From Thermovirga sp. (GTDB taxonomy: Bacteria; Synergistota; Synergistia; Synergistales; Thermovirgaceae): a DNA stretch of 58,810 nucleotides. The notes beneath the pieces were generated by a model, which saw nothing but the letters and a program-made list of their open reading frames with translations, was not told the DNA's origin and searched no databases. Numbering within the stretch: the stretch's first letter is position 1; each line of letters opens with the position of its first letter. The stretch spans positions 1 to 58,810 of the forward strand of contig NZ_JACDOB010000008.1 of assembly GCF_017656375.1 (NCBI RefSeq). The letters are read 5' to 3'. Positions 1 through 58,810 of this stretch are shown here, piece after piece. The position numbers were made by a program, and so were the translations under genes.

Positions 1-989
1 ACAATGGCGTTGATCCCATGACTGGCAAGAAGATAGGCATTGAGACAGGCGATCCTAGGAACTTTAAGACATATGAGGAGCTCTTCGAGGCATTTAAAAA
101 GCAGCTTCACCACTTCGTGGATATAAAGATGAGAGGCAACCAGTTTATAGAGCGCATGTACGCAGAATATGCTCCTGCAGTCTTCCTTTCCGTTTTAATT
201 GATGACTGCATAAAGAAAGGTAAGGACTACAACGATGGAGGGCCAAGGTACAATACCAATTATATCCAGTGTGTAGGTATAGGTACCATAACAGATAGTC
301 TTTCAGTCCTCAAAAAACACGTTTTTGAGGATAAGAGGTACACCATGGACGAAGTTTTAGATGCTTTGCATAAGGATTTTGAAGGATATGAACCTATGCG
401 CCTTACATTCATGAACAAGACGCCTCGATATGGCAATGACGATGACTACGCTGATAGCATAATGAAGGAAGTTTTTGAGACCCTCTTCAATGAAATTGAT
501 GGCAGGAAGAACACCAAAGGCGGCGAATATCACGTGGACATGCTTCCCACAACTTGTCATATATACTTTGGCTCCGTAATGGGAGCGTCACCAGATGGGC
601 GAAAGGCGAGGATGCCTTTGTCTGAAGGTATTTCCCCAGTGCAGGGGGCGGACAGAAACGGTCCAACGGCAGTCATAAAATCTGCTGGAAAGATGGACCA
701 CATAAAGACAGGTGGAACGCTCTTGAACATGAAGTTCATGCCTAAAGTTCTTGAAGGTGAAGAAGGTATCGAAAAGTTGGCTAACCTGATAAGGACCTAC
801 TTCAGGTATGATGCCCATCATATCCAGTTTAACGTGGTTGATGAAGCCACATTGAGAGATGCGCAGAAACATCCAGAAAAGTATAGGGATCTTATAGTGC
901 GTGTGGCAGGCTACAGCGATTACTTCTGCGATATAGGAAAGGACTTGCAGGACGAAATAATAGCAAGGACAGCCCAGGAAACGTTGTAG
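1..989 (+). CDS. Glycyl radical enzyme of the pyruvate formate-lyase superfamily, C-terminal part (5' end outside window)
   Basis: The reading frame is open from the left edge (frame of base 3), so the ATG at 18 is internal and the gene is cut by the window. The C-terminus carries the glycyl-radical signature RVAGYSDYF, whose Gly holds the stable radical after activation by a radical-SAM activase. The segments GGPRYN and HIQFNVV are also typical of the family. The family includes pyruvate formate-lyase, glycerol and propanediol dehydratases, choline TMA-lyase and 4-hydroxyproline dehydratase. The substrate-deciding cysteine loop lies upstream of the window, so the substrate cannot be named. 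It implies anaerobic metabolism. The activase is not in view and may lie further upstream. A terminator follows at once. Confidence 0.9.
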   Translation, partial: NGVDPMTGKKIGIETGDPRNFKTYEELFEAFKKQLHHFVDIKMRGNQFIERMYAEYAPAVFLSVLIDDCIKKGKDYNDGGPRYNTNYIQCVGIGTITDSLSVLKKHVFEDKRYTMDEVLDALHKDFEGYEPMRLTFMNKTPRYGNDDDYADSIMKEVFETLFNEIDGRKNTKGGEYHVDMLPTTCHIYFGSVMGASPDGRKARMPLSEGISPVQGADRNGPTAVIKSAGKMDHIKTGGTLLNMKFMPKVLEGEEGIEKLANLIRTYFRYDAHHIQFNVVDEATLRDAQKHPEKYRDLIVRVAGYSDYFCDIGKDLQDEIIARTAQETL

Positions 990-1016
990 AAAGCTCTTTA
1001 TATATGTATCATTAAA

Positions 1017-1046
1017 GGGCAGCGGGTAAAACTGCTGCCCTTTTTT
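1017..1046 (+). terminator. Rho-independent terminator after the glycyl radical enzyme gene
   Basis: A perfect 7-bp stem, GGGCAGC paired with GCTGCCC, with a 10-nt loop is followed by six T residues. It lies 28 bases after the stop codon of the upstream gene and 31 bases before the next start. Confidence 0.9.
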
Positions 1047-1076
1047 AATGGAATACATATAAAGGAGAGAAGCTTA

Positions 1077-2087
1077 ATGCTAGAGCCTCTATCGCAAGGG
1101 TTAATTGGCAGTCGTTTTAGGTGGGCTATAACTGGTGCAGCGGGTTTTGTTGGATCGCATTTGGTTGAAAGTTTGCTTGCTTTAGGCCAGGAAGTTGTAG
1201 GGATGGATAATTTCCTAAGTGGCAGCACAAAAAACCTTGAAGAAGCTACGGAAAAACTTACTGATGATCAACGTAGGCGTTTTACCTTTATTGAAGGGGA
1301 TATAAGAAACCCGGAAGATTGCTTGGCCCTTTGTAGAGGGGTGGATATAGTGTTGCACCAGGCGGCATTGGTTTCGGTCCCCAGATCTTTTGAAGACCCG
1401 TTATTGAACAATCAGTGCAATGTGGACGGCTTCTTAAACGTTCTTTTGGCAGCCAAGAAATCAGGTGCAAGGTCCTTCGTGTACGCATCTTCTGCGGCTG
1501 TATATGGTGATGGTGGGGAAAAGATTTTGACGGAAGATGCATCCTTGAACCCCAAATCCCCATACGCAGTAGCGAAGATGACAGATGAGCTTTATTCTCA
1601 AGTTTTTGCCAGTGATTTGAATATCGCAGGCTTGAGGTATATGAACGTTTATGGTCCGAGGCAAGATCCTACAAGCCCTTATTCCGGTGTTATATCGATT
1701 TGGTTAAGCCGTATAGCTCAGGGTCAGCAGCCCGTTATTTTCGGGGATGGCAAGAATACGCGGGACTTTATCTATGTTAAAGATGTAGTTCAGGCAAATA
1801 TAAAGGCAGCACTGTTTAAGGGAGAAAAACATGAAGTGTTTAACATAGGTACTGGGCATAGTGTTACCCTCTTGGACCTTTTGTCCGTCATAAGGGAGCT
1901 TTATAGTGAGAAAACAGGCAAGGTAGCGCCAGAAGGTACATTTGCTCCTTTCAGGGAGGGGGATATACGCTACTCAAAAGCAGATATCAGCAAGGCAGAA
2001 AAAATGCTTAACTACAAGCCTACGTATGATTTGCGTGAAGGCCTTGATAGGACTATAGATTGGTTTATATTTCAACGGACAGGATAA
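1077..2087 (+). CDS. NAD-dependent sugar-nucleotide epimerase/dehydratase (extended SDR, UDP-GlcNAc/UDP-glucose 4-epimerase-like)
   Basis: 336 aa. After a short N-terminal extension comes a Rossmann NAD motif, TGAAGFVGSHL (about residues 19-29), then the SDR catalytic pair in YAVAK and the family block YMNVYGPRQDP. The pattern resembles WbpP/GalE-type 4-epimerases, which interconvert UDP-hexoses or UDP-N-acetylhexosamines for surface polysaccharide. The exact sugar is not decided by what I can see. The ATG at 1077 follows AAAGGAGAG at a good distance. The gene converges on a phosphohexomutase, which also feeds sugar nucleotide synthesis. The two share a terminator rather than an operon. Confidence 0.85.
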   Translation: MLEPLSQGLIGSRFRWAITGAAGFVGSHLVESLLALGQEVVGMDNFLSGSTKNLEEATEKLTDDQRRRFTFIEGDIRNPEDCLALCRGVDIVLHQAALVSVPRSFEDPLLNNQCNVDGFLNVLLAAKKSGARSFVYASSAAVYGDGGEKILTEDASLNPKSPYAVAKMTDELYSQVFASDLNIAGLRYMNVYGPRQDPTSPYSGVISIWLSRIAQGQQPVIFGDGKNTRDFIYVKDVVQANIKAALFKGEKHEVFNIGTGHSVTLLDLLSVIRELYSEKTGKVAPEGTFAPFREGDIRYSKADISKAEKMLNYKPTYDLREGLDRTIDWFIFQRTG

Positions 2088-2107
2088 AAGCCCACCCTGT
2101 CCGTTGA
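2071..2107. terminator. Bidirectional terminator between convergent genes
   Basis: Perfect 13-bp inverted repeat: TTCAACGGACAGG at 2071-2083 and its complement at 2095-2107. The left arm overlaps the stop of the epimerase gene. It sits between the epimerase (plus) and the phosphohexomutase (minus) and can serve both. Neither side has a strong T tract. Confidence 0.75.
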
Positions 2108-2119
2108 AATTGAGTTCTA

Positions 2120-3502
2120 TTAGTATTCCCACTGGAAGTCTTCTACACCGGCATCGAGAATTCGTTTTTTAAGATCCTTACAGTACTTTTCTAGGTCTTC
2201 TTTTGTCTTGCCTTCTACTCTTGCAACCAATACTGGCTGGGTGTTGGATGCCCTTACCAGGCCCCATCCTGAAGGATAAAGGATCCTAACGCCATCTATT
2301 GTGATGGCCTCGTAGTCTTTTAGAGCACTTTCCTTTATTTTCTCTATGATCTCAAATTTGCGCTCGTCGCTACATGGTATCCTTGTTTCGGCGGTGCTGT
2401 AGTATTTAGGAATACCTGAAAGCATCTCAGATAGTTTTTTGTCGGAATTGGACAAAATTCGCAAAATTCTGCCTGCTGCGTAAAAGGAATCATCGAAACC
2501 ATAGTATTCATCTGCGAAGAACATGTGTCCCGAGACTTCCCCTGAAAAGAGCGCATTCAGTTCTTTCATCTTAGCCTTAATGAGAGAATGTCCTGATTTC
2601 CACCAGACTACCTCTCCACCTAGGCGCTTTATTTCATCTACTAATGCTTGGGAACTTTTTACTTCAACTATGGCCTTTGCTCCAGGGTGCTTAGGAAGTA
2701 TTTCCCGCCAGAAGAGTATCATCAAGATATCTCCAAAAATAATGTTGCCCTGGTCATCTACTACACCTATGCGGTCCGCATCGCCATCGAAGCCTAACCC
2801 TACGTCGGCTTTTTCCTTTAGAACTGTATCTATTAGGTATTTTAGGTTTTCCCTTTTTGTGGGGTCTGGATGATGATTGGGGAATTGTCCATTGGGCTCT
2901 GCGAAAAGAGGAATTACCTCACATCCTATTCTTTTTAAATATTCATTTACCACTGGACCTGCCGTACCATTCCCTGAATCTGTTACCACTTTGAGCTTTT
3001 TGGGGCCAAGTTTTGTCTTAGAAACGAGCATATTAATATAGCTCTCGTTAATGGATTCGGTAAAGATTGCTCCCTTTTTGCTGCTTTTTTCCATATCATT
3101 TTTACATATCATCTCGTATATTTCTTTTATTTGTTTCCCATACAAGGTGGTTTTCCCAACTGCCAGCTTAAGGCCGTTAAACTCTGGAGGGTTGTGGCTG
3201 CCAGTTATCATGATGCCCCCATTTAGGCCATAATGGTAGAGGCTCCAGTAGAGCATGGGGGTTGTTGCCACACCTATATCTGTAATGTCTATACCTGCAA
3301 GGGTGATTCCCTCTATTACGTCCCTTCGAATGCGCTCCGTTGATGGCCTTACATCTCCGCCTAAACATATTCTGCCTATCCCTCTTCTCTTTAGCAGCGT
3401 TCCAAATGCCATGGCAATTGCCTGGACGTTCTCACTGTTCAGTTCCTCTTCTGCCAAGCCTCTTATATCATATTCTCTGAAAATGTGCTCCGGTACGGGC
3501 AT
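2120..3502 (-). CDS. Phosphomannomutase/phosphoglucomutase (alpha-D-phosphohexomutase family)
   Basis: 460 aa, normal length for the bacterial PMM/PGM group. It interconverts hexose 1- and 6-phosphates through a phosphoserine. Motifs in order: REYDIRG near the N-terminus, GGDVRPST, the active-site serine loop TGSHNPPEFNGLK, the metal loop DGDADRIG, the sugar-specificity loop GEVSGHMFF, and the phosphate-binding C-terminal segment RASNTQPVL. The GEVSGH loop is typical of dual mannose/glucose enzymes. It is the last gene before the shared terminator. A 69-bp gap separates it from the upstream mrfB-like gene on the same strand. Confidence 0.92.
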   Translation of the reverse strand: MPVPEHIFREYDIRGLAEEELNSENVQAIAMAFGTLLKRRGIGRICLGGDVRPSTERIRRDVIEGITLAGIDITDIGVATTPMLYWSLYHYGLNGGIMITGSHNPPEFNGLKLAVGKTTLYGKQIKEIYEMICKNDMEKSSKKGAIFTESINESYINMLVSKTKLGPKKLKVVTDSGNGTAGPVVNEYLKRIGCEVIPLFAEPNGQFPNHHPDPTKRENLKYLIDTVLKEKADVGLGFDGDADRIGVVDDQGNIIFGDILMILFWREILPKHPGAKAIVEVKSSQALVDEIKRLGGEVVWWKSGHSLIKAKMKELNALFSGEVSGHMFFADEYYGFDDSFYAAGRILRILSNSDKKLSEMLSGIPKYYSTAETRIPCSDERKFEIIEKIKESALKDYEAITIDGVRILYPSGWGLVRASNTQPVLVARVEGKTKEDLEKYCKDLKKRILDAGVEDFQWEY

Positions 3503-3571
3503 GTGAAGACCTCCTCGAACATTTTATGATACTTCTTAAGTATACTGTAAAAACATTAGCAAAAAATTACT

Positions 3572-4771
3572 TCAAATTATACCCTTTTGACGGTTCAACT
3601 TTCCAGTAAGCCTTTTCAATCTGTGAACTATAGAAAAGCGTAACTTCTTCCAGGAGTCGTACTCATAAAAAGGGCGAGCCCTGTCTAATATCACCAAGGC
3701 GGATTTTGTAAATTTGAAAGCTTTGGGAAAGTCTTTGATATGGTGTTCGTTTATTTTTGCAAGTTCAATTAATACATCTACAAGTATTGGTCCCTTAATG
3801 GCAGCGGCACACTCTTCGAAGAGGCTTGCAGCTTCCTCATAGTTTTGCCTTCTTTTTTCTTCGTAAGCCAGTTTTAGCTTTGCCTTATAACTCCAAGGGC
3901 AGTCGTAAGAAGCTACAGTTTTCCATAGCTTTTCTGCTTCTTTCATTTTCTTTTTTGAAGCCCAAAGCTCTCCAGCTTTCAAGGTATCCTCTGGATCTAC
4001 CAGCTCTAATCCTCTCATTAGTTTTGCTATCTTCAGCTTAAGCGCTACTAAAGATAATATGTCCATGAGATTATGGTAGAACACTCCTTGGAGAGGCCGA
4101 GCGTTGCCGGTTTTAAGGAAATCGGCATAATGCTTGGGTACCAGCCATCCTGGAGCATCGACTATGGTTCTTTTGACCTTAAGTAGCTGAGTTTCAACTG
4201 TTGCCAACCTGCAATTTTCTAATTTCCCCTTCCAAAGATAGCGGACGAGTTGGAGTAAATCCAAATGTCCAAATACGTCCACTGGCAACGTTTTGCGGTT
4301 CAATATGGACCTGGTCTGGATTATAGGCCAATCGAAGGCTTTGCCGTTGTAAGTAACAAGCGAGACCCTATTCCCCGGGAAATTTTCAAAAAGAGCCTTA
4401 AGCCACAATTTTTCTGATGCAGGAGTCGCAAGAAATATTTGTTTGGCTACTAGGTGTGTTCCTGAAGGGTAGGCCAAGCCGGCCAAGAATGCGTAAGTTC
4501 CGCTTCCTCCAGCTAATCCGGTCGTTTCCAGGTCGAGGAAAACAGGTATCCCTTTGACTCCCCATGGCTCAAGGGTCAAGGCAGATTGACTTATTTTTTC
4601 CAGCAATACGTCTCCATGCCTGTACGGCAGAGGAAAAGTTTTTGTTATAAGATACACGCCTTCGTGGACCCAAGTGCCTTCAGGCAATCCTTCTATGCCA
4701 TCTGATTTCTTTGTTTCGCTTTTTTGTGGCAGTGGACCCAATAGCCTTTCTAACCTGGTCAAGTTATTCAT
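3572..4771 (-). CDS. mrfB: MrfB-like DEDDh exonuclease with C-terminal TPR-like region (YprB family)
   Basis: 399 aa. An RNase H-fold exonuclease domain shows the DEDDh pattern: FLDLETTG (D and E), TYNGKAFDWP (D) and a closing YHNLMD (H and D). The C-terminal 130 or so residues are helical and TPR-like (GELWASKKKMKEAEKLW and onward). In Bacillus subtilis, MrfB is the 3'-5' exonuclease partner of the helicase MrfA in a UvrABC-independent pathway that repairs mitomycin C damage. The mrfA homologue lies 34 bp upstream on the same strand, the same pairing, which supports the name. Action on mitomycin-type lesions in this organism is inference. Confidence 0.83.
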   Translation of the reverse strand: MNNLTRLERLLGPLPQKSETKKSDGIEGLPEGTWVHEGVYLITKTFPLPYRHGDVLLEKISQSALTLEPWGVKGIPVFLDLETTGLAGGSGTYAFLAGLAYPSGTHLVAKQIFLATPASEKLWLKALFENFPGNRVSLVTYNGKAFDWPIIQTRSILNRKTLPVDVFGHLDLLQLVRYLWKGKLENCRLATVETQLLKVKRTIVDAPGWLVPKHYADFLKTGNARPLQGVFYHNLMDILSLVALKLKIAKLMRGLELVDPEDTLKAGELWASKKKMKEAEKLWKTVASYDCPWSYKAKLKLAYEEKRRQNYEEAASLFEECAAAIKGPILVDVLIELAKINEHHIKDFPKAFKFTKSALVILDRARPFYEYDSWKKLRFSIVHRLKRLTGKLNRQKGII

Positions 4772-4805
4772 TCTTCTTTTATTGTCACCTCAATTAGAGA
4801 GGTCC

Positions 4806-7043
4806 TTAATGTGCAAGTATGGTATCCAGCAAGAATGCTGTGTCCCTTTTCGCGTTGATTTGTGCGCCAATTGGGCCAACACAGCCAGGGCAACCTTTCT
4901 CACATTTGCAACTAGATAGAGCTTCTCTTGCAGATAAGAGAAGCTTATCTCTCAGTTCGAAAGCGCCCTCAGCGAGCCCAATACCTCCTGGATAGTTGTC
5001 AGCTATGTACACTGCTGGTCCTTCAATGAAAGGATCCCTTACCAAACCATGGACTATTATGTCATGCCGTGCGCACATCAAAAATAAAGGAGCCGTACTG
5101 CGCATTAGGTTGGCAAGCCCTGTTAGCGCTGAACTTTGCCTGTTCTCATCCCATCCTTCCCAGACAATTCCTGTCTGTACTTTGAACCAGCACGCAGTTG
5201 TGTGCATTTGTTCTTCCGGTAGGTGTATGTGCCCATATCCTAGGTTCTCGTGAGTGTGTAGTTTTATCTTTTTGTATATAGTTGGCCTGCTGGCTAATAA
5301 GACCTCTCCAAAACCCCAGTTGCCTTTTTCTTCTAGGATATCTATAGGTTGGAACCTTACGGCCATATCAGCATCGGTATAGTAATCCACGTCTACCTGG
5401 CGCACGTAGCATCTCATGCCATCATAGTCCAGTTGCATCACCTGGTAGGTCTTTCCTCCGTGAAAGTATATGGCCTCAGGGTGGATGAGCATAGGGGCAC
5501 TTGGCCTGTCTACTTCTCCTATGACCACAGGTTTTGCGGTTTCCGTGATGTCTATAATTACAAAATTTTCGCTTGTCGCGCTTCTTAAGGAAAGGGATTC
5601 GGCAGGGAAGGAATCTTCCTGCCAAAAGTACCTTTCTCCTGCTTTGTGAAGCGTGCCTTTCTGGCTAAGATATTCTAATATCTCAGAGATATCTTTATTG
5701 CCAAATGTTTCTCCATGATGAAATGCTAGCTCAAAAGCGCTGCATTTTACGTGGTTGGCCAGTATGTACAGGTTATCTGCATTTATGCGAGCCCTTTCCG
5801 GCGAGGCACCAAACAGGTACTCAGGCCTTGCAGCAAGAAATTGATCTAGAGCAAACGAGGAGGCTACCATTATGGCAGCAGAAAGCTCCTTGCTTCTTCC
5901 AGCTCTGCCTATTTGTTGCCACATTGACGCTATGCTTCCAGGATAGCCGTGAAGAATGGCTAATTTCAAGTAGCCTATATCTATGCCTAACTCCAGAGCG
6001 TTAGTAGAAACCACACATGAAATTTCACCTTCTCGCAGTTTCCGTTCTATCTCTCTTCTTTCACTTGGCAAATACCCTCCGCGGTATCCCTCAACCTTGT
6101 GGGGCTCTAGGCCTCTCGAAATTAAATTTCTTCTAATGTAAGTTACAAGAAGCTCAACATTTACTCTGGATCTGGTGAATACTATGGTGCTTATGTTGTT
6201 TGCTGCCGCCTCTGCTGCTATTTTTGCAGTCTCGTTCAAGGATGATTTCCGAATGCCCAATTGTTCATTGACCACAGGTGGATTGTATAAGAGAAATTTC
6301 CTGGGGCCCCTTGGCGCTCCGCTTCTCGTTATTATGTGAACTGGCTCCTCTAGTAGAAGTTCCGCCAATTCTTTAGGGTTGCTTATGGTTGCTGAGGAAC
6401 CGATAAATGTCGGTTTGGTGCCGTAGAATGAGCATATTCTTTTGAGTCTCCTTATCAGGTTTGCCACGTGTGATCCAAAGACTCCTTTGTAAATGTGAAG
6501 CTCATCGATAACTACGTACTTGAGGTTTTCGAAAAGCTTTATCCATTTTGTATGGTGAGGAAGGATTCCCGTGTTGAGCATATCAGGGTTTGTTATTACT
6601 ATATGTCCTGCCGCTCGAAGCTTTTGCCTTGCTGCTACAGGAGTATCTCCATCATAGGTAAAGGTTTTTACGTCTATTCCTGAGGAGTTTATAAGTTGGT
6701 GAAGTCCTGCCATTTGGTCTTGGCTCAGGGCCTTCGTGGGGAAAATGAAAAGTGCCCTTGCATTTTGATCTTTCATGATAGCTTCCAACACAGGGATGTT
6801 ATAGCATAGGCTTTTACCAGAGGCTGTTGGTGTGGCAAGAACGACGTTTTTACCTTCCTGGATCATTTTGATGGCTTCAACCTGATGGCTATAAAGCCTT
6901 TGAATCCCTTGTTTTTCGAGGGCTTTTATTAATTTTTCATCTAACTTAGGCCACTCGTTCCATGCTGCACCTTGAGCAGGAAATTCTCTAAGTGAGCACA
7001 CCTTTCCATTGAGGGTCTTTACCCACTCAAGGAATGAGTCCAA
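4806..7043 (-). CDS. mrfA: MrfA-like DEXH-box helicase with C-terminal Zn-binding (DUF1998) domain (YprA family)
   Basis: 745 aa. The Walker A motif ATPTASGKS lies near residues 70-78, and the Walker B box is DELH. A helicase C-terminal lobe has STNALELGIDIG and QQIGRAGR. The C-terminus carries the DUF1998-type cysteine cluster CKCEKGCPGC, which binds zinc in family members. This order matches YprA/MrfA, the DNA-repair helicase of Bacillus subtilis, including its downstream neighbour mrfB. It is cytosolic and acts on DNA. A hairpin at 7173-7190 insulates it from the citrate lyase operon, so its promoter should lie in the 130 bases upstream. No clear -10/-35 pair was identified there. Confidence 0.87.
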   Translation of the reverse strand: MDSFLEWVKTLNGKVCSLREFPAQGAAWNEWPKLDEKLIKALEKQGIQRLYSHQVEAIKMIQEGKNVVLATPTASGKSLCYNIPVLEAIMKDQNARALFIFPTKALSQDQMAGLHQLINSSGIDVKTFTYDGDTPVAARQKLRAAGHIVITNPDMLNTGILPHHTKWIKLFENLKYVVIDELHIYKGVFGSHVANLIRRLKRICSFYGTKPTFIGSSATISNPKELAELLLEEPVHIITRSGAPRGPRKFLLYNPPVVNEQLGIRKSSLNETAKIAAEAAANNISTIVFTRSRVNVELLVTYIRRNLISRGLEPHKVEGYRGGYLPSERREIERKLREGEISCVVSTNALELGIDIGYLKLAILHGYPGSIASMWQQIGRAGRSKELSAAIMVASSFALDQFLAARPEYLFGASPERARINADNLYILANHVKCSAFELAFHHGETFGNKDISEILEYLSQKGTLHKAGERYFWQEDSFPAESLSLRSATSENFVIIDITETAKPVVIGEVDRPSAPMLIHPEAIYFHGGKTYQVMQLDYDGMRCYVRQVDVDYYTDADMAVRFQPIDILEEKGNWGFGEVLLASRPTIYKKIKLHTHENLGYGHIHLPEEQMHTTACWFKVQTGIVWEGWDENRQSSALTGLANLMRSTAPLFLMCARHDIIVHGLVRDPFIEGPAVYIADNYPGGIGLAEGAFELRDKLLLSAREALSSCKCEKGCPGCVGPIGAQINAKRDTAFLLDTILAH

Positions 7044-7172
7044 ACTTTTGTGTGGTTTTATCAGCAGGGCAATACACCTCCCAAAAGAGCTTTGAAACTA
7101 AGTATTTATTGGTAGATTTTATACCAGAAGGGTTCCTGAAGGAAATGGATAAGTACAAGAGGCAGAGAAATA

Positions 7173-7190
7173 GGGGCCCATCAGGGCCCC
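7173..7190 (-). terminator. Terminator after citF
   Basis: Perfect 7-bp stem, GGGGCCC and GGGCCCC, with a 4-nt loop, 20 bases after the citF stop. On the minus strand a short T-rich run (TATTTCTCT) follows. The stem is strong but the T tract is weak. Confidence 0.7.
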
Positions 7191-7209
7191 TTAAGTTGTG
7201 AGTCAGTTG

Positions 7210-8769
7210 CTATTTTTTCTTTATCTGCCTGACTACATCTATGACAGAGCCATCCCTATATTCTATTACCCCTATTATTCTGTCCGTGTACTCGATTGGT
7301 GCCATTTCTCCTGCAATTTTTTTGGCTTTTTCTGCTAGCTCATCTATCGTAACTAGGGGTAAGTCTTTACTGGGCTTAATGGCGTCTAGGAGGTCCTGCC
7401 GTTTTGGATTTATGGCTACGCCAAACTCTGTGACCACAGCGTCTACAACTTCTCCTGGGGTCGTAACTGTATAGACTGAATCCACAACTGACGGAAGTCT
7501 TCCTCTGAGGAGGGGCGTGGTTATTATAGTAAGTTTGGCGCCCGATGCAGTATCCTGATGGCCTCCAATACCATGGAGCAGTGCGCCGTCAGATTCAGTA
7601 TTGACGTTCACGTTAAAGTTCCTGTCTACTTCAGTGGCTCCGAGTACCACGGTGTCCAGCATGTTTACCATGCATCCGGCATTCCAGGGGTTAGCATACC
7701 AGTCTGCTGAAATTTCTACGTGAGCGGCGTTGCGGGATATGGATTCCACAGCGGCCAGATCGAAAGACTGAACGTCCATAATTTGTTTGAAAAGGCCTTC
7801 CTCCAGCATGTCTACGAAAAAGCTTGTAATTCCTCCAAGACCGAAACTGCCTTTTATTCCTCTTTTTCTCATAGCGTCACGAACGTAGGCTGCAGTAGCA
7901 AGAGATATCCCACCTGCACCTGTCTGGAAAGAAATTCCCTCTTTGAAGTAGGGGCTGGATTCAATAAGTTTTGCCGCGTACCGTGCTATGAGAAGTCGCA
8001 TTGGATCTCGAGTTACTCGGGTTGTTCCTGATACTATGCCTGCTGGATCCCCAATTTTATCTACCTGAACAACATAATCCACCTGAGTTTGAGGAATCTG
8101 TATGTAGGGGGCAGGATATTCCACCAGGTTATCTGTTATGGCTACTACGCACTCCGCGTAATCAGCATCGGTGTGGGTGTAACCCAGGGAACCACAGGCA
8201 GACTGGCCACATGCACCAGTCAAGTTTCCGTATTTGTCAGCTGTTGGAGCTGCGATAAAAGCAACGTCAATTTTTACGTCTCCACTTATTACGGCCCTGG
8301 GTCTTCCTCCGTGGCTTCTCAACACAACAGGAAGCTCCATGCCGCCTTCCGATACAAGCTGTCCTATCGGTCCATTAACAGAGCCCTGAATTTGGCGAAT
8401 TACGCCTTTTTGTATGTGCTTGGTCAGGTGCTTGTGAATGCCAAAAAGAGCGGTGGGGAATATGACTAAATCCTTTATGCCCATTTCAGCACAGGCATCA
8501 AGGACCATGTTGACCACGTAATCGCCATTACGGAGGTGATGGTGGAAAGATATGGTCATCCCGCTCTGCAATCCTGACTCGCGGATGGCAGCTTTTATGT
8601 TGGGGAGTGTCTTATCTGTTTTTGTGAAAAAAGTTGTCCTGTTTTTCTTGCCATAGCGGTTGCCTTTTGGCAATCGTTTCGTAGCTCCTCTGAACAACAC
8701 AACGTCGTCTTTGTAACCAGGTATAGAGCTTGGTATATCTCGTCCTACAGCATTGACAGCCATATTCAT
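7210..8769 (-). CDS. citF: Citrate lyase alpha subunit (acetyl-ACP:citrate ACP-transferase)
   Basis: 519 aa, normal for CitF. It belongs to the coenzyme A-transferase-like fold and swaps the acetyl group on the acyl carrier protein for citrate, giving citryl-ACP and acetate. Recognisable blocks include the N-terminal region with YGKKNRTTFFTK, the SFHHHLRNGDYVVN segment, the GGHQD glycine-rich loop and a FGVAINPKR C-terminal block. It overlaps citE by 4 nt (translational coupling) and ends the citDEF operon. The ligase CitC and the prosthetic-group enzymes CitX and CitG, needed to make active lyase, are not in this window. Confidence 0.95.
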   Translation of the reverse strand: MNMAVNAVGRDIPSSIPGYKDDVVLFRGATKRLPKGNRYGKKNRTTFFTKTDKTLPNIKAAIRESGLQSGMTISFHHHLRNGDYVVNMVLDACAEMGIKDLVIFPTALFGIHKHLTKHIQKGVIRQIQGSVNGPIGQLVSEGGMELPVVLRSHGGRPRAVISGDVKIDVAFIAAPTADKYGNLTGACGQSACGSLGYTHTDADYAECVVAITDNLVEYPAPYIQIPQTQVDYVVQVDKIGDPAGIVSGTTRVTRDPMRLLIARYAAKLIESSPYFKEGISFQTGAGGISLATAAYVRDAMRKRGIKGSFGLGGITSFFVDMLEEGLFKQIMDVQSFDLAAVESISRNAAHVEISADWYANPWNAGCMVNMLDTVVLGATEVDRNFNVNVNTESDGALLHGIGGHQDTASGAKLTIITTPLLRGRLPSVVDSVYTVTTPGEVVDAVVTEFGVAINPKRQDLLDAIKPSKDLPLVTIDELAEKAKKIAGEMAPIEYTDRIIGVIEYRDGSVIDVVRQIKKK

Positions 8770-9641
8770 TCGCCTCCTTCGAGAAGGCCAGCTTTTTGCA
8801 GCGTGTACTCTGCACGCTTCACTACTGGCTTATCTACCATTTTCCCATCAACAGAGACGGCGCCTAAGCCTTTTTCCGCAGCTTCTTTTGCTGCTTGTAC
8901 TATTTTCTTTGCTTGAGCGATTTCTTTTTCTGTTGGAGTAAATACATCATGAATTATGGGAATTTGATTTGGGTGGATCACACTTTTGCCTTGGAAACCG
9001 ATTTGCTTGATCCACTCGGTTTCCCTTCTTAAGCCTTCATCATCGGTTATATCGGAAAAGACGGTGTCTAGCGGATCCACTTTCGCCGCGTGAGCAGCCA
9101 AGACCACCATTCTCCTTGGACCTACCAGCTCTTCTGATGTCTCTGAGCGGCTTGTCTTTAGGTCTGCTCTCAGGTCTTCCCCTCCAGGGCATATGGCAGT
9201 AACTCTTTTTGAAGCAGTTGCTATGTGATATGCGTTCCAGATACCTAGTGCTGTTTCAAGTAAACAAGTTATTTGGATTTTCCCTTCAGGAATGTTGTTT
9301 TTGCTTTCTATTTCTGATATGGCTTCATCAAGCAGTTCTATATCTTTGGGAGTTTCCACCTTCGGAACTCTTATGCCATCTATCCCGCAGGGTATGACTT
9401 CCTCCAGGTCTTTTTTCCAGAAGGGGGTATCCAACCCGTTTATTCTCACTGTTACTTCACATCCGCCGAAGTCGATGTTCTTTAGTACTTCCCGTACCAG
9501 AATCCTCGCAGCATCCTTTTCGCTTAGTGCTACGGAATCCTCCAGGTCAAGAATTACTCCATCAGGTTTGAAAAGGTGTCCCCTTATCAACATGTTTGGG
9601 TTGTTGCCAGGTAAATATAGCATGGTTCGTCTTAGTGCCAT
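8766..9641 (-). CDS. citE: Citrate lyase beta subunit (citryl-ACP lyase)
   Basis: 291 aa, the usual CitE length, in the HpcH/HpaI (CitE-like) TIM-barrel family. It cleaves citryl-ACP to oxaloacetate and acetyl-ACP. Visible motifs: the N-terminal LRRTMLYLPGNNPNM, LDLEDSVALSEKDAAR with acidic metal ligands, VRINGLDTPFW, and GFQGKSVIHPNQI near the C-terminus. The gene shares one base with citD and overlaps citF by four, so the three subunits are translated as a coupled set. Confidence 0.95.
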   Translation of the reverse strand: MALRRTMLYLPGNNPNMLIRGHLFKPDGVILDLEDSVALSEKDAARILVREVLKNIDFGGCEVTVRINGLDTPFWKKDLEEVIPCGIDGIRVPKVETPKDIELLDEAISEIESKNNIPEGKIQITCLLETALGIWNAYHIATASKRVTAICPGGEDLRADLKTSRSETSEELVGPRRMVVLAAHAAKVDPLDTVFSDITDDEGLRRETEWIKQIGFQGKSVIHPNQIPIIHDVFTPTEKEIAQAKKIVQAAKEAAEKGLGAVSVDGKMVDKPVVKRAEYTLQKAGLLEGGE

Positions 9642-9910
9642 TAGTTATCACCCCCTATAAGGGCTTTTGCTGCTGCCTCTACTCGTGCTTTTAATACTAT
9701 GTCGTTGGCACCGTTATACTGAATAGACAGAATAACATCTTTGATTCCCATTTCTTGTAGTGTTGTCTTTGCTGTTTTAAGGATAGAATCCCTAAACCTA
9801 GCGATATTGGAACCTTCCATGGTTATAAATATGCCTTTGCCTTTTTCTGCTTCACTGGCAGTTACCAGGCAATCCATGGATTCCAATGTACCTGCTTGGG
9901 CAGTTTTCAT
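9641..9910 (-). CDS. citD: Citrate lyase acyl carrier protein (gamma subunit)
   Basis: 89 aa from the start chosen here. CitD carries the phosphoribosyl-dephospho-CoA prosthetic group that shuttles acetyl and citryl groups. The N-terminal AGTLES matches the family motif, with the attachment serine at residue 11. The frame stays open upstream (to about 10030), but that stretch reads through the terminator of the preceding operon and is not CitD-like. GGAGG lies about 8 nt before the ATG at 9910, while the in-frame ATG at 9916 is too close to it. Most CitD proteins are near 97 aa, so this is slightly short at the C-terminus. Confidence 0.9.
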   Translation of the reverse strand: MKTAQAGTLESMDCLVTASEAEKGKGIFITMEGSNIARFRDSILKTAKTTLQEMGIKDVILSIQYNGANDIVLKARVEAAAKALIGGDN

Positions 9911-9991
9911 TCTCATCCCCTCCGTGAAGTACGAACCATCTTTCGAAGATAATATTTCTACACTGGTGCAGTTTAGTTTGAACCAAAAACT

Positions 9992-10024
9992 AAAAAAGAC
10001 GAGACCCCCTCTGGGGGTCCCGTC
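9992..10024 (-). terminator. Rho-independent terminator after the isocitrate dehydrogenase operon
   Basis: On the minus strand a 12-bp GC-rich stem (GACGGGACCCCC with GGGGGTCTCGTC, one G-T pair) has a tight loop and runs straight into six T residues. It lies between the isocitrate dehydrogenase stop and citD. The citrate lyase genes therefore either have their own promoter or depend on readthrough. Confidence 0.9.
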
Positions 10025-10040
10025 CACCACTAGAATAGTC

Positions 10041-11273
10041 TTAAACTAGGTGCTCCCATGCACACATTTCTTTCGCCTTGGCACAAATTTCGTCTGCTTT
10101 CTTATCGAAGTCTGGGTCTATCTTTGCTGCTATTGCCTTTGCCATGTCAAGGGTGGAGACAGCCTTTGTTTCCCAATCTTTATCTCCGCGGTCTCTCCAA
10201 ATGTCATATGTTAAGTATTTGCCTTCTACCAATGTGTCGCCTATGGCTTTTTCTAATTTTTCTGCATATTCATCCAATCGTAGGTATTTGAGCATCATTG
10301 CTGCGGTTATAAGCATTCCACAAGGATTGATCTTGTACTGATGGGCGTATTTGGGTACAGAGCCATGGCTTGGTTCGAATACTGCGGTGTTTTCGCCTAT
10401 GTTTCCGCTCGGAGAGAAGCCTAAACCTCCAATGAGCTGAGAAGCTTCATCCGAGAGAATATCGCCGAATACATTGGATGTCACTATGACCTGATAGTCC
10501 TGAGGATTCTTGATTAGCCACATTGCCGTTGCGTCAGCGTTTTCTTCTCTTGCTTCTATTTCGGGATATTCCTTGGCTATCTCAAGGAAACGTTCTTTCA
10601 TCATGCCGTCGGTGGCCCTTATGACGTTGGCCTTGTTGCAGTTTACCACGCTTTTTAAGCCATTTGCCTTGGCATATTCGAAGGCAGCTCTTATTATTCT
10701 GTCGCACCCCTCTTTGGAGTAGACCCTCCAGGAAACAGCAACCTCGCTTTTGTCCTTAAAGCGCTCCATGCCGGGGTGTAGGTCGAACATCTCTTTAGGG
10801 AGAGGCCTCCACTCGACGGCAGAGTAAAGGTCTTCAGTATTCTCACGGAACAATACTATATCTATGTTTGGGTCACCCTTTAATGGAGTGCTGACGCCAG
10901 GGTAAAGCTTGGCTGGTCTGAAGTTGATGTAAAGATCGAATATCTGCCTTAGTTGAAGGATAGCAGATTTGAACCCTTTAACTCCTGATTTGGATGTTAT
11001 AGCGGCCATCAACGTAGCATCGGAATTTTTTACTTTTTCTAGAGTTTCAGGTGGAACAGTGTTTCTCTTAGGATCTCCTTCGGGATATTCTTTGCATGAT
11101 TTCTCCCACATGCACCAGCCCATGTCGGCCCTGACCCAATCTATTGGGGGATTTAAGGTCTGCATGACAATCATGGCTGCTTCCATTACGTCGAAACCTG
11201 AATCATCTCCAGGTATGTAAGTTACAGTGTAGCGATTCTTTTTCTCCTTTACTTGCATTACATTTCTTTGCAT
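10041..11273 (-). CDS. icd: Isocitrate dehydrogenase, NADP-type signature
   Basis: 410 aa, decarboxylating-dehydrogenase family. FKSAILQLRQ places a serine (S103) where Escherichia coli Icd has its substrate-binding Ser113. The neighbouring Asn of Icd (N115) is Ile here. The block RENTEDLYSAVEW matches Icd rather than isopropylmalate dehydrogenase. Cofactor determinants look NADP-like: Lys-Tyr in VPKYAHQ (K308, Y309) and a Y-x3-R pattern in TYDIWR (Y356, R360). It would interconvert isocitrate and 2-oxoglutarate plus CO2. Last gene of the operon, 17 bp after an aconitase-like small subunit. AGGAGG precedes the ATG at 11273. Homoisocitrate or another beta-hydroxyacid remains possible. Confidence 0.82.
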   Translation of the reverse strand: MQRNVMQVKEKKNRYTVTYIPGDDSGFDVMEAAMIVMQTLNPPIDWVRADMGWCMWEKSCKEYPEGDPKRNTVPPETLEKVKNSDATLMAAITSKSGVKGFKSAILQLRQIFDLYINFRPAKLYPGVSTPLKGDPNIDIVLFRENTEDLYSAVEWRPLPKEMFDLHPGMERFKDKSEVAVSWRVYSKEGCDRIIRAAFEYAKANGLKSVVNCNKANVIRATDGMMKERFLEIAKEYPEIEAREENADATAMWLIKNPQDYQVIVTSNVFGDILSDEASQLIGGLGFSPSGNIGENTAVFEPSHGSVPKYAHQYKINPCGMLITAAMMLKYLRLDEYAEKLEKAIGDTLVEGKYLTYDIWRDRGDKDWETKAVSTLDMAKAIAAKIDPDFDKKADEICAKAKEMCAWEHLV

Positions 11274-11290
11274 TTGTATGACCTCCTCTT

Positions 11291-11785
11291 TTATTCTAGC
11301 CCTAAGGATTTTCTCACGTGAGGTATAAGACCACCATCTTCTATGAGCCCTCTTACAAACTCAGGGAAAGGCGGGAAGGAGAAGGTTCCCTTAGGAGTAA
11401 TAATTTCTCCTTTGTCGAAATCAATGGTTATTTCGTCATTGGGTTCTATAGCATCTACAGCGTCGGGAGCTACTATAATTGGAAGCCCTTCGTTTAAGGC
11501 GTTGCGGTAATAAATTCGGGCGAATCCTTTTGCTATTATTGCCCCTATTCCTCTTACCTTAAGGCACGTTACTGCCTGTTCTCGTGAGGAACCACAGCCC
11601 CAGTTTTTACCGGCGACTATAATGTCTCCTGGTTTGGCGTTTTTCGTGAACTCGGGATCCAGATCTTCCAGCGCGTATTGACCCATCTCAGAGCGTTCGG
11701 ATACTGTATAGGTATATTTACCTGGGAAAATGACATCGGTATTTACGTCATCTCCATATTTCCAAACTTTCCCAGTTATCTTCAT
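11291..11785 (-). CDS. Aconitase-family small subunit (LeuD/HacB-like), first pair
   Basis: 164 aa, normal for the swivelling domain of two-subunit hydro-lyases. It has DVNTDVIFPGKY at the N-terminus, the GCGSSREQAV phosphate/carboxylate loop and FARIYYRNALNEGLP. The specificity loop after the conserved Gly-Lys reads YTYT, neither the YLRT of known homoaconitases nor a typical isopropylmalate isomerase loop. Substrate is therefore not assigned. Linked to isocitrate dehydrogenase and citrate lyase, a citrate/cis-aconitate/isocitrate role is likely. It starts 2 bp after the cognate large subunit, which argues for a fixed heteromer. Confidence 0.85.
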   Translation of the reverse strand: MKITGKVWKYGDDVNTDVIFPGKYTYTVSERSEMGQYALEDLDPEFTKNAKPGDIIVAGKNWGCGSSREQAVTCLKVRGIGAIIAKGFARIYYRNALNEGLPIIVAPDAVDAIEPNDEITIDFDKGEIITPKGTFSFPPFPEFVRGLIEDGGLIPHVRKSLGLE

Positions 11786-11787
11786 AT

Positions 11788-13044
11788 CTAGAGCACCTCC
11801 CTTGGGTCGGCTATCGCGCCTTTTACAGCGGAAGCCGCTACCGTCATGGGGCTTGCCAGGTAAATGAAGCTTTCTTTGTTGCCCATGCGACCCTTAAAGT
11901 TTCTATTGGCCGTGGAAATACAAGTCTCACCAGGCGCAAGTATACCCTCGTGATTACCCATGCAAGGGCCGCAGCCAGGATTGTTTATTATGCAGCCTGC
12001 ATCCAAGAAAATATTCAGCAGGCCTTCTTCCATAGCTTGGCGATATACTTTCCACGATGCTGGGATCACTATAGTCCTGACAGCTACTTCCTTGCCTTTC
12101 AGTATTTTTGCAGCTTCCCTTAGGTCTTCTATCCTGGCGTTTGTACAGCTTCCCAAGAAAGCCTGGTGTATGGGCGTTCCTGCTACCTCGTTTACTGGAG
12201 CGTAATTATCCACTGTGTGAGGCTTCGCTACGCCAGGTTCAAGCTCTCCAAGGTTATATTCCAATTCTTTAGCATAGACTGCGTCGTCGTCAGCCCAGAT
12301 AGCTTCCCACTTGTCTGTTTTGGCATTATCTTTTATAGCGTCTAGAACTTTTTCGTCAGGAGGGCATACGGCGTTTTTGGCTCCCATCTCAATGCCCATG
12401 TTGCATAGGGTCATCCTTTCTGCGAGGGACATTTGAGAGATAGCTGGACCGTGGAACTCTACAGACATATAATCTGCTCCGTCTGCCTTTATATCGCCGA
12501 TGATCTTTAAGATTAAATCTTTAGCAGATACGCCTTTTTTGAAAGATCCTTTTACCGTTATTTTCATCGACTCAGGCACGCGGAACCAAATTTTGCCTGT
12601 GGCCCAGGTAGCTGCCATCTCACTTCTGCCTATTCCGGTGGAGAAGGCTCCGTAAGCACCATAGGTGCATGTATGGCTGTCGCTTCCCACCATTACAAGA
12701 CCTGGAAGAGCGTATCCTTCCTGGCACATTATCTGGTGGCAAACGCCCCCTTTACTGTTTACATCGTAGAAATGTTTTATTCCCTGTTCTTTTACAAATT
12801 CCCGAATTATCTTGTGGTTTTCGGCATGCTTGTCTGTAGGCGCCGGCACGGCGTGGTCCAGGATGAAAACGATATGATCCGGATTCCACACTTTTTCCAC
12901 GCCTATTTTTTTAAAAATCTTTGAAATGGGTGCAGCGTTGTCATGGCTCATGCAAAAATGGGGTTCAACGGTTACCACTTGTCCGGTTTTTACATCTTCC
13001 CCTGCTGCTTTCCCCAAAACCTTCTCAGCGAAAGTTTTGCCCAT
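11788..13044 (-). CDS. Aconitase-family large subunit (LeuC2/HacA-like), first pair
   Basis: 418 aa, normal for the LeuC2/homoaconitase group. [4Fe-4S] cysteines are C300 (GSCTNARIEDLR) and the pair C358/C361 (NPGCGPCMG). Substrate-pocket motifs GVCHQ and GSDSHTCTYGA are intact, so the enzyme should be active as a hydro-lyase that isomerises a 2-hydroxy tri- or dicarboxylate through its unsaturated intermediate. Start ATG follows GGAGGTGAA. With isocitrate dehydrogenase downstream, aconitase-like activity is the favoured reading. 3-Isopropylmalate or homocitrate are alternatives, but no other leucine or lysine genes accompany it. Confidence 0.87.
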   Translation of the reverse strand: MGKTFAEKVLGKAAGEDVKTGQVVTVEPHFCMSHDNAAPISKIFKKIGVEKVWNPDHIVFILDHAVPAPTDKHAENHKIIREFVKEQGIKHFYDVNSKGGVCHQIMCQEGYALPGLVMVGSDSHTCTYGAYGAFSTGIGRSEMAATWATGKIWFRVPESMKITVKGSFKKGVSAKDLILKIIGDIKADGADYMSVEFHGPAISQMSLAERMTLCNMGIEMGAKNAVCPPDEKVLDAIKDNAKTDKWEAIWADDDAVYAKELEYNLGELEPGVAKPHTVDNYAPVNEVAGTPIHQAFLGSCTNARIEDLREAAKILKGKEVAVRTIVIPASWKVYRQAMEEGLLNIFLDAGCIINNPGCGPCMGNHEGILAPGETCISTANRNFKGRMGNKESFIYLASPMTVAASAVKGAIADPREVL

Positions 13045-13057
13045 TAGTTTTCACCTC

Positions 13058-13576
13058 CTATTTTTGTTCTTTGGCTGCTTGAGCCTTGAGGTAAGGGATG
13101 AGGCCGCCGTAGGCCATTATTTCCTTTTCAAGGTCTGTTACAGCGTCGCCGTGCATTACTTCACCCGTTGTGAGGTTTTTTATTTCTCCAGTATCAAGGT
13201 TTACCTCAAGTTCGTCACCATCTTTAACTTTCTTGGTTATTTCAGGGACTACTAGTACTGGATATCCATTGTTTACGGCGTTTCTGTAGTAAATTCTGGC
13301 GTAAGATTCAGCTAGGATTACGGGGATACCCAGTTCCTTGAGGCAATATACGGCGTGTTCTCTGGATGAGCCGCAGCCAAAGTTGTGGCCTGCTACGACA
13401 AAATCTCCAGGTTTGGCCTCCTTGGCAAAATTCTCTTTGCCAGGGTAGTATTCGAAAGAGTATTGTGCCATTTCCTTTGGGTCAGTTATAGCGAGATATT
13501 TGTTGTGGTATATAAGGTCTGTGTCAACATCGTCACCGAAAACCCATGCTCTTCCTCTTAAAATGTTCTCTGCCAT
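13058..13576 (-). CDS. Aconitase-family small subunit (LeuD-like), second pair
   Basis: 172 aa. Same swivelling-domain fold as the first small subunit, with DVDTDLIYHNKYLAIT, GCGSSREHAV and YARIYYRNAVNNGYP. The specificity loop reads YLAI, again without the Arg seen in homoaconitases. Its C-terminal half (GDELEVNLDTGEIKNLTTGEV) is close to archaeal-type isopropylmalate isomerase small subunits. It lies 13 bp after the divergent large subunit and 13 bp before the next large subunit. The operon thus has two large-small modules in tandem, and the two modules clearly differ. Confidence 0.85.
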   Translation of the reverse strand: MAENILRGRAWVFGDDVDTDLIYHNKYLAITDPKEMAQYSFEYYPGKENFAKEAKPGDFVVAGHNFGCGSSREHAVYCLKELGIPVILAESYARIYYRNAVNNGYPVLVVPEITKKVKDGDELEVNLDTGEIKNLTTGEVMHGDAVTDLEKEIMAYGGLIPYLKAQAAKEQK

Positions 13577-13589
13577 GAGAATTCACTCC

Positions 13590-14870
13590 TTACCCAATAA
13601 TTTCCCGCGGGTCGGTGATTACGCCGCGAACTGCCGATGCCATAGCAGTCATAGGACTTGCCAGATATGTATGGCTTCCTTTTCCGACCTTTCCAATGAA
13701 ATTTCTATTGGTGGTGGACATGCCCACGTCACCACTGGGCAGCGTTCCATAATGCTTTGCTGTGCAGAGTGCGCAGGTAGGATTAGTGAAAATTACTCCT
13801 GCCGCCAGGAATTTTTCGATGAATCCGGCCTGTGCACACTGTTTCATTACCTCTCGAGTTGCAGGAGTAATGATGGCTCTAATTCCCGGGGCAATCTTGA
13901 AGTCTGCGGCCTTTAGGACTTCAAAGGCAGCGGCTATATCCTCAAAACGGCCGTTGGAGCAGGAGCCGATATGTATCTGGTCAAGTTTTTCACCAGCTAC
14001 TTCTCTGACTGTCTTAACATTGTCAGGGGCATCAGGGGCAGATACCATGGGTTCGAGGTCGTCAACGTTAAACTCGTATTCTTCCGAATAGATTGCGTCA
14101 GGATCTGCCTTAATGGCTTCAGCTAATTCCACAACTTCCTCTCCTGCCCTTGCTTTAAGCCATTCTAAAACCTCACCGTTTGGCTGGATTAGCCCTATTT
14201 TTCCACTCATTTCAGTGACCATGGAACAAAGAGTGATTCTCTCTGCCAGGTTAGCATTTTCGATGGTCGGGCCGACAAATTCTACAGCCTTATATATAAG
14301 CCCACCAGCTCCTAAAGTTCCTACTATCTTTGTTAGCAGGTCGCGCATGCATACGCCCTTTTTGAAGCTTCCTGTTACGTGGATTTTGACGGTTTCTGGA
14401 ACCCTGTACCAGAGTTTTCCAAGAATCCAGGATGCAACTATGTCGGTATTACCCACACCGGTAGCGAAAGCACCGACAGCTCCAAGTAGGTTCATGTGGC
14501 TGTCTGTTCCCAGTATGACCCATCCTGGTTTGACAAGGCCGTTTTCCAGGAGCACGTGTTGCCCTATTCCCCAATTTACGTCGAAGACTTTGGTTATGCC
14601 TTGTCGTTTCGCAAACTCTCGTATAAGTTTCTGGTTGTTTGCTACCTGCTCGGAACGAGAGGGAGCCTCCAAATCAAAGGTAAAAGCTATTTTGTCAGGG
14701 TTCCAAACCTTTCCCTTGCCTTCCGTTTCCTTGTCAAACTGCAGAACGCAGTTTGGTCCTGCGAAGTCTCTTGCAGTTGAAAGATCAATGTTGCACCATA
14801 CTCTGTCACCAGGTTTTACTTCTTTGCCTGAAGCTCTCTGGATGATCTTTTGGATCATCGTCTTTCCCAT
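13590..14870 (-). CDS. Divergent aconitase-family large subunit, second pair
   Basis: 426 aa. Cluster cysteines are kept: C304 (GSCSNGRFED) and C366/C369 in NPTCALC. Pocket motifs differ from the family norm. The usual G-(I/V)-C-H-Q reads GIGQH (about residues 101-105), and DSHT-x-T-x-GA reads DSHMNLLGA (123-131). The iron-sulfur cluster is probably present but the substrate is likely changed. Candidates known in the family include 2,3-dimethylmalate dehydratase and other methyl-branched hydroxyacid hydro-lyases, besides one half-reaction of aconitase. It is first of the four aconitase-like genes and follows the HD gene by 35 bp. Confidence 0.85.
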   Translation of the reverse strand: MGKTMIQKIIQRASGKEVKPGDRVWCNIDLSTARDFAGPNCVLQFDKETEGKGKVWNPDKIAFTFDLEAPSRSEQVANNQKLIREFAKRQGITKVFDVNWGIGQHVLLENGLVKPGWVILGTDSHMNLLGAVGAFATGVGNTDIVASWILGKLWYRVPETVKIHVTGSFKKGVCMRDLLTKIVGTLGAGGLIYKAVEFVGPTIENANLAERITLCSMVTEMSGKIGLIQPNGEVLEWLKARAGEEVVELAEAIKADPDAIYSEEYEFNVDDLEPMVSAPDAPDNVKTVREVAGEKLDQIHIGSCSNGRFEDIAAAFEVLKAADFKIAPGIRAIITPATREVMKQCAQAGFIEKFLAAGVIFTNPTCALCTAKHYGTLPSGDVGMSTTNRNFIGKVGKGSHTYLASPMTAMASAVRGVITDPREIIG

Positions 14871-14905
14871 GGAGATGCACCTCCGTTAATTGGTTTTAGG
14901 TAATC

Positions 14906-15451
14906 TTAGATAAGTCCCATAAAGGACTTAAGGGTTTCGAAGTTTAAAAAGTCGCACTTGTTTATTACTACTGCTTCTGGAGACCTGTGCCTTCCGTCGC
15001 CTTCGCCTGCGTGAACAGCTATGCAATGGCAGATGGGTGAAGGTATATCGTTCTTCATTGCCAGGCCGACACCTGAGAATGGATGGCGCAGATCCTTGCC
15101 GAGGTCGGATTTTACAACTTTGCCTTCGGCATCCCGTTTATACTCCACCAGCTTACCCACATCGTGGAGTATTGCGCCAGCTATCAAAGTATCGTTATCC
15201 AGCTTGTAGTCGTATAAAGCGTTGAATTCTTCCATGGCCTTTTTGGCCATCCTGGTTACACCTCTAAAATGGGTTAAGAGAGAAGCAGGACAATCCTTGA
15301 TGAGTAGAGTAAAGGGAATTTTGTCCATGTCTTCTGGTTCCCAGCCGCCAATTTCCAAAGCGTCTTCCAGAGTTTTCAAAACTTTCTCCTTGAGCTCCTC
15401 GTTTTCAATCCAATTAATTTCTGGGAACAGCTTCAAGATCCTTTCCTTCAT
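14906..15451 (-). CDS. HD-domain phosphohydrolase-like protein
   Basis: 181 aa. The metal-binding HD motif is plain: an early His in THFRGV, then AILHDVGKL, a downstream RHPFSG and the histidines CHCIAVHAGEG. This arrangement is typical of small HD hydrolases that act on nucleotides or phosphoesters. The true substrate is unknown. The ATG at 15451 is preferred because GGAGGGG lies 9 nt upstream. An in-frame GTG at 15460 sits on top of that site. The gene is between the GntR regulator and the aconitase-like genes in the same operon, so its role is probably tied to that pathway or its control. Confidence 0.75.
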   Translation of the reverse strand: MKERILKLFPEINWIENEELKEKVLKTLEDALEIGGWEPEDMDKIPFTLLIKDCPASLLTHFRGVTRMAKKAMEEFNALYDYKLDNDTLIAGAILHDVGKLVEYKRDAEGKVVKSDLGKDLRHPFSGVGLAMKNDIPSPICHCIAVHAGEGDGRHRSPEAVVINKCDFLNFETLKSFMGLI

Positions 15452-15492
15452 AATTAACACCCCTCCATGTTTTTCTTCTATGAGCTTATGGC

Positions 15493-16182
15493 CTACTGGG
15501 CCATTGCTTCCTGCAGAGTTTTATAGATACGGTCTATATGTTTGGCCGCAAGATTTGCAGCCAAATCCATATTATGGTCCACTATGGCTTCATATATTTC
15601 TTTGTGCTCGTTCAGGAATGCCTCTTTATCGTTCAGAAGGGAATATATCCTTTCGTGGGTTGCCATTATCAGGTTGAAAGTCATTTTAACGACGTTCACG
15701 AAGATGAAATTGTGGGTCGCCTCGGCGAGGGCTAGATGAAAGTCGTAATCCAACTTGGCTCTTTGGGACAAATCGTCGATATTTTGGGAGGTTTTGGATA
15801 GTATTTTTCTTATTTTGGTCAGATTTGAAGGGAGAGCGTGCATGGCAGCAGCTTTTGATATAGCAGGATCCAATATGCGTCGGGCTTCCATTAGTTCAAG
15901 GATTGCTTCATCTTCAAGGGGGACCATGCTTGTTTCCTTATTGTCTGTGCGGGGTTTCCTGACGAATCGTCCTTTACCCGGTATACTTTCTATCAACCCT
16001 ATCAACTCTAAAATTCGAAACGCTTCCCTGAGAGAGCTTCGGCTTACGCCTATCTCTTGCATGAGTTGCCTTTCTGAAGGGAGAGGATCTCCTGGCTTAA
16101 GTTCTCCTGAAGATATTAGTTGCTTTACCTCTTCTACTACTTGTTCGTAGACCCTAGTGCCTTTTAATTTCCGTTGAGTCAT
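15493..16182 (-). CDS. GntR-family transcriptional regulator (FCD/FadR-type)
   Basis: 229 aa. The N-terminal winged helix has ISSGELKPGDPLPSERQLMQEIGVSRSSLREAFRIL split over residues of about 30-65. The C-terminal part is an all-helical FCD ligand domain (DYDFHLALAEATHNF, HKEIYEAIVDHN), usually binding an organic acid with a metal. Start ATG 16182 is 6 nt after GGAGGGG. As first gene of the HD-aconitase-isocitrate dehydrogenase operon it is the obvious pathway regulator. A promoter with a palindromic operator sits directly upstream, suggesting autoregulation relieved by a tricarboxylate or related ligand (inference). Confidence 0.9.
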   Translation of the reverse strand: MTQRKLKGTRVYEQVVEEVKQLISSGELKPGDPLPSERQLMQEIGVSRSSLREAFRILELIGLIESIPGKGRFVRKPRTDNKETSMVPLEDEAILELMEARRILDPAISKAAAMHALPSNLTKIRKILSKTSQNIDDLSQRAKLDYDFHLALAEATHNFIFVNVVKMTFNLIMATHERIYSLLNDKEAFLNEHKEIYEAIVDHNMDLAANLAAKHIDRIYKTLQEAMAQ

Positions 16183-16194
16183 AATCACCCCTCC

Positions 16195-16243
16195 TACTGG
16201 TCAGCCCAGTACACTTTATATACCAAGCGGTCCGTTTGTGCAA
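16195..16243 (-). promoter_or_regulatory. Promoter and palindromic operator of the GntR-aconitase-icd operon
   Basis: On the minus strand, TTGCAC (16238-16243) and TATAAA (16215-16220) are separated by exactly 17 bp, a good sigma-70 type promoter. The predicted start near 16208 falls inside the perfect inverted repeat TACTGG-N5-CCAGTA at 16195-16211. An operator over the start site is the usual geometry for repression. The gene directly downstream is the GntR regulator, the natural candidate to bind it. Confidence 0.7.
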
Positions 16244-16305
16244 GAGGCCGCAAATAGTCTAAATGTTCTGACTAGAAAGACGTATTTTTATTGCATGCAC
16301 TAAAG

Positions 16306-16334
16306 TTGACATATGTTCTTTTTTTCATTATGAT
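16306..16334 (+). promoter_or_regulatory. Sigma-70-type promoter for the HTH/coiled-coil gene
   Basis: Consensus TTGACA at 16306-16311 and TATGAT at 16329-16334 with a 17-bp spacer. Start expected near 16341, giving a leader of about 50 nt. It is divergent from the GntR promoter. The 7 bases before the -35 (ACTAAAG) recur at the promoter at 26342. Confidence 0.75.
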
Positions 16335-16390
16335 ACATGTAGCGATAATGAAGCATTTTTATTGTTGGCTTGTGTAGGGAGTGAATTAGG

Positions 16391-16693
16391 CTGGAGAAGA
16401 AAGAAAGACAAAACCTTTTTGACGCTGTCAAAATAGCCATTGAGGAAATGCGTTCTTCGGGACAGGAGGTGGATTTCCAATCTGTTGCGCGAAAATTGGG
16501 TGTTGCTCGTTCTACGCTTTATAGGAATCTAGCTGTAAGGGAGTTGGTGGAGGAAGTCAGAAGAAAAAGAAGAGGGGGAGTTGTTCCTTACTCTAGGTTA
16601 GTTGAAGAAGTTGCTGATTTGAGGCGGAGAGTAGAAGAGTTAGAACGTAAAGTCCAGGAGATTTCTTTCAAGAATTATTCTGTTGAATCTTAG
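16391..16693 (+). CDS. Small HTH protein with C-terminal coiled coil, probably non-ATG start
   Basis: About 100 aa if translation starts at the CTG at 16391. GGGAG lies 8 nt upstream and the frame is closed by a stop at 16382. The first ATG, at 16448, would delete the start of a helical N-terminus. The core VDFQSVARKLGVARSTLYRN is a helix-turn-helix, followed by a basic stretch RRKRRGG and a leucine-heptad coiled coil (VADLRRRVEELERKVQE). The layout recalls the small TnpC/DUF6262-like proteins that accompany some mobile elements, but no recombinase is nearby. It could be a local regulator of the betaine transporter 138 bp downstream. Function unknown. Confidence 0.6.
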   Translation: MEKKERQNLFDAVKIAIEEMRSSGQEVDFQSVARKLGVARSTLYRNLAVRELVEEVRRKRRGGVVPYSRLVEEVADLRRRVEELERKVQEISFKNYSVES

Positions 16694-16830
16694 CTGCTTC
16701 ATTTCCTCTTGTTTTTAATATTTAATTTTTTGCTGATTTAATCATTCCTAAAGTGTCGTCTGTTGGAAAAACGAAAGCTCATAAAAGCTTATTGATGTTG
16801 AGGTAGGTAATACAAAAAGGAGGGGGAAAG

Positions 16831-17859
16831 ATGAGAAAAGCATTCAAAGGTATGCTTGCAGTCGTTTTGTTGTCTTTCGTGGTGGTACTGTTGGTAGGGG
16901 CAGCTTTTGCTGCGGATAAGAAAGTTGTTTTTGTTGACCACAGTTGGAACAGTATTCAGATGCACAACAGAATAGCAGGGTATATTTTAGAGAAAGGTTA
17001 TGGCTATAAGCCTGATTACATGTTTGCGGAATCTGTTCCAGGCCTGACTGGCCTTGCCAGAGGGGAAATAAATGTGCTCATGGAGCTATGGGTGGATAAT
17101 GTCCTGGATTGGTATAAAGAAGAGGTAGAGGGAACTGGCAGAGTTTTGGATTTGGGAGAAGTTTATCCTGATGCCCCGCAAGGCTGGTATGTTCCTACCT
17201 TTGTTATAAAGGGGGATGCTAAAAGAGGCATCAAACCTATGGCTCCAGACCTCAAATCTGTATTTGACCTGCCTAAATATTGGGAACTTTTCAAGGATCC
17301 TGAGAACCCCAAGAAGGGTCGCTTCTACAACGCTGTGCCAGGATGGGTTGTCCACGATATCAACTTAAAGAAGCTGGAAGCTTATGGGCTTCTTAAGTAT
17401 TTTGAGCCCTTTGACCCTGGTTCTCAGACAGCTTTGGCTACAGCCATAGTGTCCAATTATGAAAAAGGCAAGCCAGTGTTGGCTTATTATTGGGAGCCAG
17501 AATGGATAATGGGCATGTTGGATATGACTAAGCTGGAAGAGCCTCCTTACGATCCAAATCGTTGGGGGAAAGATAAAGACTTTGGTTGTGAATTCCCTCC
17601 TTCAAAGGTACACATAGGGATAAACGCCAAATACGCTAAAGAAAACCCCGAAATAGTGGAATTCTTGAAAAAGTATGAGACAACTCTTGCTCAAAATAAC
17701 GCAGCGCTGGCCTTTATGCAGAAGAACGAGGCTTCTGTTGAAGACGCAGCCATATGGTTCTTGAAGACATATCAGGATGTATGGAGTAAATGGGTAGATG
17801 ATCCGGAAAAAGTGGAAAAGGTAAGGAAAGCATTGGAGAAGGAGAAGAACCAACAGTGA
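16831..17859 (+). CDS. Glycine betaine/proline-type ABC transporter substrate-binding protein
   Basis: 342 aa, OpuAC/ProX-like. A signal peptide of about 27 residues (basic MRKAFKG, hydrophobic core, AFA cleavage region) directs export. The mature part shows HSWNSIQMHN and repeated aromatic residues (W, Y) as expected for a quaternary-ammonium cage, ending in a helical C-terminus. AGGAGGGGG precedes the ATG. It is followed with a 4-nt overlap by its ATPase gene and then the permease, in the order binding protein-ATPase-permease. A compatible solute (osmoprotection) or a choline/betaine-like nutrient is the likely cargo. Confidence 0.88.
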   Translation: MRKAFKGMLAVVLLSFVVVLLVGAAFAADKKVVFVDHSWNSIQMHNRIAGYILEKGYGYKPDYMFAESVPGLTGLARGEINVLMELWVDNVLDWYKEEVEGTGRVLDLGEVYPDAPQGWYVPTFVIKGDAKRGIKPMAPDLKSVFDLPKYWELFKDPENPKKGRFYNAVPGWVVHDINLKKLEAYGLLKYFEPFDPGSQTALATAIVSNYEKGKPVLAYYWEPEWIMGMLDMTKLEEPPYDPNRWGKDKDFGCEFPPSKVHIGINAKYAKENPEIVEFLKKYETTLAQNNAALAFMQKNEASVEDAAIWFLKTYQDVWSKWVDDPEKVEKVRKALEKEKNQQ

Positions 17860-18749
17860 GTGATGTAGCCATAGAAGTAAAAGAACTTTGGAAGGTATAT
17901 TCGAAATCCAAGTCGGGAAAGGTCGTACTAGATGTAGATGATGAGGAGCTTATGAGGTCCATTGAGGTCTCTGAAGAGGACGTCGTGGCTGTAAGGGATT
18001 TGTCGTTTGAAGTAAAGAAAGGCGAAGTATTCATCGTGATGGGGCTTTCTGGTAGCGGAAAGTCTACACTGATTCGCTGTCTGATACGCCTTGTGGAGCC
18101 AAGTTACGGAAAGGTAATCATAAATGGCTACGATGTCACTGCAATGGATAAAAAAGAATTAACGGAATTCAGAAGGTATCAGACAGCTATGGTTTTCCAA
18201 CATTATGGATTGTTGCCTCATAAGGACGTTTTGGATAATGTGGCCTTCGGATTAAAGCTAAGAGGTGTTCCGAAGAAAGAGAGAAGAGAGAAAGCTATGC
18301 ATGCTCTTGAGGTTGTCGGTCTAGAGAAATGGGCTAACTACTACCCATCCTCGCTGAGTGGTGGAATGCGTCAGAGAGTTGGAATTGCAAGAGCTTTGGT
18401 TGCGGATCCCCCGATATTGTTAATGGATGAACCGTTTAGCGGATTGGATCCCTTAATACGCAGGGAAATGCAGGACGAACTAATTCGCCTTCAGGAAGAG
18501 ATGCATAAAACCATATTTTTTGTCACCCATGATTTAGATGAAGCCATGCGTTTGGGAGATAGAATGGCCGTAATGCGAGATGGGAGCATAGTGCAGATTG
18601 GCAAACCCGCTGAGATCTTTGCAAATCCTGCCAATGATTATGTGGCTCGCTTTGTACAGGATAGAAGAGAAGAGATCAGAAAGGCCGATGAACAGATAGC
18701 AGCGCTCAATGCAGCGAAAGACAAAGAGGTGAATAGCGATGTTTCCTGA
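17856..18749 (+). CDS. Glycine betaine-type ABC transporter ATP-binding protein (OpuAA/ProV-like)
   Basis: 297 aa. Walker A GLSGSGKST, Q-loop region MVFQHYGLLPHKDVLDNVAFG, ABC signature LSGGMRQRVGIARAL, Walker B ILLMDEPFSGLDP and the H-loop FFVTHDLDEA are all present, so it should hydrolyse ATP. The N-terminal extension before the P-loop (about 50 residues, rich in acidic residues) and the block YGKVIINGYDVTAMDKKEL are typical of the quaternary-amine uptake family. Unlike many ProV proteins it ends without tandem CBS domains, so CBS-type ionic-strength sensing is absent. The GTG start overlaps the stop of the binding protein gene. Confidence 0.9.
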   Translation: MSDVAIEVKELWKVYSKSKSGKVVLDVDDEELMRSIEVSEEDVVAVRDLSFEVKKGEVFIVMGLSGSGKSTLIRCLIRLVEPSYGKVIINGYDVTAMDKKELTEFRRYQTAMVFQHYGLLPHKDVLDNVAFGLKLRGVPKKERREKAMHALEVVGLEKWANYYPSSLSGGMRQRVGIARALVADPPILLMDEPFSGLDPLIRREMQDELIRLQEEMHKTIFFVTHDLDEAMRLGDRMAVMRDGSIVQIGKPAEIFANPANDYVARFVQDRREEIRKADEQIAALNAAKDKEVNSDVS

Positions 18750-19593
18750 GGCTTGGGAATTTCACGTGGCACAACATCTTAATAGAGGAATAAAGATTTT
18801 GATACAAAACCACAGTGAAGGTTTTGACGCTTTTTCAAACGGGCTTTTGCAGTTTTTGTTAGGTGTGCAGTCAGCCCTGTCAACGATTCCGTGGTGGGGA
18901 TATATATTATTGATTGCACTTATATCATGGTTTAGCATAAGAAGAATTGTCCCGACTATAGTTTTGTCTTTGTTGCCGCTGCTAATAGGAGTTTTTGGCT
19001 TTTGGGACCTTGCTATAGAGACATTGGCTATAGTAGTTGTCTCGGTTGTAATTTCCCTTGTGCTCGGTATTCCTCTGGGTGTAATAATGGCTGAAGTCAA
19101 AAGCCTTGGCTATGTGATAAGGCCTATTTTGGATGCCATGCAGACTATGCCTAGTTTCGTTTATCTGATACCAGCCATGATGTTGTTTGGATTGGGTAAG
19201 GTGCCTGCTATTTTGGCTACGGTTATATATGCCCTTCCACCGGTGATAAGGCTAACGTGCCTTGGGATTGAGCTAGTCCCTAAACCTGTGCAGGAAGCAG
19301 CCTTAGCTTATGGAGCGACTAGGTGGCAGCTTCTGAAAGAAGTGCGTCTCCCACTAGCAATGCCGTCCATAATGGCTGGTGTCAACCAAACTACAATGAT
19401 GGCTCTTTCGATGGTCGTCATAGCCTCAATGATAGGTGCTAGGGGGCTAGGCCAGGAGGTTTTGCTTGCTATAAACAGGATCAATGTGGGGCGAGGATTT
19501 GAGTCTGGTATTAGTATAGTCATTATGGCTATAGTAATAGACCGTATAACCCAAGGGCTTGCGAAGAAGTGGGACCCAGTCAAAAAACGTTAA
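18739..19593 (+). CDS. Glycine betaine-type ABC transporter permease (OpuAB/ProW-like)
   Basis: 284 aa integral membrane protein with a soluble N-terminal stretch of about 50 residues and then several hydrophobic helices. The cytoplasmic coupling (EAA) loop is readable as QEAALAYGATRWQLLKEVRLPLAMPSIMAGV. The final segment GLGQEVLLAINRINVGRGFESGISI is characteristic of ProW/OpuAB. It overlaps the ATPase gene by 11 nt and completes a three-gene importer. A hairpin follows before the rhodanese-like gene. Confidence 0.9.
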   Translation: MFPEAWEFHVAQHLNRGIKILIQNHSEGFDAFSNGLLQFLLGVQSALSTIPWWGYILLIALISWFSIRRIVPTIVLSLLPLLIGVFGFWDLAIETLAIVVVSVVISLVLGIPLGVIMAEVKSLGYVIRPILDAMQTMPSFVYLIPAMMLFGLGKVPAILATVIYALPPVIRLTCLGIELVPKPVQEAALAYGATRWQLLKEVRLPLAMPSIMAGVNQTTMMALSMVVIASMIGARGLGQEVLLAINRINVGRGFESGISIVIMAIVIDRITQGLAKKWDPVKKR

Positions 19594-19631
19594 TGCTTAA
19601 ATGGCAAAAATTGCTGATGGCATATATTAGC

Positions 19632-19670
19632 CCCTCCAGGTAAAATATAGTTATCTGGAGGGCTCATTTA
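19632..19670 (+). terminator. Possible terminator after the betaine transporter operon
   Basis: An 8-bp stem (CCCTCCAG at 19632-19639 with CTGGAGGG at 19655-19662) has a 15-nt AT-rich loop and is followed by CTCATTTATTTG. The T tract is imperfect, so this may be leaky. Confidence 0.5.
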
Positions 19671-19702
19671 TTTGTGAAAATAAGCATGAGAGGATGGTCG
19701 AG

Positions 19703-20674
19703 TTGCGTAAGATTGTAATTTCTGTAATGCTTGCTTGTATTGTGTTAGCTGCCGTTGCGGCAGCGGCTTTTGCTGCTGAGGGTGGGAAGCAGTCTCTTTA
19801 TGTAACTCCCGAATGGTTGAAGGCTCATAGGAATTCGGTTGTTATCGTGGACGCCAGACCTAAATCCCTTTACGCCAATGGCCATATTCCTGGTGCTGTT
19901 AATGCAGAGTGGACGTACTTTGCCAACATGAAGGGACGCCCTGGTTCCCCTGGTTGGGGAGATCTTTACCCCAAACATATTTTGGCCAAGAAGATAGGAG
20001 CCTTGGGTATTGATGGAAAGAAACCGGTAGTTGTCTATGCCGACCCAGGTGGATGGGGGCAAGACGGATGGGTAGTTTGGATATTACGCCTTTCGGGTAT
20101 AGAGAACGCGAAAATGTTGGAAGGCGGGTTCCTGGCTTGGAAAGCAGCAGGTGGCAAAGTTTCCACTAAACGTGTAGTGGCAAAGGCTAAACCCTTTAAG
20201 ATAGAGAGTTTCAGGGGAGGTTATAATGTCACTACACCATGGCTAAAGGTCAAATTAGGAGAAGTCCGTATAATAGACGCTAGAACTCCTTTCGAATACC
20301 AGGGAGCAAGAATCTTCCAGGAGCGCAGGGGAGGCCATATCCCAGGGGCTATAAATATACCTTATGATTCGGTTTTCAATGAGGATCAGACGGTAAAGGA
20401 TGTAGGGGAACTTAAAGCCCTTTTCCAGTCCTATGGCTTATCTCCAGACGACGAGATAGTGGTGTACGACACCGCGGGGGTGAGGTCAGCATACTTGGTT
20501 TTGGTCCTAAGAATGGCTGGATTTGAAAATGCGAGAAATTATGATTCCTCATTCCACGAGTGGGCAGGAACTCCTGAGTTGGAAGTTGTTCAAGGGAGCG
20601 AGCCTGGGGCTCCGTCTCCACTCGCTGCTGCAGGTAATAATGAGAAAAATAGCACCCAAGCGGTAAGTAACTAA
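19703..20674 (+). CDS. Exported tandem rhodanese-like protein lacking the catalytic cysteine
   Basis: About 323 aa with a signal peptide (MRKIVISVML to AFA). Two rhodanese domains are clear: VDARPKSLYANGHIPGA and IDARTPFEYQG with GGHIPGAINIPY. The active-site loop that should hold Cys reads YADPGG in domain 1 and YDTAGVRS (Asp near residue 256) in domain 2. The mature protein has no cysteine at all, so sulfurtransferase activity by the known mechanism is impossible. TTG 19703 is preferred: GAGAGG is 9 nt upstream and the signal peptide then starts MRK. ATG 19694 sits directly against that site. The periplasmic role is unknown, and the neighbours are a betaine importer and a nucleoside kinase. 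Confidence 0.85.
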   Translation: MRKIVISVMLACIVLAAVAAAAFAAEGGKQSLYVTPEWLKAHRNSVVIVDARPKSLYANGHIPGAVNAEWTYFANMKGRPGSPGWGDLYPKHILAKKIGALGIDGKKPVVVYADPGGWGQDGWVVWILRLSGIENAKMLEGGFLAWKAAGGKVSTKRVVAKAKPFKIESFRGGYNVTTPWLKVKLGEVRIIDARTPFEYQGARIFQERRGGHIPGAINIPYDSVFNEDQTVKDVGELKALFQSYGLSPDDEIVVYDTAGVRSAYLVLVLRMAGFENARNYDSSFHEWAGTPELEVVQGSEPGAPSPLAAAGNNEKNSTQAVSN

Positions 20675-20719
20675 GCTGTTTTTATCGTGGAGATATGGGG
20701 CATGGGAGTGTTTATGTAG

Positions 20720-22357
20720 ATGCCATTTAGCATTTCTATTGAAGGAGTAGGTCTCAAGACGTTCGACAATCCTGTTTCAGGGAAAGATGTTCTTTCTCTC
20801 TGCACTCTGGACGATAGGCCTGTGGTGGCATGGCATGTTAACAATTACCTCAGACCGTTAACATGGGTCGTGTCGGATCATGCAGAAGTGGATTTCGTGG
20901 ATACCTCAACGTTTGAGGGGATGGCAGTCTACAGGAACACTTTGAGTTTTTTGCTTGTAGTAGCATGTAAGAAAACTTTGGGCAGAGAACTTTTTATAAG
21001 ACATTCCATTAGTGATGGGTTTTTTTGTGAGTTGCAGGGAGGGGCTCCTACGCAGGACGAATTAAAATTACTTCGTGGGAGCCTTAAAAACCTCATTGAA
21101 GAAGATATACCTATAGACATGGAAATCGTGCCTCTGGATAGGGCAAAAAAAATATTTAAAGCCCAAAATGATGTTAGGAAAGCCGATTTATTAGGTGCAG
21201 CATGTATGGATCCAGTCACCGTGTGGTTGTGTGATGGAATTTATGGACATTTTTACACCCCACTAGCACCTTCTGCTGGCTATATTAAATCATGGGATCT
21301 GGTTTCGTTCAGAAACGGTGTGGTGCTTCGCTTCCCTACGGTAACATCGCCTCAAGGATTACCTCCCTTCAGACCTCCAAAGAAGCTTGCGGACGTATTC
21401 GAGGAATACGCTGGCTGGTTGGATATTTTAGGTGTCAACACAATGGAGAGCCTCCACCGTTACGTTGCATCAGGAAAGGCCCAGGAGCTTATTTTAGTGT
21501 CCGAGGCTTTGCATAATCAGAAATTAAACGAGATAGCTTATGAAATAATAAAAAAGGGCGATGTTAAAGTGGTGTGTATAGCAGGTCCGTCTGGTTCCGG
21601 TAAGACTACCACTGCTAAAAGGCTCGCCATAACCCTTAGGGTACGTGGCAAAAAAACGGCAGTAATATCTCTTGATGATTATTTCTTGGACAGAGAAAGG
21701 ACACCAAGGGATGCTGATGGTAATCCTGATTTTGAATCTATAGAGGCTCTAGATTTGGACTTCCTGCACCATCAACTCGAGATGATCCTTGAAGGCAAAG
21801 AAATTATATTACCCAAATTCAACTTTATATCGGGGAAAAGAGAACAAGGGCCTCGCCTAAAGCTAGAGGAGCAGGGTGTAGCCATAATTGAAGGGATTCA
21901 TGGGTTGAACCAACGGATCACGGATGTAGTTCCAGAAGAAAAAATATACAAAATCTTTGTATCTCCTCTTACTGGAATAAGCATGGACCAGTACAACAGG
22001 ACAAGTACTACCGATAATAGACTATTGAGACGTTTGGTAAGGGATTACAGGACGAGGGGGAAGAATGCGGAAGCTACTTTGCTACAATGGCCTTCGGTCA
22101 TTAAAGGTGCCCAGAGGTATATTTTCCCCTATCAAGAACAGGCCGATAGAATGTTTAATTCCGCATTGGTTTATGAACTTCCTGTCCTCAAAGGCTACAC
22201 TGAAGCTCTTCTGAGGAGCGTAAAGGAGTCTTCACCTGCTTATGGGGAAGCCCAAAGACTCTTAACCCTTTCTCAGTATATTCCTTTTATCCCCTCAGAT
22301 GCAGTGCCTAACACCTCCATATTAAGGGAATTTATAGGTGGCAGCTGTTTCGAATAG
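20720..22357 (+). CDS. Uridine kinase-like nucleoside kinase with N-terminal TGS/ThrRS-editing-like region
   Basis: 545 aa. The C-terminal half is a phosphoribulokinase/uridine kinase P-loop domain: IAGPSGSGKTTTAKRL (about 292-307), SLDDYF, and the lid LVRDYRTRGKNAE. The N-terminal half starts like a TGS domain and continues into a region like the editing-type domain of threonyl-tRNA synthetase. This fused architecture is known in Thermotoga and many anaerobes as a nucleoside kinase of unsettled preference. It is cytosolic and probably acts in pyrimidine salvage. The ATG at 20720 has only a weak, distant GGGAG. No operon partner is evident. Confidence 0.8.
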   Translation: MPFSISIEGVGLKTFDNPVSGKDVLSLCTLDDRPVVAWHVNNYLRPLTWVVSDHAEVDFVDTSTFEGMAVYRNTLSFLLVVACKKTLGRELFIRHSISDGFFCELQGGAPTQDELKLLRGSLKNLIEEDIPIDMEIVPLDRAKKIFKAQNDVRKADLLGAACMDPVTVWLCDGIYGHFYTPLAPSAGYIKSWDLVSFRNGVVLRFPTVTSPQGLPPFRPPKKLADVFEEYAGWLDILGVNTMESLHRYVASGKAQELILVSEALHNQKLNEIAYEIIKKGDVKVVCIAGPSGSGKTTTAKRLAITLRVRGKKTAVISLDDYFLDRERTPRDADGNPDFESIEALDLDFLHHQLEMILEGKEIILPKFNFISGKREQGPRLKLEEQGVAIIEGIHGLNQRITDVVPEEKIYKIFVSPLTGISMDQYNRTSTTDNRLLRRLVRDYRTRGKNAEATLLQWPSVIKGAQRYIFPYQEQADRMFNSALVYELPVLKGYTEALLRSVKESSPAYGEAQRLLTLSQYIPFIPSDAVPNTSILREFIGGSCFE

Positions 22358-22380
22358 CCATATATAGCCTTGAAATGTTC

Positions 22381-22421
22381 TTGAAACTTCCCCCTTGAAC
22401 TTTATTATGCAACCGGTAGTA
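22381..22421 (+). promoter_or_regulatory. Promoter with LacI-type operator ahead of the LacI-family gene
   Basis: TTGAAA (22381-22386), 16 bp, TATTAT (22403-22408), and then, starting on the last base of the -10, the sequence TGCAACCGGTAGTA (22408-22421). It matches much of the LacI/GalR consensus TGNAANCGNTTNCA, losing the right half-site. A closer match with the same placement against its -10 occurs at 26278. Autoregulation is suggested. Confidence 0.5.
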
Positions 22422-22442
22422 TTATGTTCAGGAGGGGATGTC

Positions 22443-23264
22443 ATGAAGGTTACCATGGCTGATGTGGCGGCTGAGGCTGGAGTCAATAAGGCTACTGTAA
22501 GCAGAGTTTTAAAAGGGGATCCGAGGATAAGCACTGCTACACGGGAAAAAGTGTGGGCAGCAGTAAAGAAGCTGGGGTACAGGCCTAATATCCTGGCAAG
22601 AGGCTTATCCACCAAAACCACTGACACAGTAGGCGTTTTGTTTAAAAATCTTTCCCTCTGGTGGGTGGGTCCTTACCTTTGTGGGCTGGAGCGAGTCCTT
22701 GAGAGGGCAGGATTAGAGATTATAGTGAAAGAAACCGCTTCAGATGAGAAAAAAAGATTTAATGCTTTAAAAAACCTTTCTGCAAGACGTGTGGATGGTG
22801 TGATATGCGTTTATGAGAAGCCTCCCGAGACAGAAATGGATTTGGTGGCTGTTACTGTAGGAGAGCATGATCCGAACGGTGTTTCTATCAAATTTGATGA
22901 GGCGGCAATAGTCGACAAGATAATGAAAATGACTGATGGCCTAGGGTTTAGATATCATAAGGGGGAAGGTGCGGTATATCCCTTCCTTGAAAAATACCAG
23001 TCAGAGAAAGATGTAAAAGTACATTTGATAGATGGTAGGGTAAATAAAAAAATAGAAGCCTCTCCCCTGAATTTTATGGTAATTTGCGGTTCTCAGGGAG
23101 AGGCTCTCGTTTCAGGCGCTTGGGCATTAGAGTTTCCTGCATTTCACTTGGGGGCCCTATCTGGAAGGCTCCTCATAAATTGCCTAAAAGACAGGCGGAT
23201 CCGCCCCCAATCTGTTCTAGTGGTTCCTCAAGTGTTTACTCCCGAAGGAGAACTTTGGAGCTAA
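22443..23264 (+). CDS. LacI-family transcriptional regulator, compact effector domain
   Basis: 273 aa. MADVAAEAGVNKATVSRVLKG is a canonical LacI helix-turn-helix, followed by the hinge helix NILARGLSTK. The effector part (about 215 residues) is shorter than the usual 270 and the normal ligand-contact blocks are hard to find, so the ligand site is reduced or remodelled. The ATG at 22443 is used because AGGAGGGG precedes it; an earlier in-frame ATG at 22395 lies inside the promoter. It ends 8 bp from the convergent homoserine dehydrogenase stop. Predicted operators are at its own promoter and at 26278-26291. Confidence 0.85.
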   Translation: MKVTMADVAAEAGVNKATVSRVLKGDPRISTATREKVWAAVKKLGYRPNILARGLSTKTTDTVGVLFKNLSLWWVGPYLCGLERVLERAGLEIIVKETASDEKKRFNALKNLSARRVDGVICVYEKPPETEMDLVAVTVGEHDPNGVSIKFDEAAIVDKIMKMTDGLGFRYHKGEGAVYPFLEKYQSEKDVKVHLIDGRVNKKIEASPLNFMVICGSQGEALVSGAWALEFPAFHLGALSGRLLINCLKDRRIRPQSVLVVPQVFTPEGELWS

Positions 23265-23272
23265 CCCTATGG

Positions 23273-24304
23273 CTATTTTCTACAATGTCTTCTGTGTATG
23301 GTAAGTATGTCTGTTAAAAGTGCTTGGCCGGTTTCGACTCTGCCGGCCCCTGGTCCTACTATTGTGACATCCCCAAGGTGGTCCGTAGTAAAGGTCAAAG
23401 CGTTAGTGGCATCCATTATGTTGGCCAATGGATGGCTCAAAGGAATTTCCATGGGGGCAACAGAAGCTTTTGCTTTGCCATTTGTCTTCTCTACTTCTGC
23501 TATCAGCTTTATCCTTGCCCTTCTTTGTGCAGCTTCTTGGATGTCCTTTTGCGTTATCTTTGTTATTCCTGTTCTCTGAACGTCTTCTATCTTCATCTGC
23601 TCGCCCATTATGACGTTTGCCAAAACCTGGGCTTTTACAGCTGCGTCCCATCCTTCCACGTCGCCGGTAGGGTCTGCTTCAGCGTAGCCTAATTCCTGAG
23701 CTTTTTTGAGGGCGTCTTCATACGATGTTCCCTCTTCCATTCTTGTAAGAATGTAGTTGGTGGTTCCGTTTACTATTCCCATAACTTTCTTGATGTCGCA
23801 GCCTGCTAGGGCTTCTCTTACCAGGTTTATAGAGGGAGTGCCACTTAAGACTACACCCTCGAATAGGTATTCCACATTGTTTTTTGATGCTAGTTCTAGT
23901 AGTTCTGGCAAAGCAACAGAAACAGGCCCTTTGTTTGTAGAGACAACGTGTTTTCCGAATTTTAGTGCTGCTTTTATGTGGCTTAATCCTGGTTCTCCTG
24001 TTTCCAGGTTGGTTATTGTAGTTTCCACTATAATATCGGCTTCGCTTTTTTCAATGATTTCAAGAGAGTCAGGATCTGTTATGTTGGGATGTTCTTTTAT
24101 ATTTCCTTTGGAGTCAAACATGTTTAACAAAAATTCTAGATCTAATCCAGAAGTGTTAAGTACAGATCCTTTGATTGGGTCAGCTATTGCTGTTATAGAG
24201 TACTCAAAATTGTATCGCTCCTTGAGAGAGGCTTGTTTGTCTTTCAGTATCCTCAGGAATCCCTGAGATACATTTCCAAATCCTATTATTGCTATTTTCC
24301 ACAT
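23273..24304 (-). CDS. hom: Homoserine dehydrogenase
   Basis: 343 aa. It reduces aspartate semialdehyde to homoserine in threonine/methionine synthesis. The N-terminal nucleotide motif IIGFGNVSQG, the substrate block VVSTNKGPV and the catalytic region GIVNGTTNYILTRM with GYAEADPTGDVEGWDAAVK are all intact. It is the short form, without the C-terminal ACT regulatory domain, so feedback by threonine through ACT is not expected. It lies 32 bp after the aldehyde:ferredoxin oxidoreductase gene on the same strand and may be co-transcribed with it. Start ATG has GGAGGTGGC upstream. Confidence 0.93.
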   Translation of the reverse strand: MWKIAIIGFGNVSQGFLRILKDKQASLKERYNFEYSITAIADPIKGSVLNTSGLDLEFLLNMFDSKGNIKEHPNITDPDSLEIIEKSEADIIVETTITNLETGEPGLSHIKAALKFGKHVVSTNKGPVSVALPELLELASKNNVEYLFEGVVLSGTPSINLVREALAGCDIKKVMGIVNGTTNYILTRMEEGTSYEDALKKAQELGYAEADPTGDVEGWDAAVKAQVLANVIMGEQMKIEDVQRTGITKITQKDIQEAAQRRARIKLIAEVEKTNGKAKASVAPMEIPLSHPLANIMDATNALTFTTDHLGDVTIVGPGAGRVETGQALLTDILTIHRRHCRK

Positions 24305-24336
24305 GAACTTGCCACCTCCGATTTTATTTTGATACT

Positions 24337-26118
24337 TTAAAGATCTAGGCGCCTCAAAGTACTTTCTTCAGGAATGCCATCTTTATTCCATCCTCTCAAA
24401 TTATAATACTCGTCTAACATCGCATCGAAAAGTTCTTTCGGCAAATTTACTTTTTGTTCTCCCCTAGGGGGCATAGGAAGGGGCTCCTGGAACATACGCC
24501 TTGGAAGGTAGTCATCTTTTCTTGAAATATTGGCTTCTCTGATATTAAAGAGTCTTATATGGTTCCATATCCTTTCCCCAGCTTGTAGGTATTCTTCTTC
24601 GCTAATATCTATACCTGCAGAATATCTAAGGCAGGGATATATCATATTTTGATCGTAAGGCAAAAAGTCACAAACTATTAATGAGAAGGCTGCTGCCCTT
24701 TCATCCTGAGTGCTTTTAACCTTAAGAGCAATTCCTTCCGTACTAAATCGGGGGAGAATACCGTCCAGCTCTGCAAGAACAGTCCATGCTCTTTGGTGGC
24801 AGCCTCCTCTGTCCGCAGTGGCGTAAGCTAGAGCCATTCCCCACGTGGCTCTAGGTTCGTACCCTGGTAGTTCCAATCCTTTTACTTCTATAGCGAAGTC
24901 TTCTGAGCCTTTTCCTATATGACCTGCAGCTTTTTTGACTCCGTCAGCTAAAATAGCCCCTAAACCTCTCCTAAGAGCTATATCTTCTAGGAGTTTGCGT
25001 TGGCCTTTGGGATCTCCGAAGGAAGGAGCATCTGGAAGTATGCCTCGGGCCTTACATTCCATGGCAAAGGCGACAATGCCCCCTGCTGATATGGAATCTA
25101 TGCCCATTTGATTACAAACAGAAATTGCCTTGGTTAATTCGGGCATGGAGTCGATTCCATTGTTGCTGCCCAAGAGGGCTATGGATTCGTATTCTACCTT
25201 TGTGTCTTTTCCATCAGCATCCAGGATCTTTCCGCATGTTATAGGACAACTGAAACATGCAACGTCTCTTTTGGTGTGATATCTCAGGTTAGCAGAAGTC
25301 AGTCCATAGATGGGGTGAAAATATCCCTGTTGGAAATTGTATGTCGGTAAGATGCCCGTTCTGCTCATGGGCTCTACCAGAGCGGAAGTGCCTACGGTAC
25401 GCCTGCGGTGAATTGCTGGAGATTCTAATGCTGCTTTTACTATGTGGGATGTTATTTCCCGAAGGTTTGTTTCGTCTTTGACCGGTATGGTGCCGGTTCC
25501 CTTCAAGGCTACTGCTTTAAGGTTTTTGCTCCCCATAACGGCCCCCGTGCCACCTCTGCCGGCTATACCAGCTCTCCAGGGATCACTATCCTTGTCGACA
25601 GTTATAGTTGCTATGGTAACAAGCTTTTCCCCAGCAGGCCCTATTACTGCTACATGGGCATCGGGGGAAGTTTCTTTTCGTATAGCTTCCACTGTTTCAT
25701 CTACTTTCATGCCCCAAACGTGATGTGCCTCTCTTATTTCTACTTTCTCGTTTTCGATCCATATGTAGGCAGGCATCGATGCTTTGCCTTTTATGGCCAA
25801 AACTTCGAAACCTGCTTTTCGCATGGCAGGGGCGAAATGGCCTCCAACGTGGCTGTCGACGTACATGTTAGTATGAGGAGATTTAGTGACTATGGTAAAC
25901 CTGCCAGATGTGGGAAAAGTTGTTCCAGTTAAGGGCCCGGTTAGAAAAAGCAGTACATTGTCCTCTCCAAGAGGGTCGGTTTCTTTCGGGATCATTTTAT
26001 CCAACAGGTAAATTCCTAGTCCTTTCCCTCCTATATATTTTCCGATCACCCTCTGATCAATTTCTTCTATCCAAGACTTTCCACTGGATAGATCTGCAAT
26101 CAGCATCCTGTAGTGCAC
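24337..26118 (-). CDS. Aldehyde:ferredoxin oxidoreductase (tungstopterin family)
   Basis: 593 aa, near the family norm of about 600. It oxidises aldehydes to acids with ferredoxin, using a tungsten-bis-pterin and a [4Fe-4S] cluster. The N-terminal domain has YIGGKGLGIYLLD and SGRFTIVTKSP. The cluster motif CFSCPITC lies near residue 300, with the fourth-ligand region DFLPYDQNMIYPCL toward the C-terminus. The GTG at 26118 is chosen because GAGGTG is about 6 nt upstream and the product then begins MHYRMLIADLSSG, like other family members. Substrate specificity is not visible. In amino-acid fermenters it typically handles aldehydes from 2-oxoacid breakdown. Confidence 0.92.
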   Translation of the reverse strand: MHYRMLIADLSSGKSWIEEIDQRVIGKYIGGKGLGIYLLDKMIPKETDPLGEDNVLLFLTGPLTGTTFPTSGRFTIVTKSPHTNMYVDSHVGGHFAPAMRKAGFEVLAIKGKASMPAYIWIENEKVEIREAHHVWGMKVDETVEAIRKETSPDAHVAVIGPAGEKLVTIATITVDKDSDPWRAGIAGRGGTGAVMGSKNLKAVALKGTGTIPVKDETNLREITSHIVKAALESPAIHRRRTVGTSALVEPMSRTGILPTYNFQQGYFHPIYGLTSANLRYHTKRDVACFSCPITCGKILDADGKDTKVEYESIALLGSNNGIDSMPELTKAISVCNQMGIDSISAGGIVAFAMECKARGILPDAPSFGDPKGQRKLLEDIALRRGLGAILADGVKKAAGHIGKGSEDFAIEVKGLELPGYEPRATWGMALAYATADRGGCHQRAWTVLAELDGILPRFSTEGIALKVKSTQDERAAAFSLIVCDFLPYDQNMIYPCLRYSAGIDISEEEYLQAGERIWNHIRLFNIREANISRKDDYLPRRMFQEPLPMPPRGEQKVNLPKELFDAMLDEYYNLRGWNKDGIPEESTLRRLDL

Positions 26119-26249
26119 AGCTATCACCTCACAAGGTCTTTTTGTCTCTGATACAATTCTACTTCATCTTATCATTATCAAAAGGAAACACGGAAGGAAT
26201 TTTTATATTTTTCTCTCAAGTACACAAAAAATTTTTACGACATAACTTC

Positions 26250-26291
26250 TTGCAAAGGAGAAAAAGAAGCGATATAATTCAACCGGTTGCA
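26250..26291 (+). promoter_or_regulatory. Promoter P1 with LacI-type operator upstream of the small-protein locus
   Basis: TTGCAA (26250-26255), a 17-bp spacer and a perfect TATAAT (26273-26278). TTCAACCGGTTGCA (26278-26291) starts on the last base of the -10 and covers the expected start site. It matches the LacI/GalR operator consensus TGNAANCGNTTNCA at every conserved position except the second. The LacI-type gene at 22443 has a related sequence in the same position at its own promoter. Confidence 0.65.
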
Positions 26292-26341
26292 TAAACTAAA
26301 GGGTTTGTATCGTTTAAAATCAAGTAAATAATAAACTAAAG
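26291..26341 (+). repeat. Direct repeat ATAAACTAAAG, two copies 40 bp apart
   Basis: Identical 11-mers at 26291-26301 and 26331-26341. The second copy runs into the TTGACA of promoter P2. The 40-bp spacing is close to four helical turns, so both lie on one DNA face. The 7-base core ACTAAAG also abuts TTGACA at 16299-16311. Confidence 0.6.
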
Positions 26342-26370
26342 TTGACAAAATCAAGGATGGCTGGTATAAA
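26342..26370 (+). promoter_or_regulatory. Promoter P2 of the small-protein locus
   Basis: TTGACA at 26342-26347 and TATAAA at 26365-26370 with a 17-bp spacer, a near-consensus sigma-70 promoter. Start expected near 26377, giving a leader of about 154 nt before the 61-codon gene. Confidence 0.75.
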
Positions 26371-26397
26371 TTACCGCAAGCAGTTGTAAAAGGGGGA

Positions 26398-26466
26398 ATG
26401 AAGTTGCTGAAAGGTTTAAGGAATTGTGGTTTTGTGCTTTACCCAGAGCCTGGACGAATAAGATGA
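26398..26466 (+). CDS. Candidate 22-codon leader peptide
   Basis: The ATG at 26398 is preceded by AAAAGGGGGA, a purine-rich but closely placed ribosome-binding site. The frame runs MKLLKGLRNCGF and ends with VLYPEPGRIR before TGA at 26464. No homologue is known to me. Its stop is 5 bases before the left arm of a hairpin that pairs with the ribosome-binding site of the next gene. Terminating ribosomes would cover that arm, which is the geometry of translational-coupling leader peptides. Coding status rests only on position and start signals. Confidence 0.35.
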   Translation: MKLLKGLRNCGFVLYPEPGRIR

Positions 26467-26471
26467 ACCTG

Positions 26472-26523
26472 CCCGTTTTGAGATTGTATTGGAAGGCCGA
26501 TCGATGATTATAAAAACGGGAGG
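26472..26523 (+). promoter_or_regulatory. Hairpin that can sequester the Shine-Dalgarno of the 61-aa gene
   Basis: CCCGTTTT (26472-26479) is exactly complementary to AAAACGGG (26513-26520). The right arm contains the first half of the Shine-Dalgarno GGGAGG (26518-26523) that serves the ATG at 26531. The loop is 33 nt, so stability is moderate. The left arm follows the stop of the leader ORF. Confidence 0.5.
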
Positions 26524-26530
26524 GATAAAG

Positions 26531-26716
26531 ATGTGGATTAAAGATCAGAATGGTAATTGGTATATGGCAAGCCAAAGTATCATAAAGGAAGCTTCTTTAA
26601 ATAATAATATTTGGATCAAGGATGGCAACGGCCAATGGCTTTTGGCTAAACCCAATAGTATGCCTAGTATGAAAACGGAAATTGGGGAATCTTATTATGT
26701 GATAGAGTCTTTTTGA
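26531..26716 (+). CDS. 61-aa protein with an internal W-I-K-D-x-N-G repeat, unknown function
   Basis: GGGAGG lies 7 nt before the ATG at 26531. An in-frame TTG at 26489 has no such signal. Residues 2-13 (WIKDQNGNWYMA) and 28-39 (WIKDGNGQWLLA) are repeats identical at 8 of 12 positions, joined by a short helix-like linker and followed by a polar tail. There is no signal peptide or membrane segment. The W-x-K-D-x-x-G-x-W pattern recalls choline/cell-wall-binding repeats, but the protein is cytosolic by appearance and this may be chance. It has its own promoters, a regulated leader and a strong terminator, so it is a monocistronic unit. Function not recognised. Confidence 0.65.
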   Translation: MWIKDQNGNWYMASQSIIKEASLNNNIWIKDGNGQWLLAKPNSMPSMKTEIGESYYVIESF

Positions 26717-26767
26717 GACGCGTAAAATATGACTGCAGCTTAAAACAATAGTGTAATAGTAAAATGC

Positions 26768-26795
26768 ATAGGCGCCCAAGGGCGCCTATTTTTTA
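26768..26795 (+). terminator. Rho-independent terminator after the 61-aa gene
   Basis: Inverted repeat ATAGGCGCCC and GGGCGCCTAT with two bases between the arms, followed by six T residues. It is very GC-rich against its surroundings. The following gene therefore needs its own promoter. Confidence 0.9.
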
Positions 26796-26886
26796 TATTA
26801 TTGCTATAATGGCGAGGTATTCCAACCCAGCTATAATACTAAGCATAGTTATGGTTTCTTTAATATTTTCTGAAAGGGGCAAGAGT

Positions 26887-27480
26887 ATGATAATAGGATA
26901 CTTTGATGGCGCATCTAGAGGAAATCCAGGAGAAGCCGGGGCTGGAGCCTGCATCGTGGATTTTGATAAGGGGCAAGTTCTATGGAAAGAATCTAAATAT
27001 CTTGGTAAGAGAACCAACAACGAAGCAGAGTATGAAGCTTTGATCCTTTTACTTAGAGAGTTGCTTCAGCGGAAACTATTTAATTGTGTAGTTAAAGGTG
27101 ACAGTAAATTGGTTGTCAATCAAATGCTTGGCGAGTGGAAGGTGAGAGAGCCTAGGCTTTTGCCCTTGGCCGAAGAGGCAAAGCTCTTGATAGAAAAAAC
27201 CAGAGCCCGGCTTCAGTGGATCCCAAGGCAGGAAAATAGCCTCGCTGACAGCCTTTCCAACCAGGCCATAGATGAAGCCAAAAAAAGCAAAAAACAAACC
27301 GATCATGATGTAGCAAAAGTGGTTGCCCGCATGGTGTCAGATTATATATTTGTCGTAAGGGATGGGCAGGAAGAGTATGCGGTGGACTTGAAACATAAAA
27401 ACTGTAGTTGCCCTAGTTTTGCCGTTGAAAAAAACTGCGTCCACATGGAGGAAGCCCTAAAGGAGAAAAATCAAAAATAA
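26887..27480 (+). CDS. RNase HI-like domain fused to a SWIM zinc finger
   Basis: 197 aa. The N-terminal 130 residues are a compact RNase HI with the catalytic set D7 (YFDGASRGN), E46 (NNEAEYEAL), D72 (KGDSKLV) and D121 (NSLADSLSN). It should cleave RNA in RNA-DNA hybrids. The C-terminus has a SWIM-type CxCx8CxH motif: C173, C175, C184, H186, a zinc site that in other proteins binds nucleic acid or protein. ATG 26887 follows GAAAGGGG. The longer frame upstream runs through the terminator and is rejected. It may be co-transcribed with the ABC permease 45 bp downstream, with no evident functional link. Confidence 0.8.
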   Translation: MIIGYFDGASRGNPGEAGAGACIVDFDKGQVLWKESKYLGKRTNNEAEYEALILLLRELLQRKLFNCVVKGDSKLVVNQMLGEWKVREPRLLPLAEEAKLLIEKTRARLQWIPRQENSLADSLSNQAIDEAKKSKKQTDHDVAKVVARMVSDYIFVVRDGQEEYAVDLKHKNCSCPSFAVEKNCVHMEEALKEKNQK

Positions 27481-27525
27481 GCGTGGAGCATACATAAAAC
27501 AAAATATTCCAAGGTAGGTTTTTAG

Positions 27526-28521
27526 ATGATTCTTAAGAGGTGTAGTAAAAGCTTCATTGGTTACGTTATTCTTTCAATAGGTTTAGTTTTATGTGTTTTG
27601 TGGTCCCTTGCCGTTGGAGAAGCTAAGATACCCGTAAAGCAAGTTTTTGCAATTTTGGGCAATGTTTTGGGGTTTGTTCCCTCAACAGGAGCTGAAATTA
27701 CGGATAGGTTGATTCTTTTGGATATAAGGCTTCCCAGGGTTCTTTCAGCTTTATTGGTCGGAGCTTGTCTTTCATGTAGTGGAGTAATATACCAGGGACT
27801 TTTGATGAATGTCCTGGCTGAGCCTTACACTCTAGGTGTGGCTACAGGAGCAGCTTTTGGGGCTTCCTTTGCCTTAGTTTTAAATTTGAGGCCCATAGCA
27901 TTATTTGCCTTTGCAGGTGGAGCAGCTTCTCTTTTGATATCCATATTTTTGAGCGGAGGAAAATCAAGGATAAGGAATTCTACGCGCCTCATCCTCGCTG
28001 GAGTAGTAGTAAGCAGCATCCTAAGTGCCGGCATAACTTTGTTGAAGGCTCTCGCTGGCCAACAGGCCTCAGTTATTGTCTTTTGGCTTCTAGGAAGCTT
28101 TTCTGCGGCTGATTGGACCCAGGTCATGTTGGTTTTGCTATCAGCTTTTTCAGTATTGGTGGTAGGGGTTTGTTATTCCAGGGATATGGACATTATAGCC
28201 TCTGGAGGGCCAGCAGATGCTTTGGGGGTTGACGAGAAAAAAACCAGGATGCTTCTTTTATTTGTAAGCTCCCTTGCAACCTCGATAGCAGTATCTACTT
28301 GTGGAATTATAGGGTTTGTTGGATTGGTGGTTCCCCATTTGTTGAGGCTTATCTTTGGCCCCGAACACAGGCGGCTTGTCGTGATGGCCTTCCTCGGAGG
28401 AGGAATTTTGCTTGTTGTAGCAGATACATTTTCTAGAATGTTGGGAGAGCTGCCCATTGGTGTTTTGACGGCTCTTACAGGAGGGCCTATGTTCTGTTTT
28501 CTCCTATGGAGGGAAAGGTAG
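27526..28521 (+). CDS. FecCD/BtuC-type ABC transporter permease (iron-chelate, heme or cobalamin)
   Basis: 331 aa, very hydrophobic, about ten transmembrane helices as in the BtuC/FecCD family. Family blocks include LDIRLPRVLSALLVGACLSCSG, the GVATGAAFGA segment, and GIIGFVGLVVPHLLRL with TFSRMLGELPIGVLTALTGGP near the C-terminus. The ATPase gene follows directly. No substrate-binding protein gene is adjacent, so it must lie elsewhere. Cargo cannot be told from the permease. The neighbouring feoAB and Fe-S genes favour iron, while a cobalamin adenosyltransferase about 26 kb away leaves corrinoid possible. Confidence 0.88.
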   Translation: MILKRCSKSFIGYVILSIGLVLCVLWSLAVGEAKIPVKQVFAILGNVLGFVPSTGAEITDRLILLDIRLPRVLSALLVGACLSCSGVIYQGLLMNVLAEPYTLGVATGAAFGASFALVLNLRPIALFAFAGGAASLLISIFLSGGKSRIRNSTRLILAGVVVSSILSAGITLLKALAGQQASVIVFWLLGSFSAADWTQVMLVLLSAFSVLVVGVCYSRDMDIIASGGPADALGVDEKKTRMLLLFVSSLATSIAVSTCGIIGFVGLVVPHLLRLIFGPEHRRLVVMAFLGGGILLVVADTFSRMLGELPIGVLTALTGGPMFCFLLWRER

Positions 28522-28526
28522 AAACA

Positions 28527-29321
28527 ATGGAGTCAAGCAATAAGGCTTTGGAAATTAAGAATATGAGCGTAATTATGGGAGGAAAGGCGATTTTACACTC
28601 TATCAGCTTTGATGTGAGATATGGTGAAATATTGAGTCTCTTGGGACCCAACGGTAGTGGGAAGAGTACTCTTATAGGTGCAGCAGCAGGAATAGGAATA
28701 AAGACTAGCGGAGAGGTCCTTCTTGAAGGAATAGATATAGGTAAGATTTCCAAAAAGGAACTTGCTCAAAAGATAGCTGTAGTTCCTCAGCAGAATTATT
28801 TCCACATGCCCTTTAAGGTTATTGAGGTCGTGTTGATGGGCAGATATTCTTATGCGGGGAAATTCAGCAGTTTAAAGACTCAAGATTACGATATAGCCCG
28901 GAAAAGCTTGGAAGCTGTGGATTTAAGTGGTTTTGACAATAGGCTAGTTACAGAGCTTTCGGGAGGAGAAGCGCAAAGGGTTGCGATAGCAAGAGCACTA
29001 GCTCAGGAGGCGAAAATCCTATTGATGGATGAACCTACCAGCGCATTGGATCCTAAACACGCTCTTTCGTTGTTTAAGCTCATTACGAACCTGAAAGGCA
29101 AAGGTTATGCCATATTACTAGCCATGCACGATGTTAATTCTGCCCTTTTATGGTCTAGCCGGATCATGTTCCTTAAGAAAGGTAAAACCTTCTGTATTAA
29201 AAGGCCTGAAGAGGTAGATGAGGGAGTCTTAGAAGGGGTATTTGGTGTAGAGTGGGTCAAGTATACCCTACCTTCTGTTGGAGAAGTTGCGTTCCCCGCA
29301 GATGAGTGCGGAGAACGCTAA
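28527..29321 (+). CDS. FecE/BtuD-type ABC transporter ATP-binding protein
   Basis: About 264 aa. Walker A GPNGSGKSTL, Q-loop VVPQQN, signature LSGGEAQRVAIARALAQ, Walker B ILLMDEPTSALDP and switch His AMHDVN are intact. It energises the permease encoded just upstream. The ATG at 28527 is preferred because AAAGG lies 8 nt before it. An ATG at 28506 inside the permease gene is an alternative that adds seven residues. The gene's 3' end contains an inverted repeat that may act as terminator against the convergent feoB. Confidence 0.9.
   Translation: MESSNKALEIKNMSVIMGGKAILHSISFDVRYGEILSLLGPNGSGKSTLIGAAAGIGIKTSGEVLLEGIDIGKISKKELAQKIAVVPQQNYFHMPFKVIEVVLMGRYSYAGKFSSLKTQDYDIARKSLEAVDLSGFDNRLVTELSGGEAQRVAIARALAQEAKILLMDEPTSALDPKHALSLFKLITNLKGKGYAILLAMHDVNSALLWSSRIMFLKKGKTFCIKRPEEVDEGVLEGVFGVEWVKYTLPSVGEVAFPADECGER
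29289..29318. terminator. Possible terminator hairpin at the 3' end of the ABC ATPase gene
   Basis: GCGTTCCCCGCA (29289-29300) and TGCGGAGAACGC (29307-29318) pair over 12 positions with one mismatch around a 6-nt loop. It lies inside the last codons, between convergent transcripts. No proper T tract follows. Confidence 0.4.
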
Positions 29322-29332
29322 AACATTTTGTG

Positions 29333-31135
29333 TTATGCCAGCAAGAAAAGGAGTCTCAATGTGGCTCCTGATAGGATCGCTGTTACAAGCATTATGCTCA
29401 AGCTTAGCATCATCTTTTTAAAGCCCAATTCCTTGAAAAGCACGATGAAAGTGGCTATACATGGGAAAGTCATGGATAACATAACTACAGAGATGACCAT
29501 CTCTTGAGATGTTAAGTTTAAAGGTAAAAGCATCCCTACAGCTACGTCTTTTCTGAGCAACCCTAATATGATTGGGCCTGCTGTTGAAGCTGGAAGCCCA
29601 AGGACTGTATTGAAAAAGGGAGCTAAAAAGTTTGATATAAGGTTCATTGCCCCCGATATGTAAAGGAGGTTTACTAATAAAACGCCAAACATAACAAGTG
29701 GAATAGCCTCAAACAGGAAGCCCTTCACCCTAAACCACAGCTTTAATCCGATCCCCCTCAGAGAAGGTAATCTGTAAGGTGGTATTTCTATTATAAGCTC
29801 CGGACTATAGCCTGGGAGTAAAATGTTAAGAAGCCTTCCTAAAATGATCCATGTTACAGCGAGGGAACCATATACAATTACTACGTATTTTCCCCCAAAT
29901 CCCCCTAAGGCACCGAAGATCATGGCTTGGAGGCTTGTACAGGGTATTGCTATAGAAATCAATGTCGAGGCGATGAATCTCTCCCTTGGAGATTCTAGCA
30001 CCCTGGTTGCTAATACTCCTGGCACGTTACATCCTAATCCTAGCAGGTTTGGAACTATAGCGAATCCGTGTAACCCAACTCTGTGCATCAGTGAGTCGAA
30101 CAAGACCGCTAGTCGGGGCAGGTATCCTGAATCCTCCAGTAAGCTCAATACGGTATAAAAGGCTACGATATAGGGCAAAACCATCACGATTGGGACATAT
30201 ATTCCTGTCGTGAATAATCCAAAGCTTTGTTCAAAATCCAGACTCCCGTTTATCAAGGAGCCCAAAAGCAAGGAATGTATGATGCCTTCTTGGTTCATGC
30301 TTTTTGAAATATTTTCTAACAGGGGGAGCACAAAGGAAGAGAAGAAAGGGTCCAATATGTAGTTTATAATTCCTTCTCCAATTCTTCGAATGGCAAAGAA
30401 GCTTGTAGCAATAACGGCCACTCCTACTAGGACGCCCCAAAGAGGGTTGATGGTTATGTCTTCTAGCCTGTCTTTTGCAGTGTGATGCCTGTGATGTGCT
30501 TTTTGTACTTTCATTACTATATTACCTATGGTCTTCCAGCGGTCTTCATCGCTCTGCGGTTTGATGTGAGACTTTTTAGCTTCTTTTAGGCGGCTGACTA
30601 GCTCCTTTATACCTCTGCCTGCAAGGGCAACTGTTGGAACTACAGGTACCCCTAAAGCTTCTTCAAGAGCTTTGATATCTATTTCTATGCCTTTGTGCCT
30701 TGCTTCGTCCACCATGTTTAGAGCCACTATAGCTTTTCCCCCAAGTTCCAGAACTTGAAGGGCCAGATATAAATTTCTTTCCAAGGCACCTGCATCTAGA
30801 ACTATCACAACTATATCAGAGTCACCCATGATTATCCGCTTAGCTACTTCTTCAGCTTCATTGGTTGGGTTCAATGTGTATGTTCCAGGGACATCAATGA
30901 GGATATAATTTTGGCCTTCGTGTCTTAAGTTCCCTTGAGTAAAGCTTATGGTCGTTCCTGGGAAATTGGAGGAAATAGCGTGAACCCCAGTCAATCTGCT
31001 GAAAACAGCGCTCTTGCCTACGTTTGGGTTTCCCACTAAGAGGATTTTTTGGGGTTTGCTGTCAACTTCTCCACATTTGACATGGCACCCGTTGCAGGAT
31101 TCCGTTTTATGGCAGCCAAAGCATGGAAACTTCAT
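29333..31135 (-). CDS. feoB: Ferrous iron transporter FeoB
   Basis: 600 aa. A G domain with GNPNVGKS (G1), DVPGTYTL (G3) and ALNMVDEA (NxxD, G4) is followed by the membrane domain with two Gate segments, including LPRLAVLFD and GCNVPGVLATR. It moves Fe(II) across the inner membrane. It is at the short end for FeoB. An N-terminal extension carries five cysteines (C5, C8, C14, C17, C21) before the G domain, unlike Escherichia coli FeoB, possibly a metal-binding or redox element. It overlaps feoA by 4 nt and both are read from the operator-bearing promoter at 31446-31475. Confidence 0.95.
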   Translation of the reverse strand: MKFPCFGCHKTESCNGCHVKCGEVDSKPQKILLVGNPNVGKSAVFSRLTGVHAISSNFPGTTISFTQGNLRHEGQNYILIDVPGTYTLNPTNEAEEVAKRIIMGDSDIVVIVLDAGALERNLYLALQVLELGGKAIVALNMVDEARHKGIEIDIKALEEALGVPVVPTVALAGRGIKELVSRLKEAKKSHIKPQSDEDRWKTIGNIVMKVQKAHHRHHTAKDRLEDITINPLWGVLVGVAVIATSFFAIRRIGEGIINYILDPFFSSFVLPLLENISKSMNQEGIIHSLLLGSLINGSLDFEQSFGLFTTGIYVPIVMVLPYIVAFYTVLSLLEDSGYLPRLAVLFDSLMHRVGLHGFAIVPNLLGLGCNVPGVLATRVLESPRERFIASTLISIAIPCTSLQAMIFGALGGFGGKYVVIVYGSLAVTWIILGRLLNILLPGYSPELIIEIPPYRLPSLRGIGLKLWFRVKGFLFEAIPLVMFGVLLVNLLYISGAMNLISNFLAPFFNTVLGLPASTAGPIILGLLRKDVAVGMLLPLNLTSQEMVISVVMLSMTFPCIATFIVLFKELGFKKMMLSLSIMLVTAILSGATLRLLFLLA

Positions 31136-31380
31136 AGCTTTTCTCCTTTTTTATCAAGGGGCTCTATGATTATTCTCTCGCTCATGCCATGGCCTATGGC
31201 TATCTGTCTCCCATCAAGGGAAATGGTGATTGGTCCCCTGAAGGGCATTCCCGAGACTTTTTCTATTATTTTTCCAGGCCTTAATCCCAGGGCTTCAATG
31301 CGTCTTCCGCATAAGCCTGGGGGTAGAGAAACTATTTTGGCTTTTTGACCATTTTTTAATAAATGAAGTTTTGCGCTCAT
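31132..31380 (-). CDS. feoA: Ferrous iron transport accessory protein FeoA
   Basis: 82 aa, an SH3-like FeoA domain with KAKIVSLPPGLCGRRIEALGL and a closing IAIGHGMSERIIIEPL. FeoA binds FeoB and is needed for full iron uptake. The ATG at 31380 is used because AAGGAGGT precedes it by about 5 nt. An in-frame ATG at 31395 is upstream of that site. Confidence 0.92.
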   Translation of the reverse strand: MSAKLHLLKNGQKAKIVSLPPGLCGRRIEALGLRPGKIIEKVSGMPFRGPITISLDGRQIAIGHGMSERIIIEPLDKKGEKL

Positions 31381-31445
31381 GGCTACCTCCTTCATAGATT
31401 GGACAAGGCCTTACTATATGAAAGTTAGCCTTACCGAACTTTTGT

Positions 31446-31475
31446 AACAATACACGTAAGTATTGTTATTGTCAA
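31446..31475 (-). promoter_or_regulatory. feoAB promoter with an 8-bp inverted-repeat operator
   Basis: On the minus strand, TTGACA (31470-31475), a 17-bp spacer and TATTGT (31447-31452). The perfect inverted repeat AACAATAC-N6-GTATTGTT (31446-31467) covers the -10 and most of the spacer, so a bound repressor would block polymerase. The sequence is not the classical Fur 7-1-7 or DtxR site, so the regulator is not named. Confidence 0.7.
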
Positions 31476-31551
31476 TATCCTTTATCAATAACTGATTTTG
31501 TGCGCTTATTTTGCTTGACGAGCCATCATGAAAGAGTAATATTGTTGTTAG

Positions 31552-31566
31552 TGATAATAATAATCA
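31552..31566 (+). promoter_or_regulatory. Fur-box-like site before the NifX-like/Mrp pair
   Basis: TGATAATAATAATCA differs from the Fur 7-1-7 consensus TGATAATNATTATCA at one position. It lies 22 bases before the TTG start and near the expected transcription start of a TTGACG/TAATAT promoter (from 31514). A fur-family gene is at 39106. Confidence 0.55.
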
Positions 31567-31587
31567 AAAACAGGAGGTGCTAGTCAT

Positions 31588-31929
31588 TTGCAACGTTTAA
31601 TTGCTGTCCCCTCAGATGGGAAAACTGCAGATTCCCAGATTTCTGACAGGTTTGCCAGAGCCTCATTTTTCCTCGTTTTTGACGAGGAAGGGTTATTACG
31701 GGAAGTTATAGAAAACAAAGCAAAAGAAGCAGGTCACGGTGCAGGAGGCCAGGCGGTCCAAGAGCTATCGAGGTCGGGAGTTTTCGTGGTTTTGGCCCCA
31801 AGGATAGGGCCGAAGGCACAGGCTGCTTTGAATGCGGCAGGAATGGAGTTTTACGAAGTCAAAAATTGCAATACGTGCAAACAAGCTGTTGAGGAATATA
31901 TAAACAAAGGCCCTTACAAGGAGAGATGA
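31588..31929 (+). CDS. NifX/NifB-like dinitrogenase iron-molybdenum cofactor-binding family protein
   Basis: 113 aa in the small ribonuclease H-like fold group (MTH1175-like) related to the cofactor-binding parts of NifX and NifB. Features are SDGKTADSQISDRFARASFFLVFDEE, the AGGQAVQEL segment and a C-terminal YEVKNCNTCKQAV with CxxC that could hold metal. No nitrogenase genes are present, so the role is in Fe-S or metal cofactor handling, not nitrogen fixation. The start is TTG 31588, 8 nt after AGGAGGTG. It overlaps or abuts the Mrp-type ATPase gene, a frequent pairing. Confidence 0.85.
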   Translation: MQRLIAVPSDGKTADSQISDRFARASFFLVFDEEGLLREVIENKAKEAGHGAGGQAVQELSRSGVFVVLAPRIGPKAQAALNAAGMEFYEVKNCNTCKQAVEEYINKGPYKER

Positions 31930-31931
31930 AA

Positions 31932-32732
31932 ATGGCAGAAATGAAAGATCCAGGAGGCTTACCTCCTAAGACCAAAAAAGGTATCAAACATATAATAGCA
32001 GTGGGAAGCGGAAAGGGTGGAGTTGGCAAAAGTACCCTTTCGGCACTGTTGGCTGTTGCCCTTGCAAAAGAAGGATTGAAGGTGGGAATTTTAGACGCAG
32101 ATGTAACAGGACCATCCATACCTAAATTGCTTGGAGTGCGAGAAAAACCTTTTGTAACCGACAAAGGGGTAATACCACCCAAAAGCAGTTGGCTTGGCAT
32201 TAAAGTGATGTCCGTAAACCTTGTGCTGGATGACCCCTCTAAGCCAGTTGTTTGGAGAGGCCCTTTGATAGGCAAAGCTATAATGCAGTTTTGGGAAGAC
32301 ATAAATTGGGAGGATACTGAATACCTGGTTGTGGATTTGCCTCCTGGTACGGCTGATGCAGTGCTTACAGTCATGCAGCTTATAGACTTGGACGGTGTTG
32401 TTATGGTAAGCACCCCGCAGGGTCTATCTTCGCTTATTGTTGAGAAAATGATGCATATGGCAAAGATGCTTGAAGTCCCCTTGATAGGGATTGTGGAGAA
32501 TATGGGATATGCAGTTTGTCCTCATTGTGGCGAAAGGTGGGATCTGTATGGCCCCAGCCATATTGACCAACTGAAAGAAAAGTGGGAAGTTCCCATTCTT
32601 GTTGGGTTGCCGGTGGATAGAGAAATTTCAATCTTGGGTGATTCAGGAAGGTTAGAACATTACACCAACGATGCAATTTTGAAAAAATTGGCTGACGGGG
32701 TCCTATCAGCTTTGAACAAAACCGTTGCATAG
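31932..32732 (+). CDS. Mrp/NBP35-type Fe-S cluster carrier ATPase
   Basis: 266 aa. Deviant Walker A GSGKGGVGKST, switch DADVTGPSIPKLLG, and the block VDLPPGTADAVLTVMQ define the Mrp/ApbC family of P-loop proteins that carry and deliver [4Fe-4S] clusters. The cluster-binding pair is visible as CPHCGE near residue 195. ATG 31932 is 6 nt after AAGGAGAG; an ATG at 31926 lies right against it. It probably works with the NifX-like protein encoded just upstream. A terminator follows. Confidence 0.92.
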   Translation: MAEMKDPGGLPPKTKKGIKHIIAVGSGKGGVGKSTLSALLAVALAKEGLKVGILDADVTGPSIPKLLGVREKPFVTDKGVIPPKSSWLGIKVMSVNLVLDDPSKPVVWRGPLIGKAIMQFWEDINWEDTEYLVVDLPPGTADAVLTVMQLIDLDGVVMVSTPQGLSSLIVEKMMHMAKMLEVPLIGIVENMGYAVCPHCGERWDLYGPSHIDQLKEKWEVPILVGLPVDREISILGDSGRLEHYTNDAILKKLADGVLSALNKTVA

Positions 32733-32761
32733 CTGATTGTGCGGCTAACTGTAAGAAAGAA

Positions 32762-32808
32762 GGGTAAGAGTTGAGGCAAAACTGCTTCAACCCTTATCCT
32801 TTTGTTTT
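32762..32808 (+). terminator. Rho-independent terminator after the Mrp ATPase gene
   Basis: A 16-position stem (32762-32777 with 32784-32799) has one mismatch and two wobble pairs around a 6-nt loop, followed by TTTTGTTTT. Confidence 0.85.
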
Positions 32809-32861
32809 ATGAGATCAAAGGAAAAGTTGTATAAATTAATGCAAGTTAACATAAAATGCAA

Positions 32862-32891
32862 TTGACCATCTTAAGTATGAGATAGTAAAAT
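32862..32891 (+). promoter_or_regulatory. Candidate promoter of the TRAP transporter operon
   Basis: TTGACC (32862-32867) and TAAAAT (32886-32891) with an 18-bp spacer, 42 bases before the dctP start, downstream of the terminator of the previous operon. Confidence 0.5.
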
Positions 32892-32932
32892 GCCTAATAG
32901 TTTATTTAGCTTGATAAAAGGAGGAAGGGTTG

Positions 32933-33985
32933 ATGAAAGTAGAGATGAGAAGATTCCTGGTGGTGTTTCTGTTAGTAGGGGCTTTGCTTTTAAATGGTGC
33001 AGTTGGAGCCATGGCCGTTACGGTGAAGATGTCTTACAATGGTCCTCCGGATCCGAAGAACAATGCCGTTCATGCATTTGCAGTAAACTTCAAGAAGTTT
33101 GTTGAGGAAGGAACACAAGGCAGGCTTCAAATAGAACTTTTCCCAGATAGCCAGTTAGGTACTGAAGAAGAAAGGATGGAGCTTTTGATGAAGTCGGGGC
33201 TAAATCAACCTATCATCAATGTAGCTTCTTTTGCGGGAGTAGCTCCTGTTTTCCCTGAGATATACGCTTCATCTGTACCGTTTATGTTCAATAGCTATGA
33301 AGCTGCTCATTATTTCTTTGATAACAGCCGTTACTGGAAAAAAGCTCAAGAAGAGTTTCGCAATAGGACAGGTGCTGTCTTATTGGAAGCAGTTGAAGAA
33401 GGTGGCTTTTTGGCCTTTACTAACTCTAAGAAACCCATTCATCGCCCCGCAGATTTTAAGGGGTTGAAGTTCAGGGCCATGGACGAGGGGCAGATAGCTA
33501 TATACAAAGCCTTTGGTGCCAGTGGTACCCCGATCCCTTGGACGGAGCTTTATATGGCCTTGAAAACGGGAGTTGTTGATGGGCAGATGAATCCTGCGAT
33601 GTACATAATAATTGGAAGCCTTTTCGAAGTTCAAAAATATATGACCCTTGCTAATATTCAATACTCCGATCAGTTCTTGGTGATGAATGGAGACCTCTTT
33701 GATTCCCTCTCAAAGGCAGATCAAGAAGTTGTCCTGAAGGCTGCAAAAGAGGCTAATCGGATTAGCAGGAAAGAAGTAGAAGAGGCCGACTCGAAGCAAA
33801 TAGAGTTCCTGAAAGAAAAAGGCATGGAGGTTTATGCTCCTACACCAGAAGAAATGAAAGAATTCAGGTCCATAGGTCAACCTGGTTATATCGAGTGGCT
33901 TAAGAGTAAGGTTCCTGCTGATTGGATGAAGTTGGCATTGGAATGTGCAGAAAATGCCAATAAGGTTGCCTCAGGAGGGAATTAA
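32933..33985 (+). CDS. dctP: TRAP transporter substrate-binding protein (DctP family)
   Basis: 350 aa. A signal peptide (MKVEMRRF, hydrophobic core, GAMA) is followed by a DctP fold: YNGPPDPKNNAVHAF, FPDSQLGTEEERMELL, GLKFRAMDEGQIAIYKAFGASGTPIPW and ELYMALKTGVVDGQMNP. The conserved Arg that contacts a substrate carboxylate fits the KFRAM position, so an organic acid or acidic sugar is the expected cargo. The ATG at 32933 is 8 nt after GGAGG. First gene of dctPQM and a VanX-like dipeptidase. Confidence 0.92.
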   Translation: MKVEMRRFLVVFLLVGALLLNGAVGAMAVTVKMSYNGPPDPKNNAVHAFAVNFKKFVEEGTQGRLQIELFPDSQLGTEEERMELLMKSGLNQPIINVASFAGVAPVFPEIYASSVPFMFNSYEAAHYFFDNSRYWKKAQEEFRNRTGAVLLEAVEEGGFLAFTNSKKPIHRPADFKGLKFRAMDEGQIAIYKAFGASGTPIPWTELYMALKTGVVDGQMNPAMYIIIGSLFEVQKYMTLANIQYSDQFLVMNGDLFDSLSKADQEVVLKAAKEANRISRKEVEEADSKQIEFLKEKGMEVYAPTPEEMKEFRSIGQPGYIEWLKSKVPADWMKLALECAENANKVASGGN

Positions 33986-34482
33986 TGGAACATAGAGGTT
34001 TGGCCGTCCTGGAAAAGTTTTCCAGATTAGTTGAGGCGACAAGCGCCGTTCTTGCAGGGGGCCTGTTAATAATAAATATCGTTGATATAGTGATGGGTAT
34101 AGTTTTTCGTTACGTTTTGAAAAATTCGGTGATATGGACGGAAGAGGTGGCCAGGTATTCTTTGGTTTGGCTTGTCATGCTTGGGGCCGCAGGAGCGCTG
34201 GCCAAAGGGGATCATATGGCAATAGATTTCCTTGTCCCCAAATTCCCCGGGTGGCTTAAAAAAACCTCTGAAGTTCTGAGATTAGGCATACAGCTTGTAG
34301 TACTTTTTGTCCTCATCTGGTATGGGGCGATGAATGTAAGAGGAACATGGCACATGAAGACGATGGCCCTGGGGATCCCCAAGGCCATCGTCCTCATGGC
34401 GGTACCCCTGGGCATGTCAATCTTGCTGCTGCAGCTTGTGATATTGGAGTTCATAAAAGCCAGAAAGGATGAGAACAAATGA
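33985..34482 (+). CDS. dctQ: TRAP transporter small membrane subunit (DctQ family)
   Basis: 165 aa with four hydrophobic segments, as usual for DctQ. The family motif region VIWTEEVARYSLVWLVMLGAAGALAKGDHM is clear. It forms the membrane complex with DctM, driven by a sodium or proton gradient. It starts on the base after the dctP stop region (shared base at 33985) and overlaps dctM by 4 nt. Confidence 0.92.
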   Translation: MEHRGLAVLEKFSRLVEATSAVLAGGLLIINIVDIVMGIVFRYVLKNSVIWTEEVARYSLVWLVMLGAAGALAKGDHMAIDFLVPKFPGWLKKTSEVLRLGIQLVVLFVLIWYGAMNVRGTWHMKTMALGIPKAIVLMAVPLGMSILLLQLVILEFIKARKDENK

Positions 34483-35768
34483 TTCTGGCGCTGCTTTTGG
34501 TGTTTTTCTCACAGATGGTTATAGGTGTTCCCCTTTATGCATCTTTACTTTTCACAGGCCTGGTGGGTTTGCTAGTTACAGGCAATGTCACCTTGATAAG
34601 GGTCATCCCACAACAGTTTTTTGGAGGTATGGATGTTTTTTCTTTGATGGCTATTCCATTTTTTATTCTTGTTGGGAATTTGATGAATCGCTCTGGTTTG
34701 ACCGATAGATTGATAGATTTCAGTAGGCTCCTAATAGGAAGTGTGAGAGGTGGGCTCGGTTATGTTAACGTAGTTGCCGGGATAATTTTGGCCGGAGTCA
34801 ATGGGTCGGCTGCTGCAGATGCTTCTGCTTTAGGTTCTATACTGATACCTGCCATGGAAAAAGAAGGTTTCCCAAAGGCTTATGCTGCAGGGCTCACGGC
34901 TGGAAGCTCTCTGATAGGGCCCATAATCCCGCCAAGCATATTCATGATCATCTACGCTTCCATGACCAACACCTCTGTGGGAGGGCTTTTTATAGCTGGG
35001 ATTCTGCCAGGTATCGTTTTAGGAATGGCTTTTATGGTCATGAACTGGCTGTATTCTAGACGGTACAACCTTCCAGTAAATGACCCTAAAGAGGTAAGAA
35101 AGGAAGCAAAAAACATACTTAAAAGAGCTTCCATAGCCTTAATAGCTCCTTTCATAATAATAGGAGGAATAGTAACAGGGGTAGTGACTCCCACGGAATC
35201 TGGAGCGCTTGCGGTTGTTTACTGCCTTATAGCCGGATGGCTTGTAACTAGGGAATTGACTCTAATAAGCCTTTGGGAAGCTATCTATGAAACCCTTAGG
35301 CTGACTAGCGCAGTTTTTTTGATAATGGGAGCTGCTACAGTTGTGGGGTGGTTTCTGAAATGGGAAAGGGTGACCCACAAGTTTGCATCTTTGCTAGTGT
35401 CCATGGGATTGCTAGATCACCCGTGGCTGTTGTTGGTCGTTTTGAGCCTTATTACCTTTGTCATCGGGATGTTTATGGAGGAAGTGGCTGTATTGACACT
35501 GCTCACTCCTATATTCTATCCGCTGGCTATGAAGGCAGGAGTAGATCCCTTTCATTTTGGAATCGTTATGACCTTAAACGTGACTATTGCCTTGATAACC
35601 CCTCCAGTAGGGGCTTGTAATTACATCGTGGCCGCCGTGGGAAAGGTCCCCTTAGGTGATCTATTCAGGGAGATATGGCCCTTCATTAGTGTAGCTATGG
35701 TTGTTCTTTTGGCTATAATCACGTTTCCCTTCATAACTGTCACATTGCCCAGGATATTAGGTTTATAA
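34479..35768 (+). CDS. dctM: TRAP transporter large membrane subunit (DctM family)
   Basis: 429 aa, the normal length, with about twelve transmembrane helices. Conserved DctM blocks include MAIPFFILVGNLMNRSGLTDRLI, GGLGYVNVVAGIILAGVNGSAAADASALGS, AGSSLIGPIIPPSIFMIIY and LITPPVGACNYIVAAVG. It is the transport channel subunit. It overlaps dctQ by 4 nt and is followed 24 bp later by the VanX-like gene in what looks like one transcript. Confidence 0.95.
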   Translation: MILALLLVFFSQMVIGVPLYASLLFTGLVGLLVTGNVTLIRVIPQQFFGGMDVFSLMAIPFFILVGNLMNRSGLTDRLIDFSRLLIGSVRGGLGYVNVVAGIILAGVNGSAAADASALGSILIPAMEKEGFPKAYAAGLTAGSSLIGPIIPPSIFMIIYASMTNTSVGGLFIAGILPGIVLGMAFMVMNWLYSRRYNLPVNDPKEVRKEAKNILKRASIALIAPFIIIGGIVTGVVTPTESGALAVVYCLIAGWLVTRELTLISLWEAIYETLRLTSAVFLIMGAATVVGWFLKWERVTHKFASLLVSMGLLDHPWLLLVVLSLITFVIGMFMEEVAVLTLLTPIFYPLAMKAGVDPFHFGIVMTLNVTIALITPPVGACNYIVAAVGKVPLGDLFREIWPFISVAMVVLLAIITFPFITVTLPRILGL

Positions 35769-35792
35769 GGCCAGAGTATTGGGAGGTGGAAA

Positions 35793-36512
35793 ATGATCTT
35801 AAAAGAAAAGACACATTCAAATATACCTTTTGTGCCTAAACTAGAAGAAAACGGGGAACCTCTTATACCTGCAAGCTGTTATCCTGAAAGGATCTTGGTC
35901 AGGCCTCAATATTTCATACAGGGGCTTGAGGGAAGTATTCCTGAGTGTTATGTAAGGCGAGGGGTTTATGAAAGGCTTGTTGAGGCTGCAGAAAGTTTAC
36001 CTAAAGGATGGAAGCTTATCCTTCTGGATTGCTGGAGGTCTTTAGAGCTCCAGAAAACCTTGTTTTTCAAAATATGCAAGGAATTGCGAGAATCGAATAA
36101 AGATCTTACTGAAGAAGAGATTAGGAAGAAAGCCGAGACATTTGTGGCTTTGCCTTCAGAGGATCCAATGCACCCTCCAGGTCATGCTACAGGCGGTGCT
36201 GTGGATCTGACCATAAGCGACGCAAAAGGCAGGATCTTGTATATGGGCTCAGACTTTGATGAGACAACAGAGCGTTCTTTTACAAATTATTACAAGGATT
36301 TAGTGAAAGAGGGGAAGGCTCTTTCAGGAAGAGAAAAAGAGGCCATGAGAAATAGGGACATACTTCTGGAAGTAATGGAAAGATCCGGTTTCTCTAATTA
36401 CCCGAAGGAATGGTGGCACTTCGATTTTGGCAACATAAATTGGGCTATTAGGACTGGGGCAAGAAAAGCTATTTACGGGAAAACCTCACCAAATTTTAGA
36501 TGGGCGGGCTAG
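35793..36512 (+). CDS. D-alanyl-D-alanine dipeptidase (VanX/DdpX family)
   Basis: 239 aa. The zinc site is readable as HPPGHATGGAVD (H-x6-D) and the later EWWHFDFG (catalytic Glu and third His ligand). LLDCWRS is also a family block. VanX-type enzymes hydrolyse D-Ala-D-Ala in the cytosol; without vanHA genes nearby this is more likely cell-wall dipeptide catabolism than glycopeptide resistance. Being last in a TRAP operon is unusual and hints that the transporter brings in a related peptide or a D-amino-acid-derived acid (inference). GGGAGGTGG precedes the ATG. Confidence 0.88.
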   Translation: MILKEKTHSNIPFVPKLEENGEPLIPASCYPERILVRPQYFIQGLEGSIPECYVRRGVYERLVEAAESLPKGWKLILLDCWRSLELQKTLFFKICKELRESNKDLTEEEIRKKAETFVALPSEDPMHPPGHATGGAVDLTISDAKGRILYMGSDFDETTERSFTNYYKDLVKEGKALSGREKEAMRNRDILLEVMERSGFSNYPKEWWHFDFGNINWAIRTGARKAIYGKTSPNFRWAG

Positions 36513-36538
36513 GCTTTGTAGTTCGGCGGCCCGCCATC
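36499..36538. terminator. Bidirectional terminator between the VanX-like gene and the MinD-like operon
   Basis: GATGGGCGGGC (36499-36509) pairs with GCCCGCCATC (36529-36538) with one bulged G. The plus strand continues ATTATTTT. It serves convergent genes and overlaps the end of the dipeptidase gene. Confidence 0.7.
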
Positions 36539-36552
36539 CATTATTTTCACTT

Positions 36553-37416
36553 TCAGCCTAAAAGTTCAAAAACCTTTTTCACTATATTATCTATCTCTGC
36601 TTTCATTTCTTTTAAAGGAATCTTTCTTTCCGAAATAGCTCTTGGAATGTCTTCAGAAAATGGGATTTCTCCAATTATAGGAATGTTGTCTTTAAAACAC
36701 TCCTCTTTGATTTTAGCTGAGATGTTTGGTGAAAGATCAGCTTTGTTTATGACAACCCCCATGGGAACAGAAAAGCGCCTGGCTACCTGGGCCAATCTTT
36801 TTAAGTCTGAAAGGGCGCTCATGGAGGGTTCTGTTACAGTTATAGTAAAGTTACATCCTGTAATTGAAGAGATGGCTGGACAAGCTACCCCCGGAGGCCC
36901 ATCGGTTATGATGTAGGGAATTCCCTCTTTTGACGCCGTTTCTTTTGCCTTTTCCCTTAAAATTTGTACAAGCTTACCCGAATTTTCTCCTCCTGGAAAG
37001 AGCTGGGCGTGCCACATAGGACCAAAGTCAGTGGTGCTCTCATAGTAAGTTCCTTGCCTTGTGGGCACCATAGAAATTGCACTAGTGGGACATACATAGG
37101 CGCAGGTAGCACATCCTTCGCAGAAATGGGTATCTACTACCGCCTTGCCATTAATCATGGAGATTGAGTTAAAACGGCAGCTTTCAATACAACGATTGCA
37201 ACCGATGCATTTAGACGGATCCACTTGTGCAGTATCCATGCCCCAAAAAGCGTAATCAGTTTTTATGGAGGGGTTCAATAAAATATAAAGATCTGGAGCG
37301 TCTACATCAGCATCGCATAAGGCCACTTTGCCCAAAGATGCAGCGAGAGCTGAGGTTAGAGTGGTCTTTCCAGTTCCTCCCTTTCCACTGGTAACGACGA
37401 TTTCTTTAGGTCTCAT
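36553..37416 (-). CDS. MinD-superfamily P-loop ATPase with inserted ferredoxin domain (second copy)
   Basis: 287 aa. Deviant Walker A TSGKGGTGKTTL (about 9-20), then two [4Fe-4S] ferredoxin motifs in the middle of the domain: CIGCNRCIESC and CEGCATCAYVC followed by PTSAI. The ATPase fold then resumes with TDGPPGVACPA and VINKADLS. Family members occur in anaerobes next to NifX-like proteins and in the Orp complex of sulfate reducers. They are thought to handle Fe-S or metal cofactors, but the reaction is unknown. It overlaps the paralogue upstream by 4 nt, and both follow a NifX-like gene. Confidence 0.9.
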   Translation of the reverse strand: MRPKEIVVTSGKGGTGKTTLTSALAASLGKVALCDADVDAPDLYILLNPSIKTDYAFWGMDTAQVDPSKCIGCNRCIESCRFNSISMINGKAVVDTHFCEGCATCAYVCPTSAISMVPTRQGTYYESTTDFGPMWHAQLFPGGENSGKLVQILREKAKETASKEGIPYIITDGPPGVACPAISSITGCNFTITVTEPSMSALSDLKRLAQVARRFSVPMGVVINKADLSPNISAKIKEECFKDNIPIIGEIPFSEDIPRAISERKIPLKEMKAEIDNIVKKVFELLG

Positions 37417-38261
37417 TTTGCAACCCTCTCTTCAAAATAATTCCATATATCAGATATTTTTTGCTGCCATAGGGGATCACTTTTGGCTGGAGGAATACCT
37501 TCGGCGTAGGAGGCTGCTATATGCCTGCTAAAAGGGAAATGGCCAAGGACTGGCACATTGAAATCCCTGCACAGTTCTTCAACATTTTCCGATGCGATAC
37601 CAGATTTGTTGACCACTACTCCGATGGGCTTCTTTAGCGGAATTATCGCCTCAAGGGCAAGTTTTAAATCCGCTAACCCGAAGGGAGTAGGCTCTGTTAC
37701 CAGTAATACAGCATCGGCCTTCCTTACACCTGCAACCATAGGACACGAGGTACCAGGAGCACAATCTATTACTTTGGGCTTTTCTATAGCCATGGCAGCA
37801 TCAACTACAGCTTCCACTATTGGCACAGGGTTGGGCATTCCAAGCATCAAACGCCCTTCTAGGAGTTCTATATTTCTTGATAGGTAATGGCGTATCTCTC
37901 CTATTGGTTTTTCTGTTTCTGATATGGCCTTCGTAGGGCAAACCAAAGAGCAAAGACCACAGCCATGACAGAGGTCATTCACCATAGGGATATTGTTTCC
38001 AAACATATTTAAAGCTCCGAAGCGACAGGCATCAGTGCACTTGCCACATCTTGTGCATAGCTCTTCTTTTATTACTGGAATTTGTAAGTTTACCAACGAG
38101 CTTTCTAGAGGTTTTAAATTCAAAAGAAGAGCCAGATTTGGTTCTTCCACATCAGCATCTACTAAAAGGACTCCCTCTTTGGTTACTCCAAAAGATGAGG
38201 CAAAACTACTTTTGCCTGTTCCTCCCTTACCGCTTGCTACGGCCAATGTCAGATCAGACAT
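37413..38261 (-). CDS. MinD-superfamily P-loop ATPase with inserted ferredoxin domain (first copy)
   Basis: 282 aa, paralogous to the next gene. Walker A is ASGKGGTGKSS (about 9-19). Inserted clusters are CTRCGKCTDAC and CHGCGLCSLVC followed by PTKAI. The later block IDCAPGTSCPMVAG corresponds to the switch II region. As the two ATPases are always found as a pair in such loci, a heterodimer is plausible. It starts 18 bp after the NifX-like gene in an operon with a Fur-box-like promoter. Confidence 0.9.
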   Translation of the reverse strand: MSDLTLAVASGKGGTGKSSFASSFGVTKEGVLLVDADVEEPNLALLLNLKPLESSLVNLQIPVIKEELCTRCGKCTDACRFGALNMFGNNIPMVNDLCHGCGLCSLVCPTKAISETEKPIGEIRHYLSRNIELLEGRLMLGMPNPVPIVEAVVDAAMAIEKPKVIDCAPGTSCPMVAGVRKADAVLLVTEPTPFGLADLKLALEAIIPLKKPIGVVVNKSGIASENVEELCRDFNVPVLGHFPFSRHIAASYAEGIPPAKSDPLWQQKISDIWNYFEERVAK

Positions 38262-38279
38262 ACGAGAATGGGCCTCCTT

Positions 38280-38612
38280 TTAATGATGGTCACAGGCACT
38301 TGGGCCGGTTTGAAGGGTGCCTTCACAGTATTTTTGTACGACTTCCTCTACAGGACCCTTTGCTCCTATTACTGGTGTTATACCCTGCTCTTTGAACAGT
38401 TGGACTGCACGAGGCCCCATTCCACCTGCTATGATCGCATCAACTCCAAAACTAGCCATCCATTTAGGCAAGAATCCTGGTGTATGTCCAGGGTTTGCCA
38501 ACTCTTCTTTTTCCACAATCTTATTTTCTTGGATAGTGAAGATAGCATAAGAAGGAGCATGACCGAAATGTTCGCAGACATTTCCGTTCTCCATCGCTAC
38601 AGCAATTTTCAT
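38280..38612 (-). CDS. NifX/NifB-like cofactor-binding family protein, second copy
   Basis: 110 aa. MKIAVAMENGNVCEHFGHAPSYAIF is the usual N-terminus of this family, and IIAGGMGPRAVQLFKEQGI the conserved core. The tail ends SACDHH, a possible metal site. ATG 38612 is 8 nt after GAGG; a GTG at 38621 is also in frame. It heads an operon with two MinD-ferredoxin ATPases, the arrangement of Orp-like metal-cofactor clusters. It is distinct from the first NifX-like protein, which is coupled to Mrp. Confidence 0.87.
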   Translation of the reverse strand: MKIAVAMENGNVCEHFGHAPSYAIFTIQENKIVEKEELANPGHTPGFLPKWMASFGVDAIIAGGMGPRAVQLFKEQGITPVIGAKGPVEEVVQKYCEGTLQTGPSACDHH

Positions 38613-38663
38613 ATTTATCACCTCGGTTATATAGGATTAATGTATGGTACACTCCAATAATAA

Positions 38664-38691
38664 CGATAATTGTTATCAATATTATTGTCAA
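38664..38691 (-). promoter_or_regulatory. Promoter with Fur-box-like site for the NifX-like/MinD-ferredoxin operon
   Basis: On the minus strand TTGACA (38686-38691), a 17-bp spacer and TATCGT (38663-38668). The plus-strand sequence CGATAATTGTTATCA (38664-38678) matches the Fur 7-1-7 consensus at all but two positions and overlaps the -10 and spacer. Iron control by the Fur-family protein encoded about 0.4 kb away (39106-39675) is a natural reading. Confidence 0.55.
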
Positions 38692-38714
38692 CAACTATAA
38701 ATTGCGCGTGGATA

Positions 38715-39116
38715 TTAAGGTTTTGCCTTTACTGCTATAAATATTCCTTTGGCTGAAGAGTTTCTTTGCTTCCACGTTCCTTCCATGCGATAGGAGAAAT
38801 TTATTTTTCCTCTGAATAAAATAGATTTTTGAGAAGTGTAAAACTCACAGATTCCATTGTGAGAACAGAAGCCCTCTAAAGGTACACTATTCGGGTTTTT
38901 ACGAATAGTAATAGATCCCTTTATGGTTCCTGTTTCTGATATGGTGATGATAAAAGTTCCATAATCATCCCCTACGTAGGTGCCTACATATTCCCCTATA
39001 AAGCTTTCGGCTATGGGAACAGCAAAACATTGAGCACAAACATAATGTACTCCAAAAAAACAAATGAAATGCCAAGTTAATACTACTGTAAATAGGATGG
39101 CAATTCTAGCTTTCAT
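38715..39116 (-). CDS. Small exported protein of unknown function
   Basis: 133 aa from the ATG at 39116, which follows GATGGGGGC. A signal-peptide-like start (MKARIAILFTVVLTW, ending near VCAQ) precedes a beta-strand-rich body: FIGEYVGTYVGDDYGTFIITISETGTIKGSITI and a second half with NFSYRMEGTW. The regular gly/thr strands suggest a small beta-barrel or sandwich domain outside the cytoplasm. It contains a few cysteines (about positions 30, 84 and 90) that could pair. It overlaps the end of the Fur-family gene by 11 nt and may be co-expressed with it. No family recognised. Confidence 0.6.
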   Translation of the reverse strand: MKARIAILFTVVLTWHFICFFGVHYVCAQCFAVPIAESFIGEYVGTYVGDDYGTFIITISETGTIKGSITIRKNPNSVPLEGFCSHNGICEFYTSQKSILFRGKINFSYRMEGTWKQRNSSAKGIFIAVKAKP

Positions 39117-39675
39117 GCCCCCATCTGTGCCTTTGCTTTTTGCATCGTTGCCTGCAGATAGGCCATTTAACATCACAGAAATCCTCTTCTGTTATGCCTT
39201 TAGCAATGCAATCTGGACATATTCCTGCCAATTCAAATGTTTGTGGGAGTAGCCTAAACCCTTCCTTTTGAGCCCAACTATTTACCGTGTTCGTTTTATC
39301 TTTTTCGTCTGGCAAGTGTACGACTTTTCCGCAGGATTTACAATAGAAATGAAAGTGCATTTGTTCATCTGGAACTTCGAACCTGCTGAATCCCTCTTCC
39401 AGGTTTATCATGTTGAGCAAGCCCAGGCCAGTGAGGAGATCTACCGTCCTGTATATGGTGGCTATCCCTATTGTGGGATCTTCCTCTTGAGCGATGCTCA
39501 AGAGTTCTTTTACGTTTAAATGTTTTCCTAGGTTTTTCAGCAGTATTTCAATGATTGTTTTGCGTTGGCTTGTCACCCTAAACCCACAGTTTTTTAGCCT
39601 TTCCATGTACTTATCTGTGAGCTTATTTATTTGCTTCTCTTGTTCAGATATAGTTGAATTTCCAGAACGCTTCAT
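39106..39675 (-). CDS. fur: Fur-family metal-responsive regulator with Cys-rich C-terminal tail
   Basis: 189 aa, longer than the usual 140-150. The winged helix has GFRVTSQRKTIIEILLKN and the recognition region TIGIATIYRTVDLLTGLGL. The metal/dimer domain has MHFHFYCKSCGKV and GICPDC, giving two CxxC pairs for structural zinc. Beyond the normal end is a 30-residue tail with three more cysteines (EEDFCDVKWPICRQRC) and a basic His-rich terminus. It may be Fur or a relative such as PerR; the sensing residues do not settle it. Fur-box-like sites are found at 31552 and 38664. The ATG at 39675 is preferred, 7 nt after AAGGTG. Confidence 0.87.
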   Translation of the reverse strand: MKRSGNSTISEQEKQINKLTDKYMERLKNCGFRVTSQRKTIIEILLKNLGKHLNVKELLSIAQEEDPTIGIATIYRTVDLLTGLGLLNMINLEEGFSRFEVPDEQMHFHFYCKSCGKVVHLPDEKDKTNTVNSWAQKEGFRLLPQTFELAGICPDCIAKGITEEDFCDVKWPICRQRCKKQRHRWGHES

Positions 39676-39753
39676 ACTCACACCTTCCCAAGCATATTGT
39701 TTTAGCCATTTTTAAAATTATACATTCATAGGCTACAAGCCGGAAAGAGCCTC

Positions 39754-41238
39754 TTATCGAAATATTATTTCTTTGTTGGCCGGGAACCTCACAGTATAAG
39801 AGACCGTAATGGCCTTTTTAGTGCCTCCCTTTAATTGCATATTCCACGTGATTATACCTTTTTTGTCTTGCTCATGTGGGGTTGGATTCATCATTATTTC
39901 TTCTACTTTTATACTTTCCTTCGCAGAAGTGGGTATGCGATCAATTATGGTTACTTCTATGTCTTTTTTCATCCCATTGGTTACAGTTATAGTATAGCCT
40001 TTCTTAACCCAGCCTTTGCCTATCCATCCCTGCCCCTCTTTGGGTATTAGATTTTCTTTTGTTACTTTTATTAGCGGAGTTTTCCCAAAAGGTATTTCCA
40101 CTTTGTCACCTATTCCGGTTCTTGTGAGATTGGTGCGAGCCGACGGTTTTCCGTCTATATAGAGCTCTGCGTTGCCACCAAGGATAACCTTGTCCATGGA
40201 GTCAATTGTAGCTATGGCCCAAGCCTCTCCTGACAACTCGGGGATGCAGACCAGAGAAGTTTTCCCATTTAAAGTAAAAGTTTCTATTTGTAAAATGTTG
40301 GGTCTTGAGGAGAGGGCCTCTCCTTTTATGATGTGAACTATGTCTGCCATATCATATTTTTGTTCAACCATAGTTGTGGCTCCCGTGCCTATGCTTTTTC
40401 TTAGGCCCTTAAAAAAATCTTCTTTCTCTTTGAAATCAGCGATCAAAGGCCTTAGTTTGGGAACGAAGAGGCTTTCTAGGGGCATGGTGGTGTGTAACCT
40501 TATGAGGCCCTTCCATGAAATTCCCGTGTTGTTGATTATTTGAGCCTCCAATGTTCCGCTTATGTTAGAATTTTCGCTGCTAAGGTTCAGTTTATATGAT
40601 GGTTTCCATGAGGCGTTATTTGTCCACGCAGAAAGTATTATATCGCCCTTGCCTTTAGTTTGAATTAGGAGTCTATTTTGTTTCTTATAGTTTACCGGAA
40701 GCAAGGCATCCAATTCTTTTTTTAAGACCTCGTAGCGGTGTGTGGCTTTTTCTAAGGCTTGGGACCGTTCAAAAGATAACATTTCTAGTTCTTGCCTTTT
40801 TTCCGCTATTTTGCTTATGAATTCAAGAATTTCGTCTGAAGTCTTTCCGGGAACAGAAATTTCGTCGAGCTTCTTAATAGATTGCCTAATGCTTTCTAGC
40901 TGAGCGGCAAGGAGGTCTTTTTCCTTTTTAGCTATTAGCACAGTTTGAGCTAGTTCTTCCAAGCCAGGAGGTACTTGATCATCAACATCCATTATTCCAA
41001 AATTGAAATTGGTTACCTGGACTCCATGTGATGGCATTATCCTTATGGAGTCCTTTTGGAACGTCGCGGGGATATTCACCCTTATAGAATTTTGGGCGGG
41101 AATCTCAAAGTAAACTCTTGCGCCTTCAGGGTAGACATCGACCTCGGAAGCTACCAGAGCCCCTGCTTCTGAAGCGAAGGCATGTGAGGCATAAAATAGC
41201 TGAAATATAAATACCAAAAGGCACATGTGGGTTTTCAT
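39754..41238 (-). CDS. Exported DUF4139-domain protein
   Basis: 494 aa with a signal peptide (MKTHMCLLVFIFQLF to AFAS). The N-terminal third has a short beta domain (VDVYPEGARVYFEIPA) and a coiled coil (about residues 95-190, rich in Glu/Lys heptads). The C-terminal part is the DUF4139 beta-rich region: SAWTNNASWKPSYKLNL, NNTGISWKGLIRLHTTMP and a final MQLKGGTKKAITVSYTVRFP. Such proteins are widespread envelope proteins of unknown function. ATG 41238 follows AGGAGGTT; an ATG 45 bases earlier is upstream of that site. Divergent from ychF. Confidence 0.8.
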   Translation of the reverse strand: MKTHMCLLVFIFQLFYASHAFASEAGALVASEVDVYPEGARVYFEIPAQNSIRVNIPATFQKDSIRIMPSHGVQVTNFNFGIMDVDDQVPPGLEELAQTVLIAKKEKDLLAAQLESIRQSIKKLDEISVPGKTSDEILEFISKIAEKRQELEMLSFERSQALEKATHRYEVLKKELDALLPVNYKKQNRLLIQTKGKGDIILSAWTNNASWKPSYKLNLSSENSNISGTLEAQIINNTGISWKGLIRLHTTMPLESLFVPKLRPLIADFKEKEDFFKGLRKSIGTGATTMVEQKYDMADIVHIIKGEALSSRPNILQIETFTLNGKTSLVCIPELSGEAWAIATIDSMDKVILGGNAELYIDGKPSARTNLTRTGIGDKVEIPFGKTPLIKVTKENLIPKEGQGWIGKGWVKKGYTITVTNGMKKDIEVTIIDRIPTSAKESIKVEEIMMNPTPHEQDKKGIITWNMQLKGGTKKAITVSYTVRFPANKEIIFR

Positions 41239-41390
41239 TTTTATAACCTCCTTGCAAGGTAGACATTTGGTGTTTCTGTGCATTCTTTAAATCATGTTAA
41301 CATATTAAATGCCTATTGTCATAAAAACGGTATCCTAAAACTTGAAACATCTTGTACAATAGACAAAAAGGCTGTTTTGGGAGTGATTTT

Positions 41391-42485
41391 ATGCTGAACT
41401 GCGGTATAGTAGGTCTTCCTTTATGTGGTAAAACCACTATCTTTAATGTTATAACCAAGGCCGGTGCAGAGGTAAAGCCTTACGCTAGCGGAAAGACTGA
41501 CCCCAACAGGGCGGTAGTCCCTGTGCCCGACAAGCGCTTCGATAAGTTGGTTGAAATTTATCAGCCTAAGCGAGAGGTTCCAGCGCAAGTTGAATTTGTG
41601 GATCTTGCGGGGCTATCGAAGGATGCAAGCAAAGGGGCGGGGTTGGGCAATGCTTTTTTGTCCTTCGTTAGCGAGAGTGATGCCTTGATTCATGTGATAA
41701 GGTGTTTTGATAATCCCCAGGTTCCTCACCCTGAAGGGAATATAGATCCGTCTAGGGATTGGGAAATAGTTGAGATGGAACTTATCTTTAGGGACTTGTC
41801 TGTCATAGAAAACAGGCTGAGTAGGTTGAATTCCAAGAAAAAGCTCCAGGACGAGGAAAAGAGGGAGCAAGATTTATTGGAGAGGTGTAAGAAATTTCTC
41901 TTAGAGGAAAGGCCTCTTAGGGAGCTTGAGCTGACTGCGGAAGAGACAAAGCTTTTGAGAGGCTTTGCTTTCCTTACGGTAAAGCCGGAATTGGTGGTCT
42001 TGAATCTAGATGAAACCCAGGTAGATGAGGATTCTGTGCCGGGAATGGAGAAATTCAAAAGGCTCTCAACTGAAAGAAATTTACAGGTAGTAAGGCTTTT
42101 TGGAAGAATGGAGATGGACCTTTTAGAGTTGGGAGAAGATGAGCAAAAGGAGTTTATGGAAGATCTTGGCATCCGTGAACCTGGCAGAGAAAGACTTATA
42201 GCTGCTGCTTATAAGCTTTTGGGCCTCATCTCCTTTTTCACAGTAGGCAAGGATGAGGTAAAGGCCTGGACAATAAGGCAAAACAGCACGGCTGTGGAGG
42301 CGGCAGGTGCCATTCATACCGATTTGGCTAGAGGATTTATAAGGGCTCAAGTTGTCCACTATAATGACTTTGAAGCCAATGATTTTTCAATGGCAAAGAG
42401 CAGGGAGAAAGGGCTTTTAAGGTTGGAGGGCAAAGAGTATCTAGTAAAAGATGGAGACATAATAGAAATAAGATTCAACGTGTAA
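41391..42485 (+). CDS. ychF: YchF-type GTPase/ATPase (Obg-like)
   Basis: 364 aa, the standard YchF length. G1 GLPLCGKTT, switch/G3 FVDLAGLSKDASKGAGLGN, a coiled-coil insert (about 130-200) and a C-terminal TGS-like domain with SFFTVGKDEVKAWTIR and ARGFIRAQV. YchF/OLA1 proteins associate with ribosomes and prefer ATP because the G4 motif is altered, here reading VLNLDETQ. ATG 41391 follows GGGAGTGA by 5 nt; the frame extends 39 bases further upstream without a good start signal. Confidence 0.93.
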   Translation: MLNCGIVGLPLCGKTTIFNVITKAGAEVKPYASGKTDPNRAVVPVPDKRFDKLVEIYQPKREVPAQVEFVDLAGLSKDASKGAGLGNAFLSFVSESDALIHVIRCFDNPQVPHPEGNIDPSRDWEIVEMELIFRDLSVIENRLSRLNSKKKLQDEEKREQDLLERCKKFLLEERPLRELELTAEETKLLRGFAFLTVKPELVVLNLDETQVDEDSVPGMEKFKRLSTERNLQVVRLFGRMEMDLLELGEDEQKEFMEDLGIREPGRERLIAAAYKLLGLISFFTVGKDEVKAWTIRQNSTAVEAAGAIHTDLARGFIRAQVVHYNDFEANDFSMAKSREKGLLRLEGKEYLVKDGDIIEIRFNV

Positions 42486-42532
42486 AGTTATGTGAAGTTT
42501 GCACCTTTACATTGTAAGGAGGGACAGAAAAG

Positions 42533-43561
42533 ATGGGTAAAGTCTTATGGCAGCCTATTCAGGTAGGGCCTATAGAGCTTAAGAACAGATTGATTTCAGC
42601 TCCAATTGCCACTAGTACTTCGACAAAAGATGGTCTTCCAACTGCAGATACCCTTGATATAAACGAGAAGATAGCTAAAAGCGGTGTAGCCCTTTCAATC
42701 GTAGAGCATCACGCTGTCCATAAGGAAGGAAGGACAAGGCTTAGGCAGCTTTTGCTCGATAGAGACGAGGTTGTTTCTTATCAACAAAGGCTTACTGATT
42801 TATACAGTAATAATGATTGTAATGTCATTGTTCAAGTGAACCATGCTGGATCTCTTGTGCAAGATGAAGACATGTTGGTTGATGATTGGGCCCCAATAGC
42901 ACCTTCGGCGTTACGTCACCCTTGCTGTGCCCTTTACGTGATGCCACGGCCTATAAAGTTGGAAGAAATGCCTGATCTGGTGGAATTGTATGCCCAAGCT
43001 TCTCTAAGGGCTGTCAAGGCAGGTTACAGAGGAGTAGAGATACATGCTTGTCACGGTTACCTGATAGGGCAATTTTTAAGTCCCTTGACCAATCAAAGAA
43101 AGGATAAATACGGAGGAGAGATAAAAAACAGAGCCAGATTTTTATTTGAGGTGTATGAAGCGGTGAGAGACACACTATCAGATGAATATGTGGTTGCCGT
43201 AAGGCTTGGAGCTGCAGACTCTTTGCCGAATGAGGAACCGAAAGGGTTGACTATAGATGAATCCAAATGGGTAGCTAAGGAATTATCAGCAATGGGAGTA
43301 GATCTTCTGGATATTTCAGGGAATCTTTGCGGCTACGATGGAGAGGGATCTGCCTATTTTGCTGATTATGTTGCTGCCATTAAGGGCGTAGTGGGAAATA
43401 CTCCTGTGGTAGGTACGGGAGGGATAACAGAACCTGCTACAGCGGAAGCTTTGTTGGAAAAAGGAGTTTGTGATCTTGTTGGATTGGGTAGGGCCTTAAG
43501 GAAAAATTATAAGATAGTACATGTTTGGGAGGAGAGCCATGCGGATTTTTATAAGCGCTGA
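42533..43561 (+). CDS. NADH:flavin oxidoreductase, Old Yellow Enzyme family
   Basis: 342 aa. It is a single FMN-binding TIM barrel, without the Fe-S and NADH domains of 2,4-dienoyl-CoA reductase. Recognisable blocks are the N-terminal VGPIELKNRLISAPIATS, QVNHAGS, GVEIHACHGYLIGQFLSPLTNQRKDKYGG split around the active-site His pair, VAVRLGA and VVGTGGITEPATAEALL. It reduces activated double bonds with NAD(P)H. The physiological substrate is not evident. Its 3' end overlaps the D-aminopeptidase gene by 23 nt, so the two are probably co-translated. Confidence 0.9.
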   Translation: MGKVLWQPIQVGPIELKNRLISAPIATSTSTKDGLPTADTLDINEKIAKSGVALSIVEHHAVHKEGRTRLRQLLLDRDEVVSYQQRLTDLYSNNDCNVIVQVNHAGSLVQDEDMLVDDWAPIAPSALRHPCCALYVMPRPIKLEEMPDLVELYAQASLRAVKAGYRGVEIHACHGYLIGQFLSPLTNQRKDKYGGEIKNRARFLFEVYEAVRDTLSDEYVVAVRLGAADSLPNEEPKGLTIDESKWVAKELSAMGVDLLDISGNLCGYDGEGSAYFADYVAAIKGVVGNTPVVGTGGITEPATAEALLEKGVCDLVGLGRALRKNYKIVHVWEESHADFYKR

Positions 43562-44369
43562 TATGGAAGGTGCGACAGGTATAGTAAACCCTGAGCAGGT
43601 CCGTCATGGCTCTGGCGAGTACTATTTTGGCAGAAAGATGCAGGCACATGATGTTATGGCAGTTGTTCAGGCTTGTTTGGACATGGGGGCTGAGGAGATA
43701 ATAGTGAATGACGCACATGGCCGAATGATAAACCTGGATATAGAGAGCATGCCTAGATCGGTACACCTGATAAGCGGATTCCCAAAGATATTGGAGATGG
43801 TGGAAGGAGTAGAAGAAAGCGACGGAGTTTTCTTTGTTGCTTATCACGCCATGGCTGGAACAGAAAAAGCAGTTTTGGATCACACTTTTTCTGATTCGTG
43901 TGTACATGACCTTACTTTAAATGGTTGGAGGATAGGCGAGACAGGGCTTAACGCTTTTTTGTGTGGGGCTTTGGGTAAACCTGTTGCTATGGTAACTGGG
44001 GATGTGGCAGTGTGCCTGGAAGCTAGAAGCCTCTTGGGTGAAACTTTGGTTACATGTCCAATTAAGGAAGGAAGAGGAAGGTCTTCTGCTGAATTGCTTC
44101 ATCCGGATATTACCGCTGAACTCTTGCGAGCTGCTACAGAGGAAGCTTTAAATATTATAGACAAGAAAAGTGCTCCTATATTCAGACTTAGCCCGCCTTA
44201 TGAGGTAAGTGTAACTTTTAATTACACAGTACAGTGCGATGCTGCCTCTGTAGTTCCAGGTTCAGAAAGGTGTTCAGGCAGAATGCTGCGGTCTGCTTGG
44301 AGTGATCCAATGGACGTATATAGATGGGTTGTGTCTGTTGTAGAGATAGCATCTACTGTTCGGTGGTAG
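43539..44369 (+). CDS. dppA: M55-family D-aminopeptidase (DppA-like)
   Basis: 276 aa. Zinc ligands of the DppA fold are visible in FISADMEGATG (Asp and Glu), VNDAHGRM (His) and VAYHAMAG (His). DppA-type enzymes release D-amino acids from the N-terminus of peptides such as D-Ala-D-Ala. The ATG at 43539 follows GGAGGAG and gives a start of MRIFISADMEG, standard for the family. A second D-peptide enzyme (VanX-like) lies 7 kb away, so D-alanyl peptide use is a recurring theme. Confidence 0.92.
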   Translation: MRIFISADMEGATGIVNPEQVRHGSGEYYFGRKMQAHDVMAVVQACLDMGAEEIIVNDAHGRMINLDIESMPRSVHLISGFPKILEMVEGVEESDGVFFVAYHAMAGTEKAVLDHTFSDSCVHDLTLNGWRIGETGLNAFLCGALGKPVAMVTGDVAVCLEARSLLGETLVTCPIKEGRGRSSAELLHPDITAELLRAATEEALNIIDKKSAPIFRLSPPYEVSVTFNYTVQCDAASVVPGSERCSGRMLRSAWSDPMDVYRWVVSVVEIASTVRW

Positions 44370-44374
44370 CGATA

Positions 44375-45265
44375 TTAGATATGGTGATGCCAGCTTTTGA
44401 AACCCTTTCCAACAACTTCGGTTGCGTCTGAAATCACCATGAATGCTTCGGGGTCATTGAGTGCTAAAAATCGCTTTAGTTCAACGCTTTGTCGTGGAGT
44501 CAAAAGACAAAAAATTATCTTTCGGGGCTCTTTAGTGTAGCCCCCTTCTCCATTTAATAGAGTGACCCCTCTATGGAGTTCTTTCATGACGAAATCAGAT
44601 ACTATTTCCGGAATGCTGCTTATCACGAAGACTTGCCTTCGCTTGTCGAAAGATCTAAGGACGTTGTCCATAACTAACCCATTACAGAAAATGCTCACCA
44701 AACCATAAAGAGCTCCTTCTAGTCCTACTAGAGGAATAGATGCAGAAAGTATGAAAAGGTTTATATAGAAAGTGAATTTTCCGACCTCTATACCGTAGCG
44801 TCGTCTCATAGCTACCATGAGGATGTCAGTTCCTCCAAGGGAACTACCTGATCGTATTACCAGCCCTCCACCCAAACCCTTCACAACTCCGGCAAGGATG
44901 GCCACAAGAAGCATCTCGTTGAGGTCAGGGTGTGGAATGTTTTCAAAAAACTTTAATAGGACAGTAAGGAGGGAAACAGAATAAATGGTCCATACGATAA
45001 ATCGTTTGGGAAGTTCTTTGAGGCCCCATAAAAGGAGAGCTGCATTAGTAAATCCTACTACCCATGCAGGAGATATGGAGAAAGCATAGTTAGATAGAAC
45101 TGCTATGCCAGAGACTCCAGAGTCAGGGAATTTGTAAGGGATCGTTAAGGCCATAATACCAAAAGCAACCACAAAGCAACCGAAGGAGGTCGCAATAAAG
45201 GTAGGAAATTCTCTTTTTATGTGTATATATATCTTTGATAAAATATCCCGCAATTTGAGCCACAA
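44375..45265 (-). CDS. YitT-family membrane protein (DUF161/DUF2179)
   Basis: 296 aa. Five or six transmembrane helices in the first two thirds, with the family repeats FPDSGVSGIAVLSNYAF and GGGLVIRSGSSLGGTDILMVAMRRRYG, followed by a soluble DUF2179 domain (RQVFVISSIPEIVSDFVMKELHRGVT, then IIFCLLTPRQSVELKRF). Function is unknown across the family. The start is a TTG at 45265 with GGAGATGATG upstream. It converges on dppA with 5 bp between stops. Confidence 0.88.
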   Translation of the reverse strand: MWLKLRDILSKIYIHIKREFPTFIATSFGCFVVAFGIMALTIPYKFPDSGVSGIAVLSNYAFSISPAWVVGFTNAALLLWGLKELPKRFIVWTIYSVSLLTVLLKFFENIPHPDLNEMLLVAILAGVVKGLGGGLVIRSGSSLGGTDILMVAMRRRYGIEVGKFTFYINLFILSASIPLVGLEGALYGLVSIFCNGLVMDNVLRSFDKRRQVFVISSIPEIVSDFVMKELHRGVTLLNGEGGYTKEPRKIIFCLLTPRQSVELKRFLALNDPEAFMVISDATEVVGKGFKSWHHHI

Positions 45266-45382
45266 ATTTCATCATCTCCATTATGTGTATTTATCGCATA
45301 GTTTACATCACAAAAAACCTAATGAAAATACACCCTTCGTGTTACAATTATGCTTGGATTTTTATTTGAAGGAGGATTTAAA

Positions 45383-45826
45383 ATGATGCAAATGCCAAGG
45401 CAGATAAGTCTAGATGATCTTTTGAGTATGTTGGTAGCGAGGATAGATAGCTTGTCCTACAGTGATGAAAATCACAAAACCAAGTTCAATATACTAGCAA
45501 GGGCCTTGTATAAGAAAGGGCTTTTGGATGATGAGGACATCAAGGAATCTATAAGGGAAGAGCATAGGATCCTCAAGGAACTTGGTGCCATCAGTGAGGT
45601 GCCTTCCGAGGATGTAGTAGAAGCTATGGCGGATAGCATTATGCAGTGGGTCAAAGGAGACGTAAACAAAATCAAGGAAGCCATGGAAGAGTATGAAAAG
45701 AAGCTTCGTGAAGCCATGCAGAAAGAACAGGCCGCTAAACCTAAAATCGATGTAGCTTCTCCTGCCATATTGGAACAACTGGATAAGATCAATAAGGGTA
45801 AGGGTGGAAGCAAGCTTATCTACTAA
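45383..45826 (+). CDS. Conserved hypothetical helical protein
   Basis: 147 aa. The ATG at 45383 follows GAAGGAGG by 7 nt. It is highly charged and predicted mostly helical: an N-terminal domain (SLDDLLSMLVARIDSLSY to SIREEHRILKELG), a linker, and a long Lys/Glu-rich helix (about residues 90-125) that could form a coiled coil. The tail ends KGKGGSKLIY. There is no signal peptide or membrane segment. It stands alone, ending at a shared terminator with the UspA gene. I recognise no family and assign no function. Confidence 0.7.
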   Translation: MMQMPRQISLDDLLSMLVARIDSLSYSDENHKTKFNILARALYKKGLLDDEDIKESIREEHRILKELGAISEVPSEDVVEAMADSIMQWVKGDVNKIKEAMEEYEKKLREAMQKEQAAKPKIDVASPAILEQLDKINKGKGGSKLIY

Positions 45827-45867
45827 TGTTATTGTTGTGTGAAAGAAAGTATTACCAATCGAAATGA

Positions 45868-45905
45868 AGAGCTAAGGTGGACCGTAAAGAGTCCACCTTA
45901 GCTCT
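45868..45905. terminator. Bidirectional terminator between the hypothetical gene and uspA
   Basis: Perfect 15-bp inverted repeat, AGAGCTAAGGTGGAC (45868-45882) and its complement (45891-45905), with an 8-nt loop. It overlaps the last bases of the convergent UspA gene. T tracts on both sides are poor. Confidence 0.7.
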
Positions 45906-46374
45906 AAAGTATGTCTTCTCCAATCCTGTGTATCAAAACAGAACAGTGGGCGTATCTAGCCACGTTTGCCGCTGTGCTTCCAACAACCATTCGTTCTATG
46001 GTGCCGTGTCCCCTTGATCCAACTATTATGAGATTGAAGTTGTTTCTTCTTGCGTAATCTATTATGGTTTCAGCAGGACTCCCCTCCAGTATGATGACTT
46101 CTCTTTCTTTGTCTTTCAACAAGGGGTCTTTTTCTTCTGCTTTTTTGAGATAATACTGAAGTTTCTTTTGGGCGATTTCCTTTATTTGATGGTCTATTTC
46201 CGTTCTCGGTATCCAGGGATCATATCCTTTCCACAGAGAGGGATGAGGCAATACATGGACAAAGGCAACGTCTACATCAAGCCTAAACGCAAGCGAAAGC
46301 CCATAAAAGGTAACATCCTCCCCTAACTTGCTCATGTCTACACCTACAAGGATTCTTTTGGGCACGTTCTCCAC
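45904..46374 (-). CDS. Universal stress protein (UspA family)
   Basis: 156 aa, one Usp domain. RILVGVDMSKLGEDV opens the fold, and the nucleotide loop IIVGSRGHGTIERMVVGSTAANVARYAHCSVLI matches the G-2x-G-9x-G(S/T) pattern of ATP-binding Usp proteins. It is a cytosolic stress-linked protein with no specific pathway. It stands alone between two convergent or divergent neighbours. Confidence 0.92.
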   Translation of the reverse strand: MENVPKRILVGVDMSKLGEDVTFYGLSLAFRLDVDVAFVHVLPHPSLWKGYDPWIPRTEIDHQIKEIAQKKLQYYLKKAEEKDPLLKDKEREVIILEGSPAETIIDYARRNNFNLIIVGSRGHGTIERMVVGSTAANVARYAHCSVLIHRIGEDIL

Positions 46375-46500
46375 CTCCCTATGGAATAAAGAAAACTACA
46401 ACATTACTATTATTTTACCACGATAAATTTGTATTTGATAAATATGTATATATTTGGAGCTTATAATACTGTAGAATTATTTAGTGATAGGAGGGATTTC

Positions 46501-47277
46501 ATGAAATGGATGTTTGTCATTATTAGCGGCTTTATAGGAGCTTCTATGGGTTCTTTCCTTAATGTGGTTGCTATAAGAACCGTACAAAACGATAAATGGT
46601 GGGGAAAAGAGCGTTCCAGGTGTGATCACTGTGGGAAAGAACTTTCTTTTTGGGATTTGATACCTCTTTGTTCCTACATAATTCAGAGAGGGAAATGCAG
46701 GTATTGTTCTGTGTCTATCGGTAAAAGTTATTTCCTTGTGGAACTTTGCGGTTTTGCTATTGGGGCATCTTTGGCTTGGCGGTGGGGATGGTCGGTTGCA
46801 ACCATTATTTCTCTAATTATAAGCTATGGATTGCTATTAAACGCCCTTACAGATATTTATAGCGGGTATGTTTATGATCTTTTTGCGTGGGCGCCAGGGG
46901 TTGCAACTTTGTTAATCCGTGCAGGGACAGGAGGTCTGAACGCAGGTTTAGATTCTCTCTTGGGAGCATTGTTGGGCGTAGGTTTAATAGGGCTTATTAT
47001 CTTCCTGTCCAAGGGGAAAATGGGATGGGGAGATGCCAGCCTGATGGGCGGAACGGGTTTGGCTTTAGGGGTTAAGATGACCGCATTGAGCCTCTACTTG
47101 GGGTTTATGGTTGGAGGAGGAGCCGCTTTGGTCTTGCTTCTTTTAGGCAAAGTCAGTAGGAAAGATGCCTTGGTGTTTGGGCCGCACCTTGCTTTAGGGA
47201 GCTTTCTTAGCCTTATCTTTGGGTCCTTTATTTTGTCCTATATTGGTTTTTCTGTGCCTTGGCCTTGGAGGACATGA
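46501..47277 (+). CDS. Type IV prepilin peptidase/methyltransferase (PilD/GspO-like)
   Basis: 258 aa. The N-terminus GASMGSFLNVVAIR and two CxxC zinc pairs (CDHC and CRYC) form the cytosolic methyltransferase-type domain. Catalytic aspartates of the aspartyl protease fit LTDIYSG and GWGDASLMGG. Hydrophobic helices fill the rest. It would cut and methylate type IV pilin or pseudopilin leaders. No pilus genes are in the window. ATG 46501 follows GATAGGAGGG. The last 40 nt overlap the 3' end of the convergent hydrolase gene. Confidence 0.9.
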   Translation: MKWMFVIISGFIGASMGSFLNVVAIRTVQNDKWWGKERSRCDHCGKELSFWDLIPLCSYIIQRGKCRYCSVSIGKSYFLVELCGFAIGASLAWRWGWSVATIISLIISYGLLLNALTDIYSGYVYDLFAWAPGVATLLIRAGTGGLNAGLDSLLGALLGVGLIGLIIFLSKGKMGWGDASLMGGTGLALGVKMTALSLYLGFMVGGGAALVLLLLGKVSRKDALVFGPHLALGSFLSLIFGSFILSYIGFSVPWPWRT

Positions 47278-48038
47278 GGAACCACAATATCCAACATGAC
47301 CTTGATAGGTTCTATGGATTGTTCCCCTCTCATCAATCTAAATGAGTGGTCTGCCCCCTCTATTACATGAAAATCCTTATTTTCAGGGGGGAGAGGAACT
47401 AAATCGACAATGGCTCTGCATGATTCTTTCGAAAAAACGTTATCTTCTGTTCCCCAAAAAGATATGAGTTTTTGCGTTGATACTTTCATTGTAGCTTCTT
47501 TTAGCGCTTTTTGTGGGGGCATGGTGTCAAGAATAGGTAGTTTTAATGCCCCTTCAGCTTCTTTCGTTACATTTATCCCACTTCCGCTAAGGATCAAGCC
47601 TTGCGGCTTTTTAGGGATGTTCTCGCTAGCTATTAGGATTGCGTGTATTCCTCCTAAGGAGAAGCCCCAAAGCCAATGGTCTGAATTGGGGAATTCTTCC
47701 TGTATTCGAGATACACCTACAATATTGTCAGCATGGTCCTCTTCAAAGGTTTTCCCTTTAAAAGCTTCCAATGCCCAGGTAGTTCTGTCATCACCATAGG
47801 GCTTCATGTCCCTGTAAGCTCTACTGGTTTCTATCATGGTGGCATTAATGCCTTTGTTTAACAGTAGCTGAGCTATTTGCCCATACTTGTTACCCACTTC
47901 TACATTTGCGCATCCATGTACTCCGTGCATTAGAATTATTACCGGGCCCCTTGAGATTCTTGTAGTTTTATCAGGGATGAAAATTCTGACGACTTTGTCT
48001 CCGTAGCGCCCTTTTTCTGTTATCTCAAGCCAACCCAT
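47238..48038 (-). CDS. Alpha/beta hydrolase
   Basis: 266 aa. The oxyanion region VIILMHGVHGCAN, nucleophile elbow GFSLGG (Ser about residue 120), an Asp in FWGTEDNVF and a His in IEGADHSFRL make up a likely catalytic triad. The fold resembles dienelactone hydrolase/serine aminopeptidase types. There is no signal peptide, so it is cytosolic. The substrate is unknown. The 3' end overlaps the prepilin peptidase gene on the other strand by 40 nt. It lies 12 bp after the SYLF gene and is probably co-transcribed with it. Confidence 0.82.
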   Translation of the reverse strand: MGWLEITEKGRYGDKVVRIFIPDKTTRISRGPVIILMHGVHGCANVEVGNKYGQIAQLLLNKGINATMIETSRAYRDMKPYGDDRTTWALEAFKGKTFEEDHADNIVGVSRIQEEFPNSDHWLWGFSLGGIHAILIASENIPKKPQGLILSGSGINVTKEAEGALKLPILDTMPPQKALKEATMKVSTQKLISFWGTEDNVFSKESCRAIVDLVPLPPENKDFHVIEGADHSFRLMRGEQSIEPIKVMLDIVVPHVLQGQGTEKPI

Positions 48039-48050
48039 AAATCCCCCTCC

Positions 48051-48752
48051 TCAGTGGGCTTTCTTCTCAAGGATAGCTATCTCTCTCAAAAGGGGTTTTA
48101 TCCTAGTATCTGTGGCGGGGCGGCCAAGAATAGCCTTAGCGGACATGGATGCTCCCCAGTATATGGCATTGGCGTTTTCATCCACGTCTATTACAGCGCC
48201 GCCGATAGTTAATCCTGCAAAAGCTCCTTTAGATATTGAGTAACTGTAAATTGATGCTTTAAGCCTGCTGTCTGTCCCTGCTTCCACTTGCCTTCCTACA
48301 GGGCCTGCTGCCACAGAAAGATCGCCGCTCAATTTTACGTTATCTCCCATGAAGCCCCTGAGACCGTTTTCATTGGTGACCACTAATACGAGACCTATGG
48401 ACTGAGCACCTATCTGCAACCCATAAGAGAGACCAGTTATGTTTACGAAGTTAGGGCCGTACCATCTGCCTGTGGTTGGATCTTTCCTTAGGAAAAGCCC
48501 TTCTCCCCGCTGTCCCCCTATGATAAATCCTGCCTTTATGACTGAGGGAAATATAGCAACTCCTTTCGCATCTTCTATGAGGGCAGCCATACGAGGTGAG
48601 TCTTTTTGATCTATCATTTCTCGTATCAGTTGTATTGAGCCATCAATTCTTTCTTGTGGTGTTGCAGAAAAACCTTTTTGCGGTGCGATCAAAGTGAATC
48701 CAAATGCAATCAGGATCATGGCTAAAACAGATTGCCAAAAACGCTTGTTCAT
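48051..48752 (-). CDS. Exported SYLF-domain protein (YSC84/DUF500 family)
   Basis: 233 aa with a signal peptide (MNKRFWQSVLAMILIAFGF to FSA). The SYLF domain fills the mature part: AKGVAIFPSVIKAGFIIGGQRGEG, GPNFVNITGLSYGLQIGAQSIGLVLVV, and SIYSYSISKGAFAGLTIGGAVI. Eukaryotic SYLF domains bind phosphoinositides, while bacterial exported ones are uncharacterised envelope proteins. It is upstream of the alpha/beta hydrolase in the same direction and diverges from the GGDEF-like gene. Confidence 0.88.
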   Translation of the reverse strand: MNKRFWQSVLAMILIAFGFTLIAPQKGFSATPQERIDGSIQLIREMIDQKDSPRMAALIEDAKGVAIFPSVIKAGFIIGGQRGEGLFLRKDPTTGRWYGPNFVNITGLSYGLQIGAQSIGLVLVVTNENGLRGFMGDNVKLSGDLSVAAGPVGRQVEAGTDSRLKASIYSYSISKGAFAGLTIGGAVIDVDENANAIYWGASMSAKAILGRPATDTRIKPLLREIAILEKKAH

Positions 48753-48851
48753 TATTTTTACGCCTCTTTCCTTATTATGCTTGATAGTTTGCCATTACTA
48801 ATAAATAGTTTATCATTATTATATAAAAATCACTATCGAGAGGTGAAAAAA

Positions 48852-50216
48852 GTGGGAAACCTCGCTGTCTGGCTGGAACAACAGGAATCTGGTTTGAGGT
48901 TAGAAGACGTATGGGAATGGATGCCAGCTTTAGTTTTTGGAGGATACATTGATAATGAAGATGGTTTAATAATAGAAGCAGCAAACAAATCCTTTTCTTC
49001 TGTGTTTGGCATCTCTGAGTTTGATTTCCCTTGTAGGATGGCAGAAATCCTTGGTGGTGAAATGCCCCTGAATTATGAAGCCCTGGAGAGAAAAGTGCGC
49101 ACTAAGGGGTGGAGCAAAATATCTTTTGAGTTGGTGCCGGGAAGTATGGCCTTTGAAGGAAGTGTTTTTTCTTTTAGTAACGAGAAAATTTTAGCGATGT
49201 TGAAGGATATTACTGAAGAAAAAGCATATAAGAGGATGGTTGCTTTTAAGGAAAAATACTTCGAATTGATAAAACTTTATGAGTCAAGGAATTTAATCCA
49301 AGGGCTTATTAGTTCTCTGTTGCAGATAATAGAAGCAGAGTGGGGGGGCATTTTTGTTTGGGATAGTAGCCAGGAGCGTTGGGTTTTACAATTTGATGCG
49401 GTTTTGCCTATGCTTTTAGGGCAAAAGGGCCTTAAACGATACCTTGATTTTGCTCTACAATTAGGAGTCATTTCAGGTGGAGAGACACCTTGCAACTTTG
49501 GTGGGCTCAATGTTGTTGAAGGTGGGAAATGGGAGATTCCTTGTTTGGAAGCAGCTGGTTCGTGGAAGAATCTCATGGAACAGCACCAAATTTCTTCTCT
49601 GAGGGCTGGTACTCTTATTACAGGCAGTATTCCTGCTGTGTTTTTGATTCTTTCAGGTGAAAATGGCAAGTTGGGAAAGATAAACAATCAGGTTATAGAT
49701 GCTTTCTGGGCTGTGACAGTCTCCATATTGGAGAAAAATCGTGTGGTGGAGGGTATGTCTCAGCTGTATCAAAAAGATCCTCTTACGGGGTTTTATTCGT
49801 CTTCCAGGCTTAAGGAGATGGTAAAAGTAGAGATTCAACGTTCCATGCGTTATGGCTATCCCTTATCTTTCATAGCGATGGAGATAGGAGATCTCGAGGG
49901 TTTAAGTAAAGAAGCAGAGGAAGATAAAACTTTATATGAATCGATAATTAAGGAGATTGGTAAGAGCGTTAAGAAAAACTTGAGGGCGGTAGATATTACG
50001 GGACGCCTAAAAAACACATTAATTCTTATTCTTCCCCATACACCAGCTGCAGGTGCGGAACTGGTGGCAGAAAGGTTAAGAGCTAACCTGGAAAACTTAA
50101 AAATAGGGAAGTATTCTCTAAAACCTATAAAAATAAGCACTGTGACCCTAAACGGTGAAGTCTCAGAATTGGATGAAGTTAAAGAGTTTTTGAATCGGTG
50201 TGGTTTTGACTTGTAG
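48852..50216 (+). CDS. Sensor-like protein with degenerate GGDEF domain
   Basis: 454 aa. The GTG at 48852 is chosen because GAGAGGTG is 8 nt upstream; the frame upstream is AT-rich and non-coding in style. The N-terminal part looks PAS-like (LIIEAANKSFSSVFGISEFDF), the middle GAF-like (residues about 150-310). The C-terminus begins like a diguanylate cyclase (DPLTGFYSSSRLKEMVKVEIQRSMRYGYPLS) but the GGDEF loop reads GRLKNTLILILP, with no Gly-Gly-Asp/Glu. It should not make c-di-GMP. A role as ligand or partner binder is possible. No membrane segments. Confidence 0.75.
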   Translation: MGNLAVWLEQQESGLRLEDVWEWMPALVFGGYIDNEDGLIIEAANKSFSSVFGISEFDFPCRMAEILGGEMPLNYEALERKVRTKGWSKISFELVPGSMAFEGSVFSFSNEKILAMLKDITEEKAYKRMVAFKEKYFELIKLYESRNLIQGLISSLLQIIEAEWGGIFVWDSSQERWVLQFDAVLPMLLGQKGLKRYLDFALQLGVISGGETPCNFGGLNVVEGGKWEIPCLEAAGSWKNLMEQHQISSLRAGTLITGSIPAVFLILSGENGKLGKINNQVIDAFWAVTVSILEKNRVVEGMSQLYQKDPLTGFYSSSRLKEMVKVEIQRSMRYGYPLSFIAMEIGDLEGLSKEAEEDKTLYESIIKEIGKSVKKNLRAVDITGRLKNTLILILPHTPAAGAELVAERLRANLENLKIGKYSLKPIKISTVTLNGEVSELDEVKEFLNRCGFDL

Positions 50217-50257
50217 CTCCATATAGCTTTGTTTATAATTTCTTGGCGGTTATGGTA

Positions 50258-50286
50258 TTAGCATAATTGAGAGGATATGTTATAAT
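50258..50286 (+). promoter_or_regulatory. Promoter of the 6S-like RNA
   Basis: TTAGCA (50258-50263), a 17-bp spacer and a perfect TATAAT (50281-50286). Start expected near 50293, where the structured RNA begins. Confidence 0.65.
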
Positions 50287-50292
50287 TTAGCT

Positions 50293-50490
50293 GTAGATCG
50301 TGATAACCCTGCGCTGTGCGTGATGCTTGAAAGAGTCTTGAGCCAACACTCGACCAGAGGCGGAGCTGGCGTCCCTTCCGGCAGAGAAGCCCTAGGTTTC
50401 GAACCCGAGCTGGGCAGGCTCCCATTTAGTAAGGATCGGGTCAAGACCTTCAGATCACGGCAGTCGCGGGGCACGGTTGGCTTACTTAGA
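50293..50490 (+). ncRNA. ssrS: Probable 6S RNA
   Basis: About 200 nt of GC-rich, non-coding sequence after a good promoter. The ends fold into a long rod. CTGTGC (50314-50319) pairs with GCACGG (50471-50476), next GTGAT pairs with ATCAC leaving a one-sided GGCAGTCGCGG bulge, and then GTCTTGA pairs with TCAAGAC and GAGCC with GGCTC. A rod with an open central region and GAGAAGCC-like conserved bases is what 6S RNA, the sigma-70 holoenzyme decoy, looks like. It lies upstream of a HAD gene and rarA; a 6S gene near rarA is also known in Bacillus. Boundaries are approximate. I made the call by structure and position, not by a covariance search. Confidence 0.7.
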
Positions 50491-50494
50491 TTAA

Positions 50495-50525
50495 AGGGTA
50501 TGGAGCTTCTAAGGCCTCATACCCT
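50495..50525 (+). terminator. Hairpin after the 6S-like RNA
   Basis: AGGGTATG-GAG pairs with CTCATACCCT with one bulged G, followed by AAAATTTTATGG. The T tract is delayed, so this is a processing stem or weak terminator. Confidence 0.5.
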
Positions 50526-50533
50526 AAAATTTT

Positions 50534-51541
50534 ATGGTCTGCGTGGTGGTAGTATTGACATCAATTGTACCCCTTCCTTTTTGGCATCCAGCAGCAGCTA
50601 AGGGATTTGTCTTGGACTGGGATGGAGTTTTAGCAGACACAAGGCTGGACTTTCATAAGATAAGAAATAAGTACTTTAATGGGCGCTTGGTGCCTTTGCT
50701 TGAATCTAGCTATCTGTTGGAAGAAAAAAAGCGGGAAGAATTAGAAAGAGAGTTGCTGGAAGTAGAAATGGAAGGAGCAAAGAGAGCTACTCCTGTTGCG
50801 GGAGCCCATGAGCTTATAGATTGGTTAGAAGAAAACCATGTTCCTTGGGCTGTTGTGTCTAGGAATTGTTCTGCTTCTGTGCAAGAGGCCGCTTTGAGGT
50901 GTGGAATTAAGTTACCCAAGCACGTTTTCACTAGGGACGAAAAGCCTATAAAACCTGATCCCAGAGTCCTGTGGGCTGCAGCAGAACGTTTAGGTGTTCC
51001 GTATAAAGAATGTGTTGTTGTTGGAGATTTCCTCTATGACCTACAAGGGGCAAGAAGAGCTAAGATGCGAGCGATATTGGTAGAGAGAAAAGGGGAGACT
51101 TGGGCCCATTGGGCAGATGCAGAATTCGAAAGCGTTAAGAGCCTTGTCGAAGCTTTGAGGAAGCCTACACCACTGGTCCCATGGGAATATAGAAAGTTAG
51201 TGAAGCAAAAAGGAGAAAGATGGCTAAGAAGAGCTTGGCAAATGACCTTATCTTTGCCGGTTGAAGCCCCTAAGGTTTTCGATGTGGCTTATGAGGCAGC
51301 AAAGCTTGGGGTTGGATGTTTAGTAGTAAAAGAAAATGCCCAAATATCTTTGGAGCAGTGGGCATATTCTAGGTTGTTGACTTTGAATTGGGTAGAAAAG
51401 CCTCTTTTGGAAGGACTAAATTTTTTCCTTAAAGAGAAGTTCCCTCAGCTTAATATCCGTCATGGTGATGATGCCGTTACTCTTCCATCGGATCCGGAGG
51501 ATATGGAACCATTTTTAGAGGAGAAAATTTTGCGATGTTAG
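50534..51541 (+). CDS. HAD-superfamily hydrolase with C-terminal extension
   Basis: 335 aa. HAD motif I is DWDGVLADT (nucleophile D28, D30), motif II WAVVSRN, motif III region KPIKPDP with VVVGDFLYDLQGARRAK as motif IV, so a phosphatase of the beta-phosphoglucomutase/Gph type is likely. The last 125 or so residues (from about 210) are not HAD-like and have no family I recognise. The start is uncertain: ATG 50534 has no clear ribosome-binding site and overlaps the preceding hairpin's tail. A TTG at 50558 would remove eight residues and leave motif I intact. It overlaps rarA by 7 nt. Confidence 0.8.
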   Translation: MVCVVVVLTSIVPLPFWHPAAAKGFVLDWDGVLADTRLDFHKIRNKYFNGRLVPLLESSYLLEEKKREELERELLEVEMEGAKRATPVAGAHELIDWLEENHVPWAVVSRNCSASVQEAALRCGIKLPKHVFTRDEKPIKPDPRVLWAAAERLGVPYKECVVVGDFLYDLQGARRAKMRAILVERKGETWAHWADAEFESVKSLVEALRKPTPLVPWEYRKLVKQKGERWLRRAWQMTLSLPVEAPKVFDVAYEAAKLGVGCLVVKENAQISLEQWAYSRLLTLNWVEKPLLEGLNFFLKEKFPQLNIRHGDDAVTLPSDPEDMEPFLEEKILRC

Positions 51542-52851
51542 ATGAAACCCCATTGTGGAAGAATTTTGATAATGATGGTGAGGAAAATTTAAACAAAGAA
51601 ATTCCACTTCCAGAGCGGATGCGCCCAAGAACCATTGACGAATTTTTAGGTCAACCTCATTTAGTTCACGAGGGGAAACCTTTGAGAGCCTTTTTAGAAT
51701 CAGGTAAAGTCCCCAATTGTATTTTATATGGGCCTCCAGGTGTGGGAAAGACTTCTCTTGCCAGAATAATGGCTTCAATGACGGGGAGGCATTTTATAGA
51801 AATAAACGCAGTTACTTCCAATGTGGCCTCGCTTAGGGGAGTTTTAGCGGAGGCTCTTGAGAAAAAAGCTTTGTCCGGAAAGGCTACTGTCCTTTTTGTG
51901 GATGAAATATATCATTTTAACAAACAACAGCAAAATGTTCTTTTGCCATTTGTAGAAAAGGGAGACATAGTTCTGGTCGGATCCACAACAGAAAACCCCT
52001 GGTTTGAAGTAAATAAAACCCTCTTGTCCAGGATGATTGTTTTCGAGCTTTATCCCTTGGGGCATGAGGCGATAATTGATTTATTGAAGAAAGCTTCAGA
52101 AGATATGGAGAGAGGCCTTGGGAAATATGGAATAAAGTTGTCTCCTGAAGCTTTGGAGGAACTTGCTCGTCTTTCAGGAGGAGATGCTCGTCAGGCCCTT
52201 TACCGCCTGGAAGTGGCAGCTATAGCGACAGTTGCACGAGGGGCCAGTGTTATAGAAAAGGAGAAACTAAAAGAACTTACTGGTAGTTCTTTCAAGCGTT
52301 ATGATAGAGCCCAGGATGAGCACTACAAGGTTGTTTCTGCTCTCATAAAGAGCATGAGAGGATCAGACCCGGATGCAGCGTTATATTGGTTGGGAAGGAT
52401 GATAGCTGGGGGAGAGAATTTGCGTTTTTTGGTCCGAAGATTGCTGATTTTTGCGGCGGAAGATGTAGGTTTGGCTGATCAAAACGCTCTTACACTGGCA
52501 GCTTCGGCAGCCTATGCGATAGATATGGTGGGATATCCGGAAGCAAGGATAATACTTTCAGAGTTAGTGATCTACCTGGCTTCAGCCCCAAAGAGCAATA
52601 GTGCATATCTGGCTATTAATAGAGTACTTTCTGCAATAGAAAAAGGAGACCTCATGGAAGTTCCTAAGCATTTAGATCCTCATGGGGAAGGATATAAATA
52701 TCCTCATGATTTCCCTGGGCACTGGGTACCGCAGAAATATTTACCAGAGCAAAGAAGGTTCTACTACCCGCAGGACATAGGTGAAGAAAAGGTAATAGCT
52801 AAACGGCTTAGTAATTTTTGGAGGCGTTTTCGTGAAAGTGTTGATAACTAG
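51535..52851 (+). CDS. rarA: Replication-associated recombination AAA+ ATPase RarA (MgsA/YrvN)
   Basis: 438 aa. Walker A GPPGVGKTSLAR, Walker B LFVDEIYHFNKQQQ, sensor 1 GSTTENPWFEVNKTLLSR and the C-terminal tetramerisation region with SALIKSMRGSDPDAALYWLGRMIAGGE and PHDFPGHWVPQKYLP. It acts on DNA at stalled forks together with SSB. Start ATG overlaps the HAD gene. The 213 bases after it hold no gene and no clear terminator. Confidence 0.95.
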   Translation: MLDETPLWKNFDNDGEENLNKEIPLPERMRPRTIDEFLGQPHLVHEGKPLRAFLESGKVPNCILYGPPGVGKTSLARIMASMTGRHFIEINAVTSNVASLRGVLAEALEKKALSGKATVLFVDEIYHFNKQQQNVLLPFVEKGDIVLVGSTTENPWFEVNKTLLSRMIVFELYPLGHEAIIDLLKKASEDMERGLGKYGIKLSPEALEELARLSGGDARQALYRLEVAAIATVARGASVIEKEKLKELTGSSFKRYDRAQDEHYKVVSALIKSMRGSDPDAALYWLGRMIAGGENLRFLVRRLLIFAAEDVGLADQNALTLAASAAYAIDMVGYPEARIILSELVIYLASAPKSNSAYLAINRVLSAIEKGDLMEVPKHLDPHGEGYKYPHDFPGHWVPQKYLPEQRRFYYPQDIGEEKVIAKRLSNFWRRFRESVDN

Positions 52852-53064
52852 TCTAGTAAATAATTTTGTAAACTAGCAACCCAATGTATTCTCTTTTTGC
52901 AAGTATGGTTTTTTCATGGTTACCGGCAAAAAGTCAAGGGGATTAAGGAGTTTGTCGTCTGTTAAGTAGACTAAGGACCATTTAGCTTTGACGATGATAT
53001 GGGTTGCTTGCCACTACCATAATTGCTTGCAACAATAGAAGCTAGCTTGTTTACGTAGGTTATA

Positions 53065-53952
53065 TCAGAGTGATATTAATATAATACCTATTGTAACCAA
53101 AGAAATTCCTGCAACTTTGATCCTAGTTAGTCTTTCTTTTAGGATGAAGAAGGCAAATAGAGAGGCTATAAAAGGCCTTGATGAAGCTATACATGTTGCT
53201 ATGTCTACGCTTATGAACTTGAAACTATAGGTGAAAAGCAGATTGCCTACTGCGAGTCCCAACGCACCGGCGAGGGACATTTCTGTTATATTGCGTAAGG
53301 AAAGCCTTTTTAGGTCTTTTATATTATCCATTACCATAAAAAGCACCCACGAACCAGTAGTAACGGAGACTGCGCGCCACCATTCTAATTGGGGAGCAGG
53401 GATTGCATCCAGAAGAAACCTATTGGTTATTATGCCAAAAGTCCAGCAGCACATGGTTAAGAACGCCAGAGAAATTCCGTTAACAGAAGGGGTCAAATGT
53501 TCAGGAGATCCTGTTCTATGGGAAAGTAGTATTACGCCAAGTACAATTAAAATTGCTGCAACAAGAACCATAGAATTAAAAGGGGCCTTAAGGAATATCC
53601 AAGAGGCCGGTACAGCTAAGAGGGGGTAAGCAGAGGTTATAGGTACGCACAAAGATACACCTAACCTGTGTAAGGATGCGAAGTACAAAAAATCCCCCAA
53701 AACTAACCACACGTTTGAACATATAAAAACTAGCACAAAGAGCTTTATGCCAGGAAATGAGAAACTTCCAGCTCCCATGGTTACAAGCAGAAAGGCTCCT
53801 GCGCTGACTATATAACCGATACATCTTATAGCTCCCAAGCCGTAATAAGAAACATGGTCTATTGCCCTTCTGTAAAAGACAGGGGCTACTGCCCACGTAA
53901 TTGCAGCCAGGAATGCTAGGGAAAAACCTGTAACAGTAGTCGTTGGAGTCAT
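53065..53952 (-). CDS. EamA/DMT-superfamily permease
   Basis: 295 aa with ten predicted transmembrane helices in two EamA repeats. The first repeat starts LAFLAAITWAVAPVFYRRAID and the second LAFLTMCCWTFGIITNRFLLD, and each ends in the usual GVILL or GIILI helix. DMT permeases move metabolites or amino acids, often outward. The substrate is unknown. It lies 9 bp after a GntR regulator on the same strand, its probable controller. Confidence 0.88.
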   Translation of the reverse strand: MTPTTTVTGFSLAFLAAITWAVAPVFYRRAIDHVSYYGLGAIRCIGYIVSAGAFLLVTMGAGSFSFPGIKLFVLVFICSNVWLVLGDFLYFASLHRLGVSLCVPITSAYPLLAVPASWIFLKAPFNSMVLVAAILIVLGVILLSHRTGSPEHLTPSVNGISLAFLTMCCWTFGIITNRFLLDAIPAPQLEWWRAVSVTTGSWVLFMVMDNIKDLKRLSLRNITEMSLAGALGLAVGNLLFTYSFKFISVDIATCIASSRPFIASLFAFFILKERLTRIKVAGISLVTIGIILISL

Positions 53953-53961
53953 TGCTTCAAG

Positions 53962-54636
53962 TTATTTTTCTTTCACGTCAGGATGTTTTCTCAAATAACT
54001 TAAAAGGCCTTCTTTGGTGCGATTAAGGTGGGCTCTCATTTCTTTTTCTGCTCTTTCTAGATCCTGGTCTAGTATTGCATCAATAATTAAAATGTGTTCG
54101 TAAGCAAAAGTTGTAAGGGGCGTTCCTTCCACAGAATAATGGCGACACAGGTTTATTAGGTCCGAAATGTTACCTAACATTATGTGAAGATATTTGTTTC
54201 CTGAGGCTTCATATAGCATGTTGTGAAATTTTCTATCTTCCGCTAGATAATATTTTGATTCCGTTTTTTCGTTTATTGATGCGAATATTTCTCGGTACAT
54301 TTTAAGGGTTTCTACAGGCGGGTTTTTTATGACATACCTTACTGCCATGAGTTCTAGGGTGGATCTTAAATCATATAGGTCCTCCGCATCTTTTAGAGTT
54401 GGAAGGGTTACAAAGGCTCCCTTTCTAGGTTCTAGCGTGACAAGCCCTGTTTGAGCGAGCTGACGTATGGCTTCCCTTACTGGTGTTCTTGAAACTGCTA
54501 GCTTGTCCGCTATATCGACTTCAGAAAGACGCTCTCCAGGTTTTATGAGTCCTTCCACTATAGCTTCCTTTATCTTTTGGTATACGATTTCTCTCAAGTC
54601 CATATTTCTTGCTGGAGTAAAAGGGTTATTCGTCAT
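53962..54636 (-). CDS. GntR-family transcriptional regulator (FCD type)
   Basis: 224 aa. The winged helix contains IVEGLIKPGERLSEVDIADKL and AVSRTPVREAIRQLAQTGLV. The FCD domain has DLYDLRSTLELMAVRYVIKN, KFHNMLYEASGNKYL and the C-terminal HLNRTKEGLLSYL. ATG 54636 is 8 nt after GGAGG; an earlier in-frame ATG lies before that site. It likely controls the EamA permease directly downstream. It is a different protein from the GntR regulator at 15493. Confidence 0.9.
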   Translation of the reverse strand: MTNNPFTPARNMDLREIVYQKIKEAIVEGLIKPGERLSEVDIADKLAVSRTPVREAIRQLAQTGLVTLEPRKGAFVTLPTLKDAEDLYDLRSTLELMAVRYVIKNPPVETLKMYREIFASINEKTESKYYLAEDRKFHNMLYEASGNKYLHIMLGNISDLINLCRHYSVEGTPLTTFAYEHILIIDAILDQDLERAEKEMRAHLNRTKEGLLSYLRKHPDVKEK

Positions 54637-54727
54637 AAAAATGCCTCCCCTCAAATGTAGGCGTATACAGAACCCATTATACAATAAACTTGAGGATTTG
54701 TTTTACGAGATTATGATCGGGAAATGT

Positions 54728-55255
54728 TTAGTTATTTACTTTCCCCGCTTCGTCTTCTAGGAAAGATAGCCATATACAGAGAGCAAAGATTGCATCTGAG
54801 AGTCGGTTTATAAAAATGTAGCATTTTTCTTCTATTTCTCCATCACGATAGAGTTTGACTGCCTTTCGCTCTGCCCTTCTTGCTATAGTCCTGGCAAGGT
54901 GAAGGAACGAACCAACTTTAGAGTCTCCAGGCCTTAGAAACCTGAAGGGCCTTCCGCCTGCGAAATCCTTTGAGCTAGATATTATCTCTTCCAGTTTTTT
55001 GTATTCTGGGCTTTGAATGCCCGGGAAAAGTGACAAGTGCCCCATTAGAGTTCCTACTAAGTCCTCTATTTCCAGAAGTTTCTCGCTTATCTCTTTAAAA
55101 TCGCAATGGGCTCGTGCTATTCCTATAGCAGCTTGACATTCATCTAGCGTTCCGTAAAGCTCTATCCTTGGATGATCCTTTGGAACTTTTTCCCCGTTGC
55201 CCAGGCTGGTCAGCCCTTTATCTCCCTTTTTCGTAGTTATCCACGAAGTTGCCAT
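54728..55255 (-). CDS. PduO-type ATP:cob(I)alamin adenosyltransferase
   Basis: 175 aa. TTKKGDKGLTSLGNGE is the ATP-binding N-terminus of PduO, YGTLDECQAAIGIAR follows, and LARTIARRAERKAV with YIFINRLSDAIFALCIW completes the conserved C-terminal helices. It makes adenosylcobalamin, so B12-dependent mutases or eliminases should exist elsewhere in the genome. It lies 3 bp after the Cys-rich gene and is probably co-transcribed. Confidence 0.93.
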   Translation of the reverse strand: MATSWITTKKGDKGLTSLGNGEKVPKDHPRIELYGTLDECQAAIGIARAHCDFKEISEKLLEIEDLVGTLMGHLSLFPGIQSPEYKKLEEIISSSKDFAGGRPFRFLRPGDSKVGSFLHLARTIARRAERKAVKLYRDGEIEEKCYIFINRLSDAIFALCIWLSFLEDEAGKVNN

Positions 55256-55258
55256 GAT

Positions 55259-55708
55259 CTATCCTCCACAACCGCCGCAACCATCGCAACTATGTCCGCA
55301 TGTGCCTCCGAGTTGGTCCAATGCCGAGAAGGCTACGCGTAATATTCCGTCAAGAATCAAACCAGGGGGTAGGGCCTGGAAGGATTTGCCTTCCACGATA
55401 AGTGCCCGACACTCATTAAGGTCTCCTCCGCATGGGCAGGGCTCCATATGTACGGGGACACCTATTATTTCTTCTAGAGGGGTTTCATCAAAATCCATTT
55501 CTTTACATGAAATAGTTACTTTGTTAATGTCTTGATGTGAGGTTTCTTTTGCATTACTTAGATTTAAAAGCTCTAGTTCTATATTGAATCCTATATTTTT
55601 TAATTTTGGTTCCATCTCCGCAACAAGCCTTTGAAGAGTTTCAAGTGTCTGCTCCACTGGGGGACATTTCTGTTCTGTACAGTAGTGCCTAACGATAATT
55701 CGATTCAT
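55259..55708 (-). CDS. Cys-rich protein, possibly DUF2703-like
   Basis: 149 aa. The N-terminus IIVRHYCTEQKCPPVEQTLETLQRLVAEM and middle MDFDETPLEEIIGVPV fit the thioredoxin-like DUF2703 pattern loosely. PCPCGG sits near residue 90, and the protein ends with GTCGHSCDGCGGCGG, a dense cysteine tail that looks like a metal or Fe-S/corrinoid handling site. Coupled by 3 bp to a cobalamin adenosyltransferase. Function is not known; a link to corrinoid or metal trafficking is inference from the tail and neighbour. Confidence 0.65.
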   Translation of the reverse strand: MNRIIVRHYCTEQKCPPVEQTLETLQRLVAEMEPKLKNIGFNIELELLNLSNAKETSHQDINKVTISCKEMDFDETPLEEIIGVPVHMEPCPCGGDLNECRALIVEGKSFQALPPGLILDGILRVAFSALDQLGGTCGHSCDGCGGCGG

Positions 55709-55771
55709 TTTATAATCCTCCTAAAGTTTTTGTTTTAAATAATAACTTAAAGGACGTATCTGTTTAGATCT

Positions 55772-56200
55772 TTATTTATTATTAGAGATTTGTAGTACAA
55801 ATATAGCTTTTGCGTCGACATGTACTTTGCCCTTCTCGTCAACTATACGGGCTTTTGTGTGTATTTTCCTTCCCTCATGGTCATGCACTGATCCTATGAC
55901 TTTGTAGGACTCTCCCGCTCTTACAGGTCTCAAATAGCGTATGGATAGTGAAGCAGTTAGTCCGAAGGATTGAGTTGTTTTTTTAAGAGCCCAAGACATT
56001 GCGTCATCTGTAAGGGCGGCGAGGATGCCCCCATGAACTATCCCTTCAAAGCCGCACCAAGTCTCATCTGGCCTGAAAGGTATTTGGATTTCTTCTTTTT
56101 CATTATCCCAGTAAATGTTTACGCTGAGGGATCGGGGGTTTTCCCCACTAGTGTCACATACGAAACACCCATCGTAGCCCGGCATTTTTTCTAAAGACAT
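55772..56200 (-). CDS. PaaI-type hotdog thioesterase
   Basis: 142 aa. The hotdog catalytic segment GIVHGGILAALTDDAMSWAL is typical of PaaI/YbgC-type acyl-CoA thioesterases, with SIRYLRPVRAGESYKV as the second conserved block. An N-terminal CFVCDTSGENPRSL, with a CxxC, is common in one subgroup of four-hydroxybenzoyl-CoA-like proteins. ATG 56200 follows GGAGGTGAG; an ATG at 56224 is before that site. It would hydrolyse an acyl-CoA, identity unknown. Confidence 0.87.
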   Translation of the reverse strand: MSLEKMPGYDGCFVCDTSGENPRSLSVNIYWDNEKEEIQIPFRPDETWCGFEGIVHGGILAALTDDAMSWALKKTTQSFGLTASLSIRYLRPVRAGESYKVIGSVHDHEGRKIHTKARIVDEKGKVHVDAKAIFVLQISNNK

Positions 56201-56306
56201 ATAACTCACCTCCAAGAATGACAAACATATTCTAGCAGTAGAGGTAAATAGATGATACAGTAAAAATAATATGTATATCTAACTGAAAGCAAGGGAGGAG
56301 GGAGGC

Positions 56307-57095
56307 ATGAGGATGAGGATCTCAATTATTCAAATGGATATAGTGAAAGGATGCCCTGATAAAAATTTTGAGAGTGTAACAAAAAAAATAGAGGAAGCAT
56401 CGGCGTCAACCCCAGATGTAATTTTGTTGCCGGAGATGTGGAACACGTCTTATTCTCTTGAAAATATTTCAGAGATAGGGGATTCTAACGGGAAAAGAAC
56501 AAAAGAAGCGATGTCGTCGCTTGCAAAAAAATTTAATGTCAATATAGTTGCAGGATCTGTTGCCGCTGTGAGATGTGGAAAAGTCTACAACAAGTTAATG
56601 GTGTTTAATAGGGATGGAGAGCAAATAGCAGAATATGACAAGCTACACTTGTTTGGCCTCATGGATGAGAATAAGTACATTTCTCCTGGCGAAAAACTTT
56701 GTCTGTTCGAACTGGACGGCATCAAATGCGGAGCAATGATATGTTATGACCTTCGTTTCCCCGAATTGGCCAGGATGCTGACGTTGAAGGGGAGCAAGAT
56801 GCTTTTTATTCCGGCCCAGTGGCCTGAACCTAGAATTCATCATTGGAGAACCCTTATGATGGCTAGGGCTATTGAAAATCAGGTTTTTATGGTTGCCTCC
56901 AATAGGGTTGGGGTTGAAGAGCCCAACATATTTGTAGGAGGTTCCATGGTTGTAGATCCCTGGGGGCAGATCCTTGCGGAGCTCCGTAATGGAGAAGAGA
57001 GCATAGTCGAAGCAAGTATTGATTTTGAAGTTCTCCAGGATGCTAGAAGGACTATACCTGTCCTTCAGGATAGGCGCCTGGATATATATAAATGA
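56307..57095 (+). CDS. Carbon-nitrogen hydrolase, nitrilase superfamily (omega-amidase-like)
   Basis: 262 aa. The Glu-Lys-Cys triad is visible in LLPEMWNTSYS, YDKLHLFG and GAMICYDLRFPE. The MWNT/YDLRFPE pattern fits the branch that contains omega-amidase (Nit2/YafV), which hydrolyses 2-oxoglutaramate or 2-oxosuccinamate in metabolite repair and methionine salvage. Preceded by a strong GGAGGAGGGAGG. It stands alone before the tRNA gene. Confidence 0.9.
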   Translation: MRMRISIIQMDIVKGCPDKNFESVTKKIEEASASTPDVILLPEMWNTSYSLENISEIGDSNGKRTKEAMSSLAKKFNVNIVAGSVAAVRCGKVYNKLMVFNRDGEQIAEYDKLHLFGLMDENKYISPGEKLCLFELDGIKCGAMICYDLRFPELARMLTLKGSKMLFIPAQWPEPRIHHWRTLMMARAIENQVFMVASNRVGVEEPNIFVGGSMVVDPWGQILAELRNGEESIVEASIDFEVLQDARRTIPVLQDRRLDIYK

Positions 57096-57137
57096 AACTA
57101 AACTTAGGCACATCTACAAAAAAATGCATCTTAGAGG

Positions 57138-57166
57138 TTGACAAAATGGCCTAAGGATAACAAAAT
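57138..57166 (+). promoter_or_regulatory. Promoter of tRNA-Leu
   Basis: TTGACA (57138-57143), a 17-bp spacer and CAAAAT (57161-57166). The expected start is a few bases before the mature tRNA end at 57179. Confidence 0.6.
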
Positions 57167-57178
57167 ATTCTTGCGCTT

Positions 57179-57266
57179 GCCGGAGTGGCGGAATTGGTAG
57201 ACGCAGCGGACTCAAAATCCGCCGGACCTTGGGTCTGTGGGAGTTCGAGTCTCCCCTCCGGCACCA
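57179..57266 (+). tRNA. tRNA-Leu (anticodon CAA)
   Basis: 88 nt with a long variable arm, as for class II tRNAs. Acceptor stem GCCGGAG pairs with CTCCGGC, the anticodon stem GCGGA/TCCGC frames the loop CTCAAAA with anticodon CAA (reads UUG), and the T arm has GTTCGAGTC. The CCA end is encoded. Confidence 0.97.
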
Positions 57267-57279
57267 ATAAAGTACAGAA

Positions 57280-57310
57280 AGCCTCAGGCTGTCACGCCTG
57301 GGGCTTTTTT
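57280..57310 (+). terminator. Rho-independent terminator after tRNA-Leu
   Basis: AGCCTCAGGC pairs with GCCTGGGGCT (one T-G pair) over 10 bp with a 6-nt loop, followed by six T residues. Confidence 0.92.
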
Positions 57311-57402
57311 ATAAGATAGAATGGATGTTTAGTTGTTTTTGCTATATATTTTTGGCAAGATGTTTTATTGATACTATTAAAGAATAATGGAGATATGTTT
57401 TC

Positions 57403-58233
57403 TTGCGAAAGATATTAGGTTTTTTGTGTGAGGATGCGCCAATACTCAAAAAGAGAGGAATTGCCTATTGGTTGCCAATAGGCATGGCGGGGTTTTTACT
57501 CATAGTTTTTTGCCTTATGGAGTTGTGGATTAAAGGCCTTTGGGATGACTATTCAATAGTGTCTTTAGATAGTTATCTATCCATAAAAATTTTAAGTTTA
57601 AGAAATTCCTTTGGGCTTGAGCTTTTCAGTAAAATTACGATGTTGGGAAATTGGCAAGTTATTTCAGGAGGTATTGTTCTTGTCTTGATATACCTTCTTG
57701 TTGTGGCAAAAAGAAGAGACCTTTTTTTTCCGTTTCTGGTTTCCATGTTGGGATGTTCTGTTTTTACCGCTATAACTAAGGAGCTTTTAAAAAGGCAACG
57801 TCCCTTCAATTTGACGGACGTTCTAGGTTATTCTTTCCCTAGCGGACATACATCTCATACGGCTTGCTTCTATGGTTTTGTGCTTTTCTTACTATTGCGC
57901 AAGGTAAAAAAGCCTCTTTATAAAGTTGGAGGATTTATTTTGTGGTTGGGAATAACTTCTTTGGTGGGGTTTAGCCGTTTGTATTTAGATGTTCATTATC
58001 TTAGCGATGTTTTGGCAGGTGCTTTTTTGGGAAGTGCTTGGCTTTTGGTGGGAATAAGTATGGTCGGGCTATTTAATGTTCATTACGAATCTATTCATCA
58101 TTATTATGGCCATATTGTTTTTAACTCTGGAAAGTTTTACACTTGTTCTGTTTTTTTGTTCCTTGTAACATGGTTTATTTTATACCTAATTGTTGCTTTT
58201 ATCTTTTCTCCAGAGTATGTCCCAGTTTCATAA
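57403..58233 (+). CDS. PAP2-family membrane phosphatase
   Basis: 276 aa, five to six transmembrane helices. The three acid-phosphatase motifs are present in order: KELLKRQRPFN, FPSGHTSHT and SRLYLDVHYLSDVLAG. It faces the periplasm and may recycle undecaprenyl pyrophosphate or act on lipid phosphates. The N-terminus carries a 25-residue cytosolic stretch. The start is a TTG at 57403 preceded by GGAGATATG. It is followed by a convergent Lrp-type gene. Confidence 0.9.
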   Translation: MRKILGFLCEDAPILKKRGIAYWLPIGMAGFLLIVFCLMELWIKGLWDDYSIVSLDSYLSIKILSLRNSFGLELFSKITMLGNWQVISGGIVLVLIYLLVVAKRRDLFFPFLVSMLGCSVFTAITKELLKRQRPFNLTDVLGYSFPSGHTSHTACFYGFVLFLLLRKVKKPLYKVGGFILWLGITSLVGFSRLYLDVHYLSDVLAGAFLGSAWLLVGISMVGLFNVHYESIHHYYGHIVFNSGKFYTCSVFLFLVTWFILYLIVAFIFSPEYVPVS

Positions 58234-58257
58234 GCGTGCAGATTAGTTTAGTTTGGC

Positions 58258-58312
58258 AAAACCCTATAATGCCCTATTCGATATCTTACATGCTAAAAAT
58301 TTTATAGGGTTT
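58258..58312. terminator. Possible bidirectional terminator between the PAP2 and Lrp genes
   Basis: AAACCCTATAA (58258-58268) is complementary to TTATAGGGTTT (58302-58312). The loop is 33 nt and the right arm overlaps the end of the Lrp-type gene, so efficiency is doubtful. Confidence 0.4.
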
Positions 58313-58747
58313 ATTTATGGCTATTGATGTTGAAGGCCTACCGAAATCATACAGAGTGTTTAGAAATTCATTAAGTTCCTTCATGGATGGGAAAGTAGCT
58401 TCCACGTATATATCTATATCGCCTGTCACATTCCAGAACTGTCTTACAGGTCCTTCTTTAGGCAGTTTTTGAAGCAGCGCTTTTTCTTTCTGTGGAGAGT
58501 GGCATTTTATAGCTATGATCGCTGTAATGGGAAACCCTAGCATTTCTTCATCGATTATAGCAGAGTACCCCAGTATGATTCCTAGTTGTTCCTGTTTTTT
58601 GATCCTCTCTCCTACGCTAGAGCAGGAAAGGCCTACTTCAGCCCCTATTTCTTTCAGGGAGGATTTGGCATCTTTTCGGAGTATCTCAATAATTTTTTTG
58701 TTTATGTCATCCATTATCGTCGTCGAGAAGCTTGCTTTTTTACCCAT
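58286..58747 (-). CDS. Lrp/AsnC-family transcriptional regulator
   Basis: 153 aa. The N-terminal helix-turn-helix is MDDINKKIIEILRKDAKSSLKEIGAEVGLSCSSVGERIKKQEQLGII, read in pieces, and the C-terminal RAM ligand domain has FPITAIIAIKC and FWNVTGDIDIYVEATF. Such proteins sense amino acids and usually control transport or catabolism. ATG 58747 follows GGAGGTAAG. Its target is probably outside the window. Confidence 0.92.
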   Translation of the reverse strand: MGKKASFSTTIMDDINKKIIEILRKDAKSSLKEIGAEVGLSCSSVGERIKKQEQLGIILGYSAIIDEEMLGFPITAIIAIKCHSPQKEKALLQKLPKEGPVRQFWNVTGDIDIYVEATFPSMKELNEFLNTLYDFGRPSTSIAINKPYKIFSM

Positions 58748-58810
58748 GCTTACCTCCATATGACTGTATAAAAATGATTGTGTAGAGAAGTTTTAGCAGA
58801 ATTTAAGCAA

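Follow-up and report, generated by a model that had tools for sequence, protein, structure and literature searches.

The rhodanese gene and its surroundings

The window, a stretch of 58,810 nucleotides from a Thermovirga sp. contig, carries on its forward strand a gene for what we describe as a putative exported tandem-rhodanese pseudo-sulfurtransferase, with two matches to Pfam PF00581 (E 9.6e-37). The open reading frame runs either from a TTG at 19703 (19703..20674, 323 aa) or from an ATG at 19694 (19694-20674, 326 aa). A GAGAGG motif is located 9 nt 5' of TTG 19703; the same GAGAGG directly abuts ATG 19694. Judged by eye, the product begins with a signal peptide (19694..19774, forward strand), MVELRKIVISVMLACIVLAAVAAAAFA followed by AEGG, and residues 2-27 form a helix in the structural model. 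The two rhodanese domains follow on the same strand at 19805..20149 (PF00581, 64.1 bits) and 20240..20566 (PF00581, 66.7 bits). The sole Cys of the protein is C15, which by eye falls in the hydrophobic stretch of the signal peptide; the mature protein is therefore Cys-free, as had been proposed. The source genome (1.8 Mb in 85 contigs, 99% complete) has three PF00581 matches, namely the two domains of the window protein and one in a fusion of the CoA-disulfide-reductase type elsewhere. The latter is a flavoprotein whose C-terminal rhodanese domain has retained its loop Cys (contig C11, L139:1477-3198).

Three forward-strand ABC transporter genes precede the rhodanese gene. They code for an OpuAC-type (betaine/choline-like) substrate-binding protein (16831..17859; PF04069, 159 bits, below the NCBIfam cut-offs), a ProV-family ATPase (17856..18749; TIGR01186, 352 bits, above the cut-off) and a permease of the betaine/choline type (18739..19593; TIGR03416, 287 bits, short of the 363 required). 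A possible terminator-like stem of 12 pairs (19632..19662, forward strand) lies between the permease and rhodanese genes and faintly hints that the rhodanese gene is separate from the ABC unit; terminator-like sites in 19550-20800 number 3 versus 1.2 expected in shuffles, a slight excess. Downstream, a gene for a PRK/uridine-kinase-like protein occupies 20720..22357 on the same strand.

Catalytic loops and predicted fold

In active rhodaneses the backbone of the catalytic loop, together with an Arg, cradles the anionic persulfide or the substrate on the catalytic Cys; a rhodanese without this Cys forms no persulfide. In the C-terminal domain of the window protein, loop 2 (Y258-R264, YDTAGVR, 20465..20485, forward strand; VVYDTAGVRS in wider context) has D259 at the Tyr+1 position, in place of the catalytic Cys. 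The D259 codon is GAC (20468-20470), with no in-frame TGA there. Because Asp cannot carry a persulfide, the protein is almost certainly not a sulfurtransferase at this site, as far as its sequence allows one to say. Loop 1 of the N-terminal domain (Y115-G122, YADPGGWG, 20036..20059, forward strand; VVYADPGGWGQ in wider context) has A116 at the Cys-equivalent Tyr+1 position, which is variable among the Asp-type relatives described below.

The original prediction regarded both loops as lacking a required Cys. This holds for Asp259 but not for Ala116, which is ordinary, as the N-terminal domain never needed a Cys. The N-terminal loops of solved relatives aligned with the window protein are YGDKNNWW (1UAR) and YDDEGG (1E0C), and that of 8k55 is also Cys-free, so a Cys-less loop 1 is not evidence of loss; the C-terminal loop of 1UAR keeps the Cys (YCRIAERSS). 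We therefore rejected loop 1 as a sign of Cys loss, tandem sulfurtransferases normally being Cys-less in this domain. According to PMC6272796, the N-domain Cys of tandem sulfurtransferases is often Asp or Gly.

An AlphaFold2 model built from 22 sequences has a mean pLDDT of 85.3 and a pTM of 0.80. The best structural hits of this model are tandem sulfurtransferases over their full length (Foldseek E 3e-23 to 3p3a), and comparison with 3aay gives Z 33.1 and rmsd 2.0 over 265 residues. The rhodanese fold is thus intact in the model, in line with the earlier view that the fold is well kept. Among family models, the window protein scores 88.5 bits with PRK11493 (3-mercaptopyruvate sulfurtransferase equivalog; cut-off 250) and 32.3 bits with ExtH (selenite/tellurite operon rhodanese; NCBIfam cut-off 200), reaching neither cut-off.

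Asp-type proteins form one Synergistota clade

A search of 185 Synergistota genomes at E 1e-20 gave matches in 71 of them. The resulting alignment has 77 rows, all from Synergistota: 58 with Asp at 259 and 19 without, the latter divided among Cys (12 rows), a TGA codon (5) and Ser (2). The Asp rows come from 57 genomes (G159 contributes two) and fall into three families: f1, which includes the window (9 rows), f5 (46, both G159 rows among them) and f8 (3). Two sequences, L119 (a run of N near its end) and L120_3545 (a short single-domain match), were dropped before this count, the former also with Asp at 259; partial matches in G163 and G184 and a second, equally scoring copy in G170 were left out. 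One of the ten f1 genomes, G009 (330 contigs), gave no match even at E 1e-3. The occurrence of Asp in 58 rows and 57 genomes rules out a sequencing error or local mutation at 259, and shows that close homologues do not all have Cys here, the finding that would have pointed to such an error.

With both loops masked, the 58 Asp-type sequences make up one side of a branch with aLRT/UFBoot support of 89.9/96. A second tree, also with masked loops, to which a sequence from an Enterococcus gilvus plasmid was added, supports the branch at 89.2/94; the Asp clade itself is firm with and without this row. The suggested family alignment thus points to a clade, and we conclude from the aligned sequences that a Cys-less C-domain loop marks one clade of Synergistota. 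The surroundings of the clade depend more on sampling. In the second tree, which sets the Asp clade against 19 non-Asp Synergistota rows and the one plasmid sequence, the clade shares a branch of 93.9/98 support with the Cys and TGA forms that adjoin a VTT (DedA/TVP38) gene; without the Enterococcus row, two Ser-type f3 rows fall inside this group and the branch has 18/67. The Enterococcus protein, which is of the Cys type, joins the Asp clade at 88.3/91 in the second tree and is there its nearest non-Asp relative outside the phylum. Its other close non-Asp neighbours there are the Cys-type paralogues in G006 and G040 and the five f4 sequences with TGA. The inner order of the Asp, Cys and TGA forms is poorly supported, at 17.5/53, in the same tree.

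A six-pattern scan of genome contigs starting from the window protein returned 22 loci, all 22 titled as Synergistota and one of them as Thermovirgaceae. Plasmid homologues sampled outside the phylum (6 from 277 matching plasmid records and 3 from 161) have Cys at 259 in 9 of 9 cases. Judging by titles and abstracts of the open-licence literature, no clade of Asp-type tandem rhodaneses has been described.

Constraint on Asp259 and its loop

Y258, D259, G262, V263 and R264 are invariant in all 58 Asp-type rows. Five of the seven loop 2 columns are invariant versus 30 of 270 in the whole core (P-value 2e-4, the seven columns having been set beforehand as the loop rather than chosen at random). 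D259 ranks at the 3rd percentile of site rates and its N-domain equivalent, position 116, at the 50th; at the latter the 58 rows have Gly (30), Cys (14), Asp (8), Ala (5) or Ser (1). Since 259 is slow and 116 evolves at the median rate, Asp259 appears to be kept for more than filling a pseudo-domain. Constraint is not limited to loop 2, however, as Y115 (percentile 6), D117 (11) and W121 (11) in loop 1 are slow as well.

Two pairs of genes with unsaturated dS give dN 0.018 and dS 0.386 in one case and dN 0.073 and dS 0.676 in the other (dN/dS of approximately 0.05 and 0.11); for the pair that includes the window sequence dS is saturated and dN is 0.094. By these codon comparisons the gene is under purifying selection. 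A Cys-free mature protein is not itself a conserved trait, being shared by just 7 of the 58 Asp-type relatives, whose cores have no Cys at all. Cys116 is found in 14 and Cys118 in 6 of the 58, so a nucleophile could have moved to loop 1 in some lineages; the window protein has neither. From the pattern of substitutions, the target of selection is Asp259 with its loop and not the lack of Cys in general. Position 126 is aromatic in the Asp clade (Trp 46, Phe 10, Tyr 2), whereas all 8 sister sequences have Arg there, and most of the sites fixed specifically in the clade carry hydrophobic or aromatic residues.

Some features were noted in single families. In the f5 rows with Cys116 (L060, L065, L101 and L129 are examples), this residue is mostly found within the loop YCDAGGWGQ. 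Several f5 Asp-type proteins have long Ala/Pro-rich stretches ahead of the rhodanese part. The f8 loci L062, L063 and L067 have a longer Asp-type open frame with a C-terminal extension to which no family was assigned; an AMIN domain in this extension, seen in one of two scanned sequences at a sub-threshold E of 0.08, is not claimed.

Cys, TGA and Ser at position 259 in relatives

Paralogues of the Cys type in the same phylum (L070/L071, in G006 and G040) have the loop YCTIGIRSG and an adjoining VTT gene. The protein of E. gilvus plasmid pCR1C (L140) has the loop YCTAGIRSAY and, by eye, a lipoprotein-like N-terminus; its gene follows arsB and arsC and has a TVP38/TMEM64 gene directly downstream (L140:885-4551).

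The f4 relatives (L073-L076 and L120), whose genes also adjoin a VTT/DedA gene, have an in-frame TGA exactly at 259 in 5 of 5 cases (loop YUTMGIRSG). A stem-loop is predicted shortly 3' of the TGA, selA is present in 8 of 8 genomes tested, including one f4 genome and the window genome, and rhodanese-like selenoproteins appear in published lists (PMC13188914 and PMC9312934). Taken together, these points make it likely that the f4 TGA is read as selenocysteine. The four longer f4 loci also carry, in the opposite orientation, a cluster of Fe-S (CCG), radical SAM, NMT1-type ABC and DUF2064-glycosyltransferase genes.

Two f3 loci (L122 and L125) code for long proteins that match the rhodanese domain more than once and have Ser where the catalytic residue would be (YSNFDTRG). 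By their sequences they are a second lineage in which this Cys is missing.

Gene neighbourhood across the clade

We compared gene neighbourhoods at 51 Asp-type loci (39 from f5 and 12 from f1 and f8), leaving out seven rows with short flanks and letting L031 and L032 represent L004 and L003; some of the remaining flanks are also short. At least one of the KDO genes kdsA, kdsD, waaA and kdsB lies upstream at 23 of the 51 loci, all from f5, and purine genes are near eight f5 loci. The PRK-like kinase gene is present at 12 loci, each of them f1 or f8. Seven loci, all from f1, have the betaine-type ABC trio directly upstream. At L058, of the same family as the window, the GntR-rhodanese-kinase arrangement is kept and the trio is absent. 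No operon partner conserved across the whole Asp clade was found among the 51 loci, and this difference in neighbourhood between families argues against a single fixed partner encoded next door. The lipopolysaccharide genes in one family, taken as genomic context, point to a role in the envelope.

A VTT gene adjoins 8 of 8 sister sequences (seven Synergistota loci and the Enterococcus plasmid) but none of the 51 Asp-type loci, short flanks included, and none was found within the 19 kb searched around the window rhodanese. The Asp clade has therefore probably parted from a membrane-protein partner, either as the nucleophile was lost or later, if gene order is a guide. Rhodanese fusions to DedA domains are noted in a paper on DedA proteins, which calls the connection unclear (PMC10127716).

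Two other arrangements were seen. In the KDO operon, a gene of approximately 400 aa between waaA and kdsB (L061:4076-5284) is conserved at 17 of the 51 loci, its product giving merely a sub-threshold match to deoxyhypusine synthase. A Ligilactobacillus salivarius plasmid (L146) has TusA-family, rhodanese-like and D-proline reductase prdA genes in a row.

A probably repurposed sulfur-transfer fold in the envelope

Overall, we suggest that the window protein is an envelope pseudo-sulfurtransferase whose cleft has been repurposed to bind a ligand or partner through Asp259 and Arg264, a reading that we hold to be the probable one. Going by the tree, the starting point would have been a tandem rhodanese that was exported and had kinship with the DedA/TVP38-linked kind. 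In an ancestor of the Asp-type sequences of three families the catalytic position changed to Asp once, from a Cys or a TGA form; after this change the fold and the loop Arg were kept, and Asp259 and its loop were frozen. The interdomain cleft, with Asp259 at its base beside Arg264, is a candidate site for an envelope ligand or a partner protein, the pocket geometry being assumed by analogy with the rhodanese fold. Asp259 may anchor the ligand or may fix the loop in its persulfide-charged shape. A carboxylate in the cradle would disfavour oxyanions; a metal, a ligand that is cationic or neutral, or imitation of the persulfide state would suit it better. That selection has acted on some function other than sulfur transfer outside the cytoplasm, as the original prediction had it, still appears a good inference given the clade, the constraint, the predicted fold and the signal peptide recognised by eye. 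Oxyanion binding, which it offered as an example of such a role, seems chemically less likely because the carboxylate at 259 would occupy the anion-binding loop.

The near-invariance of the DTxGVR loop, including Arg264 in all 58 rows, is also what an active site would display, and KDO/lipopolysaccharide genes upstream at 23 of the 51 loci could supply a context for envelope chemistry. Asp259 might then act as nucleophile or general base and, with Arg264, catalyse for example hydrolysis of an envelope phosphoester or acyl group. However, no second catalytic residue was found newly fixed together with D259, and the chiefly hydrophobic or aromatic nature of the clade-specific fixed sites does not suit a new active site. 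Asp is not known to act as the nucleophile in any enzyme of the rhodanese fold, and we consider this explanation unlikely. Slightly less probable still is a purely structural function, in which the Asp carboxylate would mimic the charged Cys-persulfide in the anion cradle and the domain would serve as a scaffold with no ligand. The retention of the loop residues flanking Asp259 fits such a function, as does the fact that N-terminal rhodanese domains without catalytic function commonly have Asp here (PMC6272796). A scaffold needs no Asp, however, as the mixture of five residues at position 116 illustrates, and the invariance of 259 demands more than a scaffold role.

Genomic context and the remaining Cys residues suggest two further explanations, both of them improbable. 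The substrate-binding, ATPase and permease genes directly upstream of the window rhodanese could make it an accessory part of the betaine-type transporter, such as a second periplasmic receptor. We find this very doubtful, since the trio is not seen at the other 44 of the 51 loci (some with short flanks), same-family L058 included, and the weakly indicated terminator-like stem would set the permease and rhodanese genes apart. An aromatic cage (W121 with aromatic 126) as a quaternary-ammonium site of the Asp clade, matching the ABC genes, was also considered; the idea was weakened because Cys-type 1uar and 8k55 are aromatic there too and the trio occurs at only 7 of the 51 loci. Least credible of all is continued sulfur transfer through another Cys in loop 1 or with a partner. 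Cys116 or Cys118 could serve in the relatives that have them, but the window protein is Cys-free after its signal peptide, as are seven cores of the clade, and loop 1 of the Asp clade lacks the Arg126 present throughout the sister set.

The preferred reading, that of a repurposed binding cleft, admits a bolder and quite tentative extension. The Asp-type proteins might represent a new Asp-centred site in the rhodanese fold, one phylum having used Cys, selenocysteine and Asp in turn at the same position; a cleft that formerly held the persulfide anion would now be acidic and would recognise an envelope ligand without negative charge, whether cationic or neutral, or catalyse a non-sulfur reaction. 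In a whole exported tandem protein of one phylum, the nucleophile was apparently lost once and its substitute then frozen, and relatives with Cys, apparent Sec and Asp at one position offer a natural series on how a sulfur-transfer fold is repurposed. The Asp clade is an uncharacterised envelope protein of Synergistota by this account, and the name 'sulfurtransferase' would mislabel all of it.

Comparison with known systems

The closest solved proteins are tandem sulfurtransferases of the TST/MST type (8k55, 1uar, 3p3a, 3aay and 1e0c), which the window protein resembles in having two rhodanese domains in one chain, a conserved loop Arg and a Cys-less N-domain (phmmer E 1.2e-38 to 8k55). Unlike them, it has a signal peptide (by eye), and the C-domain catalytic Cys of the CxxxxR motif is Asp in it and in the other 57 members of the clade. 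The DedA/TVP38-linked rhodaneses (L140 and L070/L071), also exported as judged by eye, are among the Cys-type sequences closest to the Asp clade, their loops YCTAGIRSAY and YCTIGIRSG recalling YDTAGVRSAY of the window protein. They have the catalytic Cys and an adjoining VTT gene, whereas the Asp clade lacks this Cys and has no VTT gene near the 51 loci compared.

Rhodanese-like selenoproteins include UxxG forms (PMC13188914), with which UTMG at 259 in the f4 relatives agrees; the window protein differs in its GAC codon at this position, with no TGA. Replacement of Cys by Asp or Gly is described for TST N-domains and for the rhodanese homology domains of MAPK phosphatases in PMC6272796, and the window protein is similar in this respect.

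With a predicted rhodanese fold and no nucleophile, the window protein fits the definition of a non-catalytic rhodanese module. The dead rhodanese modules known are usually docking domains or make up half of an otherwise active protein. In the known cases one dead domain stands beside an active or unrelated domain, whereas the window protein has no nucleophile in either of its two domains, and the C-domain Asp is invariant in its clade. Judging by open-licence titles and abstracts, Asp-type tandem rhodaneses thus appear to be a not-yet-described form of the known non-catalytic rhodaneses.
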